NCBI RefSeq assembly: GCF_000712295.1
Contig: NZ_JMKI01000045.1
Span: 1 to 58,091, forward strand
Length of the DNA stretch: 58,091 bases
Direction of reading: 5' to 3'
Source of the DNA: Synergistes jonesii
GTDB taxonomy: Bacteria; Synergistota; Synergistia; Synergistales; Synergistaceae
The notes under the pieces are model-generated. The model was not told the DNA's origin. It saw only the letters and a program-made list of their open reading frames with translations, and did no database searches. The translations under genes and the position numbers were made by a program. Positions 1-58,091 of this stretch are shown in pieces (position 1 is the stretch's first letter; the number at the start of each line of letters is the position of its first letter).

Positions 1-747
1 TGGCCAAAAGTATGCAGTCGTCTTTATGGACGCCGTGCATTTCAATGTGAGGCAGGACGGCCGAACGTCAAGAAAGCCGTTTATGTTGCTATTGGGACAA
101 GACTGGACGGGCATCGTGAAGTCCTTGGCCTGTGGGTCGGCGGAAATGAGAGCGCCAAGTACTGGGTCGGTGTCCTTAACGAGATCCGTAATCGCGGCAC
201 CGAAGATATTTTCATTATCTCCGTCGACGGCCTGACAGGCTTTGCAGATGCGATAAGCGCCGTATATCCCAAGGCCGAAATCCAGCGCTGCATTGTCCAT
301 CAGATCCGTTACACGACAAAATTCGTCTCTTACAAGGACATTAAGGCTTTTATGAATGATTTGAAGGGTGTCTATCAGGCTCCTACACTGGAGCAGGCCG
401 AGGAAGGGCTTGACAGACTTGAAGAGAAGTGGGGCTCGAAATACCCGTCTTCGGTAGCGAGCTGGCGGAACAACTGGCCTCAGTTATCCGCTTATTTCAA
501 GTATCCCTATGAGCTGCGCCGGATGATCTATACGACAAACCAGATCGAGAACTACAACCGGCAGCTCAGGAAAGTGACAAAAACACGTACGATCTTCCCC
601 TCAGACGACGCCCTTTTCAAGCTCCTTTATCTTGCGACGATGGACATCACTGAAAAGTGGACCGGCAGGGACAGGGACTGGAGTAAAATTCTGTCACAGC
701 TGTGCATTTACTTTGAGGAACGCATAGAACCCGGAGATCTGGAATAG
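1..747 (+). pseudogene. IS256-family transposase, 5'-truncated by window edge and frameshifted
   Basis: DDE transposase (Transposase_mut family) that would cut and join the IS ends. The three acidic positions are visible: Asp in FMDAVHF (near base 28), Asp in SVDGLTGF (near 222) and Glu in TTNQIENYNRQLRK (near 545). Reading begins in frame 2 (from base 2) and must move to frame 1 at about base 65-67 (cgaacgtcaag); after the shift it is open to the stop at 745-747. Restoring one base there gives a continuous family-like protein, so this is a one-base deletion or a sequencing error. IS256 transposases are normally a single frame, so programmed frameshifting is unlikely. Family call is secure; the protein is probably inactive. 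Confidence 0.85.
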
Positions 748-770
748 CCCTAAACGCCTATAAGAAAAGT

Positions 771-797
771 CCGGGCTGCAGTCCATTGACAGCCCGG
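771..797 (+). terminator. GC hairpin after the IS256 transposase
   Basis: CCGGGCTG (771-778) pairs perfectly with CAGCCCGG (790-797) across an 11-base loop, 24 bases after the transposase stop. No T-run follows, so it may be a weak terminator or part of the IS 3' end. Confidence 0.4.
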
Positions 798-900
798 ATA
801 GCGTATGTCATTATGGTGATACTGAAGCAGTAACGGTAACCCTTTGATGTCTTACATCGATCCAGGGGCAAGGGGTTTACACAGAATAAGTTACACTACC

Positions 901-1255
901 TGTTTAACTTGCTTTTCAGCACAGCCTGTATTTGGCAAAAGAACGCCTTCTGCCCTGTTCGTAGTTCTGCGGCTTGATGTAGGCATGTATCTGTTGTGTT
1001 CCAGCAACCTGACAAAATCGCCCTCTGGAATAAAAGCCTTTATATCTCCCAGGGGAAGACGCACAGTTAATAACACGGCGCGTTTACTGTACGGTCCCTG
1101 TGTGAGAATTTGTGATTTCATATGTCTAAATTCCGCACGAAGGCCCGGACTTTTGCGGGCCCGGGCCGTGCTTTACTTGAAACTTTTTCGGACTGTACTT
1201 ATTTCCTTAGTGCAACAGCCCATTTTTACCTACAGTATATGATTTAACAGTTGAC
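901..1255. other. Intergenic stretch between the IS end and the alcohol dehydrogenase
   Basis: About 350 bases with no gene I can support. A 76-codon minus-strand frame (891-1121) runs into the IS end and could be a fragment cut by the insertion, but it has no recognisable family and no clear ribosome-binding site. Confidence 0.5.
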
Positions 1256-2413
1256 TTATGCTACACCGAAGATCTTTTTGAGAAGCATCTTTGCGGCATC
1301 AAACGTCAGGGGTTGCACGGAGAAATTGCCGCACGCTTCAACCGAAACTGCTTCGGCGACTTCGTCAAGACGCGAGAGGTCACAGTTCCAAGTTTCGATC
1401 GGTGGAATACCTATGCGATCGTTGAACGCTTTGTAGACCTCGCAGACCTTCTCGCCGATCTGTTCGGGCGTCTCGTTCCCTTTGAAGGTCGCGCCCAACA
1501 TCTCGGCTATCTTTTTGATCTTGCCGGGACAAGTGGGGGCTATCCAACGAAGCACTTCGGGATCGGCATACGCACATGCGGCGCCGTGAACCATACCGTA
1601 TTTAGCACCCAGAGTGTGTGCTATGGAGTGCCCTGCGTGCGCAAACGCAAGCGACAGACACCAGCCTCCCATAGAGGAGGCTATGCCCATGTTTTCTCTG
1701 GCTTCGATGTTTTGGCCGTTATCCACCGCTTGAGGTAACCACTCGTAAACTACAGAGATAAATTTTTCGGATATAAGCTCATTTAGCTTTGTAGAAACGT
1801 TGGTGGTATAAGACTCCACAAGATGTGCAAGCACGTCGCTGCCTGTATAAGCCGTAAGCTTCTTGGGCATTCCCATCATAAGCTCGGGATCGATCACACA
1901 GAACTCCGACATGGCGTTGTAGCACACAAGCAGATTCTTTATATGAGTTTCGGGATCGCTTATGATAAGGCCGTTTGAGACCTCACTTCCCGTGCCGGCT
2001 GTCGTCGGGATCGTAATCAAACCGGGCGAACGTCCAATCACGTTTTCAGGGTTGGCGTATCTGAGTATGGGGCCTTCGTTGAAACGCAATATGTTAATAC
2101 CTTTCGCGGTATCTATGCTACTGCCGCCGCCTACGGCAATAACGCAGTCGCAGCCGGATTTTTCAAAGACCTTGAAGCCTTCGTCCACGAGATAGGACGG
2201 GGGATCGGGAATGACCTTGTCGTAAAGCTCATAGCCAATACCCGAGGCTTCGAGCCCTTTAGTCACTTTATCCACTATGCCCGCGCCCTTTACGCCGCTA
2301 TCATACACGACGAATGCCTTCGTATAGTTACCGTCTTTGACCACTTCTCCTATTTTTGCAACTGCACCTACACCATAAAGAACCTTAACCGGCTGATGAA
2401 AAGTGTAAAACAT
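1256..2413 (-). CDS. Iron-containing alcohol dehydrogenase
   Basis: Group III (Fe-type) alcohol dehydrogenase, 385 aa, the usual family length; expected to interconvert alcohols and aldehydes with NAD(P)H in the cytoplasm. The nucleotide-binding glycine run GGGSSIDTAKG is near residues 95-105. The metal site is complete: Asp and His in GSDVLAHLVE (about 195-200), His in AGHSIAHTLG (about 262) and His in GMVHGAA (about 276), matching the Asp-His-His-His set of FucO-type enzymes. It is the last gene of a minus-strand group with a SatP transporter, a tungsten-type aldehyde oxidoreductase and a MoaD-like carrier. The aldehyde made or consumed by the oxidoreductase is therefore its likely partner substrate. 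The natural substrate cannot be told from sequence. Confidence 0.9.
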   Translation of the reverse strand: MFYTFHQPVKVLYGVGAVAKIGEVVKDGNYTKAFVVYDSGVKGAGIVDKVTKGLEASGIGYELYDKVIPDPPSYLVDEGFKVFEKSGCDCVIAVGGGSSIDTAKGINILRFNEGPILRYANPENVIGRSPGLITIPTTAGTGSEVSNGLIISDPETHIKNLLVCYNAMSEFCVIDPELMMGMPKKLTAYTGSDVLAHLVESYTTNVSTKLNELISEKFISVVYEWLPQAVDNGQNIEARENMGIASSMGGWCLSLAFAHAGHSIAHTLGAKYGMVHGAACAYADPEVLRWIAPTCPGKIKKIAEMLGATFKGNETPEQIGEKVCEVYKAFNDRIGIPPIETWNCDLSRLDEVAEAVSVEACGNFSVQPLTFDAAKMLLKKIFGVA

Positions 2414-2488
2414 TTTTTGCTCTCCCCTCGTTTTAAGTATTTTGTATTATTCAGGCCGAACTCCGGCTTGAGTCAATGTAAACGTCGA

Positions 2489-2743
2489 CTATCCTCCCGC
2501 GGGAGGCGGGGAAAAGAGGCAGAGCTCTTCTTCATCGCCGACGCTGGCATCCATATCGGTTTGCGCCTTGCCGTGAAGGCTGTAAAACGCCACGTTGTTG
2601 ATAGGAATATCCAGGATGCCGCATATATCCCTTACAGTCACACCCCCGCCGCATTCGAGGGACACTCCTGTCTCCGAGTTATAAAAACCTTTCTTTTTCT
2701 CATAGATGAATGGCAATGCTGAATAGAGCTTTACGGTTATCAC
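2489..2743 (-). CDS. MoaD/ThiS-like sulfur carrier protein
   Basis: Small ubiquitin-fold protein of 84 aa ending in PPPAGG; the C-terminal Gly-Gly is the site that is adenylated and thiocarboxylated in MoaD and ThiS. MoaD supplies the dithiolene sulfurs of molybdopterin, the ligand of tungsten in aldehyde:ferredoxin oxidoreductases. The gene sits 12 bases downstream of such an oxidoreductase, which favours a cofactor role dedicated to that enzyme over thiamine synthesis. A clear GGAGGT ribosome-binding site (minus strand, about 2752) precedes the ATG. The family fold is clear from the tail and the length; which pathway it feeds is inferred from context. Confidence 0.8.
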   Translation of the reverse strand: MITVKLYSALPFIYEKKKGFYNSETGVSLECGGGVTVRDICGILDIPINNVAFYSLHGKAQTDMDASVGDEEELCLFSPPPAGG

Positions 2744-2755
2744 TTTGTTTACCTC

Positions 2756-4471
2756 CTAAAAGGGGAACACACTCTTAAGTTCTTCATCCGTTAAGTCGAA
2801 AACGGCGCCTGTCACGTCGTTAGGTTCCGTGCAGAAGAAGTCAGGCAATTTGTCTTTTGAAATACCCATCGCGCGGTTATACTCCAGCTCCAACCTGATG
2901 GTTTCCACTCCGAGACCCATCATCCTGTCAACATCCCACGATTCACCCGTCAGTGCGGTAAGCATATCGGCAAGCGCCACGGCATATTTGGGGTCATCCG
3001 CCGTGCAGAAGCTTGCAAATATGCAGATGCCTATGCTGTCCATGGTGCACATGGCTACCTGAATGCCGAACGAGGCCTCGGGTGTGCCCGTTTTATCGAT
3101 GGGGTTCAGATTTGCTGCGCCAAGTAGATTTCCTGAGGTGTGATCCGCGCCTTGCGGACAGGTGGCGTACGTTACGCCAGTACCTTTGAGTGAGCGGGGG
3201 TCATAGCCCGCTATGGCCTGCCCTTTTACGGTGGGAATGCGCTTTACTCCAAGGTGTTTGCCTACGCTTTCTGCTCCATTGCCTAGTATCGCACCGAACT
3301 CCGTTCCGTCGTTGACCTCCTGAAGCATCGCAATCGCCGCCTCAGCGTCTCCGAAAGAGGCCTTTCCGCCCTCCATTGCCACGCCTATACCTGCGCCAAT
3401 ATCCATGGTGTCAAGGCCTATATCGTCGCACATATAATCCATTTTGGCGACAATATCGGCGTCACCGATGCCACAGTTCGAACCGCAAAGGGCAAGGGTT
3501 TCATATTCGAGTCCCGAGGTCACATATTTTCCGTTCTCGTCGACATATTCGTTGGAACAATGGATAATGCAGCCGGGGTTGCAGGCGTGCCCTACTCTTC
3601 CGCCGCGTGCCGCCATTTTCTCGGCTATATATTCACCCGAGAGTTTTTTGACGCCGTCAGAATCAAATTTTGAAGATGAGTAGTTGTTGACTGGTAGCAT
3701 CCCGAACATATTGACGGGATTCACAAGCACCGCGGTACCTAAGTTTGGCATACCCACACCCGAGTTGGGATTTGCGCGCACACCCTCCACAAAAACCTTA
3801 TGCGCAGCTAAGAAAGCTTCTTTGTTCGCATAAGTGACCGCGCTGAAGCCGGTAGGAGGATCTATTACTATGGCTTTCAAACCTTTGGAGCCCATGACAG
3901 CACCCATGCCGCCGCGTGCGGCCGCGCGGCTGGGATAACCGTTTGTGCTGGTGACCTGTACGGAGGCCGCTTTATAGCAGCGCTCGCCCGCAACGCCTAT
4001 GGAAAGGATTCCAGATTTGGGGTCAAAGCGCTTTTTAAGGAGCTCTGAAAGCTCATAGTTGTTCTTGCCTACGTATTCCAACGCGTCTATAAATTCGATA
4101 CCATCCGCGTTGACCTTTAGCAGATACCATTCGCCTTTTTTAGCACAATCATCGATGATGATAGCTTTTACGCCAATACGGCAAAGTTGCTGCGAGACGA
4201 TTCCACCTGCGTTGGACTCTTTGAGCGTTTGGGTAAGAGGGCTTTTCCCGCCTATGGATATTCTTCCGGTAGAGGTGCAGATCGTACCGCCCAAAAGCCC
4301 TGGGCAGATAATCAACTTGTTTTCTTTACCCAGCGCGTCAATATCCGGCTTGGTCTCATCCACCATAATGCGCGTTATAAGCGCCCTTCCTCCTAAACTG
4401 GCATAGGCCTTGGGTACAGCCTCTTTTTTGACGGTTTTATTTTCCATGTTTACTCTGAAAATAAATGCCAT
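2756..4471 (-). CDS. Aldehyde:ferredoxin oxidoreductase (tungsten type)
   Basis: 571 aa, near the usual 600 aa of the AOR family, which oxidises aldehydes to acids (or reduces acids) with ferredoxin, using a tungstopterin and a 4Fe-4S cluster. The N-terminal pterin domain has GGRALITRI and GRISIGGKSPLT; the mid region has the glycine-rich GYPSRAAARGGMGAVMGSKG (about 178-197). Cluster ligands are probably Cys297, Cys301 and Cys305 (ACNPGCIIHC) with Cys483 (SIGICIF). I place the start at 4471, not at the upstream ATG at 4546, because a GAGGGGGT ribosome-binding site lies 7 bases upstream and MAFIFRV is the family N-terminus. Downstream are the MoaD-like carrier and an alcohol dehydrogenase, so acid to aldehyde to alcohol interconversion is plausible. 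Tungsten versus molybdenum is inferred. Confidence 0.92.
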   Translation of the reverse strand: MAFIFRVNMENKTVKKEAVPKAYASLGGRALITRIMVDETKPDIDALGKENKLIICPGLLGGTICTSTGRISIGGKSPLTQTLKESNAGGIVSQQLCRIGVKAIIIDDCAKKGEWYLLKVNADGIEFIDALEYVGKNNYELSELLKKRFDPKSGILSIGVAGERCYKAASVQVTSTNGYPSRAAARGGMGAVMGSKGLKAIVIDPPTGFSAVTYANKEAFLAAHKVFVEGVRANPNSGVGMPNLGTAVLVNPVNMFGMLPVNNYSSSKFDSDGVKKLSGEYIAEKMAARGGRVGHACNPGCIIHCSNEYVDENGKYVTSGLEYETLALCGSNCGIGDADIVAKMDYMCDDIGLDTMDIGAGIGVAMEGGKASFGDAEAAIAMLQEVNDGTEFGAILGNGAESVGKHLGVKRIPTVKGQAIAGYDPRSLKGTGVTYATCPQGADHTSGNLLGAANLNPIDKTGTPEASFGIQVAMCTMDSIGICIFASFCTADDPKYAVALADMLTALTGESWDVDRMMGLGVETIRLELEYNRAMGISKDKLPDFFCTEPNDVTGAVFDLTDEELKSVFPF

Positions 4472-4608
4472 ATTTTTTACCCCCTCATAATTAAATAGTG
4501 CAAGCCAAGCAAGAAGTATCAGTTCTTGTACAACGCATGCAACCACTTGGACTGGTAATTCTTATTCTCTTAAACACCCACTGCGTTCACCATAAGCGGT
4601 TTATTGTT

Positions 4609-5160
4609 TTATTCGGCGAAATCTTTCATTCCGGCGTATACCTCTCTAAGCACGTTGACCATAATAGATATGACTACAAGCAGACATGTCCAGCCGCCTA
4701 TAACTGTGAGAATAGGCACTCCCAGCATGAAGCCGAAGGCTGAGGTTAAGAAGAACACGTCGGTTGCCAACATAAACAAAGCATTGAACAGCCCCATTTT
4801 AAGGAAAGGTTTTGTAAAACCTATCATGAATATACCCATCACCAAAAATACCACGCCGTCACATACAGCGGTGTTTATGGACGCTTCGGGATAGGCCAGC
4901 TTTAAGAAATTACTTATTGAGCCCAGCCACATAAACGCGCTGAAAGCCATAAGCATATTACCGAGCAATATATTGTTTTTCTTGAGCGATACCAGTCCGG
5001 CCGAAAGCTGCACGGTTGCGCCGCCCACGCCTAACGCCACCAGGATAACAAATCCCGTGGGAGAGGTCTCTAGCCCTGTGAAAATGGGGAACAGGCCGCC
5101 AAGATAGAAAGCGAGAACCATGCTTCCTGCAGGCCCCGGGCTTGCTAATTTGTTATTCAT
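4609..5160 (-). CDS. SatP/YaaH (GPR1/FUN34) family acetate/succinate transporter
   Basis: 183 aa with six predicted membrane spans and the N-terminal LASPGPAGSMVLAFY, a variant of the family motif NPAPLGL. Members move acetate, succinate or similar short acids across the cytoplasmic membrane. It is the first gene of the minus-strand group that continues with the aldehyde oxidoreductase, so it may import or export the acid that the oxidoreductase handles. A GGAGAGGCGG-type ribosome-binding site lies just upstream of the ATG. The gap of about 137 bases to the next gene leaves room for a second promoter. Family assignment is good; substrate unknown. Confidence 0.85.
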   Translation of the reverse strand: MNNKLASPGPAGSMVLAFYLGGLFPIFTGLETSPTGFVILVALGVGGATVQLSAGLVSLKKNNILLGNMLMAFSAFMWLGSISNFLKLAYPEASINTAVCDGVVFLVMGIFMIGFTKPFLKMGLFNALFMLATDVFFLTSAFGFMLGVPILTVIGGWTCLLVVISIMVNVLREVYAGMKDFAE

Positions 5161-5672
5161 TACTTCCGCCTCTCCTTTAAAAACTTAATAAAACGCGCTT
5201 AACTTTAAATAAATTTTAATAAATTTACTATAAATATTTTTTAACCTTTTAATACACATATTTTGCGCTAATAGTATAAATTATATATATATTTTAATCA
5301 AGCCCTAAAATACATTTTGAATCATATGAAAATATTAAAGATTTTGACAATTATTCTGCCAATACCCCCATAAAACCTGTTATAAGCTTACTTTTTATCA
5401 ATTTTTTTTGATAATTATAAAATTAAGTTATAAATAGAAAGAAATATCTACGGCTAATCTCTTAGTAGGGTTATTTTGTTCAAGACAAAAGCTACAGAGG
5501 CTGGGCGCCGCAAAAATGGAACCGGTTTTTGACGCTTATTTCCCCCCATACTCCTTGTTTAAGTAACTCTTTAGGATTGGTCTTATACTTACGATTATTC
5601 ACAGCATGCTATCCAATGGGATTATATCAGCTATCGCCTTAAAGTAACTTCATTTATATTGCTTACTAACGA
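5161..5672. other. AT-rich intergenic region with the promoter area of the aldehyde operon
   Basis: About 500 bases, strongly AT-rich and without open frames of note. It lies upstream of the minus-strand satP gene and beyond the 3' end of the aldehyde dehydrogenase gene. It holds the sigma-54-like element listed separately. I see no other convincing structure. Confidence 0.6.
5345..5362 (-). promoter_or_regulatory. Possible sigma-54 promoter for the satP-AOR operon
   Basis: On the minus strand the sequence TTGGCAGAATAATTGTCA fits TTGGCA-N6-TTGC with one departure, GT instead of GC at the -12 element. It lies about 185 bases upstream of the satP start and faces it. No sigma-54 activator gene is in the window, so this is a tentative call. 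Confidence 0.3.
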
Positions 5673-5712
5673 GCGACGGGGGCGCCCCGCTTTCGCGGAG
5701 CGCCCCCGTCGC
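5673..5712 (-). terminator. Strong GC hairpin at the end of the aldehyde dehydrogenase gene
   Basis: GCGACGGGGGCGC (5673-5685) pairs with GCGCCCCCGTCGC (5700-5712), with further pairing inside the loop. It starts 15 bases past the stop codon. No clear U-run follows on the minus strand. Confidence 0.6.
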
Positions 5713-5727
5713 GTAAGCGCGGCGCTT

Positions 5728-7218
5728 TTACTTTTCGGGGTAGAAGCCGCTCGGGGCTTCGCTCAGGTTGATCATTATGTTCTTCATCTGTGTGTAGTGT
5801 TCGAGGATGACTTTGTGCGTCTCGCGTCCGATGCCGCTCGCCTTGTAGCCGCCGAAGGGCGCGCCCGCCGGGATCGAGTTGTAGGTGTTGACCCACATAC
5901 GTCCCGTTTCGATACCGCGGCAGACCCTCACAGCGCGGTTGATGTCGCGCGTCCACACCGCGCCTCCGAGTCCGTATCCGTTATCGTTCGCCATAGCGAT
6001 GGCTTCTTCCTCCGTTTTGAACTTGATGACGACCGCGACGGGACCGAAGATTTCTTCCTGCGCGACCTTCATCTCGTTCTTTACGTCGACGAGGAGCGTC
6101 GGCGCGTAGAAGCTGCCGTTCGCGAATTCGCCCTCTGTGAGAGGATGCCCGCCGCAGGCGATCTTGGCGCCTTCCTTGAGCCCTTCGTCCACGCATTTCT
6201 GAATCTTCTTGACCTGGTTCTTGTCGATCTGGCTGCCCATCTGCGTATCTTCCTTCCACGGCATGCCGACCTTCACCCTGTTGAAGGCCTTGACTGCGTC
6301 CGTGATGAATTTGTCGTAGATGTCCTCATGGACGAATACGCGCGAGCCGGCGCAGCATACCTGCCCCTGGTTGAAGAGGATGCCGAGCTGTAGGCCGTCC
6401 ATCGCCATATCCCATTTGCAGTCCGGGAAGTAGATGTTAGCGGATTTCCCGCCGAGTTCGAGCGTCGACGGGATGAGCCTTTCAGCGGCCGCCTTCGCGA
6501 CGTCGCCGCCGATCTCCGTCGAACCGGTGAAAGCCAGCTTGCGGAAGCCCTTGTGTTCGAGAATGTACTGCCCCGCGCGCGAGCCCTTGCCCGTGAGGAC
6601 GTTGAAGACGCCCGGCGGCAGGAGATCGCCGATGAGGCGCGCGAATTCGAGCACCGATAGCGGCGTCAGGCTGGAGGGCTTGAATACCGTGCAGCAGCCG
6701 GCCGCGAGCACCGGCGCGAGCTTCCACGCCGCCATCAGGAAGGGGAAGTTCCACGGCACGATCTGGCCGACTACGCCGATCGGTTCGCGGAAGATAAGCG
6801 ACATCGTGTTGCCGTCGAGCATCGTCGCGCTTCCCTCTTCGGTGCGCACCGCTCCGGCGAAATAACGGAAGTGGTCGGATGATAAGGGGACGTCGATCGC
6901 CATCGTTTCGCGGATCGGCTTGCCGTTGTCCATCGACTCCACCATCGCGAGGTGTTCCTTGTTCGCGTCGATCACGTCGGCTATCTTTATGAGGATATCC
7001 GCCCGCTGCGCCGGGTCTACGTTTTTCCAGCTCTTCCACGCTTCCCAGGCTGCGGATACCGCAAGATCGACATCTTCGCGCGTCGCCTCCGCGCATTCCG
7101 CAAGCAGCTCGCCGTCGGCGGGACAATATGTTTTGAACGTCGCTCCGTCGGACGCCGGCCGCCATTCTCCGTTGATAAACAATCCATACTGCTTCTGCAG
7201 TTCCGCTTTCTTGCTCAT
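5728..7218 (-). CDS. NAD(P)-dependent aldehyde dehydrogenase
   Basis: 496 aa aldehyde dehydrogenase superfamily enzyme, closest in look to betaine/ALDH1-type oxidisers of aldehydes to acids. Catalytic features are intact: PWNFP (Asn157), the general base Glu254 in LELGGKSAN, and the nucleophile Cys288 in GQVCCAGSR. The start is the ATG at 7218, with AAGGAGGCG 7 bases upstream; a TTG codon directly before it is not needed. It is a separate transcription unit from the aldehyde oxidoreductase operon, with its own upstream inverted repeat (7265-7285), but may serve the same aldehyde pool. The substrate is not determinable from sequence. Confidence 0.9.
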   Translation of the reverse strand: MSKKAELQKQYGLFINGEWRPASDGATFKTYCPADGELLAECAEATREDVDLAVSAAWEAWKSWKNVDPAQRADILIKIADVIDANKEHLAMVESMDNGKPIRETMAIDVPLSSDHFRYFAGAVRTEEGSATMLDGNTMSLIFREPIGVVGQIVPWNFPFLMAAWKLAPVLAAGCCTVFKPSSLTPLSVLEFARLIGDLLPPGVFNVLTGKGSRAGQYILEHKGFRKLAFTGSTEIGGDVAKAAAERLIPSTLELGGKSANIYFPDCKWDMAMDGLQLGILFNQGQVCCAGSRVFVHEDIYDKFITDAVKAFNRVKVGMPWKEDTQMGSQIDKNQVKKIQKCVDEGLKEGAKIACGGHPLTEGEFANGSFYAPTLLVDVKNEMKVAQEEIFGPVAVVIKFKTEEEAIAMANDNGYGLGGAVWTRDINRAVRVCRGIETGRMWVNTYNSIPAGAPFGGYKASGIGRETHKVILEHYTQMKNIMINLSEAPSGFYPEK

Positions 7219-7264
7219 CAAGATACGCCTCCTTAATGTTATTTAAGACACAAAAATATAAAAC

Positions 7265-7285
7265 GTATCAAATCGTTTATGATAC
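7265..7285. promoter_or_regulatory. Inverted repeat upstream of the aldehyde dehydrogenase gene, probable operator
   Basis: GTATCA-N9-TGATAC with perfect 6-base arms lies about 47 bases before the ATG. A minus-strand TATAAT stands about 20 bases further upstream, so the repeat falls in the early transcribed leader. The binding protein is unknown. Confidence 0.4.
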
Positions 7286-7383
7286 ATCCCTTATTTTCTG
7301 AAATTATACCATTAACTTGGCAAAATAAATCGCCATAACGCGAGAAGACCGTGAACATTAGTAACGTAAAAGAATAAAAATCA

Positions 7384-7412
7384 GCGGCCTCCGCGAAAAT
7401 CGCCGGGGCCGC
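7384..7412 (-). terminator. Terminator of the glutamine synthetase gene
   Basis: Minus-strand hairpin with GCGGCC/GGCCGC outer arms and inner pairing, followed by TGATTTTTATTCTTTT, 24 bases after the glnN stop. Confidence 0.7.
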
Positions 7413-7435
7413 CGTCAAACGATCGCCGCAGGGCG

Positions 7436-9571
7436 CTACGCCGAAAGAGATAGGAGGTTGCGGTAGTTCGGATATGGCATTATCTCGTTCGAAAGGTAGA
7501 CCTCGACAGAGTCCGCGCTCCTGCGAATCTCCGCCATCAGAGGCACGGCGGAGTCCACTATCGCGTCCGCGTGCTCGCGCGTCGTCATCGCCGCCATCCT
7601 CTCGCGGAGCTTCGCGAGCTCCTGCGTCTGTTTGATGAGCTTTATCTTTGACGCCGCTAGGTGCGAGAGGATTTGCTTCCACCCATCAGTCCCCTCCGTT
7701 CCCAGCTCTTCGGCGGCAGCGCAGGAATCGCGTTCGAGTATCAGCTGCTTCGATATCGCGGGCAGTATGCCCTCCCACACCATGTCGCGAAGCACGGACA
7801 TCTCTATTTCGATGTTCTTCACGAAGTTCTCCAGCTTGATCGTGTGAAACGCTTCGAGCTCCTTCTTCGTGAAGACGCCCATCTCTTCGAGCATTTTTAC
7901 CGTCGAGGGCTCCATGAAGAGGTCGATGCCCTGCGGTATCGTGCGCGCCTTTACGAGGCCGCGCCCCTCCGCTTCCTTATGCCATTTCTCCGTGTAGGCG
8001 TCCCCCTCGAAGCGGATGTTGCGGCTCATCTCTGAGACTTCGCGTATCGTCTGTATCGCCGCTTCGACCGCGTCTTCCCCGTCGTCTATGCGTTTTTCGA
8101 AGAGCTTTATGAATTCATCGAGCCCGGCGGCCCACACGGAAAGCAGCGCCATGACGGGCGTCGCCATCGCCTGAGAGGCGCCCGGCGCTCGGAATTCGAA
8201 TTTATTTCCGGTGAAGGCGATCGGGCTCGTGCGATTCCTGTCGCTGTCGAAGGCGACGATGTCCGGCAGCTTCGGGAGCCCGAGGTCGAGCGTGCCCTTC
8301 GCCGGCCTGACGCTGTCGTCGCCGTAGCCCTCTTCGATCGCGCGGATCATGCCGGCGACGGTCTCGCCGAGGTAGACGCTGATGATGAACGGAGGCGCCT
8401 CATGCCCGCCTAAGCGGTACATGTTGCCTGGCGTCGAAACGGAGGCCTGGAGCAGCCCGAAGTGCCTGGAAACGCCCAATATGAACGAGGAGAGGAAGGA
8501 GAGGAATATCACGTTCCTCCTGTGGTTCGTCGACGGCTTCAGCAGGTTGCGCCCCTCGCTGTCTTCGAAGGAGAAGTTTATATGCTTGCCGCTGCCGTTC
8601 ATCTCCTGGAAGGGCTTTTCGTGGAAGAGCAGGCGGAGCTCGTGCTCGCGCGCCATTTTGCGCATCGTCTCCATTATTAGCTGATTCTGATCGCAGGAGA
8701 GGTTCGCTTCGGTGAATTTCGGCGCGAATTCGAACTGGCAGCGCGCCGCTTCGTTGTGGCGCGTCGCTATGTCTACGCCGAGGCGCGCTAAGTCGCGCTG
8801 CACGTCTTCCATATACGAAAGCACGCGCGCCGGTATGGCCCCAAAGTAATGGTCTTCCATTTTCTGGTCGCGGGGCGGCGGCGAGCCCACGAGGGTGCGG
8901 CCGCAGAATCTTATATCGGGGCGCTTCTGCGCGCGCGGGCGGTCGAGGAGGAAGAATTCCTGCTCGGCCCCGACCGTAGCGTGCACGTAGCGGACGCCGC
9001 GGTTGCCGAAGAGCTTCAGCATCTTCATAGCGCGGCTCTCCGCAGCCTGCATCGCGCGGAGCAGGTATGTCTTGAGGTCGAGCGGAGAGCCGTCGTAGGC
9101 TAAGAATACCGACGGGATGCAGAGCGTGCCCCCCTTTTTAGAACGGATTATGAACGCAGGGCTCGTCGGGTCCCACGCGGAGTAGCCGCGCGCCTCGAAG
9201 GTGCTGCGCGTGCCGCCGGAGGGAAAGGAGGAGGCGTCCGGCTCGCTCTGCATCAGGTCCTTGCCGCGGAAGGAGTTCAGCGGGTTGCCGTTTTCGTCGG
9301 CGGTGAGGAAGGCGGCGTGTTTCTCGGCGGTAGTCTCCGAGAGCGGGTGGAACCAATGCGCCCAGTGGTCGGCTCCTTTCGATACCGCCCAGTCCTTCAT
9401 AGCGAGGGCGACGGTGTCGGCGACGCTGGAATCCAATTTCTGCCTGCCCTCTATCGCGGCGGCGAGCATTTCGTAGACGTCTTTCGGCAGGCGCTGCTTC
9501 ATCTCCCTGCGGTCAAAGACGAGCGAGCCGTAAATATCTTTCATCTTAGGGTACTCTTTCGCTTCCGGCAT
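7436..9571 (-). CDS. glnN: Type III glutamine synthetase
   Basis: 711 aa, the length of the large hexamer/dodecamer-forming GSIII family and far longer than GSI (about 450 aa). It makes glutamine from glutamate, ammonia and ATP in the cytoplasm. Family signatures include the N-terminal GSIII block (SLVFDRREMKQRLP), VGAEQEFFLLDR (about 200-212, with metal-binding Glu), NGSGKHINFSF (about 325) and the C-terminal helical region with EMSVLRDMVWEGILPAI. The ATG at 9571 has AGAGGGG about 9 bases upstream. It ends with a good terminator and is monocistronic. No GlnB-type regulator is adjacent. Confidence 0.95.
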   Translation of the reverse strand: MPEAKEYPKMKDIYGSLVFDRREMKQRLPKDVYEMLAAAIEGRQKLDSSVADTVALAMKDWAVSKGADHWAHWFHPLSETTAEKHAAFLTADENGNPLNSFRGKDLMQSEPDASSFPSGGTRSTFEARGYSAWDPTSPAFIIRSKKGGTLCIPSVFLAYDGSPLDLKTYLLRAMQAAESRAMKMLKLFGNRGVRYVHATVGAEQEFFLLDRPRAQKRPDIRFCGRTLVGSPPPRDQKMEDHYFGAIPARVLSYMEDVQRDLARLGVDIATRHNEAARCQFEFAPKFTEANLSCDQNQLIMETMRKMAREHELRLLFHEKPFQEMNGSGKHINFSFEDSEGRNLLKPSTNHRRNVIFLSFLSSFILGVSRHFGLLQASVSTPGNMYRLGGHEAPPFIISVYLGETVAGMIRAIEEGYGDDSVRPAKGTLDLGLPKLPDIVAFDSDRNRTSPIAFTGNKFEFRAPGASQAMATPVMALLSVWAAGLDEFIKLFEKRIDDGEDAVEAAIQTIREVSEMSRNIRFEGDAYTEKWHKEAEGRGLVKARTIPQGIDLFMEPSTVKMLEEMGVFTKKELEAFHTIKLENFVKNIEIEMSVLRDMVWEGILPAISKQLILERDSCAAAEELGTEGTDGWKQILSHLAASKIKLIKQTQELAKLRERMAAMTTREHADAIVDSAVPLMAEIRRSADSVEVYLSNEIMPYPNYRNLLSLSA

Positions 9572-9672
9572 TTCATAAATCCCCTCTTCTCGCGCGTTTT
9601 TAACAATAGGGAGGTTATACTGCTATTTAAGCGAAAAATCAAGCGGTTTTTGGCGCTTAATTTCATATAAAT

Positions 9673-9708
9673 GCGGCATAAAAATATTTTTTTCGGAAGC
9701 TATGCCGC
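9673..9708. promoter_or_regulatory. Inverted repeat in the divergent glnN / DUF362 intergenic region
   Basis: GCGGCATA (9673-9680) is matched exactly by TATGCCGC (9701-9708) across 20 mostly A/T bases. A TATAAT at 9722-9727 follows on the plus strand. It could be an operator or an RNA hairpin; there is no functional evidence. Confidence 0.35.
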
Positions 9709-9766
9709 CTTGCCCGTCGGATATAATAAATGTGTCTTGAAAAAATAATTTTTCGCGGTGAGGGAT

Positions 9767-10807
9767 ATGTCGAGGGTATATTACAGGAAGACGGATGAGA
9801 GTTTTACGGAAGAAGAGCTTTCTGCGGCGGCGCGGCAACTGCTGGAAGCGGTCGTCGAACGCGAAGCCGTGGCGCTGGAAAAGAGAATCGCCCTGAAGGT
9901 ACACTTCGGCGAGGAGGGGAACGCGACCTACGTAAAGCCGGCGTGCTTCAACGGCATTATAGACCTCCTCGTGGAGCGCGGCACCGAAGCGGCCTTCATG
10001 GACACCTCGGTGCTATACGCCGGGCCGCGGAGGAGGCGCGAAAGCCATACCAGGCTCGCACTCGCACACGGCTTCACGCGCCTGCCGGTCGTGATAGCGG
10101 ACGGCGAAGCCGGCGAGCATTTCGACGAAGTCCCGATAAACGGCCGCCATTTCAAAAGCTGCAAAATCGGCGCGGAGTATCGGAAGTACGCTCAGATGAT
10201 CGTCATAGCCCACTTCAAGGGGCATAGGCTCGCCGGCTTCGGCGGCGCGGTCAAGCAGTTGTCGATGGGCTGCGCCGCGAAGGGAGGCAAGCTCGCGATG
10301 CACATGGGGATAAAGCCCTACATAATAAGCTTCCTCTGCAAGCGCTGCGGGCTCTGCGCCGCGAACTGTCCGCCCCAGGCGATAAGCGCCGGCGGCAGTG
10401 TGGCGGTCGACGGCGAAAAGTGCATAGGCTGCGGCGCCTGCTTCGCGCTCTGCCCGAACAGGGCCGTGTCGATATACACGCCGAAGAGCGTCTGCTTCGC
10501 GCTGCTCAGACGCGGCGACTTTTACGAGCGCCTCGCCGAATACGCATACGCCGCTCAGCGCGGCAGGCGCAACGTCTATATAAACTTCGCGGTGAACATC
10601 ACGGCGAACTGCGACTGCGTCTCGAAGAAGATGACGCCCGTGATGCGCGACATCGGGATATTCGCCGGCGCCGACGCCGTAGCGGTAGACAGCGCCTGCT
10701 GCGCCGCCGCGCAGGCCGCGGGGCACGGATTCAAAGGGACGGAGCAGCTGCGGTACGCCGAAAAGCTCGGCCTCGGAAGCACGAGCTACGAACTCGTAGG
10801 CGTTTAG
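9767..10807 (+). CDS. DUF362 protein with two 4Fe-4S clusters
   Basis: 346 aa. Residues about 1-190 are the DUF362 domain, with HFKGHRLAGFGGAVKQLSMGCA typical of the family; residues about 195-245 hold two ferredoxin motifs, CKRCGLCAANCP and CIGCGACFALCP. DUF362 proteins are iron-sulfur proteins of unknown reaction, frequent in anaerobes. I choose the ATG at 9767 because GGTGAG stands 5 bases upstream; a GTG at 9758 is the alternative. Downstream lies an ABC-F gene after 118 bases containing a 16-base palindrome (CGCGAAGCGCTTCGCG), so they may be separately transcribed. Cytoplasmic; function unknown. Confidence 0.88.
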   Translation: MSRVYYRKTDESFTEEELSAAARQLLEAVVEREAVALEKRIALKVHFGEEGNATYVKPACFNGIIDLLVERGTEAAFMDTSVLYAGPRRRRESHTRLALAHGFTRLPVVIADGEAGEHFDEVPINGRHFKSCKIGAEYRKYAQMIVIAHFKGHRLAGFGGAVKQLSMGCAAKGGKLAMHMGIKPYIISFLCKRCGLCAANCPPQAISAGGSVAVDGEKCIGCGACFALCPNRAVSIYTPKSVCFALLRRGDFYERLAEYAYAAQRGRRNVYINFAVNITANCDCVSKKMTPVMRDIGIFAGADAVAVDSACCAAAQAAGHGFKGTEQLRYAEKLGLGSTSYELVGV

Positions 10808-10925
10808 CGCGGCTTTCGCGAAGCGCTTCGCGCGGAAAAAACCACCGCCCGCGGCGTATTTCCATAAAACGCCGCTCAACTTATAATAATAAAGCCGCAC
10901 CGCGGCGAAAGGACAGCGGCTGCTG

Positions 10926-12863
10926 ATGATAGAGATAAGGGATTTGAAAATACATTTCGGCGAGCAGGAGGTTTTGCGCGGCATCGACTGGTTCATAACG
11001 CCCAAGAGCCGGATAGGGCTCGTCGGAGACAACGGCGCCGGCAAGACGACCTTGCTGCGCGCGCTGACGGGGGCCGCGGATTACGAGGGGACGATCTCCA
11101 TGCCGAAGGGGCACGCCGTCGGCTATCTTCCGCAGGACCTCGTGGAGATAAAAGAAATGCCGCTGATGGACTATCTGAAGGAAAGCGCGGGGCTCTCGGA
11201 GCTCTCGCGCCAGCTTGCCGACTGCGAGCGCAGTATGTCCGGAGCGGAGGCGGCGGGCGGGGGGCTCCGCGCGCTCCTCTCGCAGCACGAAAGGCTGCAG
11301 CGCAGCTTCGAGGCGAAGGGCGGTTTCGAATTCGAGATAGAGGCGAAGCGGGTGCTTCACGGCCTCGGCTTCGCGCCCGAGCGCGACGCCTCCCGCGTCA
11401 CCTCCGAGTTCTCCGGAGGCTGGAAGATGCGCGTCGCGATGGCCGCGCTGCTGCTATCCCGCTCGGATATAATGCTGCTCGACGAGCCGACGAACCATCT
11501 CGACACCGAAAGTATGGAGTGGCTGGAGTCGTGGCTGCGCGACTACCAGGGCACGATAATCGCCGTCTCGCACGACAGGCGCTTTCTCGACAACGTCGTC
11601 ACCTCCGTCGCGGAGCTCGCGAACGGCAGGCTGAACCTTTACTCCTGCGGCTACGAAAAATTCCTGACGGAGCGCGAGCAACGCCGCGCGCGCCTCGAAG
11701 CCGAGCGCGAACAGCAGAAGGAAAGAATAGAGGATATACAGCGCTTCGTCGAGCGCTTCCGCTACAAGGCGACGAAGGCGAGGCAGGTGCAGAGCCGTAT
11801 AAAGCAGCTTGAAAAGATGGAGCTCACGGAGCTCGAAGGAGCGCCCAGGAACGTGAACTTCCGCTTCCCGGAGAGCCCGCGCAGCGGCCGCGTCGTCGTG
11901 AGCGCCCGCGGCCTCGCGAAGCGCTACGGCGGCGACACCGTCTTTTCCGATGTGGATCTGACGATAGAGCGCGGGGAGCGCGTCGCGCTCGTCGGCGTGA
12001 ACGGCGCGGGAAAATCGACGCTGATGCGCCTTTTGAATCAAAGCGAAGCGCCGACGGCGGGGAGGACGGAGCTCGGCCTCAACGTAAAAAAAGCCTACTT
12101 CTCGCAGGAGAGCGCGCAGAACCTCTACTACGGCCGCAGCGTGTGGCAGGAAGTAAACGACGCCGGTTCGAAGCTGCTCGAGGGCGATAAGAGAAATCTG
12201 CTCGGAGCCTTCCTCTTCTCAGGCGACGACATATATAAGCCGGTCTCGGTGCTCTCCGGCGGGGAAAAGTCGCGTCTCGGGCTGCTGAAGATGCTGCTCT
12301 CCGAATCGAACCTGCTGATACTCGACGAGCCGACGAACCATCTGGACTACTCGACTAAGGAGCTTTTCCAGAAGGCTCTGCTGCGCTACGGCGGAACGAT
12401 ATTGATCGTATCGCACGACCGCGCGTTCCTCGACGACCTCGTCACGCGCGTCGTGGAAATTCGCGGCGGGCGCCTCTACGACTACCGAGGCAACTACTCG
12501 CGCTTCATCGAAAAGCGCGCCGAAAGGGAGCGCGAAGAGCAGAGCGGCGACGCGGCGAAAAAAAGCGGCGCGCCCTCCGAGAACAGGAGCAGGGAGCGGA
12601 AGCGCGCCGAGGCTGAGGAGCGCAATAGGCTCTACCGCGCGAAGAAAGAATTCGCCGAGCGCTTGGCGGAGTGCGAAAAGGAAATAGCCGAGAAGGAAGC
12701 CCTCAAAGAGGAGATAAGCGCGCGGCTCTGTTCGCCCGAGCTGCTCTCCGATTCGGCGAAGATACAGGGCCTTATGATAGAGCTGAAAGACACCGAAAAC
12801 CTTCTCAAAAAGCTCTACGGCGAATGGGAAGAGCTCGGAACAAGGATCGAAGCGATAAAATAA
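10926..12863 (+). CDS. ABC-F family ATPase (Uup/YdiF-like)
   Basis: 645 aa protein with two ABC ATPase domains and no membrane spans. Domain 1 has Walker A GDNGAGKTT (about residue 37), signature EFSGGWKMR and Walker B DIMLLDEPTNHLD. The charged inter-domain linker (about 235-320) matches the tRNA-interaction linker of ABC-F proteins. Domain 2 has GVNGAGKST, LSGGEKSR and NLLILDEPTNHLD. A basic coiled-coil tail (about 550-645) is typical of Uup-like members. ABC-F proteins act at the ribosomal E site on stalled or drug-bound ribosomes; whether this one is housekeeping or gives antibiotic resistance cannot be told. Confidence 0.93.
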   Translation: MIEIRDLKIHFGEQEVLRGIDWFITPKSRIGLVGDNGAGKTTLLRALTGAADYEGTISMPKGHAVGYLPQDLVEIKEMPLMDYLKESAGLSELSRQLADCERSMSGAEAAGGGLRALLSQHERLQRSFEAKGGFEFEIEAKRVLHGLGFAPERDASRVTSEFSGGWKMRVAMAALLLSRSDIMLLDEPTNHLDTESMEWLESWLRDYQGTIIAVSHDRRFLDNVVTSVAELANGRLNLYSCGYEKFLTEREQRRARLEAEREQQKERIEDIQRFVERFRYKATKARQVQSRIKQLEKMELTELEGAPRNVNFRFPESPRSGRVVVSARGLAKRYGGDTVFSDVDLTIERGERVALVGVNGAGKSTLMRLLNQSEAPTAGRTELGLNVKKAYFSQESAQNLYYGRSVWQEVNDAGSKLLEGDKRNLLGAFLFSGDDIYKPVSVLSGGEKSRLGLLKMLLSESNLLILDEPTNHLDYSTKELFQKALLRYGGTILIVSHDRAFLDDLVTRVVEIRGGRLYDYRGNYSRFIEKRAEREREEQSGDAAKKSGAPSENRSRERKRAEAEERNRLYRAKKEFAERLAECEKEIAEKEALKEEISARLCSPELLSDSAKIQGLMIELKDTENLLKKLYGEWEELGTRIEAIK

Positions 12864-12932
12864 GCCGTTTGACTAAAGAATGGGCAGATTTTATCATAAT
12901 ATCGTCTTAGATTTCGCAGGGGCGGTGAAATA

Positions 12933-13391
12933 ATGATCTACGACACCATCGACAACTTTATCAAAGAGCTCCCTAAATTCCTGCCGCGCGCGGCGGAGCT
13001 CTCCGCCTTTCTTGCCGCGGCGCGGGAGAAAAGCTTCGACGAGCTGGAGGGCGCGGATTTTTCCCCGCTCGATCTGCGCTTCGGCGAATACGACACGAAG
13101 CCGGCGGAAGAGATACCCTTCGAGGCGCATAAGAGATATTGGGACCTACAGATAGTCGTAGAGGGCGAAGAGCTTATCGGCTATGCGCCGCTTGAAAGCC
13201 TCTCACCGAAGACACCCTACGACGAAGAAAACGACGTGGCGTTTTACGAAGGAGAAGGGCAGGAGTTGAAGCTGGCGCGCGGCTTGGCGATCCTGCTTGC
13301 GCCGTGGGAGGGGCACCGCCCCGGAACAAGCGCAGGAAAAACGCCGCGGCACGTCAGAAAGATAGTCGTGAAACTGCCCTGGCGGCCTTAG
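12933..13391 (+). CDS. YhcH/YjgK/YiaL family protein (DUF386)
   Basis: 152 aa cupin-like protein. Diagnostic stretches are the N-terminal MIYDTIDNF, FEAHKRYWDLQIVVEGEE (about 65-82) with a His that is a metal ligand in the family, and LLAPWEGHRPG near residue 127 with a second His. Relatives occur in sialic acid, gulonate and other sugar-acid operons and are suspected sugar isomerases or anomerases. No such operon is here, so the substrate is open. A GGGGCGGTGA ribosome-binding site precedes the ATG. It is followed 18 bases later by an unrecognised gene, probably co-transcribed. Confidence 0.85.
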   Translation: MIYDTIDNFIKELPKFLPRAAELSAFLAAAREKSFDELEGADFSPLDLRFGEYDTKPAEEIPFEAHKRYWDLQIVVEGEELIGYAPLESLSPKTPYDEENDVAFYEGEGQELKLARGLAILLAPWEGHRPGTSAGKTPRHVRKIVVKLPWRP

Positions 13392-13409
13392 CTGAAGGAG
13401 CGTGGCAAG

Positions 13410-14405
13410 ATGAACGATGAAAATTATGCGATAACCTTTTTTGATTCCCTGCATCCCTGCCTGACCGCCGAAATCCTCGCGGATGAGGGCGTGGGCGAAG
13501 CCGAGCTTTCGTCGCTCGTGCGCCGAGGGATGCTCTACTGCGAAGAGGGCGTCTACTTCCTGACGGAGGCCGGGCGCGGCGAATTCCTCCGCGCCGCCCG
13601 CGAAAGCTTCATCGACGCGCAGCCCGGCGACGCGCCGGAGGATCGCGCGCGCTCGGCGCGGGGCGCGAAATTTTTACGGCTCTTCGACGCCGCCTTCGCG
13701 CAGCGCTGGGGGATAAAAGAATATTACGCGCGCCCGGAGCTCCCGACTTTCCCCGAGCTCCCCGGCGAGAAGCCCTTCCGCGTCGAGGGGGGAAAAATCG
13801 TCTGGCCCTATATGGCTTCGCGGGAAGAGCGCGAAATGGAAGAAAAATTTCCGCTTGCCGGCATAGAGGGGCGTTATGAAAAAATGTCCGCGGCCGCGGC
13901 GGCCGGCGCCGAGTGGATGCGTGAAAACGAAAAGTCTATAGGGAAATTTTCTCCCGACATATTCTTCGTATGCCGCTACGATTACAGATATTACGAGGAT
14001 TTCAAAGGGCATCCGAACGACCCGATGCGCCTTATAAACACCGACCGCTTCGCCTTCGTCTTCGACGGCGGCGGAGACGAGAATCTGCGGAAGATAGGCG
14101 AATTCCGCCGCTGGCTCTCGCTGATGCGGCGGGCCGCCCTCCCCGGCTTTTTCGACATCGACACGCAGGAGCAGGACAGCGTCTCGCAGATATTCTTCGT
14201 AACGGAGGAGGAAGGCGGCGCGGCCTGCTGCGCCGAAGCGCTGATTCCCTTCGGCGAATCCCTCACCGAAGGCGCGGAGCCCTTTGAGATATGGACGCTC
14301 TCATTCGAAGCGCTTGCGGCGGTAGAGGAGAAGCGCGAGCTCGTATGGGAGCTGCTGCCAGACATCGCCCGCCCGGTGCGCCGGATGGCGGCGGGGCGCG
14401 GCTGA
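13410..14405 (+). CDS. Unrecognised cytoplasmic protein, 331 aa
   Basis: I do not recognise a family. The N-terminal 60 residues (LTAEILADEGVGEAELSSLVRRGMLYCEEG, then a YFLTEAGRGEF-like wing) look like a winged helix-turn-helix of the kind found in transcription regulators. The remainder is acidic and aromatic-rich (FFVCRYDYRYYEDF, FAFVFDGGGDENL, FFVTEEEGGAACC) without membrane segments or a signal peptide. A GAAGGAGCG ribosome-binding site precedes the ATG, and codon and GC use match the neighbours. It lies between the YhcH-like gene and an EamA transporter and may share their transcript. Confidence 0.75.
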   Translation: MNDENYAITFFDSLHPCLTAEILADEGVGEAELSSLVRRGMLYCEEGVYFLTEAGRGEFLRAARESFIDAQPGDAPEDRARSARGAKFLRLFDAAFAQRWGIKEYYARPELPTFPELPGEKPFRVEGGKIVWPYMASREEREMEEKFPLAGIEGRYEKMSAAAAAGAEWMRENEKSIGKFSPDIFFVCRYDYRYYEDFKGHPNDPMRLINTDRFAFVFDGGGDENLRKIGEFRRWLSLMRRAALPGFFDIDTQEQDSVSQIFFVTEEEGGAACCAEALIPFGESLTEGAEPFEIWTLSFEALAAVEEKRELVWELLPDIARPVRRMAAGRG

Positions 14406-14436
14406 GCCCGAGGATGAAGCTTTACTTGACGGGGCT

Positions 14437-15315
14437 ATGAGCATTTCTAAAGACTCTCTGACGGGAATCTTATGCGTTATAGGGGCCGGCATGTGCTGGG
14501 GGACGACCGGCACCATACAGGCTTTCATGCCGGCCGCCGCAACGTCGCTCGTCGTCGGCTCGGCGCGAGTCGTCTTTTCCGGAGTCATCCTGCTTGCCGC
14601 AATGGCCGTTAAGACGCGCGGGAAAATCTTCTTCGGCAAATGGAGCGTCAAAGGGGTGCTGCTCGCCGCGTTCGGCCTCGCAGGCTATCAGCTCACCTTC
14701 TTCTCGGCCGTTAAAATGACCGGCGTCGCTGCCGGCACGATGGTCGCTATCGGCTCCGCGCCGCCGATCGCGGGCATCTTCGGATGGCTGCTCTTCAGGG
14801 AGCGCCTCGGTTGGCGCTGGCTCGCCGCGACCGCCGCGACGGTCGCGGGCTGCGTGATGCTGATACTCGGCGGCGGCGGCGAAATATCCGTCAGCTTCGC
14901 CGGCGTGCTGCTCGCGCTCTGCGCGGCCGTCTCCTACGCGCTCGAAGGCGTCGGCCTCCGCTACGTCAGGCGCAGTCCGTACGAAACCATAGCGATGGTA
15001 AGCGCGGCGAGCGGCCTGATGGCGCTGCCGTGGTTCCTCGCGGGAGACCTCTCCTGGATGCTGCTGCCGCGCGGCGCGCTCTGCATCATACTTCTCGTCT
15101 TCGTGAGCACGATAATCCCCTACACGCTTTTTACGATAGGCATAAGAAAAATAAAGCTCGGCACGGGCTATACGCTTGCGCTTTCGGAGCCGCTCACCGC
15201 GTGGTTCCTCTCGACGGCGCTGCTCGGCGAGCGCCTTTCGGCGGTCGGCGTAGCCGGAGTGGGCGCGCTATTCGCCGGAATCCTGCTGCTCGCGCTTGAT
15301 AAAAAAGCGGCTTAA
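14437..15315 (+). CDS. EamA/DMT-superfamily transporter
   Basis: 292 aa with ten predicted membrane helices arranged as two EamA repeats of about 140 residues. Typical signatures are GAGMCWGTTGTIQAF at the start of helix 1, and AIGSAPPIAGIFGWLLFRERLGW and LALSEPLTAWFLSTALLGERLS at the ends of the two repeats. Members export amino acids, purines or other metabolites across the inner membrane. It begins 31 bases after the unrecognised 331-aa protein. The substrate cannot be predicted. Confidence 0.88.
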   Translation: MSISKDSLTGILCVIGAGMCWGTTGTIQAFMPAAATSLVVGSARVVFSGVILLAAMAVKTRGKIFFGKWSVKGVLLAAFGLAGYQLTFFSAVKMTGVAAGTMVAIGSAPPIAGIFGWLLFRERLGWRWLAATAATVAGCVMLILGGGGEISVSFAGVLLALCAAVSYALEGVGLRYVRRSPYETIAMVSAASGLMALPWFLAGDLSWMLLPRGALCIILLVFVSTIIPYTLFTIGIRKIKLGTGYTLALSEPLTAWFLSTALLGERLSAVGVAGVGALFAGILLLALDKKAA

Positions 15316-15555
15316 ATGGCAAAACGTATAAGTAAATTTACATTTAAAGCAAATTTTACGCGTTTAAATTAAAATCAAAGTGTAGATAAACATTATAAAA
15401 CACGGCATTTGCTTCTACAAGCTTGACTTCCCGCCGCTTGCCGTTATCATATTTTATGCGTTAAGAGTGCCCGCGAAAAGCGGCGCCGTGAATCGTTTAA
15501 TGTGAACTTCACAGGCGCGCGCGTTTCGCGTTTTCATACTCGTAAGGAGGCAAAT

Positions 15556-16401
15556 ATGCGAAAAATAATGAAAAAGCGGCTCTTCCATCTGCCGCGAATC
15601 GCAGCGCTGCTTCTGCTCGCATGTTCGGTAATACTCTTCGGGAACGCCGAATGCAAAAGCGAAGAGGCGGCGTCGAAAACACATAACACCCTCTCTGATG
15701 GCACGGTAATCTCCACAGTCAGCGACAGCGCGTCGACGGAAAACGCGGCGGAGGAAAGCAGGACGGCCGTTATATTGGGGCGCCCGGAAGAGGAAGATAC
15801 GCGGCAGGAAGCGCCGGCTCCCGTCTATCACGATTCCGTCTACAATGCGCTGAAGAGGCAGGGACTTTCAAAGGAACACATCGAACTGTGGTGCGACGAG
15901 CACCCGGTCAGCACGCTCAACAAGCTTGAGACGCTCGAACCCGCGATGCAGAAAAAAGTTGCGAACGCCGCGTCCTATATAAGGAAGGTAAATCCGAAGA
16001 TCTCCGCCAAAACCGCGTGGCGCGAGGCGATGGCTCTCGTCTACTACAGCGTGAAGTACGGCATCCCCTCCGACCTCGTCATCAGCGTCGCGAAGGCGGA
16101 GAGCCGCTTCAACCCAGGAGCGCAGAGCAAATCCGGCGCGCTCGGCGTCATGCAGGTTATGTGGAAGGTGCATAACGCGATGCTGCGCAACAGGGGCATC
16201 GCGGCCACGCGCGAGCACATGTTCGACCCGGAGCGCGGCGTAGAAGCGGGAGTCCTGATACTCTCGCGCTACGTCAAGGTCTACGGGACGCTGCAGAAGG
16301 CGCTCAACCGCTATTACGGCGGGATCGCGCAAAGCTATCTGAAAAAGGTCAGCAACAACATGGCCCACCTGCAAAAGCACACCGCAAACACAGGCTACTA
16401 A
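15556..16401 (+). CDS. Lytic transglycosylase (SLT domain), exported
   Basis: 281 aa. Residues 1-32 form a signal peptide or anchor (basic MRKIMKKR, then AALLLLACSVILFGNAEC); the Cys in LLLLACS could be a lipobox variant. A low-complexity acidic linker follows. The SLT domain covers about 155-270: ISVAKAESRFNPGAQSKSGALGVMQVM contains the catalytic Glu (in KAESRF), and NRYYGG closes the fold. It cleaves peptidoglycan glycan strands in the periplasm. ATG 15556 is chosen for the AAGGAGG 6 bases upstream; a longer frame from 15502 would lose the signal peptide. A perfect 26-base palindrome follows 31 bases downstream. Confidence 0.9.
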   Translation: MRKIMKKRLFHLPRIAALLLLACSVILFGNAECKSEEAASKTHNTLSDGTVISTVSDSASTENAAEESRTAVILGRPEEEDTRQEAPAPVYHDSVYNALKRQGLSKEHIELWCDEHPVSTLNKLETLEPAMQKKVANAASYIRKVNPKISAKTAWREAMALVYYSVKYGIPSDLVISVAKAESRFNPGAQSKSGALGVMQVMWKVHNAMLRNRGIAATREHMFDPERGVEAGVLILSRYVKVYGTLQKALNRYYGGIAQSYLKKVSNNMAHLQKHTANTGY

Positions 16402-16432
16402 CTCAAAAAATCAAAATTCGCTCTGAACGCAA

Positions 16433-16458
16433 AAGGGGAAGGCGCGCGCCTTCCCCTT
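16433..16458 (+). terminator. Palindromic terminator after the lytic transglycosylase
   Basis: Perfect 13+13 base palindrome (AAGGGGAAGGCGC / GCGCCTTCCCCTT). T-richness on either side is modest, so it may act in both directions. Confidence 0.7.
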
Positions 16459-16879
16459 AGGTATGCCGCAAGCCATATTTCATCTTTCTATAGTCATTCA
16501 ATTTGTATGCGATAACGTAGGACAGAAATGAGCGCCTTGTTTATTTTTTATGTTTTTGTCACGCGGATTTGCTCAAGAGCAACGCCCTTCGCCCTTTTTC
16601 TTTTTTCGTGAGCGGCGTCAGCCGCGAACAAATCCGTGTGATCTACTTCGTCAATTATACAAGGAGCGTCCGTCAAGTATGTATTTCACAGCGCGTTCTC
16701 CGAGGCCTTTAGAATATATTGTCATGGCTATCGGATACGCCTTATAGTTACTCTTGTATAGTTGATGTAGTACTACCTCCCATGAGACAGGATAGATGAT
16801 TTAAATATCCGTCACCGAAAAAGCCCATAATTGAGGTAAAACACAACTAGAAAATCTGTAATCATCAGGAGAAAACCGG

Positions 16880-17167
16880 GATAAGGAAGCCAGAGGCTAC
16901 AGAAAAACCACAGTATAGATTCGTTTCAAAAAAACATAGGGACGGCGATACTCGTAAAATAATCTCAAGCCACAAGAGCTCAACGCAGTAATCGTAGGCT
17001 CCTGGTCCGTGAAACAACATGAAAAAGCTCAAGCGGAGAAACGTCATAGAGCTGATAATAGGACACGTGAAAAGCGATTACGGAATTGACGTAATTACCC
17101 GAGAGACAGAAGGGGGGCTGAGATAACCCCTCTGATGGTAAGCCGCGCATGTAACCTGAAAAAATAC
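16880..17167 (+). pseudogene. IS5-type transposase remnant
   Basis: Broken translation fragments match the C-terminal part of IS5-group transposases. ARGYR at about 16892 recalls the DKGYRG block. A 35-codon segment from the ATG at 17019 reads KRRNVIELIIGHVKSDYGID, equivalent to the family's RRRSAIEPVIGHLKSDHRM with the catalytic Glu. After the stop at 17124, a shifted frame gives ITPLMVSRACNLKKY, like the terminal NAxLAAxxxNLKK block. Several stops and shifts make it a decayed relic; no terminal repeats were found. Confidence 0.6.
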
Positions 17168-17209
17168 TGAACCACCTCAGAGAAGTTATTCAAAATTGCT
17201 AAGGGCAGA

Positions 17210-17243
17210 AATCCCGATGTTTTATGTTTTCGCCGTCGGGATT
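17210..17243. terminator. Hairpin upstream of the MerR gene
   Basis: AATCCCGA (17210-17217) pairs with TCGGGATT (17236-17243) around an 18-base loop, followed by CTGGTTT. It may be a relic IS terminator. Confidence 0.4.
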
Positions 17244-17309
17244 CTGGTTTGGAGTTCGACATTTTAGAAAAAAACTGAGTTTTTCAGCGACGACTAAGTA
17301 TAATGCCGC

Positions 17310-17338
17310 TTGATAGTTGAAAGGTTTCACTGTATGAT
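17310..17338 (+). promoter_or_regulatory. Sigma-70 promoter of the MerR-RND operon
   Basis: TTGATA (17310-17315), a 17-base spacer, then TATGAT (17333-17338), 25 bases before the start codon. The normal 17-base spacing means it is not the 19-20 base type that classical MerR activators twist. Confidence 0.6.
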
Positions 17339-17363
17339 GTTTGCCGGATAGGGGGTGCAAAAA

Positions 17364-18173
17364 ATGGCGCAGGATGGTATGTTCACCATCAGCGAGTTTG
17401 CCGAGCTGTCAGGCATCACCCGCTCTAATCTTTTGTACTATGACGCGATAGGCATTCTTAAACCCGCCTATCGTGCTGGGAACAACTACAGGCTCTACAG
17501 CTCCAGACAACTCGAGCTGATCAACGCGATACTCTCGCTCCGAAGCATGGGACTGTCGCTGGACGCCGTTAGGGAACACATTCCGAACCGTACGCCGGAA
17601 AACACTCTTGATCTTTTTGAGACACAGATAAAAGCCTTGTCTGCAAAAATCGACGATCTCCTTCAGTTAAGAGAGTCTATAGAAAAACGCGCTGAAACCA
17701 TCCGCCTTCACAAAGACATAAAAGCTCCGCTTTTTACTATCGAGGTCCGCAGCACCGAGACGATTTTTATCGGACGGCTGTGCGCCTCTGCTCCAAATCT
17801 GGACGTCGCCTATTTCCATTCTTTTTTGAAGCAATGCAGGGAGGTGGGCATAAGCCATGCGACTCAGATTGGGCAGATCGTGTTTATGGAGTCGGCGCTG
17901 GCCGGCAGCTGGGATGCTGCCGGCTGCATGTACGCGAAAACCAACAAAGGCTCGGACAATATCGAAGAAGGTATGTTCGCCGTATTATTTGAGCTTAGTC
18001 AGGACTATTTTGACGACAATCACGCGTACTACGAGAAGTTTATGCGGCATGTAAGCAAAAATAGTCTGGAACTTCGAGGTAATATCTATATTGAGTACCC
18101 GCTCGACGAAATGTCAGAGAACGACCCAAAAAAGCATTTAGTGAAAATTTTCTCTCCCGTCCGTCAGAGATAA
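17364..18173 (+). CDS. MerR-family regulator with a ligand-binding C-terminal domain
   Basis: 269 aa. The N-terminal MerR winged helix (about 5-75: MFTISEFAELSGITRSNLLYYD, then NNYRLYSSRQLELI) is followed by a dimerisation helix (about 80-115) and a C-terminal region of about 150 residues resembling the BmrR/GyrI-like effector domain that binds hydrophobic or cationic drugs. It heads a plus-strand run of RND adaptor, RND pump and acetyltransferase, so it probably controls that pump. ATG 17364 is preferred because AGGGGGTG lies 6 bases upstream; a GTG at 17355 is inside that site. The ligand is unknown. Confidence 0.85.
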   Translation: MAQDGMFTISEFAELSGITRSNLLYYDAIGILKPAYRAGNNYRLYSSRQLELINAILSLRSMGLSLDAVREHIPNRTPENTLDLFETQIKALSAKIDDLLQLRESIEKRAETIRLHKDIKAPLFTIEVRSTETIFIGRLCASAPNLDVAYFHSFLKQCREVGISHATQIGQIVFMESALAGSWDAAGCMYAKTNKGSDNIEEGMFAVLFELSQDYFDDNHAYYEKFMRHVSKNSLELRGNIYIEYPLDEMSENDPKKHLVKIFSPVRQR

Positions 18174-18270
18174 GCGATTTTTCCGCTTGAGTATAAAGCT
18201 GCCTTACGCTTTATCGTATCCGTTGCGGCAGTATGGATTGCGGACTTGGACGTTAAGGGAGCAGAGTATA

Positions 18271-19461
18271 ATGGATTCGAATGATGGGCGGAACAACGCA
18301 AGAAGAAAGAAACATTCCTATCTTAGAGCGGTAGCAGCGCTCCTGTTATTTGGATGTGCAACTCTTCTGTTTCATTTTTTTCACGCCGCAAAAGCGCCGG
18401 ACAAAGAAACTTCGATCCCCGAAGCGGAACTTCCCCCGACTGTCGTAATCAGGACAGTGAGCATGGACTATATCTGCAGTGAACAGCGCTACGTGGGCAG
18501 GGTTGAAGCAGTACAGACAGTGGACGTCAGGCCTCGGCTGTCAGGAGAGATAACCGGAGTGCATTTTGCAGAGGGCTCAACAGTCAGGGAGGGAGACCTG
18601 CTTTTCACGCTGGACCCGATACAGTATGAGGCGGCGGTTCAGCTAAGGAGGGGCGAACTCGCAAAGGCAGAGGCCAACTGCCGTCAGGCGGCCAGATATT
18701 ACGCGCGTATAAAAGGAGCGGACTCCCGGGGCGTCTCCCAGGCGGAGCGGGACCAGGCTGAAGGTGCGGCGCTCCAGAGCAGCGCGGACGTAGAGAGCGC
18801 AAGAGCTTCCTTGCGCATTGCTCAAATCGATTTACGGCATACAAAAATTACTGCTCCAATAACAGGGAAAATCGGGGAGGTCAGGTTCACAAAGGGCAAC
18901 TATATTACTCCGCAGGATGCCGTTCTCGCAAACATCACGCAGACAGACCCGGTTCGCATCTCTTTTACTCTGCCGGACCAGGAATATATTAAACGGCAGA
19001 AGAGCATAGGCGCTAAAAATCAGACGTATACTGCCGCGATACTGCTTGCAGACGGGAGCCGCTATCCTTATCCGGCTAAATGGGACTTTGAGAGCAACAG
19101 GATGGATCCAAGGACTGGGACGATACTCACGCATCTGAAGGTTAAAAATACCGACTCGCTCCTTGTTCCCGGAGGCATGGTGAGTGTCGTGCTCAAGCCG
19201 CTTGCCGCAGAAAAAACGGTAATAGTGCCGAACACAGCCGTAATTACTGATGAAAAGGGCGATTTTGTCTACGTAATCAGCGATGACAATATTGCAAAAC
19301 AGCGTTACGTCAGGCTTGGCGAGCATACCGATACCTCCGTTGCGGTCATTGCCGGGTTGAAGAAGGGCGAGATGGTTATAGTGGAGGGGACTCAGTCCGT
19401 GTATCCTGGCGGGAAGATCGAGCCTCTTCCGGCTGACAACGGCGACGAAGGAAAGAATTAG
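18271..19461 (+). CDS. RND efflux periplasmic adaptor (membrane fusion protein)
   Basis: 396 aa HlyD/AcrA-family adaptor that links an inner-membrane RND pump to an outer-membrane channel. A single N-terminal membrane span (about residues 20-38, AALLLFGCATLLFHFF) anchors it, possibly as a lipoprotein via the Cys. The lipoyl half-motifs (RVEAVQTVDVRPRLSGEI, about 75-95, and ITAPITGKIGEVRFTKGNYI, about 195-215) flank a helical hairpin (about 125-185), and beta-barrel and membrane-proximal domains follow. ATG 18271 is preceded by AAGGGAG; an earlier in-frame start would place hydrophilic residues before the anchor. It stops 3 bases before the pump gene. Confidence 0.9.
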   Translation: MDSNDGRNNARRKKHSYLRAVAALLLFGCATLLFHFFHAAKAPDKETSIPEAELPPTVVIRTVSMDYICSEQRYVGRVEAVQTVDVRPRLSGEITGVHFAEGSTVREGDLLFTLDPIQYEAAVQLRRGELAKAEANCRQAARYYARIKGADSRGVSQAERDQAEGAALQSSADVESARASLRIAQIDLRHTKITAPITGKIGEVRFTKGNYITPQDAVLANITQTDPVRISFTLPDQEYIKRQKSIGAKNQTYTAAILLADGSRYPYPAKWDFESNRMDPRTGTILTHLKVKNTDSLLVPGGMVSVVLKPLAAEKTVIVPNTAVITDEKGDFVYVISDDNIAKQRYVRLGEHTDTSVAVIAGLKKGEMVIVEGTQSVYPGGKIEPLPADNGDEGKN

Positions 19462-19464
19462 GCT

Positions 19465-22400
19465 ATGCTGTCTAAATTCTTAATCGAGCATCCGAGGCTT
19501 GCCACAGTCATATCTGTCATTATGATGATCGCAGGCGTCATTTCCGCAAAAAACCTCGCAGTTGCACAATATCCGAACATCGCCCCTCCTGAGATATACG
19601 TCATGGCCACGTACCCTGGTGCGGATGCCGAGACGATCGCAGCAACGGTCGGCGTTCCACTGGAGAAGGCGATAAACGGCGTCGACGGTATGACAAACAT
19701 GACCTCTTCTTCAAACAACACAGGCTCTTATTCCCTTACCATCTCCTTCGAAACAGGCGCGAATCCCGATATGGCCCTCATCAAGGTGCAGAATCGAGTA
19801 CAGCAGGCCGCCTCGCAGCTTCCGCAGGAAGTCTCAGCAAATGGCATAACTTCCGAAATCAGTTTTTCCGGTTCACTTGGTTACTTTGCACTAATATCCC
19901 CAAAAAGGACGAGGGATGAGTTGTTTTTGAACGAATATGCCATAAGCGACGTAGCCAACAGGTTGAAACGCGTACCTGGAATCGGAAAGATAGAAGTATA
20001 CGGCTCTACATACAGTGTCCGTGTCTGGCTGAACCCCGAGCGTCTTGCTTCTATGGGGCTCAGCGCCTCTGACGTGGCTAACGCCATCTCCAGCCAGAAC
20101 AAACAGGCTTCCGTAGGGGCGATTGGCGGCGCACCAAGTGCGAAAAACAGTTCTCTGGTATATTCGCTTGCGGCCAAGGGCCGTCTGCGCAGCGTAAAGG
20201 AATTTGAGGATGTCATTGTAAGAACCACGCAGGACGGCGGGCGAGTTAAGCTCAGGGACGTCGCGAGGGTCGAGCTCGGTTCTGAAGCCTACAACAACAT
20301 CAGCACTGTTGGCAGCGCTCCGGCTGCAATAATCTCCTTATCTCAGGCAGCCGGCTCAAACGCGCTGGACGTCATGCGCGAGGCAAAAAAGGCCATAAAG
20401 GAGATGGAACCGTCCCTTCCGGAAGACACAGCGTTTGTAACGGTGTACGACTCGACCGAAATGGTTGTGGAGACGATCCGTGAAATAATGATGACCCTGA
20501 TTCTGACCTTCGTGCTCGTGGCCTCTGTCTGTTATATTTTCCTGCAAAACTGGAAGGTCACCCTGATTCCAGTCGTTGCTATTCCGGTCTCGATTCTTGC
20601 GACCTTTACTGGGCTTCTGGCGTTTGGATACAGCATCAACACGCTCACGCTTTTCGCGCTCATTCTTGTTATAGGAACAGTTGTGGACGACGCTATCATC
20701 GTGGTGGAAAGAGTCATGTTCATCATGGAACGGGACGGCAAAAACTCTTTCGCTGCCACGTATCAGGCCATGAAGGACGTAACAGGCCCCATGACCGCGA
20801 CCACGCTGGTCTTTCTTGCTATGTTCGCGCCGGTCATGTTTATGAAAGGAATGACCGGAGAGATATATCGCCAGTTCGCGCTCACTATCTCCTTTGCCGT
20901 GGTGTTTTCTCTCGCCGTCGCATTGACGTTGAGCCCCGTAATGTGCGCCTACATCCTGAGCAAAGAACAGCCTGAGCCCGGAGAACTGTTGAAACGTTTT
21001 TCAAAGCTACTCGACTCGTCCAGGGAGATATATGTCAAAGTTTCAGCGGCTATCGCTGGCAGGACTTCAGCTACGCTTTTTCTGCTCGCCGCAGTTGCCG
21101 CAGCGTGTTGCGTGATCGCGTCGGTCATCCCCTCGTCCTTTATCCCGGACGAGGATCAGGGAATGATAGAGGTCTCTGTAAAGCTGCCTGAAAACACGGC
21201 GATAAACCGGACTAAAACCGTAGTGTGCAAACTGGCGGACATGGTCAGAACGATTCCAGGCGTTAGAGAGACCATGAACATAGCCGGATTTGACACAATG
21301 GAAGGCGATGGAGAGAATCTTGCATCGCTCAGCGTCATACTTGACCACTGGTCAAAGAGGAAGGGCAGGGACAGAAGCGTCGATGCCGTAGCAGAAAGGA
21401 TAAACGAGTTGGCGTCGAAGGTTCCATGGGCTCAGGTGAACACTTTTGTCTCTTCTGCCGTTTCCGGCGTTGGCAAGGCCGGCGGAATCAGCTTTTATCT
21501 GCAGGCGGCAGACGATACAGACATGAAGAAATTAACGCCGGTTGTCAGCGAGTTTATAAAAAAGCTGAACGCCTCGCCTGAGATCGACTCCGCGTTCACC
21601 ACCTACAGTGCAAATACGCCCCACCTGTTTCTCGACATCGACAGAGAAAAAGCGGAAATGCTTGGTGTGCCTGTGGGGAACGTGTTCAACACGCTTCAGT
21701 CTTACTTTGGCGGATCATACGTCAACGACGTGAACATAGGCGCCCAGTCAAGCAAGGTTATTTTGCAGTCGGAATGGAGATTTCGCAGCAAAATGGATGA
21801 TGTAGGGCAGGTCAACGTCGCAGCCGGAGACACAGAGGTCCCTCTAAAGAGCTTTACAACGCTGAAAAAAGTGCTCATGCCCAGAGTCGTTGATCGATAC
21901 AATCTTTACCCAGGCGCCTATATCAACGCTTCAGTTGTACACGGGTATTCTACGGGGCAGGCCATGGAGAGGGCGATGAAAACGGTGAAGGAACTTCCTC
22001 CCGGCTACAAGCTCGAATGGTCGGGCATGACATATCAGGAGCAAAAGGCCGGCGGGCAGATAGCCAGAGTCTTCTGCATCGCTCTCTTGTTCGGATATCT
22101 GTTCCTCGTTGCACAGTACGAAAGCTGGGCCGTACCGCTCGCGGTGATGCTCTCGCTCCCCGTCGCTTTTTTGGGGGCACTGTCCGGCATAATGCTGATG
22201 CATACTTCCATGAGCATATACTCTCAACTTGGCATTCTGGTGCTGGCGGGACTCGCAGCGAAAAACGCCATACTGATAATTGAGTTCGCGCAGGAGCAAC
22301 ATGAAGTTCACGGAGTCCCCATTCTGGAGTCGGCTGAGAATGCGGCGCATGAACGTTATCGTGCGGTTCTCATGACGGCCTTCACCTGCGTCTTCGGAGT

Positions 22401-22614
22401 CCTTCCGATGTTGTTCGCATCAGGCGCAGGAGCAATAAGCCGGATCCACGTTGGGACGACAATGTGTTTCGGCATGGCGATATCGACTGTCTTCGGCATT
22501 TTCATCATCCCAGGTTTGTATGTTGTGCTTCAGGGCGTCAGGGAAAAAATCAAGAACTACACCGGCCTAAAATTCGACAACCCAGACTGGCAGGAGAATC
22601 ATGATAAGGTCTGA
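19465..22614 (+). CDS. RND multidrug efflux pump (HAE1 family, AcrB/MexB-like)
   Basis: 1049 aa inner-membrane proton/drug antiporter, full length for the family, with twelve predicted helices and two large periplasmic loops. Proton-relay residues are present: the Asp pair in GTVVDDAIIVVE (helix 4) and the Lys in LAAKNAILIIEFA (helix 10). The N-terminus MLSKFLIEHPRLATVISV and GANPDMALIKVQNRVQQA are typical HAE1 features. It follows the adaptor by 3 bases. No TolC-type outer-membrane channel is in the operon, so one encoded elsewhere must be used. Regulation is probably by the upstream MerR protein. Confidence 0.95.
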   Translation: MLSKFLIEHPRLATVISVIMMIAGVISAKNLAVAQYPNIAPPEIYVMATYPGADAETIAATVGVPLEKAINGVDGMTNMTSSSNNTGSYSLTISFETGANPDMALIKVQNRVQQAASQLPQEVSANGITSEISFSGSLGYFALISPKRTRDELFLNEYAISDVANRLKRVPGIGKIEVYGSTYSVRVWLNPERLASMGLSASDVANAISSQNKQASVGAIGGAPSAKNSSLVYSLAAKGRLRSVKEFEDVIVRTTQDGGRVKLRDVARVELGSEAYNNISTVGSAPAAIISLSQAAGSNALDVMREAKKAIKEMEPSLPEDTAFVTVYDSTEMVVETIREIMMTLILTFVLVASVCYIFLQNWKVTLIPVVAIPVSILATFTGLLAFGYSINTLTLFALILVIGTVVDDAIIVVERVMFIMERDGKNSFAATYQAMKDVTGPMTATTLVFLAMFAPVMFMKGMTGEIYRQFALTISFAVVFSLAVALTLSPVMCAYILSKEQPEPGELLKRFSKLLDSSREIYVKVSAAIAGRTSATLFLLAAVAAACCVIASVIPSSFIPDEDQGMIEVSVKLPENTAINRTKTVVCKLADMVRTIPGVRETMNIAGFDTMEGDGENLASLSVILDHWSKRKGRDRSVDAVAERINELASKVPWAQVNTFVSSAVSGVGKAGGISFYLQAADDTDMKKLTPVVSEFIKKLNASPEIDSAFTTYSANTPHLFLDIDREKAEMLGVPVGNVFNTLQSYFGGSYVNDVNIGAQSSKVILQSEWRFRSKMDDVGQVNVAAGDTEVPLKSFTTLKKVLMPRVVDRYNLYPGAYINASVVHGYSTGQAMERAMKTVKELPPGYKLEWSGMTYQEQKAGGQIARVFCIALLFGYLFLVAQYESWAVPLAVMLSLPVAFLGALSGIMLMHTSMSIYSQLGILVLAGLAAKNAILIIEFAQEQHEVHGVPILESAENAAHERYRAVLMTAFTCVFGVLPMLFASGAGAISRIHVGTTMCFGMAISTVFGIFIIPGLYVVLQGVREKIKNYTGLKFDNPDWQENHDKV

Positions 22615-22642
22615 TCAAAGCAGAAACGAGGAGGAAAAGGCC

Positions 22643-23167
22643 ATGAATATTCGTTTTGAAACCGTTGATAAGAGTGAATTCGACGCATTTAGGCGCGATG
22701 TAATGGATATTTTTGCCATAGCCGCAACAGAAGAGTTTGGAGACGCTACCGGCGAAGATATTATTTCGGAAGAGGATATAAACAAGTCGTTATTTTCGCC
22801 TAACGCCGATGTCTATCACATTTATCTTGACGAAATCAAAATAGGCGGCGTCTCTGTCAGTATAGACCCCGCTACGCAACGGAACTCGCTTGATCTGTTT
22901 TATATTTATCCATCCTACCATAACAGAGGATACGGACAGCTTATTTGGAAGTCGATAGAAGAAAAATATCCGCAGACCAGGGTATGGGAGCTGATAACTC
23001 CATATTTTGAAAAAAGGAACATCAACTTTTATGTTAATAAATGTGGATTCCATATAACAGAATTTTTCAATAAACATCATAAAGATACGAGATCAGATGT
23101 TTTAGATACTGAATTCAGGGAAGAGTATTTCAGGCTTGAAAAAACAATGATCGATAACACCAGATAG
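22643..23167 (+). CDS. GNAT-family N-acetyltransferase
   Basis: 174 aa. The acetyl-CoA-binding motif is YIYPSYHNRGYGQLIWKSIE (about 85-104, the Q/R-x-x-G-x-G/A loop as HNRGYG), and YVNKCGFHITEFF (about 130-142) is the usual C-terminal strand. The substrate (amine, peptide or antibiotic) is not predictable. ATG 22643 has GAGGAGG 8 bases upstream; the longer frame from 22601 overlaps the pump gene. The 28-base gap from the RND pump suggests co-transcription. The gene is more AT-rich than the pump genes. Confidence 0.82.
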   Translation: MNIRFETVDKSEFDAFRRDVMDIFAIAATEEFGDATGEDIISEEDINKSLFSPNADVYHIYLDEIKIGGVSVSIDPATQRNSLDLFYIYPSYHNRGYGQLIWKSIEEKYPQTRVWELITPYFEKRNINFYVNKCGFHITEFFNKHHKDTRSDVLDTEFREEYFRLEKTMIDNTR

Positions 23168-23388
23168 TGTCTACACTAATCAAGTGTGGATGGCAGCACA
23201 AATGGTAATGCGGCGCACATGAACGACGGTAATGTAAAAAGCTTTTATATGTTATTTTCCGGATAGCAATTATGGACGAAGGTTGTGTTATAGCAGATCA
23301 AAAAACTTATAATAGAGCAGTTTTTCCTTTGTGCCGATACCGCTATAGATTTTTCTCTGTGCCTCCGATGCGCTAATAGAATTCATAT

Positions 23389-23418
23389 TTGTTAAAGCTG
23401 TGAAAATACCTGTATAAT
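23389..23418 (+). promoter_or_regulatory. Probable promoter of azlCD
   Basis: TTGTTA (23389-23394), an 18-base spacer, then a consensus TATAAT (23413-23418), 34 bases before the azlC start. Confidence 0.5.
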
Positions 23419-23452
23419 TGTCTTTGAATCTGAATTGCGGTGGAGGCTTGGT

Positions 23453-24172
23453 ATGTCGAAACGAAATGTTTACTTCTTTTTTAAAGGGATGCGCGACGCG
23501 ATACCCATACTGCTTGGATATCTGGCGGTCGGCTTCACTCTCGGCATCGGCGCGAAAAACGCCGGGCTCACTCCGATCCAGGCCTTCGTCAGCTCTCTGA
23601 CGCAGAACGCATCGGCGGGGCAGTTCGCGGGCTACACTCTGATAGCGGCAGGCGCCGGCTATCTGGAGCTCGCCGTCATGATAATGGTCGCGAACGCGCG
23701 CTATCTGTTGATGTCCTGCGCGATCAGCCAAAGGATAGCGCCGGACACCCCGCTCTATCACCGCATGCTGATGGCCTTCGACCTCACCGACGAGATATTC
23801 GGCCTCTCGGTGCTGCAGCCGGAGCGCCTCAATCCCTTCTACGTCTACGGAATGTTCGCTTCGGCTATGCCGGGCTGGGCGTTCGGCACATTCTTCGGCG
23901 TGATCGCCGGCAACGCTCTTCCACAGAGGGCGGTCACCGCCCTCAGCGCGGGGCTCTTCGGCATGTTCATAGCGATAATAATCCCGCCGGCCCGCAAAAA
24001 TCCGGTCGTCGCCCTTCTGATAGCCCTTTCGATGGGCGCGAGCTTCGCCCTCTCGCGCTTCAACGCGCTCGGCCTCTCGACCGGCACGCGCACGATAGCG
24101 CTTACAGTCGTGATATCCACAGCGGCGGCGTTCATCTTCCCGCTGAAGGAGGAGGGCCCCGATGGCGCGTAA
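23453..24172 (+). CDS. azlC: AzlC-family branched-chain amino acid exporter, large subunit
   Basis: 239 aa with about eight membrane spans. The family region GYLAVGFTLGIGAKNAGLTPIQAFVSSLTQNASAGQF (written here only as its key parts: GYLAVGFTLGIGAKNAGL and SLTQNASAGQFAG) is followed by the conserved ANARYLLMS. AzlC with AzlD exports leucine, valine, isoleucine and analogues across the inner membrane. ATG 23453 follows GGTGGAGG; the TTG at 23435 is upstream of that site. It overlaps azlD by 11 bases, the usual coupled arrangement. Confidence 0.92.
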   Translation: MSKRNVYFFFKGMRDAIPILLGYLAVGFTLGIGAKNAGLTPIQAFVSSLTQNASAGQFAGYTLIAAGAGYLELAVMIMVANARYLLMSCAISQRIAPDTPLYHRMLMAFDLTDEIFGLSVLQPERLNPFYVYGMFASAMPGWAFGTFFGVIAGNALPQRAVTALSAGLFGMFIAIIIPPARKNPVVALLIALSMGASFALSRFNALGLSTGTRTIALTVVISTAAAFIFPLKEEGPDGA

Positions 24173-24470
24173 TATCTACATTTATCTGCTGATAATGGCG
24201 GGCGTGACCTATGCGATCCGCGTGCTGCCGCTGACCGTCATACGCCGCGAGATAAAGAACAGGCGCATTCGCGCGTTCCTATATTACGTTCCCTATGTGA
24301 CGCTCGCGGTCATGACCTTCCCTGCGATAATCGACGCTACGGGAAGCGCCGTCACGGCGATTTCGGCGCTCGCCGCCGCGACGGCGCTCGCCTGGTTCGG
24401 CGGCAGCCTGCTGCAAGTATCGCTGCTAGCCTGCGCAGTCGTCTTTCTTCTGGATCTGATGATCCGTTAG
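24162..24470 (+). CDS. azlD: AzlD-family branched-chain amino acid exporter, small subunit
   Basis: 102 aa, three to four membrane helices, with the family signature VTYAIRVLPLTVIRREIKNR (about 15-34) and FLYYVPYVTLAVMTFP. It partners AzlC in the inner membrane and is translated from within the azlC 3' end (11-base overlap), with GGAGGAGGG upstream of the ATG. Confidence 0.9.
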   Translation: MARNIYIYLLIMAGVTYAIRVLPLTVIRREIKNRRIRAFLYYVPYVTLAVMTFPAIIDATGSAVTAISALAAATALAWFGGSLLQVSLLACAVVFLLDLMIR

Positions 24471-24565
24471 TTAGCTTCCGGCACGGCGCTGAGGCGACTG
24501 CGGACACCCTTTCCCATATCGTACATCCGCTTTGCGAACGGAAAATCCTACGTTATCTCGTTGGA

Positions 24566-24610
24566 AATGTGCATATGCCCATTGACATAATGTGCATATG
24601 CACGTATAAT
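24566..24610 (+). promoter_or_regulatory. Consensus sigma-70 promoter with paired palindromic operators
   Basis: TTGACA (24582-24587), 17-base spacer and TATAAT (24605-24610) are both perfect consensus. The spacer contains the perfect palindrome GTGCATATGCAC (24592-24603). The 13-base AATGTGCATATGC occurs at 24566-24578 and again at 24589-24601, a 23-base offset placing the copies on nearly the same helix face. A repressor bound here would block RNA polymerase. The DUF134 helix-turn-helix protein encoded directly downstream is the obvious candidate. Confidence 0.75.
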
Positions 24611-24636
24611 TATCACACCAGGAAGGGGTGCGAGCG

Positions 24637-25416
24637 ATGCCGGCAAACACAAAATGCCGTCGAGTGTGCATGAGGCCGCCCTTCGAGCGTTTCGCGCCGG
24701 AAGGCGCCGCTGAGAGCGTACGGATATCTCTTGAAGAGCTCGAGGCTCTGCGCCTCTGCGATCTCGAAGGGCTCGACCAGGAGCTCGCGGCGCGCCGCAT
24801 GGAGGTTTCCCGCGGCACGCTGCAGCGGATAATCTATTCGGCGCACGCGAAGGTCGCGGAGGCTTTGTGTCGCGGCAAGTGCATCGAGATAGGCGGCGGG
24901 AATTTCGAGTTCGCCGCCGGCTGGTGCGGCGGAAGGCCTCGCTGCGCGCTGTGCCCCTTTTGGAGCGAAAGCGAGCGGGTGCTCGCGGAAAGGATGAAGA
25001 ATATCGTGAAAGATGGACGGATAGCGGTAACGGAGGAGAACGGAGAGGTGTTCCAGCATTTCGGACACACGAGGTATTTTGCCCTTTATGAGATCAAGGA
25101 CGGGGCCGTCGCGAAGAAGAGCACGCTAGACGCGGAGGGCAGCGGGCACTCGGCGCTCGGCGGCTTCCTGCGCGACAACGGCGTAGATCTGCTGATATGC
25201 GGAGGCATCGGCTCAGGCGCGAGGAATTTCTTAGCGGATCAGCACATCGAGCTTATCGCGGGGATCAGCGGCCCGACCGACGAGGCGGTCAAAAAATTCC
25301 TCGCCGGCGATCTGCACGACGACCCGGCGGGAAGCTGCGACCATCACAGCCACGACGCACCTGCCGGCGAATGCCGCGGCTGTGGTCAAGAAAGACACAG
25401 ACACGGCTGCAATTGA
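24637..25416 (+). CDS. DUF134 DNA-binding domain fused to a NifX/NifB-type FeMo-cofactor-binding domain
   Basis: 259 aa. Residues 1-115 are DUF134: CRRVCMRPPFERFAPEG, then a sigma-like helix-turn-helix (LDQELAARRMEVSRGTLQRI, about 50-70) and a Cys-rich GWCGGRPRCALCPF. Residues about 125-230 are a dinitrogenase iron-molybdenum cofactor domain (IAVTEENGEVFQHFGHTRYFALYEI in parts; LLICGGIGSGARNFL). The tail is rich in His and Cys (CDHHSHDAP, CRGCGQERHRHGC), likely metal-binding. This suggests a metal- or cluster-sensing autoregulator. ATG 24637 has GGAAGGGG 8 bases upstream. No nitrogenase genes are present, and its metal or cluster is unknown. Confidence 0.85.
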   Translation: MPANTKCRRVCMRPPFERFAPEGAAESVRISLEELEALRLCDLEGLDQELAARRMEVSRGTLQRIIYSAHAKVAEALCRGKCIEIGGGNFEFAAGWCGGRPRCALCPFWSESERVLAERMKNIVKDGRIAVTEENGEVFQHFGHTRYFALYEIKDGAVAKKSTLDAEGSGHSALGGFLRDNGVDLLICGGIGSGARNFLADQHIELIAGISGPTDEAVKKFLAGDLHDDPAGSCDHHSHDAPAGECRGCGQERHRHGCN

Positions 25417-25434
25417 TTCAGCGAAGGTCGAGAT

Positions 25435-25470
25435 AAAGAAGCGGAAGGCGCCCGGCGCTTCCGCTTCTTT
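25435..25470. terminator. Bidirectional terminator between the DUF134-NifX and acyl-CoA ligase genes
   Basis: AAAGAAGCGGAAG (25435-25447) pairs perfectly with CTTCCGCTTCTTT (25458-25470). A/T ends on both sides suit termination on both strands. Confidence 0.8.
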
Positions 25471-25500
25471 GCTGTGAATCTTAGGTGTACGATACAAAAG

Positions 25501-25535
25501 GCCGGCGGCGCGCAAATTTTCGCGCGTCCGCCGGC
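25501..25535 (-). terminator. Terminator of the T-box-controlled acyl-CoA ligase gene
   Basis: GCCGGCGG (25501-25508) pairs with CCGCCGGC (25528-25535), with CGCGC/GCGCG inside; on the minus strand CTTTTGT follows. It starts 10 bases past the stop. Confidence 0.7.
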
Positions 25536-25545
25536 TTCGCCGTTT

Positions 25546-27180
25546 CTACGATTCGCTCTGCATCGCGACGAGATGTTCCGCCCGGTACCTCTGGCGCAGC
25601 TTCGGCTTTTCGATCTTGCCCGTCGGGTTGCGCGGAATCTCCGCGAAGATTATTTTGCGCGGACGCTTGTAGCGCGGCAGGTCGAGGCAGAATCTGGCGA
25701 TCTCCTCCTCGGTGCAGGAGAAGCCCTCTTTTATCTCGACGATCGCGGCCGCTATTTCGCCGAGGCGCGAGTCCGGCAGGCCGATCACGGCGGCGTCCTT
25801 GACGCTCGGATGTGCGCGCAGGAAGTCCTCTATCTGGACGGGGTAGAGGTTTTCGCCGCCGCTGATTATAACGTCCTTCTTGCGGTCGACGAGGTAGATG
25901 AAGCCTTCCTCGTCCTGGCGCGCCATGTCTCCCGTCGAGAGCCAGCCGTCGTGCAGCACCTCCGCCGTCGCCTTCGGGTCTTTATAGTAGCAGGTCATCA
26001 CGCCCGGCCCCTTGACCGCGAGCTCGCCGACGCCGCCGTCCGTTATCGCCTTTCCGTTATCGTCGATTATCTTTGTCTTCCAGCCGTAGCCGGGCACCCC
26101 TATAGCTCCCACCTTGTCGATGTTGCCGGTGCCCAAGTGTACGCAGCCCGGCCCCGTCGATTCCGAGAGGCCGTAGTTCGTGTCGTATCTGTGCTTCGGA
26201 AAGACCCTGCGCCACCTCGCGATGAGGCTCGGCGGCACCGGCTGCGCGCCGATGTGCATCAGCCTCCACTGTGAAAGCTCGTAGTCGTCGAGGTTTATCT
26301 TGCCGGCGTCGATCGCGTCGAGGATGTCCTGCGCCCACGGTACGAGCAGCCAGACGATCGTGCATTTTTCCTTAGAAACGCTTTCGATTATCGTTTTCGG
26401 ATCTGTCCCCTTGAGCAATACTCCTCTGCTGCCGGAGATGAGGCTGCCGAACCAGTGCATCTTCGCTCCTGTGTGATAGAGCGGCGGGATGCAGAGGAAG
26501 ATGTCGCCGCGGCCCTGCCCGTGATGTACCTGCTCCGTCTTGGCCGCGTGCATCAGGCTTTCGTGGTTGTGCAGGATAGCTTTAGGGAAGCCGGTCGTGC
26601 CCGAGGAAAAGTATATAGCGGCGTCGTCTTCGTCGGAAAGGATTATGCGCGGCGGGCAGCTCGAAAGGTTCGAACTGAGGTGCATATAGTTTTCCGCGAA
26701 GCGCGGGCAGCCGTCGCCGGTGAAGAAGCGCAGCTTCACGCGCGGGATCGAGTCGCATATGTCCTCGACGCGTCCGATAAATTCAGGGCCGAAGAAGAGC
26801 GCGTCGACATCGGCGAGCTCGAGGCAGTATTTTATCTCGGCGGCGGTGTAGCGGAAGTTTAGCGGCACGGCGAGCGCACCGGTCTTGAGGATGCCGAAGT
26901 AGAGCGGCAGCCACTCAAGGTTGTTCATCATCAGGATGGCGACCTTGTCGCCCTTTTTTATCCCGCGGGAAAGCAGCAGATTGGCGCAGCGGTTCGCCTT
27001 TTCGTCGAATGCGCCCCACGTTATCTCCCTGCGGTAGCTCTCGGTCGGGCTCGACTCGATGAGCTCGTACTCCTTCCACGTCACGCGGCGTATTTCTTTG
27101 ACCTCGGGGTTGATCTCGACCAGCGCGGTCTCGTTGCAGAATTCTCTCGCGTTTCTTTCCAGCAGATCAGTTATAGGCAT
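25546..27180 (-). CDS. AMP-forming acyl/aryl-CoA ligase
   Basis: 544 aa ANL-superfamily enzyme that activates a carboxylic acid as acyl-AMP and then acyl-CoA. Motifs: the phosphate loop YFSSGTTGFPKAILHNHESL (about 180-199), NYGLSESTGPG (about 330), GWLSTGDMARQDEEGF (about 415-430) and the C-terminal catalytic Lys in PRNPTGKIEKPKLR (about 520). Acyl-chain specificity is not evident. It is the first gene behind a T-box riboswitch whose specifier reads UAC (Tyr), so expression should rise when uncharged tRNA-Tyr accumulates. That suggests activation of an aryl acid such as 4-hydroxyphenylacetate for tyrosine synthesis, rather than fatty acid breakdown. GGGAGGAAAG precedes the ATG. Confidence 0.88.
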   Translation of the reverse strand: MPITDLLERNAREFCNETALVEINPEVKEIRRVTWKEYELIESSPTESYRREITWGAFDEKANRCANLLLSRGIKKGDKVAILMMNNLEWLPLYFGILKTGALAVPLNFRYTAAEIKYCLELADVDALFFGPEFIGRVEDICDSIPRVKLRFFTGDGCPRFAENYMHLSSNLSSCPPRIILSDEDDAAIYFSSGTTGFPKAILHNHESLMHAAKTEQVHHGQGRGDIFLCIPPLYHTGAKMHWFGSLISGSRGVLLKGTDPKTIIESVSKEKCTIVWLLVPWAQDILDAIDAGKINLDDYELSQWRLMHIGAQPVPPSLIARWRRVFPKHRYDTNYGLSESTGPGCVHLGTGNIDKVGAIGVPGYGWKTKIIDDNGKAITDGGVGELAVKGPGVMTCYYKDPKATAEVLHDGWLSTGDMARQDEEGFIYLVDRKKDVIISGGENLYPVQIEDFLRAHPSVKDAAVIGLPDSRLGEIAAAIVEIKEGFSCTEEEIARFCLDLPRYKRPRKIIFAEIPRNPTGKIEKPKLRQRYRAEHLVAMQSES

Positions 27181-27222
27181 TTTTCTTTCCTCCCGTTTTT
27201 GCCTGTTTGGAGGGGAAGATAT

Positions 27223-27490
27223 AAAAAAATCCCGCCCTCCTGCATTCAGAGGACGGGAAAACTTTTACCCGTGGTACCACCTCAGTTTGGCGCTCCCTCG
27301 CGGGACGCGCCCTCGTCGGGTACGGGCGCCGAAGGCCGATACCCTGTCCGCTGTAACGGGCGCGCCCGTCGCCGCCTACTCGAAAAATTCTTTCGGGGCG
27401 CTGCTCTTGAAATGTATTTCGGCCCGTCCGTCTGCCGCCTCGCACCGTCCGGCGGCTCTCTGCAAGGACTGTTCTCGGGCTTACTTCTTT
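27223..27490 (-). promoter_or_regulatory. T-box riboswitch, tyrosine-type specifier (UAC)
   Basis: Minus-strand leader ending about 43 bases before the acyl-CoA ligase. In transcript order it shows GAAGTAAG (start of Stem I, near 27482), the conserved AGAGAGCCG and GGTGCGAGGC elements, then GAAA-TAC-ATTTCAAGAGC with the specifier at 27414-27416. This aligns with GAAA-GGC-AUUCUUGAGC of a known glycine T-box, so the codon is UAC. Next come GAGTAGGCGGCGACGG and CCCGTTAC, and the T-box core GAGGTGGTACCACGGG (near 27284-27268). The UGGU bulge would pair with ACCA-3' and an A discriminator, as in tRNA-Tyr. The terminator is CCCGTCCTC / GGAGGGCGGG plus a T7 run (27257-27223). A possible -35 TTGACA lies at 27554-27549. 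Confidence 0.92.
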
Positions 27491-27715
27491 TCAGTCGTCG
27501 CATTTGCCTTTATTCCACGGTTGATATTTTTGCTCAGAGGCCGGCTTATGTCAAGCCCCCAAAAGAAAACCCGACTTCCCAGGTAAAAAAGAGCGGCCGC
27601 AGTACGGTGGGACGTCCGAAGTCTCTAAGAGTGTTTTACACACCCCTTTGCGCTTGAACTTGACCTCCTTCTTTTCTTCCTGGGGATTTGGTGGATTTGG
27701 GGCGCCTTGACGCCC

Positions 27716-27744
27716 TTGACAATCGAAAGATACGCCGATAGAAT
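27716..27744 (+). promoter_or_regulatory. Sigma-70 promoter of the metYX leader
   Basis: TTGACA (27716-27721), a 17-base spacer, TAGAAT (27739-27744). Transcription should start near 27751, about 28 bases before the leader-peptide ATG. Confidence 0.75.
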
Positions 27745-27778
27745 GTGAGCAATGAATCTGTGAAGGGGGCTTTGCGCG

Positions 27779-27847
27779 ATGATCAACTCATATCCGCTGT
27801 GCGTAATGATGATGTGCGCAAAAAGCAGAGCCCCTGGGGAACAGTAG
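27779..27847 (+). CDS. metYX leader peptide, 22 aa, with Met-Met-Met-Cys
   Basis: ATG at 27779 with AAGGGGGC (27763-27770) 8 bases upstream; stop TAG at 27845. The peptide begins MINSYPL, continues CVMMMCAK and ends SRAPGEQ. Three successive Met codons (27806-27814) are flanked by Cys codons (27800, 27815). It lies between a good promoter and a terminator/antiterminator pair, all upstream of metY. Its expected role is to report Met-tRNA (perhaps also Cys-tRNA) supply through ribosome stalling, not to act as a protein. The same MMMCA coding block occurs in the metN leader. Confidence 0.85.
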   Translation: MINSYPLCVMMMCAKSRAPGEQ

Positions 27848-27903
27848 ACGGAAATTTCGCAACTGTACCGGCGGGCTCTGCTTTTTAGCAGGGCCCGTTT
27901 TTT
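27820..27903 (+). promoter_or_regulatory. metYX attenuator: antiterminator and Rho-independent terminator
   Basis: Terminator: GGGCTCTGC (27873-27881), loop TTTTTA, GCAGGGCCC (27888-27896; one G-U pair), then G and a T6 run. Competing antiterminator: AAAAAGCAGAGCCC (27820-27833), inside the leader-peptide gene, pairs perfectly over 14 bases with GGGCTCTGCTTTTT (27873-27886) and so captures the 5' arm of the terminator. A ribosome stalled on the Met codons leaves at least 27825-27833 free, allowing readthrough. A ribosome that proceeds to the stop at 27845 covers this arm, allowing termination. The mechanism is inferred; the pairings are direct. Confidence 0.85.
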
Positions 27904-27927
27904 ATATTTTTTAAGGAGGAAATCGCC

Positions 27928-29223
27928 GTGAAGGATAATAAAAATTACGGTTTCATGACAAAGGCTCTGCATGCGGGCTGGGAGCGCGACCCGGCGACGG
28001 GCTCGTCCGGGCTGCCGATCTACGCCACGTCGGCCTATCAGTTCAAGGACAGCGCGCAGGCCGCGAGCCTTTTTAAGCTCGAAGAGGAGGGCTATATCTA
28101 CTCGCGCCTGGCCAACCCGACCGTCAAAGCGTTCGAGGACGGGCTGAACGCGCTCGAAGGCGGCTGCGGCGCCATCGCGCTCTCCTCCGGGCAGGCCGCC
28201 TTGGCGCACCTTGTCGCGGCGCTCTGCTCCTCCGGCTCGAACCTCGTCGTCTCGCGCAAGGTCTACGGCGGCACGGTGACGCTGCTACAAAACGTCTTCT
28301 CGCGCTTCGGGATAGAGACGAAGTTCGTCGACAGCGACCATCCCTGTCAGGTCGAAGAGGCGATAGACGACGACACACGCGGGGTGATCACGGAGACCAT
28401 CGGCAACCCGATGATGAACGTCGCGCCTCTCGAAGCTCTCGCGCGCGCCGCGCACCGCCGCGGTGTCCCTCTGATAATCGACAACACCTTCGCGACACCG
28501 GCGCTCTGCCGCCCGATCGAATGGGGGGCGGACGCGGTGGTCTATTCGACGACCAAATACGTCTCCGGCAACGGGAACCTGATAGGCGGCGCCATCGTCG
28601 ACGGCGGCGGCTTCGACTGGCGCGCATACCCGGAAAAATTCCCCGGCCTCGCGCTCCCCGACCCGTCGTACCACGACATAGTATTCGCCGAGAGATACGG
28701 GAGATCGGCGCTCGCGGCCAAGCTGCACTGCTCCGTGCTGCGCGACATGGGCGGCTGTCCGTCAGCCTTCGACGCCTACCTTCTCCACCTTTCGCTTTCG
28801 ACCCTTGCCCTGAGGATGGCGCGCCACAGCGAAAACGGCCTCGCCGTCGCTAAATTCCTTGAAAAACATCCGCAGGTCGAATGGGTGCGCTACCCAGGCC
28901 TTGAAAGCCATCCGCAGAACGACATGGCGAAGGTCTACCTGAAAGACGGCTGCGGCGGAATGATGGCCTTCGGCGTGAAGGGCGGGATCGAAGCCGGGCG
29001 CAAGCTGGTAGACTCTCTTTCGCTGATAGGGCACATGGCGAACCTCGGCCAGACGCGCACGCTGATAATCCACCCAGCGAGTACGACGCACAGCCAGCTC
29101 ACAAGCGGGCAGCGCGCGGAGGCGGGGCTCTCCGACGGGCTGCTGCGCCTTTCCGTCGGGCTGGAGGATGCGGCGGACATCATCACGGACCTTGAAAAGG
29201 GCCTCGACGCGGCCGGAAAATAA
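27928..29223 (+). CDS. metY: O-acetylhomoserine sulfhydrylase (O-acetylhomoserine aminocarboxypropyltransferase)
   Basis: 431 aa PLP enzyme of the Cys/Met metabolism family; forms homocysteine from O-acetylhomoserine and sulfide in the cytoplasm. The PLP lysine is Lys210 in VYSTTKYVSGNG; GKG-type substrate residues and the C-terminal TLIIHPASTTHSQL and GLSDGLLRLSVGLED are family signatures. The length of about 430 aa fits MetY better than MetB or MetC (about 380-400). The start is GTG at 27928 with AAGGAGG 9 bases upstream. metX follows 8 bases after the stop, giving the complete route homoserine to O-acetylhomoserine to homocysteine. Expression is probably set by the upstream Met leader peptide. 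Confidence 0.95.
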   Translation: MKDNKNYGFMTKALHAGWERDPATGSSGLPIYATSAYQFKDSAQAASLFKLEEEGYIYSRLANPTVKAFEDGLNALEGGCGAIALSSGQAALAHLVAALCSSGSNLVVSRKVYGGTVTLLQNVFSRFGIETKFVDSDHPCQVEEAIDDDTRGVITETIGNPMMNVAPLEALARAAHRRGVPLIIDNTFATPALCRPIEWGADAVVYSTTKYVSGNGNLIGGAIVDGGGFDWRAYPEKFPGLALPDPSYHDIVFAERYGRSALAAKLHCSVLRDMGGCPSAFDAYLLHLSLSTLALRMARHSENGLAVAKFLEKHPQVEWVRYPGLESHPQNDMAKVYLKDGCGGMMAFGVKGGIEAGRKLVDSLSLIGHMANLGQTRTLIIHPASTTHSQLTSGQRAEAGLSDGLLRLSVGLEDAADIITDLEKGLDAAGK

Positions 29224-29231
29224 AAAACGAC

Positions 29232-30311
29232 ATGAAAGAAGAGCTATCTTCCGTGGAATTGGAGAATGTGACTCTGCCCTCCGGCGCTCGCTTCGACAGC
29301 CTCACGCAGGCTTACGCGAAGTACGGCGAAATGTCCAGCGACGGCGGCAATGTGATTCTCGTCTGCCACGCGCTGACGGGCAGCCAAAGGCTTACGGGCG
29401 AAAAGCGCGCCGGCGAGCCCGACCCGTGGTGGGGCCCCATCGTGGGGGACGGGCGCGCGCTCGACACGCGCGAATACTGCGTGATCTGCTTCAACAACCT
29501 CGGAAGCCCCTACGGGAGCACCTCCCCGCTCTCGATAAACCCCGCCGACGGCCGCCGCTGGGCGATGAGATTCCCGATCCTCTCGCCGCGCGACGCCGCG
29601 TTCGCTCAGCGGGCCGCGCTCGACGCGATGGGCGTAAAAGAAATTTACGCCGTCGCCGGCGGCTCTCTCGGCGGAATGATAGCCCTCGAGCACGCGGCGT
29701 CGTTCCCCGACAAGACCCCGCGCTGCGCGCTCATCGCCGCGCCGGACCGCCTCTACCCGCAGGCCATCGCCTTCAACGCGGTGCAGCGGCAGAGCATCAT
29801 GGGCGACCCCGAATGGAAAAACGGCGACTACGAAGGCGCGGGCCCGGCCAACGGGCTCGCCGCGGCGAGGATGCTCGCGATGATAACCTACCGCAGCGAG
29901 CAGTCCTTCACGAACCGCTATATGCGTGAAATGGCGCGCGGTACGACGAGCGACTGGAGCGGCGAATTCCAGGTCGAAAGCTATCTGCATCATCACGGGG
30001 AGGCGATAGTGAAGCGCTTCGACGCCAACTGCTACCTATATTTGACGAGGATGATGGACCTGCACGACATAGGGGCCGGGCGGGGCGGGCTGGACGCGGC
30101 GTGGAAGAGTTACGCTGGACGCAGGCTTTTGGGGCTCGGCGTGTCGAGCGACATGCTCTTCCCGAACTGGCAGGTCGAGGAGGCCGTCAGAGCCGCCGCC
30201 AAAAACGGCGTCCGCGCCTATTACGAAGAGATAGAGAGCGAAAACGGGCACGACTCCTTCCTGATAGACTTCGACCAGGTGGACGACTACCTGCGCTCCT
30301 TCCTGCGGTGA
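29232..30311 (+). CDS. metX: Homoserine O-acetyltransferase
   Basis: 359 aa alpha/beta hydrolase-fold acyltransferase of the MetX family, giving O-acetylhomoserine from homoserine and acetyl-CoA. Catalytic triad: Ser145 in AGGSLGGM, Asp307 in SSDMLFP, His340 in NGHDSFL. HALTGSQ near residue 46 and NNLGSPYGSTSP near 88-99 are MetX signatures. Some MetX-like enzymes use succinyl-CoA; the neighbouring MetY favours acetyl transfer. It is the second gene of the metYX unit and ends at a palindromic terminator. Confidence 0.93.
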   Translation: MKEELSSVELENVTLPSGARFDSLTQAYAKYGEMSSDGGNVILVCHALTGSQRLTGEKRAGEPDPWWGPIVGDGRALDTREYCVICFNNLGSPYGSTSPLSINPADGRRWAMRFPILSPRDAAFAQRAALDAMGVKEIYAVAGGSLGGMIALEHAASFPDKTPRCALIAAPDRLYPQAIAFNAVQRQSIMGDPEWKNGDYEGAGPANGLAAARMLAMITYRSEQSFTNRYMREMARGTTSDWSGEFQVESYLHHHGEAIVKRFDANCYLYLTRMMDLHDIGAGRGGLDAAWKSYAGRRLLGLGVSSDMLFPNWQVEEAVRAAAKNGVRAYYEEIESENGHDSFLIDFDQVDDYLRSFLR

Positions 30312-30352
30312 CCGCCGCGGCTTTTCAGCGGAAATAAAACCGGCTGACGAAA

Positions 30353-30373
30353 AAAGGCCCGCGCGCGGGCTTT
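30353..30373 (+). terminator. Terminator of metYX
   Basis: GCCCGCGCGCGGGC palindrome (30357-30370) with an A-run before and CTTTCGCTC after, about 45 bases beyond the metX stop. Confidence 0.65.
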
Positions 30374-30520
30374 CGCTCATCTCATCTGCCGAGGAGCTCT
30401 CTTAGAAAATCAGCGAGCAGCCTCTTCTGCCGCCCGCTCAGTCAGTATATATTCTGTGCTTTCAACCTCTTTATATCTTTCCGCCTCAGCAGACAGGAGT
30501 TATATTTACTTTTGCTCCAT

Positions 30521-31141
30521 TTATTTCTTTTTAGTTTTATTCTGCTTTACCGTTTCCAGCTCGTCCAGCTCTTCGATGCCGATTTTCCTGTAGCCTTTGG
30601 GCTCGGCGAAGAGATTGGGGTCCTGCGGCGCGAATTTTATTTTTTTATATTCGTAGGCGTATTCGCCGTTCAGCGACTGCATTTTTACCGGAATCGGGAA
30701 GCCGTTCCTGCGCCACTCGTAGTACTGGTCCTGCGTTTCACCGTTATTGTATTTCACCGTCACGAGATATTTTCTCAGGCGGAAAGTGTCGACTATTTCG
30801 TAGCCTAAGTCTTCGCGCGAGAGGTCTCCAGTGTCCTTCGGATCGCCGTTCGTCGCGTCGCCCGGCAGAGCGCCGAAGAATTCTTCTTCCACGTAGACCT
30901 TTTTCTTAGGGAAGACGAGCCACATCACCTTTTTGTCGGCGCGCGTGACTTCTATCTCGCCGGAGCCGTCAAGCTCGAAGCGCGACTTTTCCGCCGTCAT
31001 GTAAATTTTTCCTTTGCGCGTCGTCTCCCCCTCTTTTTCGACGAACTCCGCGCTGAAGTCGAGCGCGAAGGAGGCGGAGGCGAGGGCCGTGGCGATAAGC
31101 AGCGCAGCGCAGAGCGTTGCGCGGATGGTTTTATTTTTCAT
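30521..31141 (-). CDS. Exported LolA-like protein
   Basis: 206 aa. A signal peptide (MKNKTIRATLCAALLIATALASASFA, given by its ends MKNK and ASASFA, about 26 residues) precedes a beta-rich domain (FSAEFVEKEGETTRKGKIY, KSRFELDGSGEIEVTRADKK, MWLVFPKKKVYVEEEF) with the half-barrel pattern of LolA/LolB and outer-membrane lipoprotein-sorting proteins. A role in the periplasm, perhaps lipid or lipoprotein handling, is inferred from fold only. The C-terminus is basic (KQNKTKKK). It stands alone, divergent from the EamA gene at 31251. A DUF4412-type protein is the alternative description. Confidence 0.7.
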   Translation of the reverse strand: MKNKTIRATLCAALLIATALASASFALDFSAEFVEKEGETTRKGKIYMTAEKSRFELDGSGEIEVTRADKKVMWLVFPKKKVYVEEEFFGALPGDATNGDPKDTGDLSREDLGYEIVDTFRLRKYLVTVKYNNGETQDQYYEWRRNGFPIPVKMQSLNGEYAYEYKKIKFAPQDPNLFAEPKGYRKIGIEELDELETVKQNKTKKK

Positions 31142-31250
31142 CGATGCACCTCGTTCTTTTTTTTTTCGACGCCCCCCTTACCGCGGACGCCGTATGATAT
31201 TATATATTCGCCTGCGGCATCGCGCACGGTTATTCTGTGAAACGCCGGTG

Positions 31251-32132
31251 ATGTTTTTGCTTTACGGGATATTTTTGAGCGTTGTGACCTGTTTCTGCTG
31301 GGGAAGCACCTCGTTCCTGATGAGAGGCATAAGGAAGCTCGACGCAGCCGAGATGTCCCTTACGCGCGCCTGCGGCGGCCTTTTGTGCGGGGCTCTTCTG
31401 CTTTTCGCGAAGAACGCGCAGCTGACGCCGGTGACGAGGTTCGAGTTTTTTATTTTTCTCGCGCTTGTGATATGCAACAACATTCTCGGAGACGTCTTTC
31501 TCTTCTTTTCGATCCGCCTGCTCGGCGTGGCGCGCGGTTCGGCGATTTCCAGCACCTATCCGATATGCGTCGCGATAGTCTCGTATTTGATTTACGACGC
31601 GCCGCTGACGCCGGCTATAGCGGGCGGCACTCTCTCGGTCGTGGCCGGCGTGGCTCTGCTCTGCCGCAAGGGGAAGGAGGAGCGCCCGCTATCCTTCCGG
31701 GGGCTTGCGTCGGCGGCCGCGGCGAGCGTCTTCTGGGCCGCCGGGCTTCTGCTGAATAAGGAGCTTCTCGTCTGCGGGCTCAACCCCGCGACGATCGTTC
31801 TGGGGCGCGGCGTCGCGTTTTTTGGGGCGGCGTCGGCCGTATGGTTTCTCCACGCGTTTTTTGTAAAGAAGAAAGCACGGCCGTGGCGCGCCTTCCTGAG
31901 GCGCGACTCGGCGCTCGGCGTGACGGCCGGAGCCTGCTCTCTCGGGCTAGGCGCCTGGTTTTATTCGCTGGCGCTTCAGTATGTGCCGCCGACGGTCGCG
32001 ACTCCGATAGGGGCGTCGAATCCGGTGCTCGCGTCGCTCTTTTCGACGCTGGTCTATAAAGATAAGATAGAGCCGGCGCAGTGGGCCGGGATAGTCTTCG
32101 CCGTCGGGGGGTCGGTGCTGGTGGCGCTGTAG
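31251..32132 (+). CDS. EamA/DMT-superfamily transporter
   Basis: 293 aa with ten membrane helices in two repeats; signatures SVVTCFCWGSTSFLMRGIRK near the N-terminus and YVPPTVATPIGASNPVLASL with a KDKIEPAQW loop near the C-terminus. It probably exports a metabolite across the inner membrane. The frame is open upstream to 31014, but that part overlaps the divergent LolA-like gene in antisense and is not protein-like; ATG 31251 begins the first helix (MFLLYGIFLSV). Its ribosome-binding site is weak (CCGGTG). It lies among methionine genes, but nothing in its sequence links it to methionine. Confidence 0.85.
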   Translation: MFLLYGIFLSVVTCFCWGSTSFLMRGIRKLDAAEMSLTRACGGLLCGALLLFAKNAQLTPVTRFEFFIFLALVICNNILGDVFLFFSIRLLGVARGSAISSTYPICVAIVSYLIYDAPLTPAIAGGTLSVVAGVALLCRKGKEERPLSFRGLASAAAASVFWAAGLLLNKELLVCGLNPATIVLGRGVAFFGAASAVWFLHAFFVKKKARPWRAFLRRDSALGVTAGACSLGLGAWFYSLALQYVPPTVATPIGASNPVLASLFSTLVYKDKIEPAQWAGIVFAVGGSVLVAL

Positions 32133-32175
32133 CGGCGCGCTCTTGCTTCGCCGCGCGGAATCCGTATGGCGTCGA

Positions 32176-32205
32176 ACAGCCGCCCGACGCACGCCGGGCG
32201 GCTGT
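32176..32205. terminator. Terminator between EamA and metQ (convergent genes)
   Basis: ACAGCCGCCCG (32176-32186) pairs perfectly with CGGGCGGCTGT (32195-32205). Confidence 0.75.
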
Positions 32206-32232
32206 CAGTCCGCGGTGCCGCTTTCGCTTTTT

Positions 32233-33012
32233 TTAGAACGCGGGGACAATTCCCTTCGGCACGAGCTCTTTGTTGATGAAGTCCTTTACTTCTTTTGAGT
32301 TCGAGGCCTTGACGAGGGCCTTTATCGCCGGCGAGTCTTTCTCCTCGGCGCGCACGGCGACGACGTTGGCGTAGGGGCTGTCCTTGCCTTCAATGATTAT
32401 CGCGTCTTTGGCAGGGATGAGCCCCGCTTCGACCGCGAAGTTCGTGTTTATGACCGCCGCGTCGACATCCTGCAGCGTGCGCGGGAGCTGCGCCGCGTCG
32501 AGCTCGCGTATCTTGAAGTTCTTCGGGTTGTCTGTGACGTCCTTGGCCGTCACTAGTTCCCCGGCCTTGACCTTGACGAGTCCGCCCTTCTCAAGCAGGC
32601 GGAGGGCGCGCGCGCAGTTAGTCGCGTCGTTCGGTATCGCGATCTGGGCGCCGTTTTTCAGCTCGTCGAGCTTGCCTATCTTCTTCGAGTACAAGCCAAG
32701 CGGCTCGATGTGGATCTTCGCGACCCAGACGAGCTTCAGACCCTTTTCTTTGACCGTGTTCTCCAGATAGGGGATGTGCTGGAAGAAGTTGGCGTCGAGC
32801 GACTTTTCCGCGAGCGCCGTGTTCGGCGTCACGTAGTCGGTGAATTCGACTATTTTCAGCTCGTAGCCGTCTTTGGCCAGGAGCTGCTTTACGACGTTCA
32901 TGATGTCCTTGTGCGGGAACGGCGTGACGCCTATTTTGATTTCCTTGCCGGCCGCGAAGGCCGCAGCGGGTATCAGCAGTGCCGCTATCAGTGCGAGTGC
33001 GATTTTCTTCAT
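32233..33012 (-). CDS. metQ: Methionine ABC transporter, substrate-binding protein
   Basis: 259 aa NlpA/MetQ-family binding protein delivering L-methionine (possibly also D-methionine) to MetNI. Typical blocks are KIGVTPFPHKDIM (about 25-38), FTDYVTPNTALAEKSLDANFFQH in parts (about 57-79), IAIPNDATNCARALRLLEKGGLV in parts and AVINTNFAVEAGL. The signal peptide ends AAAFAAG and has no lipobox Cys, whereas many MetQ proteins are lipoproteins; this copy should therefore be a soluble periplasmic protein, consistent with an outer membrane. Last gene of metNIQ, 88 bases after metI, with AAGGAGAAG before the ATG. Confidence 0.93.
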   Translation of the reverse strand: MKKIALALIAALLIPAAAFAAGKEIKIGVTPFPHKDIMNVVKQLLAKDGYELKIVEFTDYVTPNTALAEKSLDANFFQHIPYLENTVKEKGLKLVWVAKIHIEPLGLYSKKIGKLDELKNGAQIAIPNDATNCARALRLLEKGGLVKVKAGELVTAKDVTDNPKNFKIRELDAAQLPRTLQDVDAAVINTNFAVEAGLIPAKDAIIIEGKDSPYANVVAVRAEEKDSPAIKALVKASNSKEVKDFINKELVPKGIVPAF

Positions 33013-33100
33013 TTTCTCTTCTCCTTGTCGTTATTTTTTAGACTCCGGGGCGCGCTGTGCAGAAAATTTTCATATCATACTCTATCGCAGACCGCCTCCG

Positions 33101-33736
33101 TTATCTGATTTTTTCGTATATGTAATTGCCTATGTACTGAATCACCTGGACAATTACTATCAGAATCGCGACGGAGTAGATCATAACGTCCGTCTGGAAT
33201 CTGTTGTAGCCGTATTTTATCGCGAGGTCCCCGAGCCCCCCGCCTCCGACGACTCCGGCCATCGCGGAGTAGCCCAGCAGGTTTATCGCGACGACGGCCC
33301 AGTTGAGGACGATCGAGGGCATCGCCTCTTTTATCATCACGCCGAAGATTATCTGTCCCGTCGACGCGCCGAAGGATTTCGCCGCTTCGACGACGCCGCG
33401 GTCGACTTCAAGAAGACTGCCTTCCATAAGGCGCGCCACGAAGGGCGTCGCCGCTATCGTCAGCGGCACGATCGACGCCGTGCTCCCGATCGAAGTGCCG
33501 GCGATGAGGCGCGTCAGCGGGATTATCGCGATGAGCAGTATTATGAAGGGGAATGAGCGCAGCAGGTTGACGGCGGCGTCGAGCGCCCTGTAGACCGGCC
33601 TGTTCGGCGAGAGCCCCGCGGGGCCCGTCATGATCATCAGCACCGCGACGCAGGATCCGAAAATACCTGAGAAAAAGGTCGAAACGGCCACCATGTAGAG
33701 CGTTTCCCAAAGAGCCGCCAGGAGTTCACTGCCCAT
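33101..33736 (-). CDS. metI: Methionine ABC transporter permease
   Basis: 211 aa, five predicted membrane helices, with the MetI signature region MVAVSTFFSGIFGSCVAVLM and the EAA-type cytoplasmic loop EVDRGVVEAAKSFGASTGQIIF (about 130-150) that contacts the ATPase. It overlaps the 3' end of metN by 11 bases, indicating translational coupling. Confidence 0.93.
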   Translation of the reverse strand: MGSELLAALWETLYMVAVSTFFSGIFGSCVAVLMIMTGPAGLSPNRPVYRALDAAVNLLRSFPFIILLIAIIPLTRLIAGTSIGSTASIVPLTIAATPFVARLMEGSLLEVDRGVVEAAKSFGASTGQIIFGVMIKEAMPSIVLNWAVVAINLLGYSAMAGVVGGGGLGDLAIKYGYNRFQTDVMIYSVAILIVIVQVIQYIGNYIYEKIR

Positions 33737-34694
33737 TCTTCATTACCTCCCAATACATATTGTTTTCGCCGAGCCACTTTTCGATCTTCGGAACGTCCCC
33801 ATCCGCGACGTTTATGATGAGAAAGCCCATCACCGTATCGCGGTATCTTTCGATGCGCCCCCCGACGATCGAGAATTTGACGTCCAGCTCGCGCGCCATG
33901 TTAGCGATGATGCCCTCGTTCGCGACCTCGCGCGGGAACATCAGCCTGATGTTGATGCCCGACGGTATCACCGCGTAGTCGTCCGTGATAAGCTTGCGAA
34001 GCTCCGGCCCCGGCGCCAGGAAGAGCTTCTCCGTGTCGCCGGAAGCTACGATTTTTCCTCCGTCCAGTATGATGACCTTGTTGCAGATCATCTTGACGAC
34101 CTCCATCTGGTGCGTCACTACGACGATCGTCACGTCGAGCTTTTTGTTTATGTCCATCAGCAGCTCGAGAATGGAGATCGTCGTCTTCGGGTCGAGCGCG
34201 GAGGTCGCTTCGTCGCAGAGAAGTATCTCGGGGTTCAGCGCGAGCGCCCTCGCTATGCCGACGCGCTGCTTCTGCCCGCCGCTCAGGTCGCGCACCTTCT
34301 CATGTTTTTTGCCTGTGAGCCCGACGAGTTCGAGCAGCTCGTCGGCGCGCTTCTCCGCGTCCGCCTTGGGCGTGCCCCAGACCTTCAGCGGAAAGAGGAT
34401 GTTTTCGAAGACGTCCTTCCTGTTCATCAGGTTGAAGTTCTGGAAGATCATCCCCATGTCGCGGCGCAGCAGCTTCAGCTCGCGTTCGCCGAGCTCCTTG
34501 ACCTCTTTGCCCTTTACGCGCACGCTGCCTCCGCCGTAGCTTTCGAGGCCGTTCATACAGCGCAGCAGAGTCGATTTTCCGGCGCCGGAGTGACCGACTA
34601 TGCCGAAGACGTCGCCCTTGCGCACTTCGAGGGAAATGTCCGAGAGCACCTTCTGCTCGCCGTAATATTTCCCCAAATCGTGAATCTCGATCAT
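33726..34694 (-). CDS. metN: Methionine ABC transporter ATPase with NIL domain
   Basis: 322 aa. The ABC domain (1-240) has Walker A GHSGAGKST (about 34-42), Q-loop IFQNFNLM, signature LSGGQKQR and Walker B ILLCDEATSALDP. The C-terminal NIL ligand-binding domain (about 250-320: IRLMFPREVANEGIIANMA) is where methionine trans-inhibits transport in MetN. It drives methionine uptake with MetI and MetQ. AAGGGGAG lies 6 bases before the ATG. The gene is preceded by a leader peptide and terminator that should attenuate the whole operon when methionine is plentiful. Confidence 0.95.
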   Translation of the reverse strand: MIEIHDLGKYYGEQKVLSDISLEVRKGDVFGIVGHSGAGKSTLLRCMNGLESYGGGSVRVKGKEVKELGERELKLLRRDMGMIFQNFNLMNRKDVFENILFPLKVWGTPKADAEKRADELLELVGLTGKKHEKVRDLSGGQKQRVGIARALALNPEILLCDEATSALDPKTTISILELLMDINKKLDVTIVVVTHQMEVVKMICNKVIILDGGKIVASGDTEKLFLAPGPELRKLITDDYAVIPSGINIRLMFPREVANEGIIANMARELDVKFSIVGGRIERYRDTVMGFLIINVADGDVPKIEKWLGENNMYWEVMKNGQ

Positions 34695-34720
34695 GACAAC
34701 TCCCCTTCGTTGGCCGCAAT

Positions 34721-34809
34721 AAAAAAGACCGGAACTCGAACGGCCCCGGTCTTATGATTTCTTTTCCCGCACGACGCGCTCAGGCGTCCGGCAAATCACA
34801 AGAGGAGCC
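34721..34809 (-). promoter_or_regulatory. metNIQ attenuator: terminator and candidate antiterminator
   Basis: Minus-strand terminator: AAGACCGG (34753-34746), 13-base loop, CCGGTCTT (34732-34725), then a continuous T-run to 34721, 27 bases before metN. Candidate antiterminator: GGCTCCTCTT (34809-34800), 15 bases after the last leader Met codon, can pair with AAGA and GGGGCC of AAGACCGGGGCC (34753-34742), leaving CC bulged and one G-U pair, so it competes for the 5' arm of the terminator. The terminator is clear; the antiterminator is weaker than in metYX and should be folded. Confidence 0.75.
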
Positions 34810-34866
34810 ACACGCGAAAGCGCACATCATCATGCTGTCTGCGATATATCCAGTTAAACGCGCCAT
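34780..34866 (-). CDS. metNIQ leader peptide, 28 aa, with Met-Met-Met-Cys
   Basis: ATG at 34866 with AAGGAGGAG (34879-34871) upstream, stop at 34780. The peptide begins MARLTGYIAD, continues SMMMCAFACG and ends SSCDLPDA. The three Met codons (34833-34825) are followed by Cys codons at positions 15, 19 and 23. The 14 bases ATGATGATGTGCGC are identical to those in the metYX leader, though the rest of the two peptides differs, which points to selection on this block. It should act as a sensor of Met-tRNA (and possibly Cys-tRNA) charging. The frame is open further upstream to 34971, but the strong ribosome-binding site fixes this start. Confidence 0.85.
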   Translation of the reverse strand: MARLTGYIADSMMMCAFACGSSCDLPDA

Positions 34867-34896
34867 GGCCGCTCCTCCTTCTCCAAGCATGAAAAC

Positions 34897-34925
34897 ATTG
34901 TAGTAAGTCGGCGCGGAATTGTCAA
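34897..34925 (-). promoter_or_regulatory. Sigma-70 promoter of the metNIQ leader
   Basis: On the minus strand TTGACA (34925-34920), 17-base spacer, TACAAT (34902-34897), about 30 bases before the leader-peptide ATG. Layout matches the metYX promoter. Confidence 0.75.
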
Positions 34926-35034
34926 CAGCGCGGCGAAAATCCGCCGCGGGCTTAATTGCAATATGATACATTTTGGCAGATGACCTGATGCCGGAGTCTA
35001 AACCCTCAGGGCAGGCCAGATATCCGACTGAGGC

Positions 35035-35060
35035 GGTTTACACAAAATTCTGCGCTACCC
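35035..35060. mobile_element. IS256-like terminal repeat remnant
   Basis: GGTTTACACAAAATTCTG then CGCTACCC resembles the right end of the IS256 element at 874-900 (shared GGTTTACACA and a CTACC end). No transposase adjoins it, so it looks like an insertion scar at the edge of the AT-rich cluster that follows. Confidence 0.4.
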
Positions 35061-35066
35061 CTACTA

Positions 35067-35825
35067 TCATAAAGCGCAACATACTGCGTTGTAGAAGTAA
35101 CGCGTCATAGTAACAAAATCATAAACCGGCAACCCAACAGTATCTCTTACCAATTGTGAGAATGGCGGCATATCTGTACATTCAAACAAAAACGCTACTG
35201 CGTCCGGATGCTCGTTCAAAGCTTTTTTTGCCAACCTTACAAAATCCTTCTTTAGGACCTCTATGTCTATATTTGCGTCGAAATGTGTATTCATTTTGAG
35301 CCATTCTTTAGATTCTTCTTTCATGCCATAGAGATGGAGATTTGATATATCCGTAGTTCCAGTAGCAAAAAAATGTTCCTGTCTTAGATTGGCTTTTCTT
35401 GCCGTAAATATAATTATATCCCGTTTATTTCCATATACGGCGCGTATATATGGTATTTGCAGAAGACTTGATGAAAAAAAAGGAATTTTTACCGTTTTAG
35501 AAATCTCTTTTTGAAAAATAGCATTAAATCCACAACTTGTTGTTATCCCCTTTATACCCATTTTTTGCAACTCTTGTGCTCTATTAATCATACTCTTTAG
35601 AACCAGAGGACTGGGATTCTGGATAACAGTCTCCGCGCACGCACCGGGTATTCTCTCTATAATAATGGGGAAATCAAAGGTTTGCGGATTGGTGCTGTTG
35701 CCGCGTAAGGTTTCCAACTGCATTAAACCACGCGGTATCTTACCGGCCTCCCAAGCAAATATTGCAAATTTAGCCGCATCAGTTTTTTTATCGCAATCGA
35801 CTTCGCAGAAACACTCTTTATTCAT
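35067..35825 (-). CDS. Aspartate/glutamate racemase-family protein
   Basis: 252 aa with two half-sites typical of the cofactor-independent racemase superfamily: a Cys in ITTSCGFNA (about 95) and a second in LFECTDMPPFS (about 217). Members invert aspartate, glutamate or hydantoin carbons, or act as maleate isomerases or decarboxylases, so the reaction here is open. The gene is the most downstream of a minus-strand group (NhaC antiporter, saccharopine-dehydrogenase-like enzyme, GntR), suggesting a role in using a specific amino acid or imino acid. It is AT-rich compared with the metNIQ genes next door. Confidence 0.75.
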   Translation of the reverse strand: MNKECFCEVDCDKKTDAAKFAIFAWEAGKIPRGLMQLETLRGNSTNPQTFDFPIIIERIPGACAETVIQNPSPLVLKSMINRAQELQKMGIKGITTSCGFNAIFQKEISKTVKIPFFSSSLLQIPYIRAVYGNKRDIIIFTARKANLRQEHFFATGTTDISNLHLYGMKEESKEWLKMNTHFDANIDIEVLKKDFVRLAKKALNEHPDAVAFLFECTDMPPFSQLVRDTVGLPVYDFVTMTRYFYNAVCCAL

Positions 35826-35851
35826 AGTAAATCCCCCCGTTTTGTGGCAAC

Positions 35852-36556
35852 TTAAACGAAATTATGATTTATGCCAACAATGTGCCCAACGTACGGCACT
35901 CGGTTAACCATCTTTGAATATGTCGAGTATATGTGTGAACGAATAGCGTTTTCAGCCAGGTTACCGTCACCAATTATTATCGCGTTTACTATCTCTGCAT
36001 GCTGAATGCAGCTTATAGATTTACTTGAATCACGTAAAACCTCGTCAGGCGCTGACGGTACGTAAAATCTGTCAAAATAAAAAATGTACAACCCCGAACG
36101 CCAAAATACCTGCCTTGTAAACTTTTCAATATACTTATTGCCGCACATGCTTGCTATTAAAAGGTGGAACTGATCATTGACGGCAGCGTATTCTTTCTTA
36201 TCACCCTCTTCATACTTGTTTTTTTCCTTTGCAAGTAACTCCTTCAATGTATCAATGTCATGCTCCGTCCGGCAATATGCCGCCTCCATCGCGGCTTTTC
36301 CTTCAAGATGAGCTCGTGCTTTAAACACCATTGCCATATCTTCCGGTGAAAGCTGAGGAATATAGCAACCTTTATTACCGCGTACCTCAAGCAGCCCCTC
36401 TGCAGCAAGTTTGCGCAAAACATTCCTTATCGGAGTGCGACTTAAATTTAATAATTCTGCAAGCTCAGATTCCACCAGTCTATCGCCCGGTGCATATGAA
36501 CGCGAAAGTATCATTTCAATTATCGACTCATATGCTAACTCTTCAGCTCTTTTCAT
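35852..36556 (-). CDS. GntR-family regulator, FCD (FadR-type) subfamily
   Basis: 234 aa. The N-terminal winged helix (about 8-75: ILSRSYAPGDRLVESELAEL and SRTPIRNVLRKLAAEGLLE) is followed by an all-helical FCD effector domain (about 85-215) with the metal/ligand-type motif VNDQFHLLIASM and a later His in RSHIYSTYSKM. FCD members respond to organic or amino acids and usually regulate the adjacent catabolic operon. The gene lies between the racemase and dehydrogenase-like genes. GTATCC-type sites upstream of the antiporter gene (39617-39634), and a half-site before this gene near 36582, are candidate operators. Confidence 0.88.
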   Translation of the reverse strand: MKRAEELAYESIIEMILSRSYAPGDRLVESELAELLNLSRTPIRNVLRKLAAEGLLEVRGNKGCYIPQLSPEDMAMVFKARAHLEGKAAMEAAYCRTEHDIDTLKELLAKEKNKYEEGDKKEYAAVNDQFHLLIASMCGNKYIEKFTRQVFWRSGLYIFYFDRFYVPSAPDEVLRDSSKSISCIQHAEIVNAIIIGDGNLAENAIRSHIYSTYSKMVNRVPYVGHIVGINHNFV

Positions 36557-36700
36557 AGTTTATTATCACCCTTCACTATCATGTATCCTAAAAAACAAAC
36601 TAAATGAGATGATAATAAACACACATGGTAATGTCAACGGCAAAACGAAGTTCAGAGGTTTATATAAAGTCGCGAGCAGGCTGCTTTTTCCTTTGTTTTG

Positions 36701-38023
36701 TTACTCTACAAGTGTTTCTGTTTCTTTAAATGTGATTCCCATCTTTTCAAGCGCAGTAAGCTCTGGTTCATACACTTCCGGCATCGTCGGCGTAAGGATG
36801 CCACTTTGTTTTATCTTCTTATCTAGTATAAGTTTAGCTCCCATTGCCGGTGGCAAGCCGGTGAGGCGTGCAACTGAAAAGTCACTTCCAGGGATTCCAT
36901 AATCCACCAACGTGGAACGCTTAAGTACTTTTCTGTCAGAGTACTCTATGAGATATCGGTGCTCCATTATTGATACGTCCTGTTCTTCTTCAGCAAACAC
37001 TAGTTTCTCGTTGTACAGGCATTCAACGAACTGAAACATTGTCCCTCTATTGATCGGTACAAGACGTTCTTCAAAAAGCCCCAACCACTCAAGTTTGAGT
37101 ATGACGGCTGAGTAAGGTTCAAGATCTAAAAAGGCACAAAGAGCGTCTTTTAGATTTGTTTCTTTTTCTGCTCCTATCAATTCTCTTGTAACGTCGGCGT
37201 ACGTTCTGCCTGAAAAATCATGTTCTCCTTCATCAAACAGTCCAAGATTCTGCATCTTACATATCATTTCGCACCAGCCAATATTCCTTATAGTACCGCG
37301 ATAAACATCTTTTGCCTCTGGTATACCGTAGTACTGAACGTAAGGAGTAGAATCCGCATTCGCATATTCTTCAAACCAACCCATTCCCTGAATGTCAATT
37401 AAACTTGCATGATTGTACGTTTCTCCGTCTGGCCAAACTATCGTTCTTCCGTTGCGGATTATCTTTGCTTCACGCCTACTTGCCCTTATCAAACTTGTTG
37501 GTGCCCATGAAAGTTTATAGCCTATAGGGTTGTTATTATATTTAGGAGCAGGCAAAGCGCCGCACCAAGACTTAAATGAAAGGATTCTGCCGTTTTGCGC
37601 ATGTATTGCCCTGATGGTTCTTGAAGCCGACATATGATCAATGCCTGGGTCGAGGCCTAGCTCACACAACAGCGTTACGCCATTATTTTTTGCCTCGGCT
37701 TCAAGCTCACGTACTTCCGGTTTTAAATATGACGGGCTGATAAAATGCACACAAGAATCGACACAGGCTCGCGTCACTTTCCCTATCAATGTAGCCGGTA
37801 ACAGGCAGATTAAAACCTCCGGTGATACCTGTTTAATAGTGTCTTTAAGATTGGCAATGGAATCCCCAACAATCTTATGCCCATTCGGATGGCGGGCGAT
37901 ACAGCGGTCAATATTCTTTTCGCAGATATCAGACACAAATACTTCATAGCGGCAGTTTACTAAAAGATATTGAATGCATGGCCTTGCAATCCGACCAGCA
38001 CCAAGAACTAACACTTTTCTCAT
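36701..38023 (-). CDS. Saccharopine dehydrogenase-family oxidoreductase
   Basis: 440 aa. A Rossmann motif at the N-terminus (VLVLGAGRIARPCIQYLL) and the conserved CELGLDPGIDHMSASRTIRAI (split as CELGLDPGIDHM and SRTIRAI, about 130-150) identify the family, which makes or breaks secondary-amine links between amino acids and keto acids (saccharopine, carboxynorspermidine). The C-terminal substrate domain includes SWCGALPAPKYNNNPIGYKLSW in parts. No lysine-pathway partner is present; with a racemase and an antiporter nearby, opine or lysine-derivative catabolism is plausible but unproved. GAAGAGGTG precedes the ATG. Confidence 0.85.
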   Translation of the reverse strand: MRKVLVLGAGRIARPCIQYLLVNCRYEVFVSDICEKNIDRCIARHPNGHKIVGDSIANLKDTIKQVSPEVLICLLPATLIGKVTRACVDSCVHFISPSYLKPEVRELEAEAKNNGVTLLCELGLDPGIDHMSASRTIRAIHAQNGRILSFKSWCGALPAPKYNNNPIGYKLSWAPTSLIRASRREAKIIRNGRTIVWPDGETYNHASLIDIQGMGWFEEYANADSTPYVQYYGIPEAKDVYRGTIRNIGWCEMICKMQNLGLFDEGEHDFSGRTYADVTRELIGAEKETNLKDALCAFLDLEPYSAVILKLEWLGLFEERLVPINRGTMFQFVECLYNEKLVFAEEEQDVSIMEHRYLIEYSDRKVLKRSTLVDYGIPGSDFSVARLTGLPPAMGAKLILDKKIKQSGILTPTMPEVYEPELTALEKMGITFKETETLVE

Positions 38024-38045
38024 AAATCACACCTCTTCAAATAAA

Positions 38046-39572
38046 TCATAAATTGATTCTGTTCTGAAGCTTTTCTCCAAACATTTTGCCAAAAGCAATC
38101 GTAAATACTGCCATCAGTCCAATAGAAATAACAAGTACAAATTTTGATTCCACTATCCCTGAAATCAAATAGCCTATTAAACTAGCGGCAGCAACTGTTA
38201 AAGCATAAGGCAACTGCGTCTCTACATGGTCGAAGTGGTCACAAGCACCTCCCATCGAAGACAGCAACGTCGTATCAGAAATAGGAGAGCAATGATCTCC
38301 AAATAATCCCCCTGACAGCACTGCCCCAATAGTGGCATACATTGGCGCTCCTAGGTGATGTGCCATTGGTATCGCAAGTGGGATGAGTATGGCAAAAGTA
38401 CCCCAAGAAGAACCTGTAGTAAATGAAATTACTGCGCCGACAGTGAAAACGAGGGCGGGAATGATCCAGCCGGGAATAGAACCGTGTAATAATTCTACTA
38501 TATATATCGCAGTACCGAGTGATTTACATATTGATCCAAGAGACCAGGCAAGAAGCAACATGATTATAATAAACATCATGTCCTTAGTTCCCTCAATAAA
38601 AATATTAAAGCATTTCTCCGCATTACAGATCTTTTGTCTAATCATCAATGCAATAGCGCACAGTGATCCTAGAAAATAACCGCAGGATAGAGACGCGCGC
38701 AAGACGCTGCCAGGTATGTTTTTAAACGGAAAACCATGCCATATCAGTAAGCCGAACAAACATCCAAATAACACAATAAGCGGTATTACAGCCACTGACG
38801 GGGTTGCTTTTTCATTTATCCAGCTTGTATCTGTCCCACCGCCCGCCAACTTCGCCCCCGGCCAAAATGGCTGTCCAGTTTCTATGGTCCTCTTTTCTGC
38901 CCGACACATGGCGCTAAATTCATATCCGGTAACCGCCACCAAAGGAACCATAAGCAACGTCCCTATAGCGTAAAACTGAAATGGGATAACATTAAGAAAA
39001 ACATCATAATCCACAAGAGGAAGCTTCAACTGGTCGAACTCTTTTTGCATAAGCCCCATAATAAAGATTCCCCAACTGATAAAGGGAACCAGAATACAGA
39101 TTGGAGATGAAGTGCAGTCAAGAATGTAAGCCAGTTTTTCTCTACTCACACGCAACTTGTCTGTAACAGATTGAAAAGCGGGCCCAACAATTAGGGAGTT
39201 ACCAGAGTCCGTAAAGAAAACAATCAGGCCTCCGATCCACACAGCGATTTGTGTCTTACACCTTGTATCAAGCAGATGTACGACCTTATTTGCCAATGCC
39301 GCCGAACCACCAGACTGTGTCAGTAAGGCCACAAAGCTACCTATAAAAAGCAGTGCTACCAAAGAATTAGCATTCCCACTTTGCGCTGCCTGAACATAAA
39401 TAAAATCCTTAACATAATTAAATAACGCAAGAACAGGATTCCAACTAGATATTGTAAGAACACCTACATATCCTGCAACAAATAGAGAAACCAAAAGGTT
39501 CTTAGTTCTTATTGCCAATAATATAGCAATAATAGGGGGTAGAATAGAAAGAATACCATAGTGTTGTTCCAT
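38046..39572 (-). CDS. NhaC-family sodium/proton (or organic acid/amino acid) antiporter
   Basis: 508 aa with about twelve membrane helices; the signatures FFTDSGNSLIVGPAFQSVTD, SSWGTFAILIPLAIPMA and GGLFGDHCSPISDTTLLSS are those of the NhaC family. Such proteins exchange Na+ for H+ or couple Na+ or H+ to malate, lactate, lysine or similar solutes; the catabolic setting favours uptake of the amino acid processed by the two enzymes downstream. It is the first gene of the minus-strand AT-rich group, 22 bases before the dehydrogenase-like gene. AGGAGG lies 7 bases before the ATG, and a promoter with a palindromic operator lies just upstream. Confidence 0.85.
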   Translation of the reverse strand: MEQHYGILSILPPIIAILLAIRTKNLLVSLFVAGYVGVLTISSWNPVLALFNYVKDFIYVQAAQSGNANSLVALLFIGSFVALLTQSGGSAALANKVVHLLDTRCKTQIAVWIGGLIVFFTDSGNSLIVGPAFQSVTDKLRVSREKLAYILDCTSSPICILVPFISWGIFIMGLMQKEFDQLKLPLVDYDVFLNVIPFQFYAIGTLLMVPLVAVTGYEFSAMCRAEKRTIETGQPFWPGAKLAGGGTDTSWINEKATPSVAVIPLIVLFGCLFGLLIWHGFPFKNIPGSVLRASLSCGYFLGSLCAIALMIRQKICNAEKCFNIFIEGTKDMMFIIIMLLLAWSLGSICKSLGTAIYIVELLHGSIPGWIIPALVFTVGAVISFTTGSSWGTFAILIPLAIPMAHHLGAPMYATIGAVLSGGLFGDHCSPISDTTLLSSMGGACDHFDHVETQLPYALTVAAASLIGYLISGIVESKFVLVISIGLMAVFTIAFGKMFGEKLQNRINL

Positions 39573-39616
39573 ATGAAAGCCTCCTGTCGTTTTTTATTTT
39601 TTATATTCACTTTATT

Positions 39617-39672
39617 GTATCCCAAATAGGATACGATGAGCGAATCATATACTATGCTTTTAAATAAGTCAA
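39617..39672 (-). promoter_or_regulatory. Promoter and palindromic operator of the antiporter operon
   Basis: On the minus strand TTGACT (39672-39667), 17-base spacer, TATGAT (39649-39644). The operator GTATCC-N6-GGATAC (39617-39634, perfect arms) falls just downstream of the expected transcription start. Roadblock or repression by the co-located GntR protein is likely. A related half-site TGTATCCTAAAA lies near 36582, upstream of the gntR gene. Confidence 0.6.
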
Positions 39673-40477
39673 TATGCAAACTATTTATACTGCCCCTAAT
39701 TCTGGAGAAGGAGCATAGGCGTATAGAGAAAATAGTGCACTATCTATCCAACGAGCTGAGCTGATTCGAAGATATTGAAGCCTAGGCGGTATAGCGGGGT
39801 CGCCTGAATCCACAATACACGCCATGTCAATGAAAGGAACTCTGCTGAAGACCGTTACTTCATCTACAGTTTGAAAGAGCTCTATGTAAAGAATTTCTGC
39901 GCATCAAAAGAGAACGCTGGGCGACCGAGAACAACCTACGCTGGATGCTGGATATAGCCTTCAGCGAGGACGACTGCAGTGCTATAGCGAAGAACGTGGC
40001 CGAAATAATGAATACTCTGCGGAAAACTGGCCTTACAGATGCTGAAAACCTGCAGCACATACAAATGCGGTATGAGGAGTAAGCGCAAGCTCTGCTGGCT
40101 TGGCATTCCTACTTACTATGCAGGCCTTGGAAATGGCGTCTGCCAACGTACTGACGTATTTATTTTATAAGCGTTTGCCCTGGGGGGAAAAGGCATGCGG
40201 CTTGACAAACGCGATGGCACGCTGTATAAAAACACTCGTTGTAGAACAACGCGCGAAGACGGGAAGAGCGGAAGCGGCGCTTCGCGGCCTGCTGTGAGAA
40301 AACGGAGCCGACATACGACGTCACGACGCTGTGATCGGCAATCCTGACAAAAGTTAATGCGGCAATGCTCGCACGTGAATTAGCGCCTTCTCAGCAGCCC
40401 GCTGATGAAATAGTGCGCCGGCTCCGGATAGAGTTCATCTCTCGCTGTGGAAAATCTAATGCGAACGGGAGACATAC
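39673..40477. other. Gene-free stretch with transposase debris
   Basis: About 800 bases between the antiporter promoter and the nitrilase-like gene. It holds the ISAs1-type remnant (39838-40082) and then about 390 bases in which I see nothing supportable. A 65-codon frame at 40100-40297 has no ribosome-binding site or recognisable family. Confidence 0.6.
39838..40082 (+). pseudogene. ISAs1-family transposase C-terminal remnant
   Basis: One frame reads SAEDRYFIYSLKELY (cf. the family's E-x-RYYISSL). After a shift near 39900 another reads RERWATENNLRWMLDIAF, then SEDDC and KNVAEIMNTLRK, equivalent to the family's RxHWGIENxLHWVLDVxFxEDxC block that carries the last catalytic residue. Translation ends at the stop 40080-40082. 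The N-terminal two thirds are gone. Confidence 0.65.
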
Positions 40478-41266
40478 ATGAAAGCATCGCTTATCCAGTT
40501 AAAGATAGAGGCGGAGGAGCCTCGCGAAGAGCTCGTCGAGCGCGTCTTTCGCATGATCGACGACTGCCGCGGCTCGGATCTCGTCGTGCTCCCCGAGCTG
40601 TGGCATGTCGGTGTGCTCAACTATCGTACCATCTGGGATTTTGCGGAAGAGAAAGAGGGGCCGCTTATGTGCCGCCTCTCGGATAAGGCAAGGGAGCTGG
40701 GGGCCTTTATCCACTGCGGGAGCTTCGTCCATAAGGAAGGGGAGAGATTATTCAACACCAGCCTCCTCTTCGACAGAAAGGGGACGGATGTAGCGGAATA
40801 TCGTAAAATACACCTGTTCTCCTGTTACGGGCACGAGGCCGACGTGTTCACGCATGGCACGCAGCCGACGGTGGTCGGCACCGAACTGGGACGGTTGGGG
40901 CTCGCCATCTGTTACGATATAAGATTCCCCGAGCTGTTCCGCATGATGACGCTCGGCATGGGCGCGGAAATATTCGTCGTGCCGGCCGCCTGGCCTTATC
41001 CGCGCAGCGAAGCTTTCAAAATCCTCAACAAGGTGCGCGCAATGGAAAATTCCGCCTACCTTTTATCGTGCAACCTGGTCGGCCCCTATAAACATCTGAC
41101 GATGGTCGGGGAAAGCGGCATCATCGACCCTTGGGGAGAGATGGTCACGGAGGCAATACAGGAAGAGGGCGGCGTCGGCGGAGAAATTTCCGCTGATACC
41201 GTGCGCCGGACGCGCCGTGAATTTCCCGTCTTTGACGACGTGAGGTTGATAGGGTCCGTGTTTTAA
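40478..41266 (+). CDS. Carbon-nitrogen hydrolase (nitrilase superfamily, omega-amidase-like)
   Basis: 262 aa cytoplasmic enzyme with the nitrilase-superfamily triad: Glu40 in VLPELWHVG, Lys110 in EYRKIHLFS, Cys145 in AICYDIRFPELFR. The sequence around the Cys (CYDIRFPE) is typical of omega-amidase/YafV-like members, which hydrolyse 2-oxoglutaramate or similar omega-amides; nitrile hydrolysis is less likely. It meets the AAA+ ATPase gene tail to tail with a 4-base overlap. AACGGGAG precedes the ATG. Confidence 0.88.
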   Translation: MKASLIQLKIEAEEPREELVERVFRMIDDCRGSDLVVLPELWHVGVLNYRTIWDFAEEKEGPLMCRLSDKARELGAFIHCGSFVHKEGERLFNTSLLFDRKGTDVAEYRKIHLFSCYGHEADVFTHGTQPTVVGTELGRLGLAICYDIRFPELFRMMTLGMGAEIFVVPAAWPYPRSEAFKILNKVRAMENSAYLLSCNLVGPYKHLTMVGESGIIDPWGEMVTEAIQEEGGVGGEISADTVRRTRREFPVFDDVRLIGSVF

Positions 41267-42399
41267 CGGCGGAGCGCGTCGCCGAGAAGCGTTTCGGAGA
41301 TTTTTTCCCGCACGAGCCGTTTAACGCCGCGCACGCCGTCGCCGCCGTAGAGAAGCGGGATGAGGGAGCGGTAAAGGTCTTCCTCCGAAACGATTTTTCT
41401 TTCCCAGTCGCTGAGCTTGCACACCGCCTCACGGCAGCTCCTTTTGAGAATGTCGCCAAGGGCGCCGTCGTCGAGCGGGCGAAATCCTATCACCGCGTCA
41501 AAGCGCGCGAAGAGAGGCGCCCCGAGCCGTTCTCGCGCCTCGTTGGCGGAGGCGTAGTTCGTGGTGCAGATTATGACGGCGTTCTTTACTTCGGCGCGGT
41601 AATTCCTGTCTTCGTATATCCCCTCGTCGAAGAGTTGATAAAAAGCGCTGTGGAAGAGCGGATTGGGCTTGTCGAATTCATCGAAGAGGATGACGGACGA
41701 TTCACGCTCCATCAGATCCTTTGCGAGAGAGTCGCCGGTGTGGCGGCCGCCGAAGAGATACGGCGCGAACTCGTTGCTGTGAAACATCGAGAACTGGCGG
41801 CGAAACAGCCTCTGCCCAACCACGTCGCCGATATACCTCGCCGTCTCCGACTTGCCGACGCCGGTGGGGCCGTAGAAGAGCAGCACGAGCGGTTTGGCAA
41901 GCTTATTCGCCGCCAGCGGATAGAGGGCGGTCAGCAGCCGCCGCTTTACTTCCTCCTGGCCGATGATTACCTGCGGATATTCCCGGTTGATTCTTTTGAG
42001 CCCCTCCATATCCAGCGTCTTGTACTCATACTTTATGACCCTTACGCGGCTGTGCATGTTGCGAAACTGTTCGGCGAGATGCGCGGGAGGGTTTTGCAAA
42101 TATAGCGACTCCACCTCGAACTGATCTATAAAGCTCAGAAAGGAATGCAGCGCGCTCTCGCTGATCGAAGCGTATTGCTCCGAGTAGGCTACGAGACAGG
42201 GGACGGAGAGCCGCTCCTCCTGCTTCTCCGCGGCGGCGCCGTCGGAACTGCGCCTGCTCTGTATCTTGAAGGTGTGTTCCCGCATTTTTCTGTCGCTGTA
42301 TATCGCGAGCTCGCTGATCGTGGTCAGCGCCCTGCTCTTCGGCAGATGGCGCTTGAAATTATATTTGGGGCCATAGAAGAAAACGATCTTTTTTAACAT
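41263..42399 (-). CDS. AAA+ ATPase (ClpX/ClpB-like core) with an unrecognised N-terminal domain
   Basis: 378 aa. The AAA_2 core (about 140-360) has Walker A GPTGVGKS (177-184), Walker B VILFDEFDKP (236-245), sensor-1 Asn in IICTTNYAS, an arginine-finger candidate in LFARFDAVIGF, and a small C-terminal lid domain (GGDGVRGVKRLV with the sensor-2 Arg). The first 135 residues match no domain I know and lack the zinc finger of ClpX. One AAA ring without a visible ClpP-docking loop suggests an unfoldase or assembly factor rather than a Clp protease subunit. It stands alone on the minus strand, with no obvious client nearby. Confidence 0.75.
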   Translation of the reverse strand: MLKKIVFFYGPKYNFKRHLPKSRALTTISELAIYSDRKMREHTFKIQSRRSSDGAAAEKQEERLSVPCLVAYSEQYASISESALHSFLSFIDQFEVESLYLQNPPAHLAEQFRNMHSRVRVIKYEYKTLDMEGLKRINREYPQVIIGQEEVKRRLLTALYPLAANKLAKPLVLLFYGPTGVGKSETARYIGDVVGQRLFRRQFSMFHSNEFAPYLFGGRHTGDSLAKDLMERESSVILFDEFDKPNPLFHSAFYQLFDEGIYEDRNYRAEVKNAVIICTTNYASANEARERLGAPLFARFDAVIGFRPLDDGALGDILKRSCREAVCKLSDWERKIVSEEDLYRSLIPLLYGGDGVRGVKRLVREKISETLLGDALRR

Positions 42400-42496
42400 A
42401 AATATTAGTCATTCCCTTGTGAACGAGTATTTAAAAACAAAACCAAACCTTTGTAAAATCATATTTTTGTTTAGTCTAAGTAATCTGAAAATTACA

Positions 42497-42525
42497 TTGA
42501 CAACATCACTAACTAGTGCTATTCT
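42497..42525 (+). promoter_or_regulatory. marR promoter with embedded operator
   Basis: TTGACA (42497-42502), 17-base spacer, TATTCT (42520-42525). The spacer carries TCACTAACTAGTGC (42506-42519), which matches 12 of 14 bases of the perfect palindrome at 43043-43056, suggesting autoregulation. Confidence 0.7.
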
Positions 42526-42580
42526 ACAACAAACGTTAGATAAGTCAATTTGATGAGAATTTAGTAGATCGAGGTTTGAT

Positions 42581-43000
42581 ATGAACTCCAAAGACAGGCT
42601 GAACGGTAAACTCATCATCGCACTTGGAAGGACTTATCGCAACGCGCATCGAATGTCTAACGAGCTGTTCCGTGAGAGGGGGCTTACTCTGCCGCAGTTT
42701 ACAGTACTTGAGCTTCTCTATAACAGGGGAGAACAGACGATACAGCAGATAATAGACAAAGTGCTCTCAAGCAGCGGCAACATCACTGTAGTGGTAAGGA
42801 ATCTGGAACAGGCGGGACTTGTTTATCGTTGGGATAATCCGCATGACAGACGCTCTTATCTCATCGGAATAACTCAGAAGGGCAGGGATCTGATGGATGT
42901 GGTCTTTGCGGGGCACATGTCCAACCTTGCCGAGTTCTTCGCAAGATTGACGAGGGAAGAGAAGGAACAGATTGTCGCAATATTGAAGAAACTGCGTTAA
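42581..43000 (+). CDS. MarR-family transcription regulator
   Basis: 139 aa, standard MarR length, with dimerisation helices at both ends and a central winged helix: LTLPQFTVLELLYNRGEQTI, IIDKVLSSSGNITVVVRNLEQAGLV (the recognition helix), and the wing DNPHDRRSYLIGITQKG with the conserved D-x-R-R. MarR regulators of aromatic acid pathways (BadR, HpaR, FerC types) bind aryl-CoA or aryl-acid ligands and repress the adjacent operon. It directly precedes an aryl-CoA ligase operon, with palindromic sites in both promoters, so it is probably the local repressor. Confidence 0.9.
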   Translation: MNSKDRLNGKLIIALGRTYRNAHRMSNELFRERGLTLPQFTVLELLYNRGEQTIQQIIDKVLSSSGNITVVVRNLEQAGLVYRWDNPHDRRSYLIGITQKGRDLMDVVFAGHMSNLAEFFARLTREEKEQIVAILKKLR

Positions 43001-43036
43001 AGAAGGGTTTTCCTTTCTGAAGGAATATTGTGTGAT

Positions 43037-43062
43037 GATATATCACTAATTAGTGACATATC
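43037..43062. promoter_or_regulatory. Palindromic operator upstream of the catabolic operon
   Basis: TCACTAATTAGTGA (43043-43056) is a perfect 14-base palindrome. Arms GATAT (43037-43041) and ATATC (43058-43062) extend it to 26 bases with one mismatch. It lies 37 bases after marR and about 155 before the ligase gene, and is the best copy of the presumed MarR site. Confidence 0.75.
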
Positions 43063-43215
43063 ATTGCGGTTGTTTTATGCTTAAAAATAGACAATGTGAG
43101 AGGTGATGCTGTGCCGTTTGCTTCTTGTTACCGTAAAGAGATGAGTTTTTCGCGGCGGACAAAAAACCACACATAACCACACGGCAACTATCAATTATCC
43201 GAACGGAGGGGAACC

Positions 43216-44925
43216 ATGCTACAACATTGGACTGCTTACAGACCGGAACTCGCAAAACTTTACGATGAGAGAGGTTACTGGAAAAAGGAACTTTTCTCAC
43301 AGGTCTTCGACAGCATAGCGGAACGCTTTTGGGATCGCGAAGCATTGGTAGGAGGAGAACAACGCTTCACCTACGGAGAGCTTAAAAAAGGTTCTGACCG
43401 CCTTGCCCTGCATTTCCTGAAGATGGGGCTTAAGCACGAAGACCGCATAGTCATTCAGCTGACAAACATACCGGAGTTTGTTTTTATCTACCTCGCTCTA
43501 CAGAAAATCGGCGTTATTCCCGTTATGTGCTTGCCCCAGCACAGGTACACGGAAATATCGCAGATCGCCGCAAAGGCAAAGGCGATCGGATATATTATAC
43601 CAGGTCTCGCAAAGAAATATAACTATGTGGAGCTGGTAGATCAAATAGCCGCCGAGCTGCCGTATATGAAACATAAAATGATCGCGGGAGTCAACCAGGA
43701 AATTCCCGCGGGATATTCTTACATCAACGAACTGCTCGACACTCCGATCGAGGGCGAAGACGACCCCGATCTGCTGAAAAAATATCTGCCCGACCCGCAC
43801 GATGTCTGCATCATCCTGCTCTCCGGCGGTACGACGGGCATCCCCAAGCTCATTCCGCGCGAATACAACGCCTATCGCTATGTCGCGGAGGAGTCGAGCC
43901 GCGAACTGGGATATAACATGTACACGGTGCAGCTCGCAGTGGCGCCCGTAGCTCACAACATGGTCCTAGCAGCCCCGGGCATCCAGGGCGCCTTCACCTT
44001 CGGCGGCAAAGTCATAATGAGCACTTCGCCGCGCACGGAGGATATCTGCAAGCTGATCGAAAAGGAAAGAATCACACACATACCGATGGTTCCGGCGATG
44101 GTTATAAACATGCTGAACTTTGAGGAAAGAAGCAAGTACGACCTCTCATCATGGGAGATCGTCATCAACGGCGGTTCGAAGATCGAGCCCACCGTCGCCG
44201 CCCGCGTGTATCCCGAATTAGGCTGCCGTCTGATCTCGCAGTTCGGCATGTCCGAAGGTACCATCACGCAGACGAGCCTCTTCGACGACGAAGAGGTCAT
44301 ATACAACACGATCGGACTTCCGGTCTCCCCCGCCGACGAGTGGAAGATCGTCGACAAGGACAACGGCGCCGTAATAGCCGAAAGCGTACACGACGGGACG
44401 GCGCGCTGGCGCGGCGAAGCAGAGCGCCCTGGCGAGATAATCTTCCGCGGCCCTTACACGATTCGCGGCTACTATGACGCGCCCGACCACAACGCCAAGG
44501 CTTTCACGGAGGACGGCTTCTACCGTTCGGGCGACCTCGCGGCGATGCACAAGAGCGGCAAGGGCTTCGTCATCATGGGGCGCATCAAGGACGCGATCAA
44601 CCGCGGCGGCGAGAAATTCAGCTGCGAAGAGGTCGAGAATCTTGTGCTGAAACACGAGCGAATCCACGACGCGGCGCTCGTCCCGATGCCCGACCCGATA
44701 CTCGGCGAAAAGGCCTGCCTCTTCGTTTCGATGAGGGATCCCGGCGACAGCATTACGTTGGAGGAGATCGTCAAGTTCCTTGAAGGCAAGCTCGCGAAAT
44801 TCAAGCTTCCCGAGCGCCTTGAGATCCGCGACGACCTGCCGCAGACGAATATCGGCAAGGTCAAGAAGGATGAGCTCCGCGCCGAGATATACGCGATAAT
44901 GGCGGAAGAAAACAAGAAAAAGTAA
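43216..44925 (+). CDS. Aryl-acid AMP/CoA ligase (EntE/DhbE-like)
   Basis: 569 aa ANL-superfamily enzyme. The N-terminal pattern WTAYRPELAKLYDERGYW is that of 2,3-dihydroxybenzoate- and salicylate-AMP ligases; the phosphate loop is LLSGGTTGIPKLIPREYNAY (about 205-224), followed by QFGMSEGTITQT, FYRSGDLAAM and the C-terminal Lys in LPQTNIGKVKKDELR. In a siderophore pathway it would load a carrier protein, but none is present; within a CoA-based catabolic cluster it more likely makes an aryl- or cyclic acyl-CoA. First structural gene after the MarR operator, with GGAGGGG before the ATG. Confidence 0.85.
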   Translation: MLQHWTAYRPELAKLYDERGYWKKELFSQVFDSIAERFWDREALVGGEQRFTYGELKKGSDRLALHFLKMGLKHEDRIVIQLTNIPEFVFIYLALQKIGVIPVMCLPQHRYTEISQIAAKAKAIGYIIPGLAKKYNYVELVDQIAAELPYMKHKMIAGVNQEIPAGYSYINELLDTPIEGEDDPDLLKKYLPDPHDVCIILLSGGTTGIPKLIPREYNAYRYVAEESSRELGYNMYTVQLAVAPVAHNMVLAAPGIQGAFTFGGKVIMSTSPRTEDICKLIEKERITHIPMVPAMVINMLNFEERSKYDLSSWEIVINGGSKIEPTVAARVYPELGCRLISQFGMSEGTITQTSLFDDEEVIYNTIGLPVSPADEWKIVDKDNGAVIAESVHDGTARWRGEAERPGEIIFRGPYTIRGYYDAPDHNAKAFTEDGFYRSGDLAAMHKSGKGFVIMGRIKDAINRGGEKFSCEEVENLVLKHERIHDAALVPMPDPILGEKACLFVSMRDPGDSITLEEIVKFLEGKLAKFKLPERLEIRDDLPQTNIGKVKKDELRAEIYAIMAEENKKK

Positions 44926-44972
44926 AAAGGCCTGACATCCGGACACCTCTCTGCCCGGCCACCATAAAATGC

Positions 44973-44996
44973 GTGAAGGGCGCTTTCGCCCTTCAC
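44973..44996 (+). terminator. Hairpin between the CoA ligase and ene-reductase genes
   Basis: GTGAAGGGCG (44973-44982) pairs with CGCCCTTCAC (44987-44996); AATTTTTATT follows after 10 bases. It could terminate in part or process the mRNA within the operon. Confidence 0.55.
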
Positions 44997-45036
44997 CGTT
45001 CAAATCTAATTTTTATTAAAATTGGAGGAAAATATC

Positions 45037-46137
45037 ATGACTATGAAAATACTGGAACCCGTAAAATTTAGAAACCTGGAACTGAGAAACCGCCTCGTAT
45101 GGCTTCCCGCCGTCACCTGTCTCGCCGACGAGATCGGCTTCGTCACCGACCCGCTCATCGAACGCCATGTGGCGCGCGCGAAGGGGGGCTTCGGCCTTAT
45201 CGACGTTGAAGCCTGCGGCGTGCTCGACAGAAAGAGCCCCCACCTCCTCCGCATCTGCGACGACAAATTCATCCCCGGACTCAAAGAGATGACGGACGCC
45301 GTGCACGCCGAAGGCTGCAAAATGACGGTCCAGCTCATCCACTATGTGAAGCAGTCGGTCCGCACAGGCTGGAAACAGGCCATTGAGGATCTTACCTACG
45401 AAGAGATCGACGAATGCAAGCAGCAGTTCATCGACAGCACAGTCAGAGCCAGAAAGGCCGGCTTCGACGGCGTAGAACTGCATGTGGCGCACGGCTATAC
45501 GCTCTCTTCCTTCATCTCTCTGCTCAATAAGCGCACAGACAAGTACGGACGCAACACCGAGGGACGCTGCCGCATCGTTACGGAGATCATGGAAGGCATC
45601 CGCAAGGAAGTCGGCAACGACTACTGCGTAGGCTGCCGCATATCGGGCGAAGAGTTCGTCATAGGCGGCAACACGCTGAAGCAGACGACGGAGATCGCAA
45701 AGATATTCGCGCGCGACGGCATGGACTTCATCAGCGTATCGGCCGGCGGCAAGACAGAAGACGGCGCCTGGTATACGGGGTACAGCGGAAGCCGCTGCAT
45801 GGCGACGGCCAACCTGCCCTACGGCTGCCACGTCTACCTCTCGGCCGGAATCAAGGATGCACTGCGCGAGGTCGGCTCCGACATCCCCGTCATCGTCTCC
45901 GGCAAGATCAAAGACCTCAAGCACGGCGAAGAGGTATTCGAAGCCGGCAAAGCCGACCTGATAGGCGTCTGCCGTCCGGCGCTCGCCGATCCTGACTGGA
46001 TCAAGAAGCAGGTCGAAGGCCGCGAGAAGGAGATAATCAAGTGCATCTATTGCAACGGCTGCCTTGAGCGCGACCAGAGGCACGAGCCCGTCAACTGCGT
46101 CATCGCCGAAAAGGTCGCGCAGCGCAAGCCAGCTTAG
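45037..46137 (+). CDS. Old-yellow-enzyme family flavin ene-reductase
   Basis: 366 aa, a single FMN TIM-barrel (NADH:flavin oxidoreductase family) that reduces activated C=C bonds. Barrel motifs include VQLIHYVKQSV, GFDGVELHVAHGYTLSSFIS and the phosphate-binding IPVIVSGKI. The C-terminus carries an iron-sulfur-type cluster motif, CIYCNGCLERDQ followed by a fourth Cys in PVNC, as in 2,4-dienoyl-CoA reductase and BaiCD enzymes, but the second FAD/NAD domain of those enzymes is missing. A separate electron donor is therefore needed. ATG 45037 follows GGAGGAAAA. In this cluster it could reduce an unsaturated cyclic or enoyl intermediate. Confidence 0.88.
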   Translation: MTMKILEPVKFRNLELRNRLVWLPAVTCLADEIGFVTDPLIERHVARAKGGFGLIDVEACGVLDRKSPHLLRICDDKFIPGLKEMTDAVHAEGCKMTVQLIHYVKQSVRTGWKQAIEDLTYEEIDECKQQFIDSTVRARKAGFDGVELHVAHGYTLSSFISLLNKRTDKYGRNTEGRCRIVTEIMEGIRKEVGNDYCVGCRISGEEFVIGGNTLKQTTEIAKIFARDGMDFISVSAGGKTEDGAWYTGYSGSRCMATANLPYGCHVYLSAGIKDALREVGSDIPVIVSGKIKDLKHGEEVFEAGKADLIGVCRPALADPDWIKKQVEGREKEIIKCIYCNGCLERDQRHEPVNCVIAEKVAQRKPA

Positions 46138-46176
46138 CGAAAAGTGAGTCCGTGGGGGTAAGGAGAGGTTACCAGC

Positions 46177-46302
46177 ATGGATTTTGAATTTAAAGATATT
46201 TATGTAAAACATAATGGACGTACCGAGATAGCCGTCGGCCGTCCGAAGGGGCTCGGCGCCTTTAAAAAGTGCGCTCCTGAGTTCGCCGAGTCCCGCAAAT
46301 AA
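46177..46302 (+). CDS. Small protein of 41 aa, unrecognised
   Basis: ATG 46177 with AAGGAGAGG 10 bases upstream; stop at 46300. The product begins MDFEFKDIYVKHNGRTEI, continues AVGRPKGLGAFKKCAPEF and ends AESRK: hydrophilic, one Cys, no membrane span. It lies 39 bases after the ene-reductase and 34 before the permease, in the same direction, and has the codon use of its neighbours. The good ribosome-binding site and operon position support a real gene. Function unknown; a small partner of the ene-reductase or a truncated leftover are both possible. Confidence 0.6.
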   Translation: MDFEFKDIYVKHNGRTEIAVGRPKGLGAFKKCAPEFAESRK

Positions 46303-46336
46303 TGTGCGGCAAAAAAAATAGAAATGGGGGCAGGCT

Positions 46337-47296
46337 ATGGATATTTTAGGCAAAGTAAATAAAGTTCCGGGCGGAATAATGGTAGTGCCTATGATTATCA
46401 CCGCAGTGGTCAACACCTTTATCCCAGCGGCGCTCAAAATAGGCGGTCCCACCTCCGGGGCCTTCAGCGGGGCCGGCGCGATGGCCACCATCGGCATGTT
46501 GCTCTTCACAGCCGGCAGCCAGACCAAATACAGCGACCTGGGCTCGGTCTGCGCCCGCGGCGGCCTGTTGGTCATCGTGCGCCTTGCGGTGGCTTTCACC
46601 GGTGCGTGGCTGACGCTGAAATTATTTGGCCCCGAGGGCGTTTGGGGGGCTTCTGCTTTGGCGATCACGATCGCCCTGGCCAGCTGCAACCCCGGCGTCT
46701 ACGCCGGATTGATGCAGTCTTACGGAGATACGGTCGACAAGTCCGCGATGGGCATTCTCAATCTGATAGCCGTCCCCGCCACGCCGCTGGTGATTCTGGG
46801 CGTGGCCGACGGCACGGGATTCGACTACATGAGCGCCGTCTCCTCGCTCGTCCCGTTCGCCCTCGGCATGGTGCTTGCGAACGCCGATGAAAAAGTCCGT
46901 AAGCTCTTCTCGACGGCTACCCCTGTGATACTCTTCTTCCTCGGCTGCTGCCTGGGGGCGAGCATCAACCTAAAGGCCCTTTCGCAGGCCGGAGTCGCCA
47001 ATATCGTGCTTATCGGGCTCATCGTCTGCATCTTCCTGCCGATAATGATAGCCGCGGACAAGCTTATATTGAGACGTCCCGGATACGCCGCGGTCGCGGC
47101 TACTTGCCTCGGCGGCCTGTCGGTCGTCGCGCCGAGAATCATCGGCGAGCGCCTGCCGCAGTATCAGCCCTATGTGGAATCTGCGACGGCGCAGCTGGCG
47201 GTGACGCTGGTAATCTGTATATTCATATTCCCCTACATCACTAAGTTCATAGTAGGGAAATTCGGCAGCGGCATCGCCCCGAAAGCGGAACAGTAG
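46337..47296 (+). CDS. KdgT-family (2-keto-3-deoxygluconate permease-like) transporter
   Basis: 319 aa with about ten membrane helices. Family blocks are VNKVPGGIMVVPMIITAVVN at the N-terminus, CARGGLLVIVRLAVAF, ASCNPGVYAGLMQSYGD and VAATCLGGLSVVAPRI. KdgT-type proteins are proton symporters for sugar acids; in this cluster the cargo is more likely the acid substrate of the CoA ligase or of the CoA transferase. GGGGGCAGG precedes the ATG. Confidence 0.85.
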   Translation: MDILGKVNKVPGGIMVVPMIITAVVNTFIPAALKIGGPTSGAFSGAGAMATIGMLLFTAGSQTKYSDLGSVCARGGLLVIVRLAVAFTGAWLTLKLFGPEGVWGASALAITIALASCNPGVYAGLMQSYGDTVDKSAMGILNLIAVPATPLVILGVADGTGFDYMSAVSSLVPFALGMVLANADEKVRKLFSTATPVILFFLGCCLGASINLKALSQAGVANIVLIGLIVCIFLPIMIAADKLILRRPGYAAVAATCLGGLSVVAPRIIGERLPQYQPYVESATAQLAVTLVICIFIFPYITKFIVGKFGSGIAPKAEQ

Positions 47297-47381
47297 CCAG
47301 AATCAAATATCTACAGCTCATTTCCGCCGCCGGCACGCGGCGGAAATGAGGTGCTCCGAGTTGTGTTGCGAGGTGAAAAGG

Positions 47382-48956
47382 ATGAGCAAGATAATTTCGT
47401 CTACCGACGCAATATCACTAATTAGAGACAATGCCGTGATCGGCATCGGCGGCTTCGGTGGGTTTTCTGCTCCCGACGAGATCTTGCGCGAGATGGCGAA
47501 ATCTTTTTTCATCCACGGTAGCCCGAAGGGGCTCCACGTAGTCTCGGGCATTTCTCCCGGCGACCTCACGGAAGACGGCTGCGGCCTGAGCATTATCAGA
47601 GAACCCGGCATCATCGCTTCGATCTACGCCGCCCACGTAGGCATGTCGCCCGCGATCGGGCGCGCGGTCAGCGCGAATCAGATCGCCGGCTACACGGTGC
47701 CGCTGGGAGTCTACGGGCAGCTGCTTGGGGCGATCGCGGGAAAGAGGCCGGGCGTTATTACGCGAGTGGGGCTGCACACATTCTGCGATCCGCGGCTTGA
47801 GGGCTGCAAGGTAAACGAAAAAGCCAAAGAGTCCGGGCGCAACGTCGTTTCGTTAATCGAGTTCGACGGAGAGGAATATCTCTATTACAAGTCCTTCCCT
47901 ATAGACGTCTGCATTATCCGCGGCAGCTATGCCGACGAATACGGCAACGTTTCGCTCGAGGAAGAGGCGATTTACAGCGAGCAGAACGCGATGGCCGCCG
48001 CGGTACACAGCTGCGGGGGAACGGTGATCGTACAGGTGAAGTGGGTCTCTAAAAGAGGGGGCCTTGATCCGCGGCATGTGGCGATTCCCGGTGCGCTGGT
48101 CGATTACGTGGTACAGGCGAAGCCGGAAAACCATTTGCAATGCTACGACGGCTCTCCTTTCCGCCCGGAGCTGATCGGCGACGTGCGGATGCGGCTCGAT
48201 ATGATCCGGCCGATGGAGCTCACGCCGCGCAAGGTCTGCGGCAGGCGCGCGGCGTTCGAGATAAATGCCGGCAACCTCGTCAATCTCGGCATCGGGATGC
48301 CCGACAGCGTCGCGAGCGTCGCCAACGAAGAGGGCGTCAGCCATCAGGTGACCTTCTCTATCGAGACCGGCGTCTACGGCGGCGTTCCGGTGAGCGGCGT
48401 CGGATTCGGGGCTTCGGTAAACCCCGACGCCATCCTCCCGATAACCGACAACATCGATATCTACGACGGCGGAGTGCTCGACGCCGCCTTTCTCGGGCTG
48501 GGCGAGATAGATGAAGAGGGGAATGTGAATGTTTCCAAGTTTGGTTCGCGCTGCACAGGGCCGGGAGGCTTCATCAACATCACGCAGAATACGCCGAAGG
48601 TCTGCTTTATGGGCACCTTCACGGCCGGAAAGATGGAGTGCCGGATAGGCGGGGGCAGGCTTGCGATTGAGATGGACGCCCCCGGAGTCAAATTCAAAAA
48701 ACGTGTGCAGCAGGTGACCTTTTCTTCGCGCAGCGCGCTGGAGAAGGGGCAGCAGGTGCTTTACATAACAGAACGGGCCGTCTTTCGGCTGGAAAAAGAG
48801 GGCCTTACGCTGACGGAAATAGCGCCCGGCGTAGACCTTGAGAGGGACGTCCTCTCTAAAATGGAATTCTCTCCGCGCATATCGCCGGAGCTGCGTCTTA
48901 TGGACGAACGGATATTCCACGACAAAAAGATGAAAATCAGCTTTCTAAGTCAATAA
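47382..48956 (+). CDS. Acyl-CoA:acid CoA transferase (fused alpha-beta, YdiF-like)
   Basis: 524 aa family I CoA transferase with alpha (1-240) and beta (250-520) halves in one chain. The glycine loop VIGIGGFGGFSAPDEIL is near residues 20-36; the catalytic Glu is expected in SIETGVYGG (about 325), replacing the more usual EGVxG surround. It moves CoA between an acyl-CoA and a free acid such as acetate or propionate, saving ATP. ATG 47382 follows GAGGTGAAAAGG; the earlier frame from 47346 is upstream of this site. A near-copy of the MarR operator overlaps codons 11-17 (47412-47430). Confidence 0.88.
   Translation: MSKIISSTDAISLIRDNAVIGIGGFGGFSAPDEILREMAKSFFIHGSPKGLHVVSGISPGDLTEDGCGLSIIREPGIIASIYAAHVGMSPAIGRAVSANQIAGYTVPLGVYGQLLGAIAGKRPGVITRVGLHTFCDPRLEGCKVNEKAKESGRNVVSLIEFDGEEYLYYKSFPIDVCIIRGSYADEYGNVSLEEEAIYSEQNAMAAAVHSCGGTVIVQVKWVSKRGGLDPRHVAIPGALVDYVVQAKPENHLQCYDGSPFRPELIGDVRMRLDMIRPMELTPRKVCGRRAAFEINAGNLVNLGIGMPDSVASVANEEGVSHQVTFSIETGVYGGVPVSGVGFGASVNPDAILPITDNIDIYDGGVLDAAFLGLGEIDEEGNVNVSKFGSRCTGPGGFINITQNTPKVCFMGTFTAGKMECRIGGGRLAIEMDAPGVKFKKRVQQVTFSSRSALEKGQQVLYITERAVFRLEKEGLTLTEIAPGVDLERDVLSKMEFSPRISPELRLMDERIFHDKKMKISFLSQ
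47412..47430. promoter_or_regulatory. Third MarR-type palindrome, inside the CoA transferase gene
   Basis: ATATCACTAATTAGAGACA differs by one base from 43040-43058 (ATATCACTAATTAGTGACA). It lies 30 bases inside the coding sequence, encoding AISLIRDN. It could be a roadblock site or chance; the 18/19 match makes chance less likely. Confidence 0.5.
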
Positions 48957-48993
48957 AGCTGGGGTTATAGAAAAGGTGAAAGGGGCAATAAGA

Positions 48994-50592
48994 ATGGCAG
49001 AAGAGCGGAAACATACCACGCTTTCAGGATATGAGCTCAAGAGGGTCTATACCGAAGACGACATCAAAGGAGAGGACCTCAAGGCGCAGCTCGGCGAGCC
49101 CGGGCACTATCCCTACACGCGCGGCATTCGCGAGGAGATGTACCGCGACGGCCGCCTGTGGACGATGGGACAGTACGCCGGCTTTGCGTCCGCTGAGGAG
49201 GCCAATAAGCGCTTCCGTTACATCATCGAACAGGGCGGCACAGGCTTCTCCGTCGCGCTGGATCTGCCGACCCAGATGGGCTACGACTCCGACGATCCCA
49301 TGTCGGAGGGCGAGGTCGGAAAGGTGGGGGTCGCCATCGACTCCTTGGCTGACATCGAGGCGCTGTTCAACGGGATCCCCTTCGAGAAAGTACGCCAGAT
49401 CCGCACGACGGCGAACGCCAACTCGATAATCATGCTGGCCTTTTACGTGGCCTTCGCGAAGAAGAACAACATCGACCCCAACACGATCGGCTTCTTCCTA
49501 CAGAACGACATTCTGAAGGAGTACATGTGCCGAGGCACGTATATTTTCCCGCCGGAGGCCGGCGTCAAGCTCTCCGTGGACGTGCTGGAATACTGCGGCA
49601 AACACCTTCCCCACTGGACGCCCATCGCGGTCTCCGGCTACCACATACGCGACGCGGGCGCCACCGCGGCGATGGAGCTGGCCTTCACGCTGGCGGATAT
49701 GATCGAGTACTATGACGCAGCTGTGAAGCGCGGGGTGGACATCGTCGCGGCCACGGCGAACAGCTACTTCTTCCTCGGCGCGCAGCTGGACTTCCTGGAG
49801 GAGGTCGCGAAGTACCGCGCCGCCCGCCGCCTGTACGCGCGGATCATGAAGGAACGCTACCATGTGACAGAGGAGGAGCCGCAGCGCCTGAAAATATTCG
49901 CCTTCACGAGCGGCTCCGCGCTGACGGCTGAGCAGCCCATCAACAACATCGTCCGCGTCGCCATTCAGACGATGGCGGCGGCGGCGGGCGGGATTCAGAC
50001 CTTCCACGCCTCCTCCTATGACGAAGCGATCTCGCTGCCCACGCAGCAGGCTGTGACGGTCTCGCTGCGCACGCAGCAGATCGTGGGCTATGAGTCGGGG
50101 CTGACGGAGACGGTAGACCCGCTCGGCGGCTCCTACGCCGTCGAGGCCCTCACGAACGCCATCGAGAAAGAGGTCCTCGAGCTGCTCGACACGATAGAGA
50201 AAAAGGGCGGGGCCATGAAGTGCATCGAGGAGGGCTTCCAGCAGAAGATGCTGGCGGATAACGCCTACAAGTACCAGAAAAGCGTGGACAACAAGGAGCG
50301 CATCGTCGTGGGCGTCAACGAGTTCAAGGACGGCAAGCCCATAGAACCGGCACAGTTCACGGTACCTGAGGATGTCGCGATCAAGCAGACGGCGAGAATC
50401 AACAAGCTGAAGGCGGAGCGCGACAACGAGAGGGTGAAGCGCGCCCTCGCCGCCGTGGAGAAGGCGGCCCGGAACGACGAGAACCTGGGGGACTATATGA
50501 TCGAAGCGGTGAGCGCCTACGCGACGCTCGGCGAAATATGCGGCGTCCTCAAGGGCGTGTATGGAAAATATACGCCGCTGAAAATCTATTAA
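48994..50592 (+). CDS. Methylmalonyl-CoA mutase, catalytic (substrate-binding) subunit
   Basis: 532 aa, the TIM-barrel half only; the B12 domain is a separate downstream gene. It interconverts methylmalonyl-CoA and succinyl-CoA by a radical mechanism. Substrate-defining residues favour methylmalonyl over isobutyryl or hydroxyisobutyryl: Tyr in GQYAGF (Tyr89 equivalent) and Arg in NDILKEYMCRGTY (Arg207 equivalent). GYDSDDP, ISVSGYH-like VSGYHIRDAGA and FTSGSALTAEQPINN are typical. The usual RQYAGF reads GQYAGF here. ATG 48994 has AAAGGGG upstream. No mutase chaperone (MeaB) or epimerase is in the window; ethylmalonyl-CoA is an alternative substrate. Confidence 0.92.
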   Translation: MAEERKHTTLSGYELKRVYTEDDIKGEDLKAQLGEPGHYPYTRGIREEMYRDGRLWTMGQYAGFASAEEANKRFRYIIEQGGTGFSVALDLPTQMGYDSDDPMSEGEVGKVGVAIDSLADIEALFNGIPFEKVRQIRTTANANSIIMLAFYVAFAKKNNIDPNTIGFFLQNDILKEYMCRGTYIFPPEAGVKLSVDVLEYCGKHLPHWTPIAVSGYHIRDAGATAAMELAFTLADMIEYYDAAVKRGVDIVAATANSYFFLGAQLDFLEEVAKYRAARRLYARIMKERYHVTEEEPQRLKIFAFTSGSALTAEQPINNIVRVAIQTMAAAAGGIQTFHASSYDEAISLPTQQAVTVSLRTQQIVGYESGLTETVDPLGGSYAVEALTNAIEKEVLELLDTIEKKGGAMKCIEEGFQQKMLADNAYKYQKSVDNKERIVVGVNEFKDGKPIEPAQFTVPEDVAIKQTARINKLKAERDNERVKRALAAVEKAARNDENLGDYMIEAVSAYATLGEICGVLKGVYGKYTPLKIY

Positions 50593-50634
50593 CGCCGGCC
50601 CCCGCAAAGCGATTAGATTCAGGGAGGTAAAACC

Positions 50635-51087
50635 ATGGTTAAAGTTTTGATTTCCAAGCCGGGCCTCGACGGGCACGACCGCGGCGCGAAGGTTGTGGCG
50701 CGCGCCTTTGAGGAGGCGGGGGCCGAAGTTATCTACACGGGGCTGCAGGCCACGCCCGACGAGATAGCGGATATAGCGGCGAAAGAAAAGGTGGACGTCG
50801 TGGGCGTGAGCCTGCTCTCCGGCGCGCACAACACGTTGATGCCCAAGGTGATCGATAAGGTCAAGGCGAAAGAGGGCATGGAGGACACCGTCTTCATCTT
50901 GGGCGGCATCATTCCGCAGCAGGATATCCCGGGGCTCATGGAAAAGGGAGTCAGCGGCGTATTCGGCCCAGGCACTCCTCTTGAAGAGGTCACCGAGTTC
51001 ACCTTCGAGCAGGTGGCCATGGCGAAGGCCGAGAAGATGGCCGAACAGGCGATGTCGGATATGGCGAACAAGGCTTCAAATATATAA
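50635..51087 (+). CDS. Methylmalonyl-CoA mutase, cobalamin-binding subunit
   Basis: 150 aa Rossmann-like B12 domain. KPGLDGHDRGAKVVARAF carries the DxHxxG motif with His14 as the lower axial ligand of cobalt; VGVSLLSGAHNTLMP and LGGIIPQQDIPGL complete the base-off binding site. It is a separate chain, as in archaeal and some anaerobic mutases, 42 bases after the catalytic subunit. GGGAGG precedes the ATG. Confidence 0.95.
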   Translation: MVKVLISKPGLDGHDRGAKVVARAFEEAGAEVIYTGLQATPDEIADIAAKEKVDVVGVSLLSGAHNTLMPKVIDKVKAKEGMEDTVFILGGIIPQQDIPGLMEKGVSGVFGPGTPLEEVTEFTFEQVAMAKAEKMAEQAMSDMANKASNI

Positions 51088-51113
51088 ACAAAAATATGGA
51101 AGGAGACACTTAC

Positions 51114-52322
51114 ATGGCAGGAATACTTGAAGGAGTAAAGGTTCTCGGCATAGAGCAGCAGGTCGCTGGACCGACCTGTACGATGATGCTCGCCGACCAA
51201 GGCGCGGAGGTCATAAAGGTCGAACGCCCGGGAAGCGGAGACACGGCGCGCGAGATGGCGCCGATGCTCAAAAACGACGCCGGAGGGGCGCAGAGCGGCT
51301 ACTTCGCGCGCTTCAACCGCGGCAAAAAGAGCGTCACGATCGACATGCAGTCGCCGGAGGGGCAGGCCGTGCTCTGGGATCTCATCAAAGATACCGAGAT
51401 CATCATCGAGAACGTGAAGCCCGGGCTCATGGACAAACTCGGCTTCACCTATGAAAAGATCAAGGAAGTCAACCCGGAAGTCATCTACGTCGCCATCAGC
51501 GGCTTCGGACGCTCAAAGAAGTACGAGGGGCCGTACGCGAAGCGCCTGGCCTACGACATCATCGCGCAGGCGATGGCGGGGCTCATGTACACGTGCGGGA
51601 GCGACCCTCAGGGACCGCCGACATGGCTCGGCTTCGCGCTCGGCGATTCCGGCACCGGCGTCTACGCGGCCTACGCGGCGATGCTCGGCTACGTCAACAA
51701 GCTGCGCACAGGCAAGGGAGAATATTTCGACGTGTCGATGTACGATTGCATGATCGCACTCGCGGAGCGTTCGCACAACGTCTACGCGTTCACCGGGAAC
51801 GTCGTCACGAGAGGCCCCGACAAACTGATCGCGCCCTGGGGGCCCTTCAAATGCAAGGACGGCTACGTGGCGCTCATCGTGCCGACCGAATCTATGTGGA
51901 AGAAATTCCTCACCGCCATCGGGCATCTGGAACTGCTCGAAAACCCGGATATCCAGTCTGGCCCCGGCCGCGGCGCCCATATGGAGACGCTTATCCGCCC
52001 GATCATCAACGAGTGGCTCTCCGACAAGACGATGCTTGAGGCCTGCGACCTCTTGATGGCGCAGGGGCTCCCCTGCGGCCCCGTGCAGAACGCGGAAAAC
52101 GTAGCTCACGACCCGCATACTGCGAAACGCCAGATGCTGGTCAAGATTCCCGATCCGATCGTCGGCGAGCTCACGGTCGTCGGCTGCCCGATAAAGATGG
52201 AGCATCACGAGCCCACCTACGCGCCGCTTCCCAACCTGGGCGCCGATACGGACGAAGTGTTGAAACGGATCGGTTACTCGGACGAGCGTCTCGCCGAGCT
52301 GCACGATAAAAAGGTCATATAG
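51114..52322 (+). CDS. Family III (CaiB/BaiF) CoA transferase
   Basis: 402 aa. N-terminal GVKVLGIEQQVAGPTCTMMLADQGAEVIKVERPGSGD (key parts VAGPTCTMMLADQGAEVIK and VERPGSGD), FNRGKKSVTIDM, VYVAISGFG and the GDSGTGVYAAYA region are typical; the catalytic Asp should lie in SMYDCMIALAE or the equivalent position near 165-215. Such enzymes transfer CoA between carnitine-, oxalyl-, bile-, aryl-succinyl- or similar thioesters. With the family I transferase upstream, the cluster has two ways to charge acids besides the ATP-driven ligase. ATG 51114 follows GGAAGGAGA. Confidence 0.9.
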   Translation: MAGILEGVKVLGIEQQVAGPTCTMMLADQGAEVIKVERPGSGDTAREMAPMLKNDAGGAQSGYFARFNRGKKSVTIDMQSPEGQAVLWDLIKDTEIIIENVKPGLMDKLGFTYEKIKEVNPEVIYVAISGFGRSKKYEGPYAKRLAYDIIAQAMAGLMYTCGSDPQGPPTWLGFALGDSGTGVYAAYAAMLGYVNKLRTGKGEYFDVSMYDCMIALAERSHNVYAFTGNVVTRGPDKLIAPWGPFKCKDGYVALIVPTESMWKKFLTAIGHLELLENPDIQSGPGRGAHMETLIRPIINEWLSDKTMLEACDLLMAQGLPCGPVQNAENVAHDPHTAKRQMLVKIPDPIVGELTVVGCPIKMEHHEPTYAPLPNLGADTDEVLKRIGYSDERLAELHDKKVI

Positions 52323-52353
52323 CAAAGAAAAAAGAGAAAGGTGACAAACAGAG

Positions 52354-53538
52354 ATGGAAAAGGTAGTCATAGTATCCGCGGTACGCACCCCCTTTGACAA
52401 ATTCGGCGGCCCGATGAAGGGCGAAAACACGGTGGCCCTGGGCTCGTTCGTCGTGAAAGAGGCCATGGAGCGCGCCGCCGTCGACCCGGCGGACGTGGAG
52501 GAGACATACATCGGCATCAACATGCCCACGGCGAACCGCTCGATAGCGAGGCAGATATCCCTCGCCGCCGGTATGCCCCCCGAGGCCAACTCGGCCACTG
52601 TCGACCGCGCTTGCTGCTCGTCGATGGTAGCGATCGCGATGGCCAAGCGCGCGATAGAGCTGGGCGACGCGAAGGTGGCCATCGGCGGCGGCTCCGAAAA
52701 CATGAGCAACGTGCCGTACTTTCTCGAGGGCATGCGCTGGGGGACCCGCCTCGGCGACGTCCTGCTCAAAGACATCATGGTGGTCTCCTGCCCCTACACC
52801 GGCGAGCCCCGCGCGAAACAGGCCGGAGAGGTAGCCCTGCAGTACGGCATCACCCGCGAGATGCAGGACGAATGGGCCTATCGCAGCCAGATGTATTACC
52901 AGAAAGCCTTCAAGGCCGGCAAATTCAAGGAGGAAATCAAGCCCTACGTCGTTCACACCAAAAAGGGCGACATAGTGATTTCGGAGGACCAGCCGCCTCG
53001 CCCCGACACGACGCTCGAAGGGCTCGCGAAGCTCAAAACGGTCAACCAGAGCCCGACCGTCACCGCGGGCAACGCCCCCGGGCTCAACACCGGCGCCAGC
53101 GCGCTCGTGCTGATGAGCGAAAGTGAGGCCGCGCGCCGCGGGCTGAGGCCGCTGGCGACGATCGTGGCCCACGCCCAGGCTTCCGGACATCCGAAGTACA
53201 TCGCCACGATACCGGCATTCGCCGCGCAGAAGGTGCTCGCCAAGGCCGGCATGACGATCGATCAGATGGACGTCATCGAGATCAACGAAGCCTTCGCGGT
53301 CATGCCTATCGCCTCGACATTGCTCCTCGGCGATGAAGACCCGGCAAAGGTCGAAGCCATCCGCGCGAAGACGAACATCAACGGCGGAGCTATCGCCATC
53401 GGCCATCCGACGGGAGCTACCGGCGGACGCCTCGTGATGACGCTGGCTTACGAGCTGCAGCGCCGCGGCGGCGGATACGGCCTCTGCACCATCTGCGGCG
53501 GCGTCGGCGAAAGCGAAGCCTTCATAATCAAAGCCTAA
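52354..53538 (+). CDS. Thiolase (acetyl-CoA C-acyltransferase)
   Basis: 394 aa, normal length. Catalytic residues: Cys in VDRACCSSMVAIAM (about 88), His in AIGHPTGATGGRL (about 350) and Cys in CTICGGVGESEA (about 380), with EINEAFAVM. It splits a 3-oxoacyl-CoA (degradation) or condenses two acyl-CoAs. RACCSS in place of the usual RVCGSG suggests a non-standard substrate. It follows the CaiB-type gene by 31 bases and ends the first long run of the cluster at a hairpin (53555-53592). Confidence 0.92.
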   Translation: MEKVVIVSAVRTPFDKFGGPMKGENTVALGSFVVKEAMERAAVDPADVEETYIGINMPTANRSIARQISLAAGMPPEANSATVDRACCSSMVAIAMAKRAIELGDAKVAIGGGSENMSNVPYFLEGMRWGTRLGDVLLKDIMVVSCPYTGEPRAKQAGEVALQYGITREMQDEWAYRSQMYYQKAFKAGKFKEEIKPYVVHTKKGDIVISEDQPPRPDTTLEGLAKLKTVNQSPTVTAGNAPGLNTGASALVLMSESEAARRGLRPLATIVAHAQASGHPKYIATIPAFAAQKVLAKAGMTIDQMDVIEINEAFAVMPIASTLLLGDEDPAKVEAIRAKTNINGGAIAIGHPTGATGGRLVMTLAYELQRRGGGYGLCTICGGVGESEAFIIKA

Positions 53539-53554
53539 CCGCCCGGCGCCCCAC

Positions 53555-53592
53555 GCCGATGCTTTGTGATTACGGCCTGACAAAGCATCGGC
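53555..53592 (+). terminator. Hairpin after the thiolase gene
   Basis: GCCGATGCTTTGT (53555-53567) pairs perfectly with ACAAAGCATCGGC (53580-53592). The T-run is poor (GGTTTTA after 12 bases), so it may be a partial terminator or an mRNA stabiliser. Confidence 0.6.
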
Positions 53593-53693
53593 AGCGCCGG
53601 TTTTACTGGGGAGGTTAAGCTGTTTGAGGAGGCTGGGAGGCAAAATAGACGTCCTAGGACATCTAACGTTCAAAAAGTCCTAAGTTAAAAAGG

Positions 53694-53713
53694 GCGGCCG
53701 GGACTCCGGCCGC
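53694..53713 (+). terminator. Second hairpin before the MenB/BadI-like gene
   Basis: GCGGCCGG (53694-53701) pairs with CCGGCCGC (53706-53713) over a GACT loop, only 25 bases before the next ATG; it could affect translation or be an RNA processing site. Confidence 0.45.
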
Positions 53714-53737
53714 TGGAAGAAGGAGGTTGATGTAAAC

Positions 53738-54523
53738 ATGGAATTTCAGGATATACTATACGAAAAGTATAACGACCGGGCAAAGATAACCATCAACAGA
53801 CCGGATAAGATGAATATGTTTACCAATCGCACTTTGCACGAGATGATCACCGCGCTTGAGAGCGCGTGGACGGACAAGGAAGTCGGGGCCGTCATCCTCA
53901 CTGCGGCGGGAAACCGCGCGTTTACGATCGGAGGCACCCCCGGCGACGCGGAGGCCGACGCTCAGCCCATTGAAAAGCTGCCGATGCCCAGCCTGTTCGC
54001 CCAGCTTCTGCACACCATCCGCAGCATCCCCAAGCCGGTGGTGGCGGCGGTCAACGGCTATGCGATCGGCGGCGGCCATGTCATCCAGGTGGTGTGCGAT
54101 CTTACCATCGCCTCCTCTACCGCCAAGTTCGGGCAGGTCGGACCCAAGGTCGGGAGCTTTGACGCCGGATACGGCAGCGCCTATCTCGCCCGCATAGTCG
54201 GCGAGAAGAAGGCCAGAGAGTTCTGGTATCTGTGCAAAAAGTATAGCGCCGACGAGTGCCTGCAGATGGGGCTGGTCAACGCGGTAGTCCCGCCGGAAAA
54301 GCTGATGGAAGAGACCGACAAATGGGTCGACGCCATCGTCAAGTCCAGCCCAACGTCTCTGGCGGCGCTGAAAATGTCCTTCAACGCCGACAGCGCCTCC
54401 GTCTGGGGCATTCAGTCCATGGCGGGCGTCGCGCTCGGCATGTATTTCAACACGGACGAGGCCAAGGAGTGCGGCAAGGCCTTCGGCGAGAAGAGAGATC
54501 CCGACATCGCCAAGTATCGTTAG
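53738..54523 (+). CDS. Crotonase-family enzyme, MenB/BadI-like
   Basis: 261 aa. The stretch NGYAIGGGHVIQVVCDLTIA, then FGQVGPKVGSFDAGYGSAYL and ARIVGEKKAREFWYLCKKYS, is the hallmark of dihydroxynaphthoyl-CoA synthase (MenB) and its relative BadI, the ring-opening 2-ketocyclohexanecarboxyl-CoA hydrolase. No other menaquinone genes are here, while CoA ligases, a MarR regulator and thiolase are, so a ring-cleaving or ring-hydrolysing role on a cyclic acyl-CoA is favoured. The Asp of VGSFDAG and the Tyr of AGYGSAYL are the catalytic residues of that group. GAAGGAGG precedes the ATG. Confidence 0.85.
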   Translation: MEFQDILYEKYNDRAKITINRPDKMNMFTNRTLHEMITALESAWTDKEVGAVILTAAGNRAFTIGGTPGDAEADAQPIEKLPMPSLFAQLLHTIRSIPKPVVAAVNGYAIGGGHVIQVVCDLTIASSTAKFGQVGPKVGSFDAGYGSAYLARIVGEKKAREFWYLCKKYSADECLQMGLVNAVVPPEKLMEETDKWVDAIVKSSPTSLAALKMSFNADSASVWGIQSMAGVALGMYFNTDEAKECGKAFGEKRDPDIAKYR

Positions 54524-54599
54524 TCCGTCTGCGTTTTTCATTATTTTTTGCTTGAATTTTTAATGCTCCTGCATTAAATCTGAAAGGAGAGTATGAGCA

Positions 54600-55592
54600 A
54601 TGGCCAAACCTGAAGGAGACAGAACCCCAAAGACGCTTGAAGAAAGAGGATTCCACATCATCGACGTACATGCGCATCCCTTCGTTAAGGGCGGATATCC
54701 GCCGGCAATGAAGGCTATGCTGGCCTCCAGAAAATACACCCAGCCCCATTGGGTCGGTAAGTCGGGAAAGGGAACGCTGGAGGATCTGAAAGCGGAGTTC
54801 GACGAGACAGGACACGAAGTGATGGCGAACGACGCCCGCTCGCACGGCGTAAAGATGCAGCCGGTCGCCTGGGACGCGACGAGCGGCATGGGCGAACCGC
54901 CCACCAGCAACGATTTTGTTTACGGCCTGTGGAAAGAGTTCCCCGACGCGTTCTTCGGCGCGTGGGGCTCGGTCGACCCCTGGCAGGGGCAGAACGCCCT
55001 TCATGAAGCGGAAAGAGCCATCACCGAACTGAAGCTGATCGGCCTTAAGTTCCAGCAGTGCACTCAGAAATTCCGCGTCAACGACAGGCGCTTCTATCCG
55101 CTGTGGGACCTCTGCCAGCAGCTTGAGGCGCCGGTCCAGTTCCACATCGGCTATACCGGAATGGGCAGCGGCGCCCCCGGCGGCGACGGGCTTTACAGCA
55201 TGACCTACTGCCAGCCCCTTGACGTCGACGAAGTCGCCGCGGATTTCCCGCGCCTGAAGATCATCGCGCTGCACGTCGGAGAGCCGTGGCCGGAAGTCAT
55301 CAACCACGTCGCGATGCATAAGACGAACGTGATGCGCGAAACCTCCGGCATGTGGCCCAAATATTTCCCGCAGTGCATGACCTATGACATGAACAGGCGC
55401 CTGCAGGACAAGTTCATCTTCGGCTCCGAGTGGGGGGTCTTCAAACTCAGCGAAATTCTGAAGCAGTGGGAAGAGTTGGACCTCAGGCCGGGCATCATGG
55501 AAAAGGTCATGTATAAGAACGCGCTCAACTTCCTTGGCGAAAGGTTTGAGAAGTGCGGGCTCGACCTGAGCCCCTGGAAGGGATTAGTCTAA
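54600..55592 (+). CDS. Amidohydrolase-2 family metalloenzyme
   Basis: 330 aa TIM-barrel of the ACMSD/gamma-resorcylate decarboxylase group, which hydrolyses or decarboxylates cyclic and aromatic acids. Metal ligands: HxH in IDVHAHPF (about 20-25), His in QFHIGYTG (about 181) and His in ALHVGEPWP (about 223). The last ligand, normally Asp in FGSDxP, is Glu in IFGSEWG (about 280), an unusual swap. The gene adjoins the MenB/BadI-like gene (76-base gap) and the pair may act in sequence on one ring compound. GAAAGGAGAG precedes the ATG. Confidence 0.85.
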   Translation: MAKPEGDRTPKTLEERGFHIIDVHAHPFVKGGYPPAMKAMLASRKYTQPHWVGKSGKGTLEDLKAEFDETGHEVMANDARSHGVKMQPVAWDATSGMGEPPTSNDFVYGLWKEFPDAFFGAWGSVDPWQGQNALHEAERAITELKLIGLKFQQCTQKFRVNDRRFYPLWDLCQQLEAPVQFHIGYTGMGSGAPGGDGLYSMTYCQPLDVDEVAADFPRLKIIALHVGEPWPEVINHVAMHKTNVMRETSGMWPKYFPQCMTYDMNRRLQDKFIFGSEWGVFKLSEILKQWEELDLRPGIMEKVMYKNALNFLGERFEKCGLDLSPWKGLV

Positions 55593-55600
55593 CGAAAATC

Positions 55601-55646
55601 GCGGCTCTTCTGCGCGGCGCTTGATTTCCCCGCGCGGAAGAGCCGC
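55601..55646 (+). terminator. Long hairpin between the amidohydrolase and carboxyltransferase genes
   Basis: GCGGCTCTTC... (55601-55617) pairs with ...GAAGAGCCGC (55630-55646) with one bulge or mismatch. No T-run follows. Confidence 0.55.
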
Positions 55647-55687
55647 GCAGCGGCGGCCGCCAGAAAAATCAAAGGGAGGATGGTCAT

Positions 55688-57229
55688 ATGAATCAAAAAC
55701 TTCAAACCATGCTCGATAAAAAAGCACACATTATGCTCCAAGGCGGGCAAGAGAGAATCAACAAGCAGCATGCCAAGGGCAGGCTGACGGCGAGGGAGCG
55801 GATCGACCTGCTCTTCGATCCCGGCACCTTCGTGGAATACAACATGTTCGTAAAGCCCAGGGCGACGCGCTTCGGCATGGATAAAGTCGACGCGCCGGCG
55901 GACGGTATCGTCACGGGGCACGGGCTCATCAACGGCAGAAAAGCCTTCGCCTACTCCCAGGACGCCACCGTTCTGGGAGGATCGATGGGCGAAATGCACG
56001 GATTGAAGCTCGCCAGAATGCAAGAGTTGGCGCTGGAGGTCGGGGCGCCCATCATTGGGCTCAACGATTCCGGCGGCGGCAGGCTGCAGGAGGGGCCGGG
56101 AGCGTCGGTCTACGGCACCGTCTTTTATAACAACGTGACAGCCTCGGGAGTCATCCCCCAGATTTCCGCCATCATGGGCAGCTGCGCGGGCGGCGCCTGT
56201 TATTCCCCCGCCCTCACCGATTTCGTCGTCATGGTCGACAAGAGCAGCAAGGCTTTTATCACCGGTCCTGCCGTCATCAAAGAGGTGACCGGCGAAGTCG
56301 TGGACTTCGAAACTCTGGGCGGCGCGATGACACACAGCAGCAAATCGGGGCTCTGCAACTTGGTAGCGAGGGACGACTACGACTGCATCGAACAGATCAA
56401 ATGCCTGCTGGGCTTTTTCCCCGATAACTGCCAGAAACTGCCGCCTATCTTCGCCACCAACGACGACGCAAATCGCAGGATAGAAGAGTTCAACGACATT
56501 ATTCCCGAAAGCAAGCGCAAATCCTACGATATGAAAGGCATTATTACGAAGCTTGCCGACAACAATTTCTTTTTTGAAATTTCTCCGATGTATGCCCGCA
56601 ACATCGTGGTGGGATTCGTTCGCATGGGAGGCATGCCGGTCGGCGTCGTCGCCAATCAGCCCAGCTCCCTGGCCGGCTGTCTCGACATCAACGCCTCCTG
56701 CAAAGCGGCGCGCTTTATCCGGACCTGCGACTCCTTCAATATTCCCCTTTTGTCGATCGTGGACGTCCCGGGATATCTGCCCGGCGTCAACCAGGAGCAT
56801 GACGGCATCATCAGGCATGGGGCCAAGATGCTCTATGCATGGGCGGAGGCGACGGTCCCCAAGATCATCATGCCGATCAGAAAGTCCTACGGAGGGGCGA
56901 CGCCTGCGATGTGCAGCATAGACATGAAGGCGGATTTCGTGATGGCCTGGCCGACATGCGAGCGCGCCGTGGTCGGAGCCGACGCCGCCGTAAAGGTACT
57001 TTATAAAAATGAGATCGAGCAGGCCGACGATCCGGCGGCGGCCCGGGAGATGTACAAGCAGGCGTACGAAAAGGAATTCTTAAACCCCTATCGTTCCGCC
57101 GAGCTTGGAAAATTCGAGGATGTGATCGAGCCGGCCGAATCGAGAATGAAGATCATTCAAACGCTGCGCATGTTTTGGGGCAGGAAAAAAGAGCGTCCCG
57201 CGCGCAAGCACGGGAACATCCCCCTGTAA
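55688..57229 (+). CDS. mmdA: Acyl-CoA carboxyltransferase (methylmalonyl-CoA decarboxylase alpha / propionyl-CoA carboxylase beta)
   Basis: 513 aa, two crotonase-fold halves. QGGQERINKQHAKGRLTARE, LNDSGGGRLQEGPGASVYG and the second-half GIIRHGAKMLYAWAEATVPK are family signatures; the oxyanion glycines (SCAGGACYSP and KSYGGATPAM) are intact. In anaerobes it moves CO2 from methylmalonyl-CoA to biotin, driving a sodium-pumping decarboxylase and yielding propionyl-CoA; in aerobes the same fold carboxylates propionyl-CoA. With methylmalonyl-CoA mutase upstream, a succinyl-CoA to propionyl-CoA route is likely. Biotin-carrier and membrane subunits are not in the window, so the direction is inferred. 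GGGAGG precedes the ATG. Confidence 0.88.
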   Translation: MNQKLQTMLDKKAHIMLQGGQERINKQHAKGRLTARERIDLLFDPGTFVEYNMFVKPRATRFGMDKVDAPADGIVTGHGLINGRKAFAYSQDATVLGGSMGEMHGLKLARMQELALEVGAPIIGLNDSGGGRLQEGPGASVYGTVFYNNVTASGVIPQISAIMGSCAGGACYSPALTDFVVMVDKSSKAFITGPAVIKEVTGEVVDFETLGGAMTHSSKSGLCNLVARDDYDCIEQIKCLLGFFPDNCQKLPPIFATNDDANRRIEEFNDIIPESKRKSYDMKGIITKLADNNFFFEISPMYARNIVVGFVRMGGMPVGVVANQPSSLAGCLDINASCKAARFIRTCDSFNIPLLSIVDVPGYLPGVNQEHDGIIRHGAKMLYAWAEATVPKIIMPIRKSYGGATPAMCSIDMKADFVMAWPTCERAVVGADAAVKVLYKNEIEQADDPAAAREMYKQAYEKEFLNPYRSAELGKFEDVIEPAESRMKIIQTLRMFWGRKKERPARKHGNIPL

Positions 57230-57268
57230 GCCGGCACGCCTGATTATTGCGGTACGGCGCCGGCGAAA

Positions 57269-57292
57269 GCGGAGCTTTTGTAAAAGCTCCGC
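57269..57292 (+). terminator. Terminator after the carboxyltransferase gene
   Basis: GCGGAGCTTTT (57269-57279) pairs perfectly with AAAAGCTCCGC (57282-57292), then CACTTTATA. It separates the cluster from the pyrophosphatase gene. Confidence 0.7.
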
Positions 57293-57376
57293 CACTTTAT
57301 ATCGGCATTTCTGTGTACCGGCCCGTCCGCCGGGCACAGTTTTTATATACAAAAATATCAAGGAGGCACACATAAG

Positions 57377-58091
57377 ATGAATCTTTTAGCGATAGTAGGA
57401 GTGACGGGAGTGATCGCGCTGCTCTTCGCGGCAGCAGCGTCGTGTAAGATCTCCGGTTTTCGTGTGGAGAACGAGCGGGTAAAAGAATTATCCGGCATTA
57501 TACAGGGAGGGGCCATGGCCTTCCTCTACAGGGAGTATAAGACCCTCGTCCCATTCGTCATCATAGTGGCGGCCATCCTTGCGTGGAAGATAAACGTTCC
57601 CAGCGCGGCGTGCTTTGTGGCAGGCGCTCTTTGCAGCGGTCTGACGGGCTTTATCGGTATGAAAGTGGCCACCAAGTCGAACGGCAAGACCTCATTCGCC
57701 GCCATGCACGGCATGAACGACGCCTTGAAGATCGCCTTCACCGGCGGCAGCGTCATGGGCATGACGGTAGTCGGAGTAGGTCTTTTAGGCGTCATCGCCA
57801 TGTACTATATCTTCCCGAGCCCCGAAGTCATCACGGCCTTCGGCTTCGGCGCGAGCTCCATAGCGCTCTTCGCGCGAGTGGGGGGAGGCATCTACACCAA
57901 AGCGGCCGACGTTGGTGCAGACCTCGTCGGCAAAGTCGAAGCCGGCATCCCGGAAGACGACCCGCGCAACCCGGCGGTCATAGCGGACAACGTCGGCGAC
58001 AACGTCGGCGACATAGCCGGTATGGGTGCCGACCTCTTTGAATCATACGTAAACTCGATAATCGCGGCCATGGCCATAGGTGCGATGGCGT
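57377..58091 (+). CDS. hppA: Membrane-bound ion-translocating pyrophosphatase, 5' part
   Basis: 238 codons to the window end, about a third of the normal length. Hydrolysis of pyrophosphate is coupled to H+ or Na+ export across the cytoplasmic membrane. At least five hydrophobic helices are visible, and the substrate-binding block GGGIYTKAADVGADLVGKVE, then EDDPRNPAVIADNVGDNVGD, is intact. The K+/Na+ determinants lie beyond the window. ATG 57377 follows AAGGAGGCAC. A pump that recovers energy from pyrophosphate fits beside AMP-forming CoA ligases, which release it. Confidence 0.95.
   Translation, partial: MNLLAIVGVTGVIALLFAAAASCKISGFRVENERVKELSGIIQGGAMAFLYREYKTLVPFVIIVAAILAWKINVPSAACFVAGALCSGLTGFIGMKVATKSNGKTSFAAMHGMNDALKIAFTGGSVMGMTVVGVGLLGVIAMYYIFPSPEVITAFGFGASSIALFARVGGGIYTKAADVGADLVGKVEAGIPEDDPRNPAVIADNVGDNVGDIAGMGADLFESYVNSIIAAMAIGAMA

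Follow-up and report, generated by a model that had tools for sequence, protein, structure and literature searches.

A 22-codon frame with three consecutive Met codons precedes metY and metX in the 58,091-nucleotide stretch of Synergistes jonesii DNA analysed here (the window), raising the question of whether translation of a short peptide could link methionine supply to transcription of these genes. Methionine has so far been largely missing among the amino acids sensed by leader peptides, and it is a special case: initiator tRNA shares the Met pool, and a sensor has to halt elongation while initiation continues. No match to the SAM-I riboswitch (RF00162) was obtained in the window or in the whole genome to which it belongs, no T-box (RF00230) was matched in the metY leader and no Rfam family matched either this leader or its sister leaders. 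The only T-box in the window lies divergent from metY (Table 1), and its register to the Rfam consensus suggests, by inference, a UAC (Tyr) specifier. The metYX leader is interpreted here as a ribosome-mediated transcription attenuator of the trp/his kind with Met and, probably, Cys as the sensing codons, a reading to which we assign a probability of roughly 85% from sequence comparison, without expression, ribosome or readthrough data.

Organization of the metYX leader

The initial annotation of this locus had described a TTGACA-17-TAGAAT promoter, a Met-run frame with a strong ribosome-binding site, a perfect 14-bp antiterminator and a 9-bp terminator with a T run. The first three were confirmed (Table 1): promoter-like sites occur at only 0.2 per region when the leader region is shuffled, GGGGG lies 9 nt 5' of the leader ATG, and segments 2 and 3 are exactly complementary over 14 nt. 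The terminator and its T run are also present, but the stem is 12 bp rather than 9 bp in length. RNA folding gave -32.9 kcal/mol for the antiterminator hairpin (27825-27888; z -5.7 versus shuffles) and -23.7 kcal/mol for the terminator (z -6.9 versus shuffles), with a z of -4.3 for the entire leader. One pairing had been missed, that of the leader ribosome-binding site region (segment 1) with the core of segment 2.

Table 1. Positions of leader elements and associated genes in the window
Feature	Position	Strand	Remarks
Promoter of metYX leader, sigma-70 type, TTGACA-17-TAGAAT	27716..27744	+	11/12 matches
Segment 1, leader ribosome-binding site GGGGGCTTTGC	27765..27775	+	Complementary to segment 2
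Leader peptide frame, 22 codons, MINSYPLCVMMMCAKSRAPGEQ and stop	27779..27847	+	Conserved in relatives
Putative sensing codons Met-Met-Met-Cys (ATGATGATGTGC)	27806..27817	+	
Met codons of metYX leader, ATGATGATG			
Segment 2	27820..27833	+	Core GCAGAGCCC 27825-27833; within leader frame; predicted partner segment 1 or segment 3
Segment 3	27873..27886	+	Core GGGCTCTGC 27873-27881; predicted to form the antiterminator by pairing with segment 2 or the terminator by pairing with segment 4
Intrinsic terminator	27871..27903	+	12-bp stem 27871-27882 with 27887-27898, then T run 27898-27903
metY, O-acetylhomoserine sulfhydrylase	27928..29223	+	TIGR01326 above cut-off
metX, homoserine O-acetyltransferase	29232..30311	+	NF001209 above cut-off
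Promoter of metNIQ leader, TTGACA-17-TACAAT	34897..34925	-	Read directly
Second leader frame, MARLTGYIADSMMMCAFACGSSCDLPDA and stop	34780..34866	-	Met run and Cys 34833-34822
Terminator of metNIQ leader (GACCGGGGCC...GGTC, T run)	34721..34756	-	Helix covaries in relatives
metN-metI-metQ, methionine ABC importer	32233..34694	-	Divergent from metYX; NIL domain, MetI and MetQ models
T-box leader (RF00230)	27246-27507	-	112 bits; before acyl-CoA ligase gene 25546-27180

Related leaders in the same genome and in other bacteria

A leader of the same kind, also missing from the initial annotation, was found on the other strand of the window upstream of the metNIQ importer genes, where the frame is again preceded by a strong ribosome-binding site (Table 1). 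The metY and metNIQ leaders have in common a 14-nt string, ATGATGATGTGCGC, that occurs nowhere else in the 2.74-Mb genome. Another metQ, on a different contig (C36), has a leader of its own, MKSIHGNASIMCMMMRSCGGSSPQRSGA, the third identified here.

When genomes of the phylum were searched with an MMMC-leader pattern, matches were obtained in 62 of 188, versus three with the reversed pattern used as control. Seventy-three leaders located directly 5' of met genes were fetched and their downstream genes assigned by tblastn as metN (26), metY (25), metQ (20) or metX (2); these leaders are related, and the counts do not represent independent events. Similar promoters are present 5' of 58 of them and a strong terminator in nearly all. 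A screen of regions upstream of metY in relatives that required only MM in a short frame yielded ten Met-cluster frames, nine with MMMC and one with MMIMC. The leader is absent, having been lost, in some genera. Upstream of metY in one genome (G011, locus L140) a natural deletion has removed the leader start and the Met codons together with most of segment 2, with promoter and terminator kept. Leaders were also found before metN, metA and metY in Oscillospiraceae; eight pattern matches in 348 genomes of Lachnospiraceae (the family of G188) included none resembling a Met leader. A scan of genome contigs returned mostly chance matches, those at L169, L193 and L247 being real.

Absence of the Met-rich frame or of the competing helices from relatives had been named as grounds for refuting attenuation by a Met leader peptide. 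The Met frame, the Met-to-stop spacing and the competing helices are instead kept across many genera and paralogous operons, and this comparative evidence supports the attenuation reading, in which stalling and the switch itself are inferred.

Spacing and RNA pairing of the leaders

The position of the Met run relative to the leader stop codon is tightly held, with a mean of 13.0 residues between them (SD 1.6; 12-15 residues in 59 of 72 leaders), and the N-terminal stretch before the run is looser (mean 12.0, SD 2.9). This difference bears on the possibility that the MMMC residues act as a nascent-chain arrest peptide, stalling the ribosome in response to a small molecule (SAM or free Met) and not to uncharged tRNA. 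Such a peptide could account for the short, nearly invariant residue motif and its conserved Cys, but the free variation in N-terminal residues and length (6-20 residues before MMM), together with a Met/Cys order that differs between leaders, argues against it and makes it an unlikely explanation; known arrest peptides require conserved tunnel-lining residues.

Between the third Met codon and the first base of segment 2 to pair with segment 3 the median distance is 13 nt; by established toeprint geometry, this is about where the front of a ribosome would lie if its A site held that codon. Judged on geometry alone, the spacing would expose segment 2 when the ribosome stalls and place it under a ribosome that has reached the stop codon. 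Synonymous randomisation, in which the codons after Cys were shuffled among synonyms with the peptide unchanged, placed the native 2:3 pairing among the best 5% for 45 of 73 leaders, and the native 1:2 pairing for 30 of 73, against an expectation of roughly four in each case. As judged from these predicted pairings, codon choice in the leaders favours RNA pairing (2:3 and 1:2) beyond the needs of the peptide. Of the 73 leaders, 63 have an anti-Shine-Dalgarno tetramer in segment 2, downstream of the Met run; the stretch of equal length before the run has one in a single leader. The predicted organization resembles that of trp in having four segments, with the ribosome-binding site of the leader itself serving as segment 1. 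In the metN terminator helix both partners have changed in 7 of the 10 pairs, a value reached by none of 500 shuffles; the 2:3 helix is retained in 96% of cells with modest covariation, partly because it sits inside codons.

Equilibrium folding with a ribosome placed on the Met codons produced a switch in 12 of 73 leaders, the terminator remaining dominant in most. Pairing in the absence of segment 4 was used in place of this test, and under these conditions the probability of segment 3 pairing with segment 2 had a mean of 0.74, versus 0.50 in synonymous versions. Since the terminator wins at equilibrium, the attenuator model needs co-transcriptional kinetics like those of classical attenuators, with the 2:3 helix established before segment 4 has been synthesised. 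The very high stability of the terminator in every state at equilibrium also fits a reading in which the leader acts mainly on translation, or one in which a constitutive terminator is accompanied by an incidental frame. The T run lies 24 nt before metY, however, and the helices do not include the metY ribosome-binding site; as the Met frame, the spacing and the synonymous-site pairing are moreover conserved, we consider such an arrangement very improbable.

Proposed attenuation mechanism

In the attenuator model, ample charged Met-tRNA (and Cys-tRNA) would allow the ribosome to reach the leader stop codon and cover segment 2, whereupon segments 3 and 4 would pair and transcription would end before metY. 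Shortage of Met or Cys would stall the ribosome on the MMMC codons with its leading edge just 5' of segment 2, the 2:3 helix would then form as RNA polymerase emerges, the terminator would be pre-empted and metYX would be transcribed. Without a translating ribosome, segment 2 would be expected to pair with segment 1, leaving the terminator free. A consideration against this model is that initiator fMet-tRNA also falls during Met starvation, so that fewer ribosomes should initiate on the leader; Met leaders make this question of initiation versus elongation testable.

Cysteine as a probable second sensed amino acid

The initial annotation had taken Met alone to be sensed. The Met codons are borne out by the conserved MMMC frame, but restriction to Met is not, as cysteine is very likely read too. 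To avoid a bias toward Cys, regions preceding metQ or metN were selected through the MetQ family alone; these contained twelve Met-cluster leader candidates (two without a recognisable ribosome-binding site), with a Met-Cys dipeptide in 11. Two leaders (in genomes G172 and G017) have a Met run reduced to MMC yet retain the Cys, and in the leader IMCMMMR the Cys has been moved, not lost. Outside the leader core, Cys and Met account for 4.5% and 6.3% of residues, respectively, compared with 0.9% and 2.0% for the proteins encoded downstream, and leader Cys codons are TGC in 69 cases and TGT in six. The Oscillospiraceae leaders, among them MMDMMMCMPMCMCM, MMMCMCCYMCMPC, MMNMMMCMPMGMCM and MMMCMPMCMCM, are often richer still in Met and Cys. 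With Cys a near-constant partner of Met, in Oscillospiraceae as well, sensing is inferred to be probably bivalent (Met and Cys), bivalent control being the simplest reading of such a mixture, as for thrL with its multi-amino-acid control by Thr and Ile.

The Cys codon may nevertheless be kept for spacing, codon context or ancestry and only Met be sensed, an alternative that we rate below even odds and do not dismiss. The downstream genes are methionine genes, Arg follows MMM in a few leaders (CGC 4/81), the G021 leader MYMMMRGGCG lacks a Met-Cys dipeptide, and cysE is present in the genome of the window, so that Cys need not come from Met. This alternative is harder to reconcile with Cys being kept in the MMC leaders, shifted in IMCMMMR and enriched outside the core, with the same Met-Cys mixture in Oscillospiraceae and with the published Streptomyces lividans metL, which reads CMCRRMC (PMC8079986). 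One rationale for bivalent sensing, that Cys is made only from Met, was rejected in view of the cysE match (204.7 bits, just below the curated cut-off).

Leaders downstream of SAM-I riboswitches

Ten of the fetched loci, representing eight genomes or more, have a SAM-I aptamer upstream in the same orientation (70.8-90.5 bits), and in these the riboswitch has its own terminator and is directly upstream of the leader. At one locus (L087) the leader ribosome-binding site lies a few bases after the T run of the riboswitch terminator, leaving no space for a promoter, and the gap is nearly as tight at two others (L102 and L132). Riboswitch and leader probably form two serial checkpoints on one transcript in some relatives, as far as can be judged from their arrangement. 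On such a transcript, RNA polymerase would face termination under SAM control first and under Met/Cys control second, and the tandem would constitute a natural two-input gate for both pathway end products. We incline, by somewhat more than an even chance, to the broader view that an undescribed, widespread class of bivalent Met/Cys attenuators governs methionine uptake and homocysteine synthesis across the phylum and in Oscillospiraceae, with several operons stacked behind SAM-I so that a SAM checkpoint is followed by a charged-tRNA checkpoint.

Comparison with known systems

The mechanism of leader-peptide attenuation is itself known. Like the trp, his, thr and ilv attenuators of Proteobacteria, the leaders described here combine a short frame rich in codons for the pathway product with alternative 2:3 and 3:4 hairpins and an intrinsic terminator. 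They differ in that Met and Cys are sensed (inferred), in that segment 1 is their own ribosome-binding site and in that they occur in another phylum and may follow a SAM-I riboswitch. The SAM-I riboswitch and the T-box act on genes of the same regulon, also through intrinsic termination, but employ a ligand-binding aptamer or a tRNA-binding RNA, whereas the present leaders would act through translation of a frame.

A Met leader had been regarded in the initial annotation as unusual, but such a leader is not unprecedented: one, metL, was proposed earlier for metNIQ of S. lividans (PMC8079986). This Met/Cys-rich leader, MSTTSDRTPATEATTTPGARCMCRRMCAF, likewise precedes metNIQ, but its mRNA is leaderless with no clear intrinsic terminator, the authors point to Met and Thr and not to Cys, and the proposal concerns one species without comparative support (PMC8079986). 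No other Met-leader precedent was found in the open-licence literature, and reports in subscription journals may have been missed. In Actinobacteria, Cys-codon leader peptides precede cys operons (PMC1262725); these are also Cys-codon frames before sulfur amino acid genes, but their Cys runs lie near the stop codon and no terminator was found (PMC1262725). No methionine leader was found in that Actinobacteria survey (PMC1262725), and none is mentioned in the main text, at least, of a broad attenuator survey. The new elements are thus Met/Cys sensing, use of the ribosome-binding site as segment 1, conservation across the phylum and beyond, and stacking in some cases on a riboswitch, with function inferred throughout.

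Other genes preceded by MMMC leaders

Leaders of this kind may also flag new members of the methionine regulon. In two genomes (G077 and G038, loci L059 and L044) an MMMC leader precedes a protein of approximately 420 residues, and the two proteins look alike; the L059 protein, when scanned, had no Pfam, NCBIfam or PDB match. Both are candidate members of a methionine/cysteine regulon. MMMC leaders in two further genomes (G126 and G128, loci L065 and L103) are followed by a solute-binding protein of the amino-acid ABC type (SBP_bac_3) that may serve in sulfur amino acid import; at L058 and L105 (genomes G076 and G133), the genes after the leaders encode a class V aminotransferase and a protein resembling CoA ligases.
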